Below, one piece after another: positions 1 through 25,891 of a DNA stretch of 25,891 bases (position 1 is the first letter of the stretch; every line of letters starts with the position of its first letter). The stretch is from a virus, in the IMG/VR virus record IMGVR_UViG_3300021185_000723, positions 1 to 25,891 of that record. One strand, given 5' to 3'. A program made the position numbers and the translations under genes. The notes beneath the pieces were generated by a model, which saw only the letters and a list, made by a program, of their open reading frames with translations, was not told the origin of the DNA and searched no databases.

Positions 1-59
1 ATATCTCCGTTCTCACTAGATATCTTTATGCTTTTTGGTTGTTCTACACTTATCGGCAT
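1..59 (-). CDS. 5' end of a gene cut by the window edge
   Basis: An ATG at 59 (minus strand) opens a frame that stays open for 19 codons to the window edge and begins MPISVEQPKSIKISSENGD. It starts 9 bases after the stop of the gene at 69-491, in the same direction, as expected for the next gene of the late operon. Too little is visible to say what it encodes. The frame is short, so chance cannot be excluded. Confidence 0.45.
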   Translation of the reverse strand, partial: MPISVEQPKSIKISSENGD

Positions 60-68
60 AATAGTATC

Positions 69-491
69 TTAAGCTGCTGTTTCTGACACGTCTTCAATAA
101 CTCTTACCGTTCCGTAGATTAAAGTAGCGATTACTCCCGCTGAGGTTTCGTGTTCGATATCATAAACATAAAGACCAGAGGGCATCGTCTTCATTGTCGC
201 AGCAGACAGAGTAAAGTCAACTGTTCCTGTGTCTGTATCCGCTGGGTTGGGGATATTGGATTCATTTACCACCACTTCAACTTGAAAATTAACCACAGGG
301 TCCGCAGTGTTCGCAACTAAAGAGCCAGTATCCGAATCTCTTACCTCCATTAGGAAGGTGTCCCCGTCAGAAAAACCCACAACGGGGGGTGTACTAGAAT
401 CCGTGATGGTCAACCTCAAGGAAAAGGTATCACCCTTCCTGCAAGTGATGTCAACCCTTTCAGATGTATCTAAGTTTATTTTTGTAGCCAT
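69..491 (-). CDS. Small virion-like protein of unknown function
   Basis: A 140-residue acidic, beta-strand-rich protein just downstream of portal. The N-terminal half (residues 13-60) has alternating hydrophobic strands around the phrases DITCRKGDTFSLRLTI and FLMEVRDSD; the C-terminal part (about 105-135) reads like another strand pair. This resembles the small Ig-like N-terminal domains of some baseplate and receptor-binding proteins (BppU-type), but that is only a family resemblance seen by eye. The ATG at 491 lies one base from the portal stop, so it is probably translated from the same message. A head-tail or baseplate accessory role is inferred from position. Confidence 0.75.
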   Translation of the reverse strand: MATKINLDTSERVDITCRKGDTFSLRLTITDSSTPPVVGFSDGDTFLMEVRDSDTGSLVANTADPVVNFQVEVVVNESNIPNPADTDTGTVDFTLSAATMKTMPSGLYVYDIEHETSAGVIATLIYGTVRVIEDVSETAA

Positions 492-492
492 C

Positions 493-2922
493 TTATCCTA
501 ATATTTCTGATGTTATGTCTCCTGGTTCTTCTGATATCTCGCCGCGTTCTCCCTGCCTCTGAGAAATTAACTTGCTTTGCTCCACAGACTGCTTCTTAAC
601 CCTGTCATCTTTTCTGTCCTCCTTAAGCACCTCTAGCTTCTCCTTAAAGTTCTCGTCATCTTCTTTAAACCCAAGAGTGGCCTGAGCTTTAATGATCTCA
701 ATCTCTTTTCTAAATCCGTGCTTCACCTGTTCTAATTGAGCCTCTAATTGACTCTTAAGCTGCATTTCTTGAGCTTTTAGCTGAGCTTCAATTTGCATCT
801 CCTGCTGTCTAGCTTGAGAAGCAGCTTGAACTGATTGTTGTTGAACCTGAGCTTGCTGCTGAGAGTTTTGCTGGGCCATTTTTTGATTCATGGCTAGTCG
901 CTTTTTTCTTCGAACTATTAAAAGTCTTTCTGCTTGAGATATGTCTTTTAACTGTCTAACAGCAATTGCATCCTCCAAATCAATCTCTTTTTGAGACAAA
1001 GCAATTTGTATGTTTTGTTCAAGGTATTGACGCTCACCTTCTTCCATTTCTTTTACAACACGCACGCCAAAATTATACATAGACAGGTTCTTGAAAGAAC
1101 TAAGAACCTTCATGTTTTCACTTCCTATTGCATTTTCATAAATTCTGTAAAGAACAGAGTCTGGATGAATAACTTGCAAGCACTTAACTATGTCGCTGCA
1201 AACTTTTTTATACAGCACCATAGATGAGTTAGTGATGTCATATATAGCATTATTTGCCGCAGCTAAAGCTTGCTGCCTTACACCTACGAGCGCATCTCCC
1301 TTTGGGGAAGAGGCGTCCATCACCTCGTTAATACCCGTTGCATCACGGATCATACGCAGGTAGTGGTTGTAAAGACCTATAAGCTCGTTAATGTTTCGGA
1401 TACTATTTCCGATCTCTCTAATAGGCGGGTTCTGAAACCCTCCCTCTGGGTTCTTGCTTCTATAATAAAAAACACCAGTCTGCTCATAAATATCATGCAG
1501 CTCAAGGGGCTGAAGGTCACCGCCTTTTCCTAGCTGAACGTTCTCTAGACCTTCGATGTCAATGATGATTCCATCTGGTTTTGCCTTGGCTACTGCTTGC
1601 TGAATCTTAAGGTGAGTAAGCTGTAATTGATCGGCAAAGCCGATACAGCTATCAACCATAGACTTAGGCATCATATCTAAGATATTCGTGGAGCAAACAG
1701 AGTATGATAGATTAGTCTTGGAGATGTCGTGAATGTTCTTAGGAATGTTATTCTTTTTACTGTAGTTAAACAAGAAATCAGTTCCTAAAATATAACACCC
1801 TCCGTACACTGAAGCTGACTCAAGTTTTACTACATCTCTATTAAATACTGAGTTCTGTGGCTTTTTATAGGTCTCCCCCTTAGAGTAAAAACCTACGTTA
1901 CCGTATCTACTTTCTTTGTTCTCAAAGTATTCGCAATCAACGGACATAAACTCAAAGTCCAGCACCTCAACCATGTACTCGTCGTAACCGAAGTTAGATT
2001 GGTTGTTCACCCTGTCGTAAGAAGATTGAGTCAGCTTGCTAGCGTCATACCCGTATTTCTTCTGAGCTTTATCCGCTATCTCCTTAAACTGATTTTCTGT
2101 AAACTGATCTCCAGCCATGCGCTTTAGCTCATGAATGGGAACATACCTTACGTGGCCAGCATACGTGAGATCTCCGAAGTCTGGATCCTCCGTAAAGCTA
2201 TGCACGAAATTGATGGGATCTATGTAATCGGTCTTAATTCCGTAGCTAGGGTCGTTGGACCTTTTGACTACAGCCATTCCCGATACAGCTAAATCATTGA
2301 CGCATCTTCTAAGAATAGAGTCGTTGAACTCATTCCATTCAAGGGTTAGATTTATTCCTATTTGGGCGGCGATCTCCGAAGAAGACTTGATGTTATTTCC
2401 AATAAATATCTCAGCCTCTTCTAAGCTGTCTGGTATATCCTTAGTTGGTCCAGAAATCTCTACTCCTGTTTTTTCCTGAATTCCTTTTAGCGATTCTTTT
2501 GCTTTTACGGCAAACTCAATTTTTTTTCTCTCTAAATCTTTTTCAGAAGAAGAAAGCGGGTCAATAGCTTCGAGGTTTGGATAAGGAGATAAAGAAAGTA
2601 TTTTGTTTACTACAATTCTAACAAACTTAGGAAGGATAGGGACTGGAGTAAAGTCAATATTAAGCATACTTCCATCCCCATTGTTCGGATCTAATGAGGT
2701 AAGAAGAGACTTGTAGATAGCTGTGTCCTGAGTTCCGTTCGCGTAACGACGGTTTCTCTCAAACGTGCTCTTTCTTTTGCCAAAAATAGAGTTCTGCTGA
2801 TCCATTTTGCCCCACTGCTTATATACAGCCTTAGCATAATTAAGTCCGTAAGCTTTGCTTTGCTTATCTTCCGATGAGGCCAGCGGGTCTGGGAAGCTAG
2901 ATTTTTTGTTGTTACTGTGCAT
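493..2922 (-). CDS. Portal protein
   Basis: An 809-residue protein directly downstream of TerL, the usual place for the portal, the dodecameric ring at one capsid vertex through which DNA enters and the tail attaches. The central region carries features of large Bacteroidota-phage portals: a long acidic/hydrophobic core, a stretch reading ATGINEVMDASSPKGDALVG around residues 555-575, then helices. The last ~150 residues are a Gln/Lys/Glu-rich helical tail with runs such as QQNSQQQAQVQQQ, probably coiled coil. A TTG two codons upstream is also possible, but the ATG at 2922 is preferred. The -7-like box at 2954-2961 lies about 30 bases upstream. The call rests on size, position and composition. 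Confidence 0.82.
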   Translation of the reverse strand: MHSNNKKSSFPDPLASSEDKQSKAYGLNYAKAVYKQWGKMDQQNSIFGKRKSTFERNRRYANGTQDTAIYKSLLTSLDPNNGDGSMLNIDFTPVPILPKFVRIVVNKILSLSPYPNLEAIDPLSSSEKDLERKKIEFAVKAKESLKGIQEKTGVEISGPTKDIPDSLEEAEIFIGNNIKSSSEIAAQIGINLTLEWNEFNDSILRRCVNDLAVSGMAVVKRSNDPSYGIKTDYIDPINFVHSFTEDPDFGDLTYAGHVRYVPIHELKRMAGDQFTENQFKEIADKAQKKYGYDASKLTQSSYDRVNNQSNFGYDEYMVEVLDFEFMSVDCEYFENKESRYGNVGFYSKGETYKKPQNSVFNRDVVKLESASVYGGCYILGTDFLFNYSKKNNIPKNIHDISKTNLSYSVCSTNILDMMPKSMVDSCIGFADQLQLTHLKIQQAVAKAKPDGIIIDIEGLENVQLGKGGDLQPLELHDIYEQTGVFYYRSKNPEGGFQNPPIREIGNSIRNINELIGLYNHYLRMIRDATGINEVMDASSPKGDALVGVRQQALAAANNAIYDITNSSMVLYKKVCSDIVKCLQVIHPDSVLYRIYENAIGSENMKVLSSFKNLSMYNFGVRVVKEMEEGERQYLEQNIQIALSQKEIDLEDAIAVRQLKDISQAERLLIVRRKKRLAMNQKMAQQNSQQQAQVQQQSVQAASQARQQEMQIEAQLKAQEMQLKSQLEAQLEQVKHGFRKEIEIIKAQATLGFKEDDENFKEKLEVLKEDRKDDRVKKQSVEQSKLISQRQGERGEISEEPGDITSEILG

Positions 2923-2953
2923 CTGCAATGAGTAGAGTTCTTATAACTCCATG

Positions 2954-2961
2954 CAAATATA
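2954..2961 (-). promoter_or_regulatory. Possible promoter -7 box before portal
   Basis: Read on the minus strand this is TATATTTG followed by C, matching the Bacteroidota -7 consensus TAnnTTTG. It lies in the short gap between TerL and portal. A TTG lies only 16 nt upstream instead of about 20, so the -33 element is doubtful. The same octamer recurs at 6884, 9319 and 12436, each time just upstream of a minus-strand gene. Confidence 0.45.
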
Positions 2962-2967
2962 GTAAAA

Positions 2968-5103
2968 CTAGAAGTGCCAAGCTTTGGGCTTATGAGTCCT
3001 AAAAAACTTCTTCTCAGTAAAGTTAGATACAGGTCTTTCTTTCTTCTTTGATTTCTGAGCGCCAAGGAGTGCTAGACCAGAACTAATAGTCAAGTCAAAC
3101 TTAGTGCGCTTATCTATTTTATACGCAATCCAGTCCTCTAGAGTTCGGTTGAAGTACATGTTTCCAAACTCCTCAGCCTCAGCCTTTATGCCTACGTGAT
3201 CATGTATGTAAGCCTCGATAGCCTGGGCGTGAGACTGTATCACATCCTGCGAGTTAGACGGGATACCTTTAGTCCTTACGTTTACCGATGAGTTGCCTGT
3301 CTTTAAGAAGTCAGGTCGGTCCATTAAATAACCGTCATAACCCCTTGACTCAAAGTACCTTACGATACCGTACTTATTGTTCTCTACAAGTAAAGGATAC
3401 CCGTAAAAGAAAGCACACATCAAAACATCCTCATAGAAGATGCTGGCTAGGTCTGGGCGAGAAGCGTACTCCACTACGAACATATTGGAAGGTACATCCA
3501 TATTGAACTTATTGTACATATGTAGAGCCCCTTTAGAGCCCCGTCCGTCCACTGTAGCGTCTAAGTCATATGAGTCAACCCCTCCAACGCCGATATGACC
3601 GTTAGGGGCCGTCCTTTTGCCTCGCTCGTCATTCTTCTTATTCCTTAGGTGATCGGGTGGCATCCAGGACACCCTAAACCTTCCGTTTGGATCTGGGGAG
3701 AACACAACCTCTTCATCTTTCTTCCTCCATATAAAATTTCCTTTTACCACGGGGTTAGGGAACATATCCTCATTGAACTCTATCTGCTGGTAAATCTTAC
3801 CTATATTAAATAGACTACCCTCAATACTATCTCTAAAGGCCTCGTCCTCTGTAAAGGGGAACTGCCTAATTATCTCATTCAGCTCAGAAGGGTCGTTTTT
3901 AAATGAGCTGCGCTCGTTCTTTAGGTAGGTCTTGCTACCTTGATCGACGACCTCCCCGTCTATACCTTGTATGTGTGCGCTTTGTGATGGGTCCTCGACA
4001 ACAGCATTACCATACACATCAAAGAAACCTTCCAGCGCGTCATAGGCTGGGATGAATATTCTGTATAGCCCAGACCTGGTTCGTCCGTTCTGATTTCTTT
4101 CGTTAGGATCGGAGTCAGCCCACAGCTCTCTATACTCGTCGCCGCCTTTATTCATAGGGTTTACCGTACTTCCCACCAGGGCTTTACCTACTACTTTTTT
4201 ACCTACAATCAAGCAAGTACGCTCAATCCTCCAGGCCTCCCTTATATCAGTAGGTTTCTCCCACTTACCAGCCTCGTCGAGGTATAACATATGTAGCTTC
4301 TCACCGTCATATGCGTTATTAGTAGTGTTCTTCCAGTTGATCACCGTATTGAGGGCGTCACCAATCTGAGAGGTCTTGTTGTTCTTCGTAATACGCTTAG
4401 AGGGCTCACGAAATGCCAGCTCCATACGAGGGTTTGTGGTACCGTCCTGGATGGGCTTAAAGAAGAATGGGTAGCCGCGAAATATCGCAACCACCTTCTT
4501 CATGAATATGTTCTCCTGTGAGTCTTTACCAGTCTTCGACTGTATGCCAAGAAGCTTCTCTTTAACTTGACTAGCTTCGTCCACCAGGACAGAAGAGCAT
4601 ACATTAGTGTAGCCAGAACGACGGCACTTAGTATAAAGCTGACCGAAACAACGAGGATCAGCTTCACAAGCAGCCATGTGGGTAAAGATGTCTTTTTGGA
4701 AAGCAAGGTATGATGGGTATCCGATATCAATTTTAGACCATTGTAGAAACATATAGTGCCTCCCTGTAATATACGTAGGTTCCCCATTATTGTAAAACCA
4801 TACACCGTCACGCCTACGCTGAAACTCTTGTTCGATGTAAGAACGAAACTTGTTCCGAAACTCGGCAGGTTTCTCGAACCACTCATCCATACTGCGTATC
4901 CTACGCATCTCCTCTGGCATAGGAATGCGTTTCCACAGCTGCAACTTCTTTGGTTGGTCATGGAAGAGAATTTCCGATTTGCGCGGTTTCTTCGGTAGTA
5001 CCACGAGTATCCCGTGGAGCTCGATAGTTTCTCCTTCTGTACCGTTAGGGTCGATCTTAATCCCCTTAGCTTCATAACCTTCTATGTCGATTAAATTGGA
5101 CAT
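2968..5103 (-). CDS. terL: Terminase large subunit (DNA packaging ATPase-nuclease)
   Basis: A 711-residue motor protein that cuts concatemeric DNA and pumps it through the portal. Visible motifs in order: a divergent Walker A-like segment CRRSGYTN (residues 160-167), Walker B LYLDEAGK (273-280, D276-E277), an ATPase coupling motif GSTVN (311-315), and in the C-terminal nuclease half the acidic residues of GGVDSYDLD (D510) and VENN (E574), as in the RNase H-like terminase nuclease. The length is normal for a full two-domain TerL. The start ATG at 5103 overlaps the stop of the zinc-ribbon gene by one base. The Walker A lacks the classical GKT, a known variation among terminases. No small terminase was recognised; the coiled-coil gene at 5465-5755 is a candidate by position only. 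Confidence 0.93.
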   Translation of the reverse strand: MSNLIDIEGYEAKGIKIDPNGTEGETIELHGILVVLPKKPRKSEILFHDQPKKLQLWKRIPMPEEMRRIRSMDEWFEKPAEFRNKFRSYIEQEFQRRRDGVWFYNNGEPTYITGRHYMFLQWSKIDIGYPSYLAFQKDIFTHMAACEADPRCFGQLYTKCRRSGYTNVCSSVLVDEASQVKEKLLGIQSKTGKDSQENIFMKKVVAIFRGYPFFFKPIQDGTTNPRMELAFREPSKRITKNNKTSQIGDALNTVINWKNTTNNAYDGEKLHMLYLDEAGKWEKPTDIREAWRIERTCLIVGKKVVGKALVGSTVNPMNKGGDEYRELWADSDPNERNQNGRTRSGLYRIFIPAYDALEGFFDVYGNAVVEDPSQSAHIQGIDGEVVDQGSKTYLKNERSSFKNDPSELNEIIRQFPFTEDEAFRDSIEGSLFNIGKIYQQIEFNEDMFPNPVVKGNFIWRKKDEEVVFSPDPNGRFRVSWMPPDHLRNKKNDERGKRTAPNGHIGVGGVDSYDLDATVDGRGSKGALHMYNKFNMDVPSNMFVVEYASRPDLASIFYEDVLMCAFFYGYPLLVENNKYGIVRYFESRGYDGYLMDRPDFLKTGNSSVNVRTKGIPSNSQDVIQSHAQAIEAYIHDHVGIKAEAEEFGNMYFNRTLEDWIAYKIDKRTKFDLTISSGLALLGAQKSKKKERPVSNFTEKKFFRTHKPKAWHF

Positions 5104-5291
5104 CAGTAGCTCTGTCCATGTGAGTTCATTCTACCCAGCGAAGGTACGCCTTCCTTAGGGTTTTTAATCTCCATTTGTTCGCCGCATTCGCACTGCCCTT
5201 CAGGGTAGTAAACACTACCGTTCTTAAACTTCATGGTCAGGCTTCTTACAGATTTCTCTGCTTTACATTTTTCACAAATAAGATCAGGCAT
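5103..5291 (-). CDS. Small zinc-ribbon protein
   Basis: A 62-residue protein with a CEKC knuckle at residues 6-9 and a CECG pair at about 34-37, spaced like a small zinc ribbon with beta-strands between (SLTMKFKNGSVYY). Such proteins usually bind metal and may contact nucleic acid or protein. It sits between the tRNA and TerL and overlaps the TerL start by one base, so it is probably co-translated with TerL. The function is unknown; a packaging accessory role is inferred from position only. Confidence 0.75.
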   Translation of the reverse strand: MPDLICEKCKAEKSVRSLTMKFKNGSVYYPEGQCECGEQMEIKNPKEGVPSLGRMNSHGQSY

Positions 5292-5309
5292 AGTTTTTAA
5301 TTTAATTGG

Positions 5310-5383
5310 TACCCCCGCTAGGACTCGAACCTAGGACCCACAGCTTAGAAGGCTGTTGCTCTATCCAGCTGAGCTACGAGGGC
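5310..5383 (-). tRNA. tRNA-Arg (anticodon UCU)
   Basis: A full cloverleaf can be drawn on the minus strand: 7-bp acceptor (GCCCTCG with CGGGGGT, two G-U pairs), D arm GCTC/GAGC with an AGCTGGATA loop, anticodon stem ACAGC/GCTGT with loop CTTCTAA, T arm CTAGG-TTCGAGT-CCTAG, and discriminator A. The anticodon TCT is complementary to 5347-5349 and reads AGA/AGG. The two bases after the discriminator are CC, so CCA is not fully encoded. It lies inside the late operon between the coiled-coil gene and the zinc-ribbon gene, so it is probably cut out of the same transcript. Confidence 0.95.
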
Positions 5384-5464
5384 GTATAGTTAACTTCTAA
5401 GTGACAGCTTGTAACTGTCTGATTGTCAAAGTCATAGTCACCCCAATAAACAAGTCCGCTTGGG

Positions 5465-5755
5465 TTATTTTGAGAACCTTTCTGCGAATCCTCCTGAGTA
5501 GTCTTTGTCTTTTTCAATTTCTCCATTGTCGTTTAGTTCTTTAACCATTTGTTCTAGTCTCTGGCGCTCCACCAAAAGCTCTTTACAGTCGATAGCAGTT
5601 TGCTTTATGGATTGGAGCTCGGCCTTACGCGCAGATCCCCCTGCTTCGGGGTCTACTGGCTTCTTGACTTCCTCGATCATATTATTAATAGCCTCCTCCA
5701 TACTCTGCATGAGTCTCCTGGCGGCACTTACGGTAGTAAATTTAGACTTCGACAT
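5465..5755 (-). CDS. Small coiled-coil protein, possible small terminase by position
   Basis: A 96-residue, highly charged, helical protein starting MSKSKFTTVSAARR. The region of about 60-85 (ELLVERQRLEQMVKELN) has heptad-like spacing of leucine and methionine, suggesting a coiled coil. The ATG at 5755 is preferred over a longer start because it leaves a 14-base overlap with the GroES-like gene. It lies upstream of TerL, where a small terminase subunit often sits, but no helix-turn-helix is visible, so that identity is a guess. Confidence 0.7.
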   Translation of the reverse strand: MSKSKFTTVSAARRLMQSMEEAINNMIEEVKKPVDPEAGGSARKAELQSIKQTAIDCKELLVERQRLEQMVKELNDNGEIEKDKDYSGGFAERFSK

Positions 5756-6326
5756 ATAGCAAATCTTCTGCGCGGGTTCGGTAATACTCCTTACCATCAA
5801 TGTTAACTCGATAGTCCATGTTCTTGCGAAATCCTACTATGTCGCCCGCTTTAGCTCCTATCTCATTAATCCAAGGAGCCTCAAACGCGACACGACCTTT
5901 TGTGACAGGGACCTCTGATAGTTTAACCAATTCGATAGTGTCCGACTCTTGAACCTCCTCTTCTTCGACTGGCTCAAGAAGGCTCCAGCCCGCAAGAGGG
6001 CGTATATCCCCAGTGTGCTGGTTTTTATAAGCAATAGCCTGATTATTAATAGTATGCTCTGGATCAAAGCGAACAGTATAGTGATTAGGCTCTCCAGTAA
6101 GTACCTGGCCTTCGTTAAGAACCACGAGGTGGTGGAAGTAAAGAGTGTCCCCAACTTCAACCCCTGTATGGTGTTTGAAAGGCGCCGCCACAACGGGGCC
6201 TTCTTGGATTCTGTTTTCAAACTCATTAAATTTAGTGTCTATAAAAAGCTCAAGACCTCCAGGGGTCGTGATCTTATCATCAAGCTGTTTATCTAGCTTG
6301 ACAATAAATAAGTCAAATGTCCTCAT
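5742..6326 (-). CDS. GroES-like co-chaperonin with two apparent GroES domains
   Basis: A 194-residue protein, twice the usual GroES length (about 97). The second half (residues 108-194) reads like a full GroES fold: a first strand (GWSLLEPV), an acidic mobile-loop region, the strand TKGRVAFEAP (142-151), then KAGDIVGFRKN (159-169) and the end DGKEYYRTRAEDLLYVEV (177-194). The first half repeats the plan: FIVKLD (7-12), loop with TPGG (21-24), RIQEGPVVAAP (39-49), VEVGDTLYFHH (56-66). Phage co-chaperonins such as T4 gp31 replace GroES on host GroEL to fold the capsid protein; the same role is inferred here. Tandem GroES is known in chloroplast Cpn20. The TTG one codon upstream was rejected for the ATG at 6326. 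No GroEL gene is in the window. Confidence 0.7.
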   Translation of the reverse strand: MRTFDLFIVKLDKQLDDKITTPGGLELFIDTKFNEFENRIQEGPVVAAPFKHHTGVEVGDTLYFHHLVVLNEGQVLTGEPNHYTVRFDPEHTINNQAIAYKNQHTGDIRPLAGWSLLEPVEEEEVQESDTIELVKLSEVPVTKGRVAFEAPWINEIGAKAGDIVGFRKNMDYRVNIDGKEYYRTRAEDLLYVEV

Positions 6327-6329
6327 CAA

Positions 6330-6566
6330 TTAAAAATTCAAGTCAAATTCAAGCATACAGGGCATCTCGTCTATGGATTTCCATAGCAAGGTACCTTCGT
6401 CGTTCTCAATATATACAAGATATCTCTTCTTGCCAAACTTATGCAGGTGATGTTCATCTTCCAGTATGGCGGATACGACACCCCTGCCAGCTTTCATTCC
6501 GATGTAATAAGCCATGCCGTCTTTCGGTTCTTTACCGACGACAATCTTTCTAATAAGTCCTTCCAT
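6330..6566 (-). CDS. Hypothetical protein, small beta-rich
   Basis: A 78-residue protein with alternating hydrophobic strands (KIVVGKEP, AYYIGMKAG, GVVSAILED, YLVYIENDEG). The central GMKAGRGVVSAI and the YLVYI strands suggest a small beta-barrel, but no family was recognised. It lies three bases upstream of the GroES-like start and one base downstream of the gene at 6568-6864, so the three are probably one translational unit. Confidence 0.75.
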   Translation of the reverse strand: MEGLIRKIVVGKEPKDGMAYYIGMKAGRGVVSAILEDEHHLHKFGKKRYLVYIENDEGTLLWKSIDEMPCMLEFDLNF

Positions 6567-6567
6567 T

Positions 6568-6864
6568 TTAGTTTAGGGATATGCCCAAATCACCCAAGAG
6601 GTCGTCTAATGAATCGTTTTCTTGATACGCGCTATCCATTACTTCTTTTAGCGTATCTAGCTCTGCCCTACTTTCTAGGTTAAAGCTGTACATTGTCTTC
6701 ATCTCTGCGCTTTCATCTCCATCTTCTACAGCGTCGAAGTCTATAACTCCAACAACTATAGAGGCTAGGGTGCGATCTTTCATTTCGAACTCATCAATCG
6801 TATCCTCCATCTTTTTGACGAGGGAATACATTTCGGCAAAGAAGAGGGTGTCTTTCGGGTTCAT
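6568..6864 (-). CDS. Hypothetical acidic helical protein
   Basis: A 98-residue, strongly acidic protein, mostly predicted helix (residues 5-35 and 65-98), ending in DDLLGDLGISLN. No domain was recognised. It is the first gene after the start of this transcript; a TATATTTG box lies 19 bases upstream at 6884-6891. An accessory or scaffolding-like role is possible for an acidic helical late protein, but nothing in the sequence shows it. Confidence 0.75.
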   Translation of the reverse strand: MNPKDTLFFAEMYSLVKKMEDTIDEFEMKDRTLASIVVGVIDFDAVEDGDESAEMKTMYSFNLESRAELDTLKEVMDSAYQENDSLDDLLGDLGISLN

Positions 6865-6883
6865 GATGTAAATTTGTTTAAGT

Positions 6884-6891
6884 CAAATATA
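6884..6891 (-). promoter_or_regulatory. Possible promoter -7 box for the GroES-TerL-portal transcript
   Basis: Minus-strand TATATTTG in the 40-base gap between the divergent genes 6568-6864 and 6905-7324. The nearest upstream TTG is 23 nt away instead of about 20. It is one of four copies of this octamer next to minus-strand gene starts. Confidence 0.45.
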
Positions 6892-6904
6892 CGACACAAT
6901 ACAC

Positions 6905-7324
6905 ATGCCTAAGTCAACCGTTAAAAAGACTAGACTATTTCGAGACGTATCGAAACTTCCAGATAAGTACGTAAAGAGCAATTACTTAAAGAATCTACGT
7001 AGTGCTACGGATGATTTCTTAGATAGCAACCCAGACCTTACTAGGTCTTACCTTAATTTAATGCTGTTCGTTTACGATTTGGAGTTTTTTACTATAGCGT
7101 GGGCAGCAGAGAACTACGGTATGTACAAGAAGAACCTAGCTGATAGAATGATATACCCCCTTGTGTCTAGTGGGTACCTATATAAACACTTCGATAAGCT
7201 TACACCGTCTCAGACGCTAGAGGATCACTTGTTCCGTGATGAGACAAAATACAACTACAGAGTTCGCTATGCGTTATCGCAGAAAGGAAGGCTAGCGGTA
7301 CAGCGTTTTTACAACACCCTGTAG
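6905..7324 (+). CDS. Winged-helix (MarR-like) DNA-binding protein
   Basis: A 139-residue basic protein. The region of about 50-139 fits a winged-helix layout: helices around SYLNLMLFVYDLEFF and WAAENYGMYKKNLADRMIYPLVSSGYLYK, then a wing and the strand RYALSQKGRLAVQRFY, like the end of MarR-type domains (Y-x-L-T-x-K-G). It is the only plus-strand gene in the left arm, divergent from the 6568-6864 gene, and its 3' end overlaps the M15 peptidase gene by 16 bases tail to tail. A role as regulator of the late transcript that starts next to it is inferred. A structural winged-helix protein is the alternative. Confidence 0.75.
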   Translation: MPKSTVKKTRLFRDVSKLPDKYVKSNYLKNLRSATDDFLDSNPDLTRSYLNLMLFVYDLEFFTIAWAAENYGMYKKNLADRMIYPLVSSGYLYKHFDKLTPSQTLEDHLFRDETKYNYRVRYALSQKGRLAVQRFYNTL

Positions 7325-7770
7325 TGGATACCATTTTCATCTCGGTACGCTCTCTTGAGTTGTTTTCTGTTTTTTCCGCCTTCTTTAAAGGATACGTGTA
7401 CCCAGGCAGGGTTCTCGTCATCCCCGAATTCCCAGATCATCTGATCCCATTCGAGGTTTTTCTTTATGAAGTCGAATATCTCCGAGTTAGTTACCTTCCC
7501 GTACATATCAGCGTCTATATCAATAGCTTCCCCGATCATATGCTGAGAGTACTTACTCCCTCCTATGGCCTTGTTTAATTCTTTTGATCTAAATCCAGAG
7601 GTAACCCCGATAGGTACACCGAAGTGATCGCGCACTGGCTGAAAGATATGGTCCGCTACGGCCTGTAGGTTGTGTACGGTCCACTTATCTGGGGTGTTAT
7701 CTATCCCCTTTCGCGTCGCGGTGTTTGACTTCACCACTTCTTTTAGCGTTAGATTTTTGCTTAACCTCAT
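7309..7770 (-). CDS. M15-family D-Ala-D-Ala peptidase (endolysin-like)
   Basis: A 153-residue zinc peptidase of the M15A type (VanY/hedgehog fold) that cuts peptidoglycan peptides at lysis or entry. The diagnostic pieces are SGFRS (58-62), SQHMIGEAIDID (76-87; zinc ligands H77 and D84), a W-x-Q-M-x-W-E segment (108-114) and WVHVS (123-127; third ligand H125). No signal peptide or membrane segment is visible, so export needs a holin or another route. The ATG at 7770 is preferred to a TTG at 7791. A near-copy of the TATATTTGC box lies about 20 bases upstream. The 3' end overlaps the convergent winged-helix gene. Confidence 0.9.
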   Translation of the reverse strand: MRLSKNLTLKEVVKSNTATRKGIDNTPDKWTVHNLQAVADHIFQPVRDHFGVPIGVTSGFRSKELNKAIGGSKYSQHMIGEAIDIDADMYGKVTNSEIFDFIKKNLEWDQMIWEFGDDENPAWVHVSFKEGGKNRKQLKRAYRDENGIHYRVL

Positions 7771-7835
7771 TGAATTTATTTTTCTCTGCAATATACGCAG
7801 GGTTAATCCGCTTAAGCCTCGGATTGAAGTAGTTT

Positions 7836-8618
7836 TTACTTCCCAATCTTACTCGTTCTCATCAGCGTTTGGAGAGGGCTAAGGCCGTTTCCTCCGCTTT
7901 GACTTTTGTATTGCTTTCTTAATTCTCCTTTAGATCCAGGCATAGGAGTAAACAGTCTTTCACCAAGAGATATCTTTGACCTCTCATTCTTCATCATCTG
8001 CTTACAGGAGTCGCTCATCTTACCTTCTTTCATGCATCGCTGAAGAAACTCGCTAGCCGAAGAGCTTTTAGAATCCATTAAGTCTTGTTGCTGAGCACTT
8101 CTACCGAAAGCAGATCCTCCACTACCGACTTGCTTAGAAAAGCTGTTAAGTACTCTGGCTTGTCTGACTTCAGCTGGCTCGCCGTATACATCACCATAGA
8201 AAGCTGCTACTGCGGGATCTTGCATTGTCTTTGCAAGCCTCATAGCCTCGGAAGGAGATATGCGTTCGTTGTCTACTATATCACCGACGTTATCCTTGGA
8301 TATCCTAACGCCCCTTCCGTATACTGGCTCACCTTTACTATTGAATCCTTCTGGTCTTTGATACTTAAGCGTGCCTGATTCATTGTCCTTATAAACCCTT
8401 CCCTTTTCAGGCTGTTCAACCATGAAAGCAGCTTGAGGATCAAACCCTCTGGTATCTCTGGAGCGTTGAGTTGACAAGAACTTCATGAGGTCGCCAGCGT
8501 CCATGCCTTGAGAAGACAAAGCATCAGTCAGCCTTTCCATAGAGGTTCCGTACTCTTCTGAGTCTTTGTACTTTCTTATAAGTACCCCGTCGTCCTTTTT
8601 CTTCTTAGGCTTTGGCAT
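7836..8618 (-). CDS. Hypothetical virion-associated protein
   Basis: A 260-residue, hydrophilic protein rich in Lys, Ser, Gly and Gln, beginning MPKPKKKKDDG. It has no membrane segment and no recognised domain; GSGGSAFGRSAQQQ (about 165-180) looks like a flexible linker. The ATG at 8618 overlaps the stop of the upstream gene (ATGA), so the start is well supported. It belongs to a run of low-complexity, basic, unrecognised proteins from 7836 to 11955, which often are internal virion or tail-accessory proteins in such phages; that role is inference. Confidence 0.75.
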   Translation of the reverse strand: MPKPKKKKDDGVLIRKYKDSEEYGTSMERLTDALSSQGMDAGDLMKFLSTQRSRDTRGFDPQAAFMVEQPEKGRVYKDNESGTLKYQRPEGFNSKGEPVYGRGVRISKDNVGDIVDNERISPSEAMRLAKTMQDPAVAAFYGDVYGEPAEVRQARVLNSFSKQVGSGGSAFGRSAQQQDLMDSKSSSASEFLQRCMKEGKMSDSCKQMMKNERSKISLGERLFTPMPGSKGELRKQYKSQSGGNGLSPLQTLMRTSKIGK

Positions 8619-8806
8619 CACTTCTTCCCTTTACCGTACTTGCCAAGACTGTTTAACAGATTTTTAGTTCCCTTGACTTTGTTCTGGCGTTCAAGGTCGG
8701 CCTGATCCATTCTTTTCTTTTCAGATGCAGCACTGTTTAGCGCCTTTCTGGTAATCCTACGAACAGACCTTCTTGTCTGTCTTTTTTTTCTTTTTTCCTC
8801 GCTCAT
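8618..8806 (-). CDS. Small very basic protein
   Basis: A 62-residue protein starting MSEEKRKKRQTRRSVRRITRK and ending GKYGKGKK, with about a third of residues Lys or Arg. The composition suggests nucleic-acid binding or an internal virion peptide; no fold was recognised. The ATG at 8806 is chosen over a longer alternative start because it lies just past the stop of the Cys-rich mini-gene at 8808. Its stop overlaps the next start. Confidence 0.6.
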   Translation of the reverse strand: MSEEKRKKRQTRRSVRRITRKALNSAASEKKRMDQADLERQNKVKGTKNLLNSLGKYGKGKK

Positions 8807-8807
8807 C

Positions 8808-8900
8808 TTAGTATGAATTTTTGCAACCGCAGGCTTTTGGTTTACCACACTTACACTTCTTTTTTACGACCCTCGGTCCTTTTGGTTTTCCGTATGCCAT
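8808..8900 (-). CDS. 30-residue Cys-rich mini-protein
   Basis: A short frame starting MAYGKPKGP, followed by a basic stretch and a metal-binding-like pattern CKCG (16-19) and CGC (24-26). It fills the gap between the genes 8904-9314 and 8618-8806 with 3 and 1 bases to spare, which supports a real gene. It may be a tiny zinc knuckle; the function is unknown. Confidence 0.55.
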   Translation of the reverse strand: MAYGKPKGPRVVKKKCKCGKPKACGCKNSY

Positions 8901-8903
8901 TTC

Positions 8904-9314
8904 TTATCGTCTTACTGGTCTCATCATTCCTCCTGGAGATTGGCCCATGCCCTTTTTTTGCATAAGCATTTCCAGAAGGTCTTCCATCTTAGAGGCTCCT
9001 GGACCTCCTTGTGCTTGAGACGCCATTTGCCTTCCTTCTGTTCTCGTCATTTCGCTTTCCATCTCTCCAGCATCCAAAGAGTAGGTTCCGTCACCTAATG
9101 GTACGATCCTATAGTCCATATCTTCAATAACCCCGTCCCTGCTTGGGTTGCCATAAGTCTCCCAGTCTCCGAAAACTGGTGCTACCTGTCCGTCAGGCAG
9201 TTCCATTTCAACGAATTGATTTCCGTCTTCTGTCTGTTGAATAGGTCCTTGGGCAAATTGGCCAGCAACCCTCATAGACTGTTTGGGCTGTTCGCCTTTC
9301 ATCATTGGTCTCAT
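8904..9314 (-). CDS. Hypothetical virion-like protein
   Basis: A 136-residue, Gln/Met/Gly-rich protein. The middle (about 30-80) has beta-like segments (FVEMELPDGQVAPVFGDWETYG, YRIVPLGDGTYSLDAG); the C-terminal part is a helix (SKMEDLLEMLMQKKG) with a flexible basic end. No domain was recognised. A TATATTTG box ends only 4 bases before the ATG, so the message may be leaderless or nearly so. Confidence 0.7.
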   Translation of the reverse strand: MRPMMKGEQPKQSMRVAGQFAQGPIQQTEDGNQFVEMELPDGQVAPVFGDWETYGNPSRDGVIEDMDYRIVPLGDGTYSLDAGEMESEMTRTEGRQMASQAQGGPGASKMEDLLEMLMQKKGMGQSPGGMMRPVRR

Positions 9315-9318
9315 AAAG

Positions 9319-9326
9319 CAAATATA
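9319..9326 (-). promoter_or_regulatory. Possible promoter -7 box, near-leaderless start
   Basis: Minus-strand TATATTTG, then CTTT, then the ATG at 9314. If transcription starts the usual few bases after the box, the transcript begins at about the start codon. No TTG sits at the expected distance upstream. Confidence 0.42.
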
Positions 9327-9332
9327 CTAATA

Positions 9333-10244
9333 TTAATTATACTCATTTGGATCAAAGATTGAATACTCCATTCCCTGAGGCTCAACTACTTTTTTATCTG
9401 ATTCTTCAAGGCCTAGCTTGTTTTTTGCGAAGTCAATACTGGTCCTCATGTTTTTAGACATGTCTATTAAGGAGTTGATTTTGTCTGATGCGACACCTAC
9501 CGCTTTGAAAGGATTTATATCTCCTATAAATGGAAGAGATCCAGACTCTAAGTTTTCCTGAGCAATGTCATTTCGCTCTGTCCTTCTTTCCACCAAAGAC
9601 TCCATGCTGTCTATTCTCTTCTGAGCGTCGAGACCATCTCCCCCGTCAACTAAGTTCATCGTTTGATTATCCTTAGCGTCAGTTAAAGCGTCTTGTGCGC
9701 GTGCAAGTCTGCTAGCTTCTTTTGATGCTCTTGATCCGAGAGCCTTTTTTTTGACAAAGTCAAATGCATCCTCACCGTATTCATCGATTCCAAAATTAAG
9801 AGCGTCCCTACCCATGCTTTTTAACATTGTTCCGCCAGGCACATCTCCTTGGGTGCCGTCTTGAATAGCATCCATTTCTGCCCTTGCTCCTTTATAAAGC
9901 ATGTTAATTGGAGCTGCAACAGGAACGGCTTTCATGAGTGTGTCAGCAGCAAGAAGGAACCCTTCGTTTATATTGTTCGAAACAATTCTTTCTCCTGCTC
10001 TTTGCTCTTTAAGCCTATCCAGTTCTTGAGATGCAGACTTAGTTTTCAAGTCGGTGCCATCCTTTCCTAGTGTGCTCCCAGCGTCTGCTGATAATGCACT
10101 TTGATAGGCAAGAGTTGCGTTTGATATCTTACCCCTTTTCTCCTGCCTGCGAAGCTTTTTCATTAGTCTGTCGCGGCCCCTGTCTATTCTTTGAGCGTTT
10201 TTCTGCTCCTCAGTCCTGGTTTCAAATCTTTTAAGTGGGTTCAT
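9333..10244 (-). CDS. Hypothetical internal virion-like protein
   Basis: A 303-residue, mostly helical protein with a very basic N-terminus (RDRLMKKLRRQEKRGK, about 24-39) and one moderately hydrophobic stretch (FLLAADTLMKAVPVAAPINML, about 95-116) that could be amphipathic or membrane-active. The rest is charged helix. Such a mix is seen in ejected internal proteins, but no family was recognised. The ATG at 10244 overlaps the stop of the HNH-like gene by 4 bases. Confidence 0.75.
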   Translation of the reverse strand: MNPLKRFETRTEEQKNAQRIDRGRDRLMKKLRRQEKRGKISNATLAYQSALSADAGSTLGKDGTDLKTKSASQELDRLKEQRAGERIVSNNINEGFLLAADTLMKAVPVAAPINMLYKGARAEMDAIQDGTQGDVPGGTMLKSMGRDALNFGIDEYGEDAFDFVKKKALGSRASKEASRLARAQDALTDAKDNQTMNLVDGGDGLDAQKRIDSMESLVERRTERNDIAQENLESGSLPFIGDINPFKAVGVASDKINSLIDMSKNMRTSIDFAKNKLGLEESDKKVVEPQGMEYSIFDPNEYN

Positions 10245-10483
10245 TTTCTTTTAGATCCTTTTATTCGTGAAGTTTCTCTCATGCCCCTGTTCTTGGAGGC
10301 TGTCATTACTCTTGCTTTTCCGTTCTTGTGATGAACGTCTTTTCCGTCGCCTTTTTTAACCTTGCCTTTTTTTGCAAACTTTCTTCTTAGTTTGTTTCTT
10401 AGGGCTCGGCGCTTCTTCTGAGTGCTAGACTTTTGAAACTTCTTGTACTCTTTTTTGTAATTACGTTTCTTTTTCGCTTTCAT
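10241..10483 (-). CDS. Small basic protein with an HNH-like motif
   Basis: An 80-residue protein, over 40% Lys/Arg. Around residues 47-66, DGKDVHHKNGKARVMTASKNR resembles the core of phage HNH-type domains (V-x-H-K-N-G followed by N-R). It lacks most of a full HNH nuclease, so it may be a reduced HNH fold used for DNA binding, or a structural protein sharing the motif. It overlaps both neighbours by 1-4 bases in a tightly coupled operon. Confidence 0.6.
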   Translation of the reverse strand: MKAKKKRNYKKEYKKFQKSSTQKKRRALRNKLRRKFAKKGKVKKGDGKDVHHKNGKARVMTASKNRGMRETSRIKGSKRK

Positions 10484-11955
10484 CAGAAACTTGCTCTAAT
10501 CATTGGTTGTCCTTTTCTCTCTTCGTCTACTGGACGCATCTGGTACTTCTTTAGCTCGTTGTCCCAGTAGTATTCTCTATCAAGTACCTGTCCGTACCTT
10601 GCGTTCTTTCTGTCTTGCGCCACTTTACCTATCTGAACTGTTGGTCGCCCCATAGGTATATTAGTAGATGTCTCTTTAATCTCAGGTTCAGGGTATTTGG
10701 GTTCAATTCTTCTAGCAGGCAAAGACCTAACAGGATTCATCTTCCCTCTCTTCTTCTTTAGGACCTTAACTGATTTTAGCCTTGTTAGTTTATCATCACC
10801 ACCTTGTGTTTTGATTTCCTCACGCTTGGGCTCCTCTCTTCCAGCGGCCTTCTTCATCTCTGGGCTGTCGTAAAGATACACATCAACCAAGTCTTTCAGG
10901 GCTGGGTTCCAATAAGCAACCCTATTAGCAGGAGTGATCCCTTCTCTAAACAAAGACGGTGGTACTTCTTCATTAACTACCCTGTCCATCTCTCTATCCG
11001 TGTAGAACCCATCCCCCTGATCTTCATAGAAGTTTGTTTGCTCTCTTTCGAATGGGCGGCTTCTTGTGTATGGCTTGACATTGGGATATAATTGAACCTC
11101 ACCTATTCTGCCTTCAGGTACATCAAACCTTTCTACGCTGTCGTTGGTTATCGTTTGGACCCCTCTGTCTCCCATGTCTACCGTCTGAGTATCTGAGGTC
11201 AGCATATTAAAAAGGTCTACACCTATATTGCCTATTTTGGCTAAGCCTCTACTAAGGTCCGTCCTATACCTAATCGCTTGTTGCCCGAACTCGTATCCTT
11301 CATTTTCAAGCTGTTCAATTTTCTCTATGTCTGCACCACCAGCAAGCGCCAGGGCTCTAGGAGCCTGGGTATCATACTCCACACCCCTAGATACAGTTAT
11401 GTAATCATCTACCGCTTTTGAAACAAACTGCGGAACAGCTTCTCCTTTTCTTTCCGATTCTTCAGTCGCGGGAATGATAAAGTCCTTCAAACGAGAGTTA
11501 AGCCTTCCTAGGTCTCTATCAAACTCTCCAAAGTCTTTGTTAGAAGACTCAAGAAGATTCATAAAATCAGCAGTGATCTCTTCTCTTAAGTATCGAAGGT
11601 CTTCAGGTAGGTTTTTATTTATGAAATCAACAAAAGGCTTGAGCCCCTCTGCAATTTTTTTTTGTTGTTCCTGTGAAAATTCATAACCGCTACGAGATCC
11701 ATAATCATCTTTAGGTAGAAGGTAAACCATGTCTTGCGCAAGCCAAGGATAGTTTACCATCCCCTTAATCACATCATCTACGTCAACGTACTCTTCGTCT
11801 GCAATTTCTCTGCCTTTCTCAATCTCAAGAACTGGACTTCTTTCAGACTCAACGTAACCAGCATCAATAAGGGCCTTGACAAGATTGTCAGAGTAATTCA
11901 CCAACCTCGTGGTGTCCGCCTTAGTAGGATCTCCGTTTTTCTTTTTAGGCTTCAT
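10483..11955 (-). CDS. Large hypothetical virion-associated protein
   Basis: A 490-residue soluble protein, rich in Glu, Lys, Arg and Asp, with no membrane segment and no recognised domain. Residues 1-230 look helical; the C-terminal third (about 370-490) is disordered and basic, with many Pro. The start at 11955 overlaps the stop of the lysozyme-like gene by 4 bases and its stop touches the HNH-like gene start. Its size and place beside the lysozyme suggest an internal or tail-associated virion protein, by inference only. Confidence 0.75.
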   Translation of the reverse strand: MKPKKKNGDPTKADTTRLVNYSDNLVKALIDAGYVESERSPVLEIEKGREIADEEYVDVDDVIKGMVNYPWLAQDMVYLLPKDDYGSRSGYEFSQEQQKKIAEGLKPFVDFINKNLPEDLRYLREEITADFMNLLESSNKDFGEFDRDLGRLNSRLKDFIIPATEESERKGEAVPQFVSKAVDDYITVSRGVEYDTQAPRALALAGGADIEKIEQLENEGYEFGQQAIRYRTDLSRGLAKIGNIGVDLFNMLTSDTQTVDMGDRGVQTITNDSVERFDVPEGRIGEVQLYPNVKPYTRSRPFEREQTNFYEDQGDGFYTDREMDRVVNEEVPPSLFREGITPANRVAYWNPALKDLVDVYLYDSPEMKKAAGREEPKREEIKTQGGDDKLTRLKSVKVLKKKRGKMNPVRSLPARRIEPKYPEPEIKETSTNIPMGRPTVQIGKVAQDRKNARYGQVLDREYYWDNELKKYQMRPVDEERKGQPMIRASF

Positions 11956-12431
11956 CTCTCTATGCCTTCATTATAAATACGCAAATACTCTTCTGGTGTT
12001 TTGTTCACCCCTGGTGCCTGGAACTCTGAATTATCTCTGATAGAGGCGAAATACTTCCTAGCACCCTGACGTCCTAAGAAATGAGTCAAGGCAGCTACCT
12101 CATCAGGCCTGTAATCCCACTTATCTCCTAGCTGACCCTTATATTCTCTCTCTAGATCAACAGCATTACGAGATAAACTAGGTCCCCCTATGCCTTTTTC
12201 GATCCTCATGTCCATAAGCAGCTCCTGCAACCTAGGATCCCTAGATAAACTATCTCTAGATACCCCCTCCATCTGTGGGAGGTCATCAACCAAACTATAA
12301 AGCTGTCCATATCGCCCTGTAGCGGAACTCGTTGGGTTCATCATATACTTTCCCCCACGACTCTCGGCCCAGCCTATACCTTTCTTTAGTTTCTTGGGAT
12401 CAATAGGATCACCATACTTGTTGACTCTCAT
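11952..12431 (-). CDS. Lytic-transglycosylase-like lysozyme (virion-associated)
   Basis: A 159-residue protein whose N-terminal part matches the SLT/goose-lysozyme core: GWAESRGGKY (20-29, probable catalytic E23) followed by NPTSSATGRYGQLYS (32-46), the N-x-x-S-S-A-x-G-x-x-Q pattern. A later helical part has DEVAALTHFLGRQGARKYF (110-128), similar to the C-terminal core helices of this fold. It would cut glycan strands and, as the first gene of the virion block, may be a particle-borne entry enzyme while the M15 peptidase serves lysis. A TATATTTG box lies 4 bases before the ATG. Confidence 0.82.
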   Translation of the reverse strand: MRVNKYGDPIDPKKLKKGIGWAESRGGKYMMNPTSSATGRYGQLYSLVDDLPQMEGVSRDSLSRDPRLQELLMDMRIEKGIGGPSLSRNAVDLEREYKGQLGDKWDYRPDEVAALTHFLGRQGARKYFASIRDNSEFQAPGVNKTPEEYLRIYNEGIER

Positions 12432-12435
12432 ACTA

Positions 12436-12443
12436 CAAATATA
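12436..12443 (-). promoter_or_regulatory. Possible promoter -7 box at the head of the left arm
   Basis: Minus-strand TATATTTG, then TAGT, then the ATG at 12431; the spacing is the same as at 9319. The nearest TTG upstream is 24 nt away. It probably drives the leftward virion block. Confidence 0.45.
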
Positions 12444-12798
12444 ATGAAGACAGTTTTAGCGCCTTTACAACTTAATTAGTTTGAATGACGCTCCGTAGCT
12501 ACTGTTTTATTACTTACATAAGTAATCCTAAAGACAGCCTCGTAGGTTTAAAACATCTATGAAGCTTTATCGCTGAAGAGCTTTGGCGAAGTTACAACTT
12601 TTTTCTTACAAAGTCAAGTCAGCAATATGCTTTAATGAAACCCCCTAAGACTCTATGGTACAGCTTATTAACCAGTATAGAGAGGTGGTTTGTGGATAAC
12701 TCCGTTTACAAGTCAACGCAAAAGGCGGCGAAAAAAGGGGATCGCCAAAAAATTCCTGTGTAATACAGAGTTTGGGGATTATGTGTATCTATGATGGC
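12444..12798. other. Gene-free strand-switch region, candidate origin
   Basis: No credible gene in either strand. To its left genes run leftward, to its right they run rightward. It contains an 8-bp hairpin ATTACTTA-CA-TAAGTAAT (12509-12526), a small hairpin followed by a T run at 12590-12604 (AAGTT-AC-AACTT then Ts), a perfect DnaA box (12691-12699), a purine-rich stretch with a GGCG/CGCC pairing (12724-12746), and a short CTGT/ACAG hairpin (12756-12768). The hairpin-saturated field starts directly after it. A replication origin is plausible but unproven; no repeat cluster typical of iteron origins was seen. Confidence 0.45.
12691..12699 (-). promoter_or_regulatory. Perfect DnaA-box sequence
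   Basis: TGTGGATAA, the exact reverse complement of the consensus DnaA box TTATCCACA. Two weak look-alikes follow (TGTGTAATA near 12758, TGTGTATCT near 12783). The phage encodes a protein resembling the DNA-binding domain IV of DnaA (21198-21566), which recognises such boxes. A single 9-mer can occur by chance. Confidence 0.5.
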
Positions 12799-14067
12799 TC
12801 GGTGGCTTCCACCGAAACGGCAAGACCAGACCCAGTCCCTCAGAATCTTAGGAGATTCTGCTACAACTTCTAGCTTTTAACTACCTAGCTTACAGCTAGT
12901 TAGTTAGATTCGATTACCCAAAGGGTAGAGCTAAACAGCAGAGAATGGTTTTTAAACCATTGAGAGTCAAGGAGGGACAATCCCCCTACTGAACCATAGG
13001 TTCAACTATTAACCTTCAATACTGAAGGTTCATTAACACTTCAAGAAGTGTTAGCTAAGTAGCTGAGGGAGGTGGTTTTGCCAACGCCTAGGAATCCCTA
13101 AAGGGATCGTGTCTTGGTAGTCAAGGCATGAGTATCAACTTGTTGATACCGTAGGTTGAATGGAGTAGAGATAGAGTATATGAAGAAGGAGTCTTATGAC
13201 TTCTTCATTTACTCTTTATCTCTTAAGGTTTGGTTTTGGAAGTCGACCAACCTTGAGGAACTCAAATCTCTCAACAATGTCGAAGACATTAGAAAACAAA
13301 TCAGCTATGCTGAAAGACCTCAAGAAAGCTGTAAACAGCTTTGTTTACTCTCCAACGGAGAGCAAGTTGGCAAACTGCCGACTCCAAGTTACTGAACTTG
13401 TTCAGTTCCTTCAGTCCATCGAAGTTCCGAAGGAAGAGGCTAAGAAGCCAAAGGCTTCTAAGTCAAAGTCCAAATCCAAGCCGAAGGCTACTAAGAAGCC
13501 AAAGGCTTCGAAGTCGGAGTCTATGACTGTAAGTCATAAGGAGATTGCCGATGCTCTTGGCTTAAAAGCCAAGTCTCCAAAGCCGAAGGCTTCTAAGTCT
13601 TCGAAGAAGACGGGGCGGAAGGCTGAAATCGAAGCCCTTCTATCTTCTGGTAAGAAGATGAAGAGAGCAGAACGTTCCGTTCTGAACAAGGAGTTGTTTG
13701 CTCTGCAAACAGCAGAGAGACGCTCTTCGAAGAAGAGCAAGTCAAAAGCTATCCGTCGTCCTAAGAGGACGTCAGAAGCTGGTCTTGAGTTAACTCAAGC
13801 TAAGGACGGCATCGGAATTGGCAAAGCCAAAAAGACAAAAGCTGTTGCTCTTGACGGTAGTCAAGCTATGCCCTTCGAACCTCGTAAAGAGGTTCCAGTA
13901 GTCGAACCAAAGGTTCGTAAGAAGGAGTTCATGAAAGTTACCCTCTTAGAGGGTGAGACTCCTCAGGAAGCGATGGCTCGACTCCGCTCTGCCGAGATCG
14001 AGGCTGCCCGCCTTGAAGCTGAAGCTTTGATTGCTGACACTGCTCCATTCTGATAACGTAGTTATCA
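12799..14067 (+). repeat. Field of tandem short perfect hairpins
   Basis: By hand I count 32 perfect inverted repeats with stems of at least 6 bp and loops of 2-5 nt in 1269 bases; chance predicts about one (1269 x 4 loop lengths / 4096). Examples: 12799-12815 (7 bp), 12841-12860 (8), 12944-12961 (8), 13011-13030 (8), 13034-13053 (8), 13132-13149 (8), 13325-13342 (7), 13443-13459 (7), 13522-13538 (7), 13556-13573 (8), 13642-13659 (7), 13668-13684 (7), 13722-13738 (7), 13877-13895 (7), 14051-14067 (7). The stem sequences differ, so this is not a copied repeat. Nine lie in non-coding DNA and 23 in the histone-like gene, in all three codon phases. The role is unknown. Confidence 0.85.
13277..14053 (+). 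CDS. Lysine-rich histone H1-like protein encoded by a hairpin string
   Basis: A 258-residue protein. The ATG at 13277 is preferred over one 81 bases upstream because it follows the leader-like TCAAATCTCTCAAC seen in other genes here. Residues 1-50 form a short helical domain (SAMLKDLKKAVNSF, LQVTELVQFLQSIEVP). From about 53 to 190 it is Lys/Ser/Ala/Pro-rich, with repeated KPKASKS units like the tails of histone H1 or bacterial H1-like proteins. The C-terminus (225-258) is an acidic/Ala helix. DNA compaction or RNA binding is inferred from composition. Its reading frame is filled with perfect hairpins, with both start and stop codons lying in stems, so codon choice seems bent to RNA or DNA folding. 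Confidence 0.75.
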   Translation: MSKTLENKSAMLKDLKKAVNSFVYSPTESKLANCRLQVTELVQFLQSIEVPKEEAKKPKASKSKSKSKPKATKKPKASKSESMTVSHKEIADALGLKAKSPKPKASKSSKKTGRKAEIEALLSSGKKMKRAERSVLNKELFALQTAERRSSKKSKSKAIRRPKRTSEAGLELTQAKDGIGIGKAKKTKAVALDGSQAMPFEPRKEVPVVEPKVRKKEFMKVTLLEGETPQEAMARLRSAEIEAARLEAEALIADTAPF

Positions 14068-14103
14068 ATTCATTAGTTATTAAACCCTTTAAATCATAGA
14101 TTT

Positions 14104-14346
14104 ATGTCAATTTACTCTTTTATCTTCCCCCTTGGGGAATCAGAATTCCGCACCAAGATGTGCTTCGCTAGGCTTGTAGACGCTCAGACTTGGGCAGCAG
14201 GGCAACTCCTCAAAGATGGGAGTGAATGGTGTCTCCTCAAGGAGGTTCCTTCGAGCGACTACGTGTTCGACCCCGTGGAGGAGGCGCATCATGCTGTCCG
14301 CTGGACTGCGGATATGCCTCATTACGATACTCTCTTCATCGACTAA
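14104..14346 (+). CDS. Hypothetical small protein
   Basis: An 80-residue acidic protein starting MSIYSFIFPLGESEF with several Trp and His. The middle (CFARLVDAQTWAAGQLLKDG) is helical; no family was recognised. The start follows an AT-rich stretch. Its 5' part continues the hairpin habit of the preceding gene more weakly (TTCCCC-CTT-GGGGAA at 14125-14139), and a 6-bp hairpin follows the stop (14348-14361). Confidence 0.65.
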   Translation: MSIYSFIFPLGESEFRTKMCFARLVDAQTWAAGQLLKDGSEWCLLKEVPSSDYVFDPVEEAHHAVRWTADMPHYDTLFID

Positions 14347-14371
14347 CTACCCTAAAGGGTAAAAAAATAAA

Positions 14372-14403
14372 TTTGGAAAGATGGAAAGTATGTTCTATCT
14401 TTG
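14372..14403 (+). promoter_or_regulatory. Bacteroidota-type promoter, module copy 1
   Basis: TTTG at 14372-14375, then exactly 20 nt, then TATCTTTG at 14396-14403 followed by CAG. The leader holds a GGC/GCC mini-hairpin and then TCAAAATCTCAA just before the ATG at 14441. Copies 2 and 3 (15801, 18193) share the boxes, spacing and leader. Confidence 0.85.
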
Positions 14404-14440
14404 CAGTCGGCAATTCAGCCAAACTCAAAATCTCAACTCT

Positions 14441-14605
14441 ATGCTACACTGCACAGACACAAAGCGCAAGAAAGCGCAAATGGCTTCGGCTCTCTTCAAT
14501 GATGTTCAATTCCTCGGTCTCGACACCTTCCGCCAGTGTGCGGAGTGGGACGAACTCACCTGCTCTGAGCAGATGCGACTCGAAGACCTAATAGGCTGTC
14601 AATGA
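14441..14605 (+). CDS. Hypothetical small protein
   Basis: A 54-residue protein (MLHCTDTKRKKAQM...), polar and helical, with four Cys; no family was recognised. The ATG at 14441 is chosen because it follows the promoter-leader module exactly (TCAAAATCTCAACTCT then ATG); an upstream ATG at 14381 would lie inside the promoter. Its stop overlaps the start of the membrane mini-protein (ATGA). Confidence 0.7.
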   Translation: MLHCTDTKRKKAQMASALFNDVQFLGLDTFRQCAEWDELTCSEQMRLEDLIGCQ

Positions 14606-14691
14606 ATTTACCTATGGTAGTTTTCTCAATCGTCATGGGAGCGTATGCTCTTACAACTCTTTACGTAGTAATTAAATCTTTTCAAAAATGA
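14602..14691 (+). CDS. 29-residue single-membrane-span mini-protein
   Basis: Nearly the whole peptide is one hydrophobic helix: a short start MNLP, then about 20 residues from MVVFSIVMG to YVVI, then a basic end KSFQK, which predicts N-out or a simple tail anchor. Start and stop both overlap the neighbours by ATGA, strong evidence that it is translated. It could modify the host membrane; no family is known to me. Confidence 0.68.
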   Translation: MNLPMVVFSIVMGAYALTTLYVVIKSFQK

Positions 14692-15119
14692 ATACAATGT
14701 TCTCAACCCACGCTATTCGCCTTGCCTATGGCAGAACCCTAATGGATGGCGGCTCATCCCTACTCACATCAGACGGCTACGACTTTGAAGTCCCTTATAA
14801 GGGCTTCATGGTGGGCGGTCTGTCAGGCGAGACCAAAATCCCTTTGGGTATCTGCGATGCCAACACGTTCCACACCATCTGGCTCAAGTATGCAGTCGAA
14901 GTGCGCAAGCTAATCAAGGAGTCCAGACTTAGCGGAGTCTCATATGCCGTAGGCACTTGGGTTGACAATGACTGCATCGTCTTCGATGTGTCGGAGAAAG
15001 TTGCTACGTCTCGTTCTGCCTATGCTTTGTGTGTAGAGCGCAACGAAGATGCCTACTACGATGTAGATGAAAGAAAAAGTGTTTTCATAGAAAAAGATAA
15101 CGACAATGCAGAAGCCTGA
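14688..15119 (+). CDS. Hypothetical protein
   Basis: A 143-residue soluble protein with mixed alpha/beta character (DFEVPYKGFMVGG, FHTIWLKYAVEVRKLIKE, GVSYAVGTWVDNDCIVFDVSEKV). It reads like a complete small globular domain, but I do not recognise the family. The start overlaps the membrane mini-protein stop, and its end overlaps the next gene by 14 bases. It is expressed from the 14372 promoter, so it is probably early or middle. Confidence 0.75.
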   Translation: MNTMFSTHAIRLAYGRTLMDGGSSLLTSDGYDFEVPYKGFMVGGLSGETKIPLGICDANTFHTIWLKYAVEVRKLIKESRLSGVSYAVGTWVDNDCIVFDVSEKVATSRSAYALCVERNEDAYYDVDERKSVFIEKDNDNAEA

Positions 15120-15375
15120 AGAAAAGAAGTTCTATATGCTATGCTCATACAAGGAAGCAGGCAGACCTGTAGGCAATGACGAGCTGCGTGATGCCTTTGA
15201 TGAGGCGGTTTACGAGGCGGCTTACTTTGCGCCTGAAGTTGGCGATGATGGAGAGGTTGACCAACTCGGATACCTCGAAGACTTGGATAACGCTGAAACC
15301 AGCGTGGCTGAGTCCATGCTCGACAGGATGAGTCCTAAAATCAAATCAATTTTATTATCTCATGAAGAAGCCTGA
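15106..15375 (+). CDS. Hypothetical acidic protein
   Basis: An 89-residue, strongly acidic, helical protein (NDELRDAFDEAVYEAAYF; GDDGEVDQLGYLEDLD). Its first residues MQKPEEK resemble those of the next gene (MKKPEYK), perhaps a shared origin of the start region. It overlaps both neighbours by 14 bases. Small acidic phage proteins often bind host factors or mimic DNA; nothing here shows which. Confidence 0.7.
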   Translation: MQKPEEKKFYMLCSYKEAGRPVGNDELRDAFDEAVYEAAYFAPEVGDDGEVDQLGYLEDLDNAETSVAESMLDRMSPKIKSILLSHEEA

Positions 15376-15532
15376 ATACAAGCACGACATGACAGACGCT
15401 GAATACTCTGTATTCCTCGAAGCTGTCCTCAATCGCTTCACTGCGCAATGCAGAGGCGAGATACCCGTCGATCCCGTAGAGGTGAGGCGTGTACCAAACA
15501 AATTTTTGAATCCATTTTTAATGATGTCCTAA
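15362..15532 (+). CDS. Hypothetical small protein
   Basis: A 56-residue protein, MKKPEYKHDMTDAEYSVFLE..., helical at first, then Pro/Arg-rich. It overlaps the previous gene by 14 bases, and its TAA overlaps the next ATG (TAATG), typical of coupled phage genes. The function is unknown. Confidence 0.65.
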   Translation: MKKPEYKHDMTDAEYSVFLEAVLNRFTAQCRGEIPVDPVEVRRVPNKFLNPFLMMS

Positions 15533-15792
15533 TGAAAACAAAGTTTATGAACAAGCGGATAATCCGCAAGGGTACACAGGTAGTGTATCGTGGGGGCTTC
15601 GGCTCTGACCCACAGAAAATTGCAGTAGTAACAGGCGTAGAGCGCACGGAATACCCTCGCGAGAAATACGGGGATGAGGTGGAGAGCGTGAACTTGGATG
15701 AGCATTACGTACTGACCCTGAACAACGGACACTGGTGTTACTCAGACCAAGTTGATGGAGTGGTTGTAATCCCCTCAGAATCAGCGGCTTAG
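15532..15792 (+). CDS. Small beta-rich protein, KOW/SH3-like
   Basis: An 86-residue protein. The part RIIRKGTQVVYRGGFG...KIAVVTGVERT (9-40) and HYVLTLNNGHWCYSDQVDGVVVI (59-81) looks like a small beta-barrel of the SH3/KOW kind that binds nucleic acid or protein. The identity is uncertain. The start at 15532 is favoured by the TAATG overlap; MNKR at 15547 is possible. The second promoter module follows its stop by 8 bases. Confidence 0.7.
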   Translation: MKTKFMNKRIIRKGTQVVYRGGFGSDPQKIAVVTGVERTEYPREKYGDEVESVNLDEHYVLTLNNGHWCYSDQVDGVVVIPSESAA

Positions 15793-15800
15793 AAAATAAA

Positions 15801-15832
15801 TTTGGAATAACGGAAAGTCTGTTATATCTTTG
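15801..15832 (+). promoter_or_regulatory. Bacteroidota-type promoter, module copy 2
   Basis: TTTG at 15801-15804, 20 nt, TATCTTTG at 15825-15832, then CAG. The leader holds GCC-AATC-GGC and TCAAAATCTCAATTAC before the ATG at 15868. From AAATAAATTTGGAA onward the module closely follows copy 1. Confidence 0.87.
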
Positions 15833-15867
15833 CAGAGCCAATCGGCACTAATCAAAATCTCAATTAC

Positions 15868-16260
15868 ATGAAATGTACACACAACACATTGACCCACTTG
15901 CTAGGTGCATGGGACAGACTAGAAGTAGTCGGAATCAACCCCGACAATCACAAGTCCATACTCACAAGCACATTACTACCTCATCGCAATGAGTTCGGAA
16001 AGAGGCAAGTCAAAATAGCTATCGAGTATCGAATCGAAGATGGCTTTGCAAGAGCCGCTCCATATATATATGCCTTCCTCGTCATGTACGATCAAAACGG
16101 ACACCGCAGAAGCGTCATCAAGAATGGCTCATGGGGTTGTCATGGTGAGGATATGATGGAGTTCAAGTTGTGGTTTTCAAAAAAGATGCGGGCTGCTCAT
16201 GATATGCAAGAGGAGCGCATCGAGAATGCACAGGACAGCATCACTGACTTCCTGTCATAA
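15868..16260 (+). CDS. Hypothetical protein
   Basis: A 130-residue basic protein with a beta-rich centre (KIAIEYRIEDG, YIYAFLVMYDQNG) and a helical C-terminus (MMEFKLWFSKKMRAAHDMQEERIENAQ). I do not recognise it. It has its own promoter-leader module and is followed by the large gene-free RNA-like region, so that RNA may be the 3' part of the same transcript. Confidence 0.75.
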   Translation: MKCTHNTLTHLLGAWDRLEVVGINPDNHKSILTSTLLPHRNEFGKRQVKIAIEYRIEDGFARAAPYIYAFLVMYDQNGHRRSVIKNGSWGCHGEDMMEFKLWFSKKMRAAHDMQEERIENAQDSITDFLS

Positions 16261-16740
16261 CGAATCCCAATGAGTGTGAGTTAGGCGAAACCAACCACTG
16301 CAAACGTAGGCTATATGGCGTGTCTACGGCTCATTACATACAAGCAACTACATCAATCACCTTGCTGAGATGTAGCCAAGTTTACAAGTAGGGTTGCCCG
16401 ATACCTTGTGGGTACAACGAATCAAGGTAGGTGGGGGTGTGCAGGTTGAGATGTACACCCTCCCCGCAACATAGCGATAATGACCCTGCATGAATACAGG
16501 GGACGGCATCGGCAACGATTCGCTTCGAAGGTCTTGGTGGGCTTAGCTTACCTTTAAAATTCAGAGACAGCCTTCGATAACCTCGGCAGAGGGGCGGACA
16601 CGGTTGAAGGTGGGTTCAATCCCCACTATCGCTACAACGGTACCCACCAATTAAATCTGGTAGGTGGGCTAAGTCGATACCAGGACCACTGAGCGCGAAA
16701 GCGTGGATAGAAGGGATAAACAAAGCCAATCTTATTAATT
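16261..16740 (+). ncRNA. Candidate large structured RNA
   Basis: 480 bases with no credible gene but many paired segments: AATGAG/CTCATT (16269-16274 with 16331-16336) enclosing CGTAG/CTACG; CTACATC/GATGTAG (16348-16354 with 16369-16375); GTTG-TACC/GGTA-CAAC (about 16393-16418); GGTGT/ACACC (about 16436-16459); CCCTG/CAGGG; ATCG-GCAA-CGAT with a GNRA loop (16508-16519); TCGAAGG/CCTTCGA (16525-16531 with 16571-16577); CCCACC/GGTGGG (16643-16668 area); CGC-GAAA-GCG near 16695. ATCCC (16264-16268) could close the whole with GGGAT (16713-16717). It contains the tRNA-like part at 16473-16634. It may belong with large ornate phage RNAs (GOLLD, ROOL), but no match to a known family was seen. Confidence 0.65.
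16473..16634 (+). ncRNA. tRNA-like domain inside the structured RNA
   Basis: A perfect 7-bp acceptor-like helix AGCGATA (16473-16479) with TATCGCT (16627-16633), directly preceded on the 3' side by a canonical T arm GTGGG-TTCAATC-CCCAC (16610-16626) and followed by a discriminator-like A. This is the exact geometry of tRNA and tmRNA 3' ends. No normal D or anticodon arm is visible; the 130-base insert folds into other hairpins. A short tmRNA-like frame can be read inside it (see findings). Confidence 0.55.
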
Positions 16741-16755
16741 CAAAATCTCAATTAC

Positions 16756-16926
16756 ATGAACAGACCGCAAGAACAATACGACAGACTCAATGCAAGGCTA
16801 CCCTATGCAGGTGGCTTTGAAGCAGCACTCATCGAAGCATGGATGAAGGCTGACGGAGGCAACAAGACAAGATTAGAGAACGCCTTTGATGGCACAATTT
16901 TTAACCTAAAAATTCAAGGACAATGA
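16756..16926 (+). CDS. Small protein with D-x-x-N-x-x-R-L-x-x-A-F motif
   Basis: A 56-residue helical protein; ADGGNKTRLENAFDGTIF (36-53) follows a pattern common in short phage proteins of unknown function (A-D-x-x-N-x-x-R-L-x-x-A-F). The start follows TCAAAATCTCAATTAC, identical to the leader at 15868, although no promoter boxes lie above it. The stop overlaps the next start (ATGATGA). Confidence 0.7.
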   Translation: MNRPQEQYDRLNARLPYAGGFEAALIEAWMKADGGNKTRLENAFDGTIFNLKIQGQ

Positions 16927-17093
16927 TGACACGACAAGAAAAGATTGAACGCTACATCGAATGCGTAATAGACAACATGGACTACAAAACCATGTATCGA
17001 TACGTCTACGACACAATTAAGTACAGCATGGAGCATGACCACACAGACGAAGAGATTGACGATTTGTACAACGAATACTTTGAAGAACAATGA
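16923..17093 (+). CDS. Hypothetical small protein
   Basis: A 56-residue, acidic, Tyr-rich helical protein (ERYIECVIDNMDYKTMYRYVYD). It begins with ATGATGACA, shared with the next two genes; the first ATG overlaps the stop of the previous gene. The function is unknown. Confidence 0.68.
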   Translation: MMTRQEKIERYIECVIDNMDYKTMYRYVYDTIKYSMEHDHTDEEIDDLYNEYFEEQ

Positions 17094-17296
17094 TGACATA
17101 CCCCATATTCCTGATTTCTCAGCTAATCGAAGCGGCTACTACGCTGTTCGATGACCTCTCATACGACGAGATATGGGACGCCTCCTTCATACACCACGCT
17201 GTATTCGAGCAATCAGAATGGTGCAAGGGAGAGCAGACAGAGTACATGGAGATTGAAGAGTATCTCCAAAACGAATTAAAAACAGAATTACGATGA
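17090..17296 (+). CDS. Hypothetical small acidic protein
   Basis: A 68-residue acidic helical protein (LISQLIEAATTLFDDLSYDEIWD; EIEEYLQNELKTEL). No family was recognised. It starts in ATGATGACA overlapping the previous stop, and ends overlapping the next start in the same way. Confidence 0.7.
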   Translation: MMTYPIFLISQLIEAATTLFDDLSYDEIWDASFIHHAVFEQSEWCKGEQTEYMEIEEYLQNELKTELR

Positions 17297-17613
17297 TGAC
17301 AGATAAACAAGCCTTAGCCTTCATGCAGAAGGTAGATGCAAACGCCCCATTCTGGGTGGAGTTGCACGACGAAGACCGACCGACGATGAACATCAACGGC
17401 AGGGACGTACCGCGATGCCTATACAATCTCATGCTCACCAAGCGCGACATCAGGTTGTATGCAGACCATGACATGAAACCTAACCGACACTGGAAGATAG
17501 GTGATGTAAAGAAATACTTCGGACTCAAGGGTGGCAAGGGTAAAATCAAGGACGCCATCTTCACAATCCACGACGAGTTTATTGGACGAATAGAAAACCA
17601 AGACAATGATTAA
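17293..17613 (+). CDS. Hypothetical protein
   Basis: A 106-residue protein with an alpha/beta look: a helix (TDKQALAFMQKVD), a beta strand with an acidic turn (FWVELHDEDRPT), and a basic C-terminal part (KIGDVKKYFGLKGGKGKIKDA). The start of the gene at 17767 (MTKKELIDFMSDYPDDAPVVIEVHD) shows the same helix-then-strand plan, so the two may be distant relatives. The function is unknown. Confidence 0.73.
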   Translation: MMTDKQALAFMQKVDANAPFWVELHDEDRPTMNINGRDVPRCLYNLMLTKRDIRLYADHDMKPNRHWKIGDVKKYFGLKGGKGKIKDAIFTIHDEFIGRIENQDND

Positions 17614-17620
17614 TTTAAAA

Positions 17621-17770
17621 ATGACTGAGCGAACCTTTACTGCCGTAGCTGATTGGGCAGAGCGCATCCAAATGATGACGCAAGACAACAACCTTGTCAA
17701 TGCACAGGATATCGTACACGATGTGTTCGGTATGCTACGAGACGACGAACACTTTTTACCACGACTATGA
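17621..17770 (+). CDS. Hypothetical small protein
   Basis: A 49-residue protein (MTERTFTAVADWAERIQMMT...), helical and acidic, 7 bases after the previous stop behind an A-rich leader and overlapping the next start by ATGA. No family was recognised. Confidence 0.62.
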   Translation: MTERTFTAVADWAERIQMMTQDNNLVNAQDIVHDVFGMLRDDEHFLPRL

Positions 17771-17970
17771 CAAAGAAAGAATTGATTGACTTCATGTCAG
17801 ACTACCCCGATGATGCACCCGTAGTAATCGAGGTGCATGACACCACACTCTACGAAGACCTCTATGACTTTACATTCGACGGAGTATCATGGACTCGAAC
17901 ATTCCCCAACGGAACACAAACAGAAATGCACGAACTGCGCTTATGCGCTTTAAACCACATCGAGAAATGA
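17767..17970 (+). CDS. Hypothetical small protein, paralogue-like of the 17293 gene
   Basis: A 67-residue protein with the pattern helix (KKELIDFMSDYP), then DDAPVVIEVHDTTL, then a strand pair (YDFTFDGVSWTRTFPNG). This helix-strand layout is a common one for small phage proteins of unknown role. The ATG at 17767 overlaps the previous stop; a longer frame from 17653 was rejected. Confidence 0.7.
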   Translation: MTKKELIDFMSDYPDDAPVVIEVHDTTLYEDLYDFTFDGVSWTRTFPNGTQTEMHELRLCALNHIEK

Positions 17971-18212
17971 CAAACTTTGAACAACACATCGGGCATGAAT
18001 TGCCTCAGGCGATACTCGATCACATCGACGCACACTCAACGGAGGAACTCATGCGACAAGCGGAGAAGCTTAAGTTTGATTCAATCTGTCCCGTGGTCAT
18101 GGAGAATGACTCACCTGAACTGCGAAAGGAATTAAAAGAAGCAAGCGAACTACTATTCAAATACATTGATTTTCAGTTAGTTACAGATGAAATTTGGAAT
18201 TCTGAAAACTAA
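17967..18212 (+). CDS. Hypothetical small acidic protein
   Basis: An 81-residue acidic, all-helical protein (MTNFEQHIGHELPQAILDHID; SPELRKELKEASELLFKYIDFQL). The ATG at 17967 overlaps the previous stop (ATGA). Its last codons overlap the third promoter module, so the promoter is embedded in coding sequence. Confidence 0.7.
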   Translation: MTNFEQHIGHELPQAILDHIDAHSTEELMRQAEKLKFDSICPVVMENDSPELRKELKEASELLFKYIDFQLVTDEIWNSEN

Positions 18213-18224
18213 GTCTTATCTTTG
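18193..18224 (+). promoter_or_regulatory. Bacteroidota-type promoter, module copy 3
   Basis: TTTG at 18193-18196, 20 nt, TATCTTTG at 18217-18224, then TAG. The leader has a 5-bp GGCAA-TG-TTGCC hairpin and TCAAAATCTCAA before the ATG at 18260. The -33 box lies inside the end of the previous gene. Confidence 0.85.
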
Positions 18225-18259
18225 TAGCGGCAATGTTGCCAAATCAAAATCTCAATCTA

Positions 18260-18772
18260 ATGAAATTATATGCATCCCTACATGGAGTATGTGGACTAGC
18301 CGAGGGCTACTCCGATACCACGGTTCAGTTCTTTAAGACACTTGAACAAGCCAAGGAACACAAGGCTAGGCTTCTTGCCCTCCTGATGAAGGAAGAACAC
18401 GAAGAGATAATCACCCATACAGACGGCACACAGGACATCATCGTAATGAATGACCTAGAGAGTGAACATGAGATACTCAAGATAATTGAGGTCAACCCAC
18501 TATGGGATACAGAGCCAAAATCAAGGTACACACGAGAGTGGTTGATGTGGAATCAGATGGACTGCGAGGTAATGTACGATGGTGAGTACCTACCCACAGA
18601 CTTGGGGTGTATCAAGGAAGCTACCGATGCCCTGCATGGAACTACTGAGTCGATGCCGATGTATGAGTGGGCTGACTTTGTTGGTGGTATCTACTACCGA
18701 GGTGAAGCCATGCTTGATGCAGACGATGTGTGCATCCACTTCTTTCGAATCCCTAAATCAGACACACTATGA
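18260..18772 (+). CDS. Hypothetical protein
   Basis: A 170-residue acidic protein. The N-terminus is mixed (MKLYASLHGVCGLAEGYSDTTVQFFKTLEQAKEHKARLLALL), resembling small phage proteins with a strand-helix unit; the C-terminal half has several Trp, Tyr and Asp but no recognised motif. The start at 18260 follows the leader exactly; an earlier in-frame ATG at 18233 lies in the leader hairpin and was rejected. Confidence 0.75.
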   Translation: MKLYASLHGVCGLAEGYSDTTVQFFKTLEQAKEHKARLLALLMKEEHEEIITHTDGTQDIIVMNDLESEHEILKIIEVNPLWDTEPKSRYTREWLMWNQMDCEVMYDGEYLPTDLGCIKEATDALHGTTESMPMYEWADFVGGIYYRGEAMLDADDVCIHFFRIPKSDTL

Positions 18773-18915
18773 ACGAGGAATACAACTGCGAGTTTTGCGA
18801 TAAGCAAATGACTGAGGAAGAGCACGACTTCTGCGATATATGTGGCGATTGCCGCGAAGAAAATGACGAAGAAATAGAAGACGATATCGTTCTTCTCGTA
18901 AGTAAAGTACTATGA
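18769..18915 (+). CDS. Small zinc-finger-like protein
   Basis: A 48-residue acidic protein with CEFC (7-10) and CDICGDC (22-28), the spacing of a compact zinc ribbon or treble-clef-like knuckle, followed by an acidic tail and a hydrophobic end (DDIVLLVSKVL). The start and stop overlap both neighbours by ATGA. A role in binding a host protein or nucleic acid is possible; none is shown. Confidence 0.68.
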   Translation: MNEEYNCEFCDKQMTEEEHDFCDICGDCREENDEEIEDDIVLLVSKVL

Positions 18916-19307
18916 ACAAGAAATACCACATGAAAAAAGAAATCATTAACCGCCTCAAATACGTAGAGGAAACATATGCAGGTGAACTAGAGACGTGGCT
19001 TGACCCCGTTACCGATACATACTACCACGTACCTATCGAGATCACTCGACGTTGGGATGAAACAGAAGCACTTGAAAGCGATAAACAAAACACAATGACA
19101 CACGAACGCAAAGAAGAACACATACGAAACATAGCTTTCTGTATCCGTGATGGAGCATCAGGATATGTAACTGACAACTTCAGGATTGAAGACTTGCCTA
19201 CCCCACAGAGGACAGGCACTATGACACAGCAGGATACATACTCCAACCACAAGGCACGACAAATCTTCGAGGCTTTCCTCGAACAAAACCCTAATATCAA
19301 TGAGTAA
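18912..19307 (+). CDS. Hypothetical protein
   Basis: A 131-residue charged protein. The first third (EIINRLKYVEETYAGELETWLDPVTDTYYHVPIEI) resembles a short helix followed by strands; the last third is helical (NHKARQIFEAFLEQNP). No family was recognised. The ATG at 18912 overlaps the zinc-finger gene stop; internal ATGs exist, so a shorter form is possible. Confidence 0.68.
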   Translation: MNKKYHMKKEIINRLKYVEETYAGELETWLDPVTDTYYHVPIEITRRWDETEALESDKQNTMTHERKEEHIRNIAFCIRDGASGYVTDNFRIEDLPTPQRTGTMTQQDTYSNHKARQIFEAFLEQNPNINE

Positions 19308-19476
19308 CTACGCAGTTTACCGCGTCTTCCGTGACTGGGAGAAGCGACCAGAAGTCCTAATGGATGGACTCACACGAGAACAAGCACAGACTATCGTGAA
19401 GAACACACCGAGTGATGACAGAAGCATGGTGGTGTTCGATGAAGAACCAAAAGATAAACAATGGGGCAGACGCTAG
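19300..19476 (+). CDS. Hypothetical small protein
   Basis: A 58-residue protein: NYAVYRVFRDWEKRPEVLMDGLTREQAQTIVKN looks like the strand-then-helix unit ('G-L-T-x-E-Q-A-Q') frequent in short phage proteins. It overlaps the previous gene by 8 bases. The function is unknown. Confidence 0.65.
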   Translation: MSNYAVYRVFRDWEKRPEVLMDGLTREQAQTIVKNTPSDDRSMVVFDEEPKDKQWGRR

Positions 19477-19584
19477 TGTGTGTCCGATCAAGTGTACACG
19501 TCAACCCAACACAGGACTTCAATGAATGGGCGGAGTACACATTCAATCAAGTTAAACAGAATTATAAATCAAAAATTAAATCAG

Positions 19585-19992
19585 ATGGGACGTCAAGAGA
19601 TGACAATAAATGTAGCCATACGACGACTGCACAACAGGGGTGTAGCCATTTCTGATATAGCAGAAACATATTCTCTAGCTGAGTCAAAAGTAGAATCTAT
19701 CTTAAACATAAACAAAATGGCGAATAACAATTTAATTACAAACGCTCAGAAAGCGCAAGTCAAAAAGCTGAAGAAACAAGGCGAAACTCACAAAGTGATC
19801 GCAAATGAAGTAAACATAAGCGAAACTAGCGTTGGAAGAATACTAAACCCTAAGTCTCGAAACCAAAAGGTTGCTGTCAGTGTTTCAAAACCAAAGACAA
19901 TCACTAAACAAGTGAAGGTTAAAAACCCTGTAAGTAAATCAAGGTTCAGATTGTTTTGGGGGGCAATTGAAATCGTAAAAGAAACAGCTTGA
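19585..19992 (+). CDS. Protein with two helix-turn-helix units
   Basis: A 135-residue basic protein. Two similar HTH-like segments are visible: GVAISDIAETYSLAESKVESIL (about 19-40) and QGETHKVIANEVNISETSVGRIL (about 65-87), each with the A/S-x-x-x-x-S/I-x-x-x-V spacing of simple HTH domains. The C-terminus is basic (KPKTITKQVKVKNPVSKSRFR). It probably binds DNA and may regulate the early block. The ATG at 19585, after an AT-rich leader, is preferred; the frame also extends upstream to 19480. Confidence 0.7.
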   Translation: MGRQEMTINVAIRRLHNRGVAISDIAETYSLAESKVESILNINKMANNNLITNAQKAQVKKLKKQGETHKVIANEVNISETSVGRILNPKSRNQKVAVSVSKPKTITKQVKVKNPVSKSRFRLFWGAIEIVKETA

Positions 19993-19996
19993 AATC

Positions 19997-20404
19997 ATGT
20001 ACAAAGTTAGATTCCACCTCGGACGAGGTAAGAACTTCATGCACTGGCAAGTAAAGTCAGATGAAGGCGTAGTTAGCTACGTAGACCCACAGGACAATCA
20101 GCTAGCAATGCTAGGATGTAAGCTAAGCTTGCAACCAACAGCGGCTAAGAAGATTCACGACGGTGCGAATAAGACTGTGTGTGCATGGATAGAGTGCGAG
20201 GCTGTCCAAGTACTGGAGGTAAATCGGCTCAAGCCAAATGAACAAGACTACCGCATCAAGTTCAACCCGCGGCAAAGTCCTAACTGGACTGACGGATACA
20301 ACAACATCGTTAGCGGTAACGAATACGAAATACTATTTACAAATGACAGGACTCTATGGGTGGTTGGTGACGCTTATGAGTGTGGAACTTCCGACTTGGT
20401 TTAA
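19997..20404 (+). CDS. Hypothetical protein, beta-rich
   Basis: A 135-residue protein beginning MYKVRFHLGRGKNFMHWQVKS, with alternating strands and KTVCAWIECEAVQVLE in the middle. The N-terminal phrase reminds me of a protein seen in several environmental phages, without known function. It is compact and globular by composition, four bases after the HTH gene. Confidence 0.75.
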   Translation: MYKVRFHLGRGKNFMHWQVKSDEGVVSYVDPQDNQLAMLGCKLSLQPTAAKKIHDGANKTVCAWIECEAVQVLEVNRLKPNEQDYRIKFNPRQSPNWTDGYNNIVSGNEYEILFTNDRTLWVVGDAYECGTSDLV

Positions 20405-20444
20405 CAACAAGTTTGGATGGTTCTTTAAAAACGGAAACAAATGA
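20376..20444 (+). CDS. 22-residue aromatic mini-protein
   Basis: A short frame MSVELPTWFNNKFGWFFKNGNK with five aromatic residues. It overlaps the end of the previous gene and its TGA overlaps the next ATG, which fits coupled translation, but it is small enough to be chance. Confidence 0.4.
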   Translation: MSVELPTWFNNKFGWFFKNGNK

Positions 20445-20623
20445 GCGAGCCAAGGATATCAATATATACGAATCAGTCAGCTGAACACACGAAGAACGAT
20501 GGGCGTAAGCTGTTCATGAAATTCATGGAGGTGATGAGATCACCCGAAGCTGACTACTACGACGGAACACTAGACATTAAACTTAAAAAACTATACGAAG
20601 ATGGGATGGAATACGGATTCTGA
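20441..20623 (+). CDS. Hypothetical small protein
   Basis: A 60-residue helical protein (RKLFMKFMEVMRSPEADYYDG). No family was recognised. Its ATG overlaps the stop of the mini-gene at 20376-20444 and its end overlaps the next gene by 23 bases. Confidence 0.65.
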   Translation: MSEPRISIYTNQSAEHTKNDGRKLFMKFMEVMRSPEADYYDGTLDIKLKKLYEDGMEYGF

Positions 20624-20744
20624 AATTACACAGCAGCTCTGGAGCTATGAGCGAGACGGCAAGACATACTACACCCCGTCTGGGGCATACGCTGAGAAGA
20701 CAGGAGTTAACATTCAACAAGTATTATGTATCACTTATGACTAA
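20601..20744 (+). CDS. Hypothetical small protein
   Basis: A 47-residue polar protein (MGWNTDSEITQQLWSYERDG...TYYTPSGAYAEKTGVNIQQVL). YYTPSGAYAEKTGVNIQQVL reads like a strand and a helix. It is linked to both neighbours by overlaps (23 and 8 bases), which supports it despite its size. Confidence 0.58.
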   Translation: MGWNTDSEITQQLWSYERDGKTYYTPSGAYAEKTGVNIQQVLCITYD

Positions 20745-21051
20745 CGAACAAGCAATCCAAATCGTATTGGAAAACAAAGACCCATCTAACGCAGAACGTC
20801 TAGCAGCCATGTATGCTTGCGATGATATACTTGAGTCAGACATTGACGTATGGCTAAGCAAAGATGTATCAGAGTATCTGCCTCAGTTCCCTGATATCGC
20901 AGAGAGCTTGGTCGAAGACCTACTCAAAGAGGACAGTATATCTGTGGAGCGTGTAGCTAACAGCCTTACCGAAGTGTCAAGGTCTATGTATCACTACGTC
21001 AGGTTTTACGAAACACTCAGCAGTTACGACATAGCATTGTCAGAACGCTGA
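20737..21051 (+). CDS. Hypothetical acidic helical protein
   Basis: A 104-residue acidic, all-helical protein (MTNEQAIQIVLENKDPSNAERLAAMYACDDIL...). The regular helix lengths suggest a small helical bundle; no family was recognised. The ATG at 20737 is favoured by the overlap with the previous stop over a longer frame from 20647. It is the last gene before the structured element at 21054. Confidence 0.72.
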   Translation: MTNEQAIQIVLENKDPSNAERLAAMYACDDILESDIDVWLSKDVSEYLPQFPDIAESLVEDLLKEDSISVERVANSLTEVSRSMYHYVRFYETLSSYDIALSER

Positions 21052-21053
21052 CA

Positions 21054-21150
21054 AGGGGAGAGACGGATGGTGCGCAGGGAGATCCTGTGACGCGCCGTGT
21101 GCTGGAGACAGCACAACATTGAGAGCGTTGAGAAACAAAGTCTCTCCTTT
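21054..21150 (+). other. Branched RNA-like element between two operons
   Basis: An outer 11-bp helix (21054-21064 with 21140-21150, core GGAGAGAC/GTCTCTCC, two G-U) encloses a bulged hairpin GGTGCG-CAGG/CCTG-TGA-CGCGCC (21069-21096) and a 7-bp hairpin TGTGCTG-GAGA-CAGCACA with a GNRA loop (21098-21115). It begins 3 bases after a stop codon and ends just before a promoter, so it is probably the 3' end of the upstream message or a small RNA cut from it. Confidence 0.65.
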
Positions 21151-21152
21151 CC

Positions 21153-21183
21153 TTGCATTAATAACATTTAAACTTTAAATTTG
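21153..21183 (+). promoter_or_regulatory. Bacteroidota-type promoter for the replication block
   Basis: TTG at 21153-21155, 20 nt, TAAATTTG at 21176-21183, the same spacing as the three module promoters but without their leader sequence. The DnaA-like start at 21198 follows 15 bases later. Confidence 0.72.
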
Positions 21184-21197
21184 AACCAGCAAATCCA

Positions 21198-21566
21198 ATG
21201 AATGATGACATCAAAAGGCTACAAGAGGAGTACTATGTTACCCTCGACCTCACCCCCAACACATCTAGGAAAGCACCACAAGTTCAGGCACGAGCCGCTC
21301 TGATGGTCGCTATGGCTAGTCACATGACCAAGACAGAAGTAGGCAAAAGCTTTGGAAAAGACCACAGCACAGTCATACATCATCAGGGTCAGCATGAAGC
21401 TAACCTGTTCTCATGGGATGGATACGAAGAGAAGTACATGTTAGCCATGAGGCTGTGCAATGTACACCTTCGATACAACAGCATTGAGGACAAAATAAAA
21501 ACTATTCGAATCCAAATCAAAAGGCTAGAGGGTCTAGCTGAAAATCTAAAACAAGAACTCGTATGA
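21198..21566 (+). CDS. DnaA domain IV-like DNA-binding protein
   Basis: A 122-residue protein. Residues 12-65 match the C-terminal DNA-binding domain of DnaA: TSRKAPQVQARAALMVAMASH (helices), EVGKSFGKDHSTVIHH (47-62) with the signature D-H-S-T-V that reads the DnaA box. The AAA+ ATPase part of DnaA is absent, so it cannot melt an origin as DnaA does; the C-terminal third is a charged helix (EDKIKTIRIQIKRLEGLAENLKQEL). It may recruit or block host DnaA at a phage box such as 12691-12699, or act as a regulator. It heads the replication operon. Confidence 0.82.
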   Translation: MNDDIKRLQEEYYVTLDLTPNTSRKAPQVQARAALMVAMASHMTKTEVGKSFGKDHSTVIHHQGQHEANLFSWDGYEEKYMLAMRLCNVHLRYNSIEDKIKTIRIQIKRLEGLAENLKQELV

Positions 21567-22138
21567 GTAATTACAAATTCAAGACCACGAACATTCGTGG
21601 CAAGCAGTACGTTGAAGTCAACGAACGAATCAAGTTCTTCCGACAGGAGGAGCAGTATAAGAACTGGAGCCTTATCACAGAGTTTACTGTGCTAGACGAA
21701 GCTCAATGTGTATGCAAGGCGTCGATCGTAGATGCTGACAATCGCATCATATCAGTAGGTCATGCACATGAAGTGCAAGGCAGTAGCAACATCAACAAGA
21801 CTAGCTACGTAGAGAACTGCGAGACATCAGCTATCGGTCGTGCATTGGCTATGCTCGGTATTGGTATTGACACATCAATCGCTTCGGCTAACGAGGTTTC
21901 TGATGCTATCGCTAAGCAAGATACAGCTGCGCCTGCCGCACCTACCAAGGCTGATAAGATGATCAAGAAAGTGCAGGAGAAGTTTGATACTGACCCGCCT
22001 GAAAACATCATGGACAAGGCTGTTGCTTACATCAAGTCGCAGACCGACAAGAAGAAAGCATATGAGTCTATCGTAGGTAAGTACGGAGGTAGCCTTACCG
22101 ATAAGCAAATGTCTGGCTTACAGAAGTTTGTACGATGA
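21563..22138 (+). CDS. Single-strand annealing protein candidate (Rad52/ERF-like)
   Basis: A 191-residue protein with a beta-rich core (residues 10-75) followed by SYVENCETSAIGRALAMLGIGIDTSIASANEV (81-112), a segment typical of phage annealing proteins of the ERF/Rad52-like families. A linker rich in Ala/Pro (117-130) joins a basic helical tail. Next to the RecE-like exonuclease and an SSB-like gene it would anneal resected ends, as in RecET-type systems. The superfamily assignment is by eye. Confidence 0.72.
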   Translation: MSNYKFKTTNIRGKQYVEVNERIKFFRQEEQYKNWSLITEFTVLDEAQCVCKASIVDADNRIISVGHAHEVQGSSNINKTSYVENCETSAIGRALAMLGIGIDTSIASANEVSDAIAKQDTAAPAAPTKADKMIKKVQEKFDTDPPENIMDKAVAYIKSQTDKKKAYESIVGKYGGSLTDKQMSGLQKFVR

Positions 22139-22443
22139 ACAAGTATCCAGTACAGAACCGCAAGCTAACTAACATAGCTACGTTCCATAGGTTTCGAACA
22201 CAGTGTCTGAACTCTAACATGCCCAAGCGTTGGGTAGACAATGACACCGAATTGCCTATGTGTACTGGGCTTTACTTCATCAAGCATAAGGACTTTCTCG
22301 GTGATGTGGACATTGCAGAGTATCACATTAACAGCAAGGGTAAAACCTTTTGGTGTACTGCTGGAAAGCCCACTCACTGGGCTGAGATAGAAACCTATGA
22401 TTACATGCTTGAAGACGGCACACCATTATACGAAGACCAATGA
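22135..22443 (+). CDS. Hypothetical protein in the recombination block
   Basis: A 102-residue protein with a C-terminal beta-rich part (TGLYFIKHKDFLGDVDIAEYHIN...WAEIETYDYML). No family was recognised. It overlaps both the annealing-protein gene and the exonuclease gene by ATGA, so it is made together with them. Confidence 0.72.
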   Translation: MNKYPVQNRKLTNIATFHRFRTQCLNSNMPKRWVDNDTELPMCTGLYFIKHKDFLGDVDIAEYHINSKGKTFWCTAGKPTHWAEIETYDYMLEDGTPLYEDQ

Positions 22444-23222
22444 ATATATCAGATAAATTAATGGAGCGGTACGGCAAGTCTCACTTGTCGTACTCGTCTC
22501 TCAAGCAAGCCCTAGGCGATATGGCTCAGTTCGATCGCTACATGAAGGGAGAGGTTAAATACAAATCAGATGCACTAGACTTTGGTACTATGTATGACAT
22601 GCTGTTGTTCGAACGGGACAAAGCATTCGAGAAGTACACGGTCATGTCTCCATCTGCTATCGTAACCACGCTATCAGACAAGGCTCAAGCCTCTAAGAAA
22701 CCAACGCTAACTGCTGAATACAAGGCTAAGCTGAAGGAAATCAAAGAGGAAGCGGCTGAGGATGGTAAGTCAATCGTATCACACGATGAGTGGCAGACAG
22801 CTAACGATATGATCGACAGGCTAGCCACATGCGGCTTGCTTGAATCTCACCTCAAGGGTGACTATCAGGTAGGATTCCTTGAGGAGTTACACGGGGTGCA
22901 GGTCAAGGGATTCTTAGATTGCCTAGGCGATGGATTCATCAGCGACAGCAAGTCAGCACGTAGCTCAGAGAAGTTTAGGTATGCCATCAAGGACTTCTCA
23001 TATGACATCCAAGCTTACATCTACACAGAGGTGTTTGGTATAAAAGATTTCTATTGGGTTGTACAAGAGAAAACTTACCCGTACCTTCCTGCCCTTGTTA
23101 AGTGTTCTGACTCCACCCTGTTTACAGGAGAGATGAAGTTCCATGATGCGCTCAAACGTATCACAAGTTTCTTGGAGCAGGACTATAACCCACAAACAGA
23201 TTACCTAAACTATGAAGTATAA
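22440..23222 (+). CDS. RecE-like PD-(D/E)xK exonuclease
   Basis: A 260-residue protein with the RecE/exonuclease VIII-type pattern: ALDFGTMYDMLLFE (45-58) like the F-G-T-x-x-H-x-L-x-x-E entry motif, then VKGFLDCLGDGFISDSKSA (155-173) holding catalytic D160 and the D169-S-K171 motif, then YDIQAYIYTEVFG (188-200) with the Q-x-x-x-Y motif (Q191). It resects double-strand ends to leave single strands for the annealing protein. The length is close to the nuclease domain of RecE alone. Confidence 0.87.
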   Translation: MNISDKLMERYGKSHLSYSSLKQALGDMAQFDRYMKGEVKYKSDALDFGTMYDMLLFERDKAFEKYTVMSPSAIVTTLSDKAQASKKPTLTAEYKAKLKEIKEEAAEDGKSIVSHDEWQTANDMIDRLATCGLLESHLKGDYQVGFLEELHGVQVKGFLDCLGDGFISDSKSARSSEKFRYAIKDFSYDIQAYIYTEVFGIKDFYWVVQEKTYPYLPALVKCSDSTLFTGEMKFHDALKRITSFLEQDYNPQTDYLNYEV

Positions 23223-23289
23223 AAAAGCAATCAAGGTAGTAGTAAAATTAGCGTTAATACATTTTTTCATAACCAATATAATTCATTAA
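23212..23289 (+). CDS. 25-residue hydrophobic mini-protein
   Basis: A frame MKYKKAIKVVVKLALIHFFITNIIH: a basic start and one hydrophobic helix. It overlaps the exonuclease end and stops 3 bases before the SSB-like start, filling the gap exactly. It may be a membrane mini-protein or chance. Confidence 0.42.
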   Translation: MKYKKAIKVVVKLALIHFFITNIIH

Positions 23290-23292
23290 AAG

Positions 23293-23595
23293 ATGAGTGA
23301 ACAAACAAAGAAGTACGAGAGCGTACTAGTAGGTTGGGCCGATGAGCCTAGCTACAATGACAATGGCGAGTTGATGGGATGGTCTTTCCGTCTCAAGGAC
23401 AACGAGCTTAAGGATGCTATTGATCAGTACACCACGAAGCGTGATGCACAAGGTCAAGGCGGCAACGTTAGATTTCGACTATTCATGTCGAAGAATGGCA
23501 AACCATGCTTGAGTGTATGGGATCCTAATAGTGAGGCAGCGCAAGAGCGACGCACAACAACTAAATCCGAGGGGTCTTCTGACCTTCCGTTCTAA
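23293..23595 (+). CDS. SSB-like protein with an SSB-type C-terminal tip
   Basis: A 100-residue protein with beta-strands in the first 70 residues (YESVLVGWADEP, GWSFRLKDNEL, VRFRLFMSKNGKPCLSVWD) that could form an OB-like fold, a short Ser/Thr/Glu linker, and the end SSDLPF, which matches the acidic-aromatic tip (D-x-P-F) that bacterial SSB proteins use to recruit partners. Placed next to exonuclease and annealing genes, single-strand DNA binding is a reasonable inference. A terminator follows the gene. Confidence 0.65.
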   Translation: MSEQTKKYESVLVGWADEPSYNDNGELMGWSFRLKDNELKDAIDQYTTKRDAQGQGGNVRFRLFMSKNGKPCLSVWDPNSEAAQERRTTTKSEGSSDLPF

Positions 23596-23622
23596 CAGGT
23601 TGCTTTAGCAGGAAGCAGGGGT

Positions 23623-23648
23623 GGGGCGAAAGCTCTGCCCCTTTTCTT
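23623..23648 (+). terminator. Rho-independent terminator
   Basis: GGGGC (23623-23627), loop GAAAGCTCT, GCCCC (23637-23641), followed by TTTTCTT. It lies 28 bases after the SSB-like stop and before the next gene. Confidence 0.72.
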
Positions 23649-23660
23649 CCCTACAACATT

Positions 23661-23909
23661 ATGGGACGACCTATATACTCCATGACCGCGAAGGTCACCA
23701 CCATTAAGAATAAGCGACCACAGTCTAGAAGCGTGTGGATCGTAAGCCAATACAGCGAACCTATGGACATCATGAAGAAAGATGGAAAAACAATGTCGAG
23801 GCTTGAGCGTGAGCTGTTCACCGCTAAAGCTAAGAACAAGACCATTGTAATTGATTCCATAACTTCGATAAAACAAGTTGGAACAACATCAGTACCACAT
23901 GAAACATAG
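23661..23909 (+). CDS. Hypothetical basic protein
   Basis: An 82-residue basic protein with strands and a helix (SVWIVSQYSEPMDIMKKDGKTMSRLERELFTAKAKNKTIVIDSITSI). I do not recognise it. Its start follows the terminator, so it needs read-through or a promoter not seen; its stop overlaps the DUF3310-like gene by 11 bases. Confidence 0.65.
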   Translation: MGRPIYSMTAKVTTIKNKRPQSRSVWIVSQYSEPMDIMKKDGKTMSRLERELFTAKAKNKTIVIDSITSIKQVGTTSVPHET

Positions 23910-24219
23910 CGACAAACAGGTAGGCGGTAAGCACTACAAGGAAATGAAGATTCAACCCACTGACTTCATAGCAGCCAATGACATACCTTTTATAGAGGGG
24001 AATGTGATTAAATACGTATGCCGACACGAATTCAAGAACGGCAAGGAGGATGTCCTGAAGGCTATCCACTATTTAAATCTACTACTCGAATACAAATACT
24101 CGGATGAACGTAACGATATACAAAGACCTGTACAAGAAGTCCAAGGCGGATGCCCATGTGATTCCGATTGTGACTGCCCTCAAAAGAATACAGGAGGGGA
24201 CTTCTGCGCCAACGATTGA
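23899..24219 (+). CDS. DUF3310-like protein
   Basis: A 106-residue protein. The first 65 residues follow the DUF3310 pattern: SDKQVGGKHYKEMKIQPTDFI (4-24), then IEGNVIKYVCRHEFKNGKEDVLKAIHYLNLLLE (32-64). The family is common in phages; to my recollection it is related to the T7 gp1.7 nucleotide kinase, which I cannot check here. A Cys-rich end (CPCDSDCDCP, about 85-95) overlaps the next gene in another frame. The ATG at 23899 is favoured as the conserved part begins there. Confidence 0.8.
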   Translation: MKHSDKQVGGKHYKEMKIQPTDFIAANDIPFIEGNVIKYVCRHEFKNGKEDVLKAIHYLNLLLEYKYSDERNDIQRPVQEVQGGCPCDSDCDCPQKNTGGDFCAND

Positions 24220-25891
24220 AGCTGTTCGTGGTGGAGAAAAAGATTTCAAAAAGAGCCTACCCGTTGTACTATTCAGCGGTGAGTTTGGCGACAGGAAAGA
24301 CCAAGCGATTGAGAAGCATAGCGGATACATTGTTCTGGACTTCGATCATATTGATGTTACGACATCCAAAGCTCTTCTCAGTACAGACCCGTATGTGTAC
24401 AGCTGTTGGGTATCTCCGTCGGGTGACGGCCTCAAGGCGTTAGTCAAGATAACACATCCTGAGAGGCACCGCGATCACTTTCGAGCGTTACGCACATACT
24501 TCGGCAAGCAGTACGACCTAGAGGTAGACGAGTCAGGCATCAACGAATCCCGTGCATGCTTTGAGTCCTATGACCCAGACATCATCATCAAGGATGAATC
24601 ATCTACCTTCGGGGCATTCGCTACTGAGAAGAGTGAGTCGCAGGTAGCTGTCTCACAATCAGGAGTTTACACAGATTACTTAAAGTTAAATCTAGCTGCA
24701 CGTATGATACGTCAATGCGACGATGGGGAGAAACATGCTACCCTTCTTCGTGCTGCTAGGCTGTGTGGTGGCTACGTAGCCGCTGGACGTATGGAGGAAG
24801 ACGAGGTGATTCGTGTACTAACCCGTGAGATACTCAAGCGTGATGTAGACGACGAGAAGCATACCGTAAACACCATACGAGACGCTATCGAGAAGGGCAA
24901 GCAAGACCCTATCCGAGCTACCATCGACGACGAGAAGAAGGCTCAACGTGAGATGCTCGTTAATGACGGGGACATGTCTTTCATATCCTCAGACGATGAG
25001 GACTTCAGATGGATTGATGACTACGCTAACGGACGTATACCTGTAGGCTTAGACACGGGCGACAAGGATCTCGATCAGTACTTCAGGTACAAACGAGAGT
25101 TCACTATCATAAATGGTCATAGTAATGTCGGTAAGACTACGATGGCTCTGTACCTCATGGTTAACGCTACCGTGCGGCATGGGTGGAAGTGGGTGGTTTA
25201 CTCGTCAGAGAACCGTACAGCATCACTTAAGATGACCCTCATACAATTTGCCTTAAACAAGCCAATCAGTTCTATGAACTATATGGAGCGTAAGAAGGCA
25301 TACGAGTGGGTAGGGAAGTACTTTACAGTGATTAGCAACAAGCAAGTGTACAGCTACTCAGACATCATTGTGTTCCTTGAGAAGGTAATGAAGCAGCAGG
25401 AGGTTGACGCTGTGTTTGTAGACCCATACAACAGCCTCAAGCTTGACATGGGTAAGTCGGGTATCGGTGTACACGAGTATCACTACGAGGCAGCCTCTGA
25501 GTTCCTTACATTCTCTACAGCAAACAACATCGCAGTGTGGTTGAACATGCATGCTGTTACCGCTTCACAGCGGATCAAGGGTGAGGACGGCTTGCCCGTA
25601 GCTCCATACGCTGAGGACACCGAGGGTGGAGGTAAGTTCGTGAATAGAGCTGACTCGTTCTTGACTATACACAGAAAGGTGCAACACCCAACACCATCTG
25701 AGCGCAAGATTACAGAGTTTCATGTACGTAAGGTGCGTGACGTAGAAACAGGTGGTGAACCCACACCGCTTGAAGAACCATTTAGATTTGAAATGAACAC
25801 GTCTAGAACTGGTTTCCGTGCTTTCAAGACTCAGAGAATGATGTTTGAGTCTGTTGATTTGGAGGGGGGAAAGCAAGAACCTTTTGTTTTT
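24104..25891 (+). CDS. Primase-helicase, cut by the window edge
   Basis: A frame open for 596 codons to the end of the window. Residues of about 50-165 match the VirE N-terminal/BT4734-like domain, a prim-pol-like unit common in Bacteroidota elements: LDFDHID (78-84; acidic D79, D81) and SPSGDGLKALVK (104-115). Residues 325-500 form a RecA/DnaB-type helicase: Walker A GHSNVGKTT (338-346), Walker B VDAVFVDP (D440), then WLNMHAV (about 480) like the Q/H motif 4. It would unwind the fork and make primers. The ATG at 24104 overlaps the DUF3310-like gene by 116 bases, a long overlap; a later start is possible, but the primase part begins soon after. Confidence 0.88.
   Translation, partial: MNVTIYKDLYKKSKADAHVIPIVTALKRIQEGTSAPTIEAVRGGEKDFKKSLPVVLFSGEFGDRKDQAIEKHSGYIVLDFDHIDVTTSKALLSTDPYVYSCWVSPSGDGLKALVKITHPERHRDHFRALRTYFGKQYDLEVDESGINESRACFESYDPDIIIKDESSTFGAFATEKSESQVAVSQSGVYTDYLKLNLAARMIRQCDDGEKHATLLRAARLCGGYVAAGRMEEDEVIRVLTREILKRDVDDEKHTVNTIRDAIEKGKQDPIRATIDDEKKAQREMLVNDGDMSFISSDDEDFRWIDDYANGRIPVGLDTGDKDLDQYFRYKREFTIINGHSNVGKTTMALYLMVNATVRHGWKWVVYSSENRTASLKMTLIQFALNKPISSMNYMERKKAYEWVGKYFTVISNKQVYSYSDIIVFLEKVMKQQEVDAVFVDPYNSLKLDMGKSGIGVHEYHYEAASEFLTFSTANNIAVWLNMHAVTASQRIKGEDGLPVAPYAEDTEGGGKFVNRADSFLTIHRKVQHPTPSERKITEFHVRKVRDVETGGEPTPLEEPFRFEMNTSRTGFRAFKTQRMMFESVDLEGGKQEPFVF

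Follow-up and report, generated by a model that had tools for sequence, protein, structure and literature searches.

Bacterial origins of replication (oriC) contain clusters of DnaA boxes. As for hairpins, several described systems bear on the phage locus reported here: (i) the coding palindromes of Nematomorpha mitochondria, which their authors regard as by-products, possibly parasitic ones, of the conversion of repeats (PMC6649704); (ii) RNA hairpins, including those of rRNA, in which perfect stems, compensation in one step and inversion of the loop are the signature of template switching (PMC8794818); (iii) the hairpin promoters of phage N4 (PMC4496689); and (iv) the GOLLD, ROOL and OLE RNAs, large and elaborately folded elements of phages and bacteria whose function is unknown (PMC12286853). 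In the literature searched, outside of which most subscription papers lay, no description of a hairpin-filled phage gene was found.

The DNA considered here, hereafter the window, is the whole stretch of 25,891 nucleotides of IMG/VR record IMGVR_UViG_3300021185_000723, i.e., a 25.9-kb viral fragment. Its leftward genes include those for the terminase and the portal protein, whose kin are found in Flavobacterium elemo phages, Cellulophaga phages and the podovirus MW202828 (60.9-kb), and a 1435-aa protein of a relative matches the crAssphage muzzle domain; the phage is described here as one of Bacteroidota-type bacteria. A tRNA-Arg (TCT) is located at 5307-5383 on the minus strand, a tRNA being also present in the relatives tested. 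The product of the gene at 24104-25891 joins a DnaB-like helicase domain to an N-terminal domain of BT4734-like/VirE type and is probably a replication primase/helicase. No named phage gave a nucleotide match; the only pattern match in a bacterial genome (L053) was treated as chance, as no common locus surrounds it.

The preliminary description had spotted a field of hairpins adjoining a noncoding gap. This field is real and far larger than described: it begins past 12798 and, in a continuation that had been missed, runs through a whole coding gene as far as 14067. The array (12799-14067, ~1.27 kb) holds 28 perfect hairpins with stems of 6-8 bp and loops of 3-5 nt. Its leader part (12799-13149) contributes eight perfect hairpins of 6-8 bp and is followed by a long terminal hairpin (13167-13221) which is invariant in close relatives and varied elsewhere, with its pairing kept. 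The gene of a 258-aa Lys/Ser/Pro-rich protein (13277-14053, plus strand) contains 18 perfect hairpins, and the last hairpin of the array, TGATAAC[GTA]GTTATCA (14051-14067; here and below, loops are given in brackets), contains the stop codon. The start of this gene is placed at 13277 (MSKTLENK) and not at the ATG at 13196, because the latter lies inside a hairpin and frame-breaking indels occur downstream of it in relatives. This conserved array, including a whole gene, is a separate and more unusual finding than the origin which had been proposed for the gap.

Synonymous shuffling of the 258-aa gene, which keeps the protein and its codon usage, gave a mean of 2.3 hairpins and a maximum of 7 in 300 trials, as against the 18 observed; in 15 other genes of the window (0 to 3 hairpins), the same procedure detected no excess. 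Relatives of the hairpin clade with a complete gene have 9-20 hairpins where 1-3 are expected, and the Lys-rich gene has 10 and 6 hairpins in the deep branches L025 and L049, respectively. The outgroup homologs L124-L127 have 2-4 hairpins in the gene, which is within chance. Furthermore, hairpin density at the locus is 5 to 12 per 400 bp versus ~0.28 genome-wide; in G001-G003 and in the window alike, the 400-bp bin with most hairpins falls here (in the window, inside the CDS), and counts elsewhere in the genome match chance. In 95 kb of random bacterial DNA, 5 hairpins per 400 bp were never exceeded. Within the CDS, nearly all loops measure 3 or 4 nt, and most triloops (61/97) have their first base at codon position 3, i.e., in the register that leaves the protein most freedom. 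The hairpins show no 10.5-bp phasing (vector strength 0.07).

A second dense hairpin cluster was observed in the gene after the Lys-rich gene in L035 (~4600-5000 in locus coordinates; 11 hairpins per 400 bp) and L025 (~1500-1900; 7 hairpins per 400 bp).

Hairpins occupy the same positions in relatives, and their changes come as matched pairs, so that nucleic-acid folding as such seems to matter at this locus. In the CDS (alignment A3, 13 sequences), 29 two-sided pairs were counted versus 16.2 in shuffles and, in the leader (alignment A4, 8 sequences), 21 versus 14.5; in both cases, 0 of 500 shuffles were as high. When the pairing partner was slid by 1-3 columns, the signal disappeared from both the cells paired and the covariation score; one covariation measure, further pair types, was not above shuffles. 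Paired changes can even alter the protein, as in EPKA, GAGCC[gaa]GGCTC, versus EPKV, GAACC[aaa]GGTTC. Moreover, loops are inverted on identical stems in 19 of 126 loop pairs (in 5000 null trials, the mean was 2.2 and the maximum 8; nested stems are counted more than once), for instance in TACAGCT[ATTT or AAAT]AGCTGTA (L022 and L039) and TCGACC[ATA or TAT]GGTCGA (L033 and L035). RNase P, used as control, also shows inversion (3 of 15 pairs, confined to a single variable stem) and, in consequence, inversion marks template switching, not function. Template-switch copying probably keeps the stems perfect. The one-step compensatory changes and inverted loops are those described in RNA hairpins, but in rRNA inversion is rare (69 inversion-only among thousands of events; PMC8794818) and in the short phage locus it is frequent.

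Whole hairpins of the leader (12781-12990; L002-L051) are swapped as modules among close relatives, which results in a mosaic; L005, for example, is similar to L007 over the left half of the leader but differs from it elsewhere.

An array that is nothing but a mutational by-product, in which a template-switch hot spot perfects near-palindromes where these are tolerated, with no function, is considered unlikely. It would account for the perfect stems and loop inversions (PMC8794818), it is how the coding palindromes of Nematomorpha are explained by their authors (PMC6649704), the protein has low complexity and tolerates change, and the outgroup homologs work without hairpins. Nevertheless, the array occupies one locus only in a genome of 55-64 kb whose counts elsewhere match chance, its hairpins stay in place from lineage to lineage and show double changes, and some hairpins overlie conserved protein motifs such as KAVNS. 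In any case, the Nematomorpha palindromes are the nearest precedent. Both systems have perfect inverted repeats in CDS, codon choice bent to pairing (in the phage, repeats go beyond codon chance, 18 vs. 2.3) and a proposed role of template switching. But while the palindromes of Nematomorpha reach 284 bp, are scattered over many genes and are not conserved in position (PMC6649704), the phage has ~28 tiny hairpins (arms of 6-9 bp) at one locus, in positions common to relatives, and lacks long, scattered, unstable arms.

If the array has a function, it may act as RNA or as DNA. In the former case, which is judged somewhat unlikely, leader and gene would be one heavily folded early transcript, either (i) a message with a structured noncoding RNA attached; or (ii) a message-particle with its own Lys-rich product. 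Such a transcript would fit the predicted RNA fold of 12770-13270 (-189.5 kcal/mol versus -135 in shuffles), which has a z-score of -8.8 on the plus strand versus -6.9 on the minus strand, as well as the strong covariation, the extent of the array, from just past a possible promoter for rightward transcription to the stop codon, and the nature of the encoded protein, which is basic and mostly disordered between helices (a PDB fold search gave no match at E 0.001). However, in most relatives the locus folds better than shuffles on both strands, about equally, and the loops of the leader are strand-symmetric (CAAG 8 / CTTG 6, TTTA 6 / TAAA 5): they are about equally frequent as sequence and as reverse complement, so neither strand is favoured, and they flip freely from one to the other. 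A separate promoter-like motif stands between leader and gene in outgroup relatives. Finally, only tRNAs scored above gathering in the window and 7 relatives when compared with Rfam 15, which includes GOLLD and ROOL. The phage array shares with GOLLD, ROOL and OLE RNAs the condition of a large, elaborately folded element in phages, but it is a simple row of hairpins which runs on through a coding gene (PMC12286853). The weak Rfam matches at the locus were to eukaryotic microRNAs and similar families (best E 0.096, far below cut-off) and were discarded.

Action as DNA is weakly preferred: it is rated only a little above action as RNA, and a by-product without function follows at a short distance. 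Of 121 triloops, 111 are closed by a pair with a pyrimidine on the 5' side; among chance hairpins, whatever the length of their loops, the share is below half. Such closure, together with the strand symmetry, suits small DNA hairpins, but RNA would favour such pairs too. Contrary to a role as DNA at an origin, the array lies only to the right of the boxes described below and stops at the gene end, as a transcript feature would. Other potential discriminators between RNA and DNA were rejected: (i) the asymmetry of G.U versus A.C, which had looked suggestive when first counted, since the method revealed no excess of G.U in E. coli rRNA or in 22 RNase P genes; (ii) the missing G.U in perfect stems, which is a product of stem selection; and (iii) the purine content of loops, uninformative at 0.51 in both leader and RNase P.

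A further use of DNA hairpins, as promoters for an N4-like virion RNA polymerase, is highly improbable. The promoters of N4 are likewise phage DNA hairpins with tiny stems and loops of 3 nt, extruded by supercoiling; but N4 has three promoters of conserved sequence and a giant T7-like polymerase (PMC4496689), and neither is seen here, where the 28 hairpins have no common stem or loop sequence. No T7/N4-type polymerase was found; G001 encodes a giant protein of 3216 aa without Pfam or PHROG match, for which remote homology is conceivable.

Genes diverge at the locus. The preliminary description had reported a gap of 367 bases between them: the divergence is real, but the gap measures 845 bp, since it extends from the end of the leftward ORF (12431) to 13276. 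The structure of 12432-12798 is ordinary (fold versus shuffles, z = -1.0). Several putative control elements can be differentiated in it. A Bacteroidota-type -7 promoter element, TATATTTG (12436-12443, minus strand), is found directly before the leftward gene; it has the TAnnTTTG motif, the consensus of Bacteroidota promoters, which occurs as TATATTTG or TATCTTTG on the minus strand at the same place in most relatives checked. A conserved noncoding block (12449-12640), with ~77-93% identity between relatives according to alignment A1 and BLAST, is a probable divergent promoter/operator region. This block is flanked by a 22-nt direct repeat (12452-12473 and 12579-12600, 77% identical); the first consensus tried for iteron-like repeats yielded just one two-copy 22-nt repeat. 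At 12454-12483 (plus strand), TTTTAG (TTTTTG in relatives) plus TTAGTTTG (TATGTTTG in relatives), identified from A1 and a motif scan, form a possible rightward promoter.

At the head of the leader, the conserved element GTAATACAGANNNTGGGGATTAT (12760-12783, plus strand) is retained in divergent form in outgroup G054. The leader core (12760-12990, GTAATACAGA..GGGGATTAT to ACAATCCCCC) is retained even in this array-less outgroup and could constitute a small structured RNA in itself. The fold suggests a long-range pairing of GGGGATT with AATCCCC, whose sequence hardly varies among relatives, and the leader of L039 carries the conserved GTAATACAGATCGTG element duplicated in tandem. In G054, L025, L028, L032 and L049, the right half of the leader is swapped for a Bacteroidota-type promoter motif (e.g., TTGACA...TATCTTTGC) directly before the Lys-rich gene and, hence, leader and gene look like separate units.

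By hand count, approximately 20 of the 38 IMG/VR contigs with the conserved block stop within 1.5 kb to its right, and seemingly none within 1.5 kb to its left. The ends to the right (12640-14067) may reflect either an assembly or sequencing break caused by the array, strain variation, or a physical break of the DNA.

The gap had also been proposed as a candidate origin, on account of an exact DnaA box. This box, TGTGGATAA at 12691-12699, is indeed the only exact one in the window. Nonetheless, a single exact box (TTATCCACA, 1 versus 0.25 expected) is not beyond chance, because 21 of 100 shuffles have at least one; among 34 relatives, 11 have an exact box and 18 a box with at most 1 mismatch. 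The box belongs to a tandem DnaA-box-like pair, TTGTAAACG-GAG-TTATCCACA (12691-12711, minus strand; TTATNMACA-N3-TTATNMACA), in which the two 9-mers are spaced by 12 bp from start to start and each is a variation on TTATNMACA. At a threshold of at most 2 mismatches across both 9-mers, the pair is found at the locus in 23 of 34 contigs and is below threshold in 11; among relatives, it keeps its spacing and orientation while the letters change. In the near-complete genomes G001-G003 (both strands, 351 kb of strand), it occurs at the locus only, once per genome. None of 392 permuted motifs attained 23 contigs (the best attained 10), and the signal appears at 12-bp spacing only; as the consensus was picked after data inspection and the 34 contigs are kin, this evidence, though strong, is not independent. 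Outgroup G054 has the locus but not the pair, and no clear pair is seen in the array-bearing L014, L022, L033, L035 and L039.

Like the boxes of bacterial oriC, which lie at a skew minimum, the TTATNCACA-like 9-mers are arranged head to tail, and the pair provides a DnaA-box cluster, defined by a post hoc consensus. In contrast to oriC, the phage locus has two boxes only (one of them degenerate in the window), no demonstrated DUE or DnaA-trio, and a phage-encoded protein that corresponds only to domain IV of DnaA. The cumulative GC-skew minimum, suggested earlier as a check, is less than 20 bp (17-18 bp) from the pair in two of the three near-complete relatives, G002 and G001, but 2.3 kb away in G003. 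In G001, the skew maximum is located at a convergent gene junction, 13 kb away in one direction and 44 kb in the other, and not opposite the minimum; the skew, therefore, tracks gene direction. For this reason, a replication origin at the divergent gap, although somewhat strengthened by the box pair, stays plausible only: the uniqueness of the pair and the nearby skew minimum speak for it, and the 11 of 34 contigs and the outgroup without the pair, together with the displaced minimum of G003, speak against it. It is a doubtful though serious alternative that the gap is an ordinary divergent promoter region, with no origin, where the DnaA-like pair is a remnant or the site of another regulator. 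Bacteroidota-type promoter elements on both sides, a skew that shifts with gene direction and the contigs without a pair agree with it, while a pair that is single per genome and constant in spacing and orientation despite letter changes does not.

The DnaA domain IV-like protein reported in the preliminary description (21198-21566, plus strand, 122 aa) was confirmed: it belongs to Bac_DnaA_C (PF08299) with a score just above the curated cut-off (32.4 versus 31.5 bits, E 9.6e-8), contains GKDHSTVIHH and has no ATPase domain. The suggestion that the phage borrows or blocks host DnaA found no support. The protein is present in most relatives, among them G001-G004 and G009, but also in array-less G054 and in MW202828 and, in consequence, it is a clade trait and not the partner of this box alone.

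Taking the gap and the array together, the preferred reading, with a probability of roughly one in three, is a divergent control region with a DnaA-box pair at an origin and an adjoining hairpin array acting as DNA. Under this reading, host DnaA, perhaps with the domain IV-like protein of the phage, would open the phage DNA at the box pair; strand parting at the origin, or negative supercoiling, would let the hairpins fold on single strands; and the folded hairpins would hold, protect or mark the DNA for the phage replication proteins, such as the helicase/primase encoded downstream at 24104. Template-switch copying inside the hairpins would repair mismatches and flip loops, and perfect stems would result even within the CDS.

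The usual view of a gene is that of a protein code which leaves some room for other signals. Here, almost all of a gene, together with its leader, is apparently devoted to hairpins that paired changes conserve within one phage clade. This may tentatively be regarded as a new type of phage element: a gene selected for its own chain of nucleic-acid hairpins more than for its protein, beside a DnaA-box origin, which would act on opened DNA or on the transcript and be maintained by template switching. The box pair offers a specific candidate origin that can be put to the test, in Bacteroidota phages of a group that has received little study. Furthermore, the homologous protein of the outgroup, which lacks the hairpins, offers a natural before-and-after comparison that bears on the use of a dense array to the phage and on the power of template switching by itself to create and preserve hairpins.
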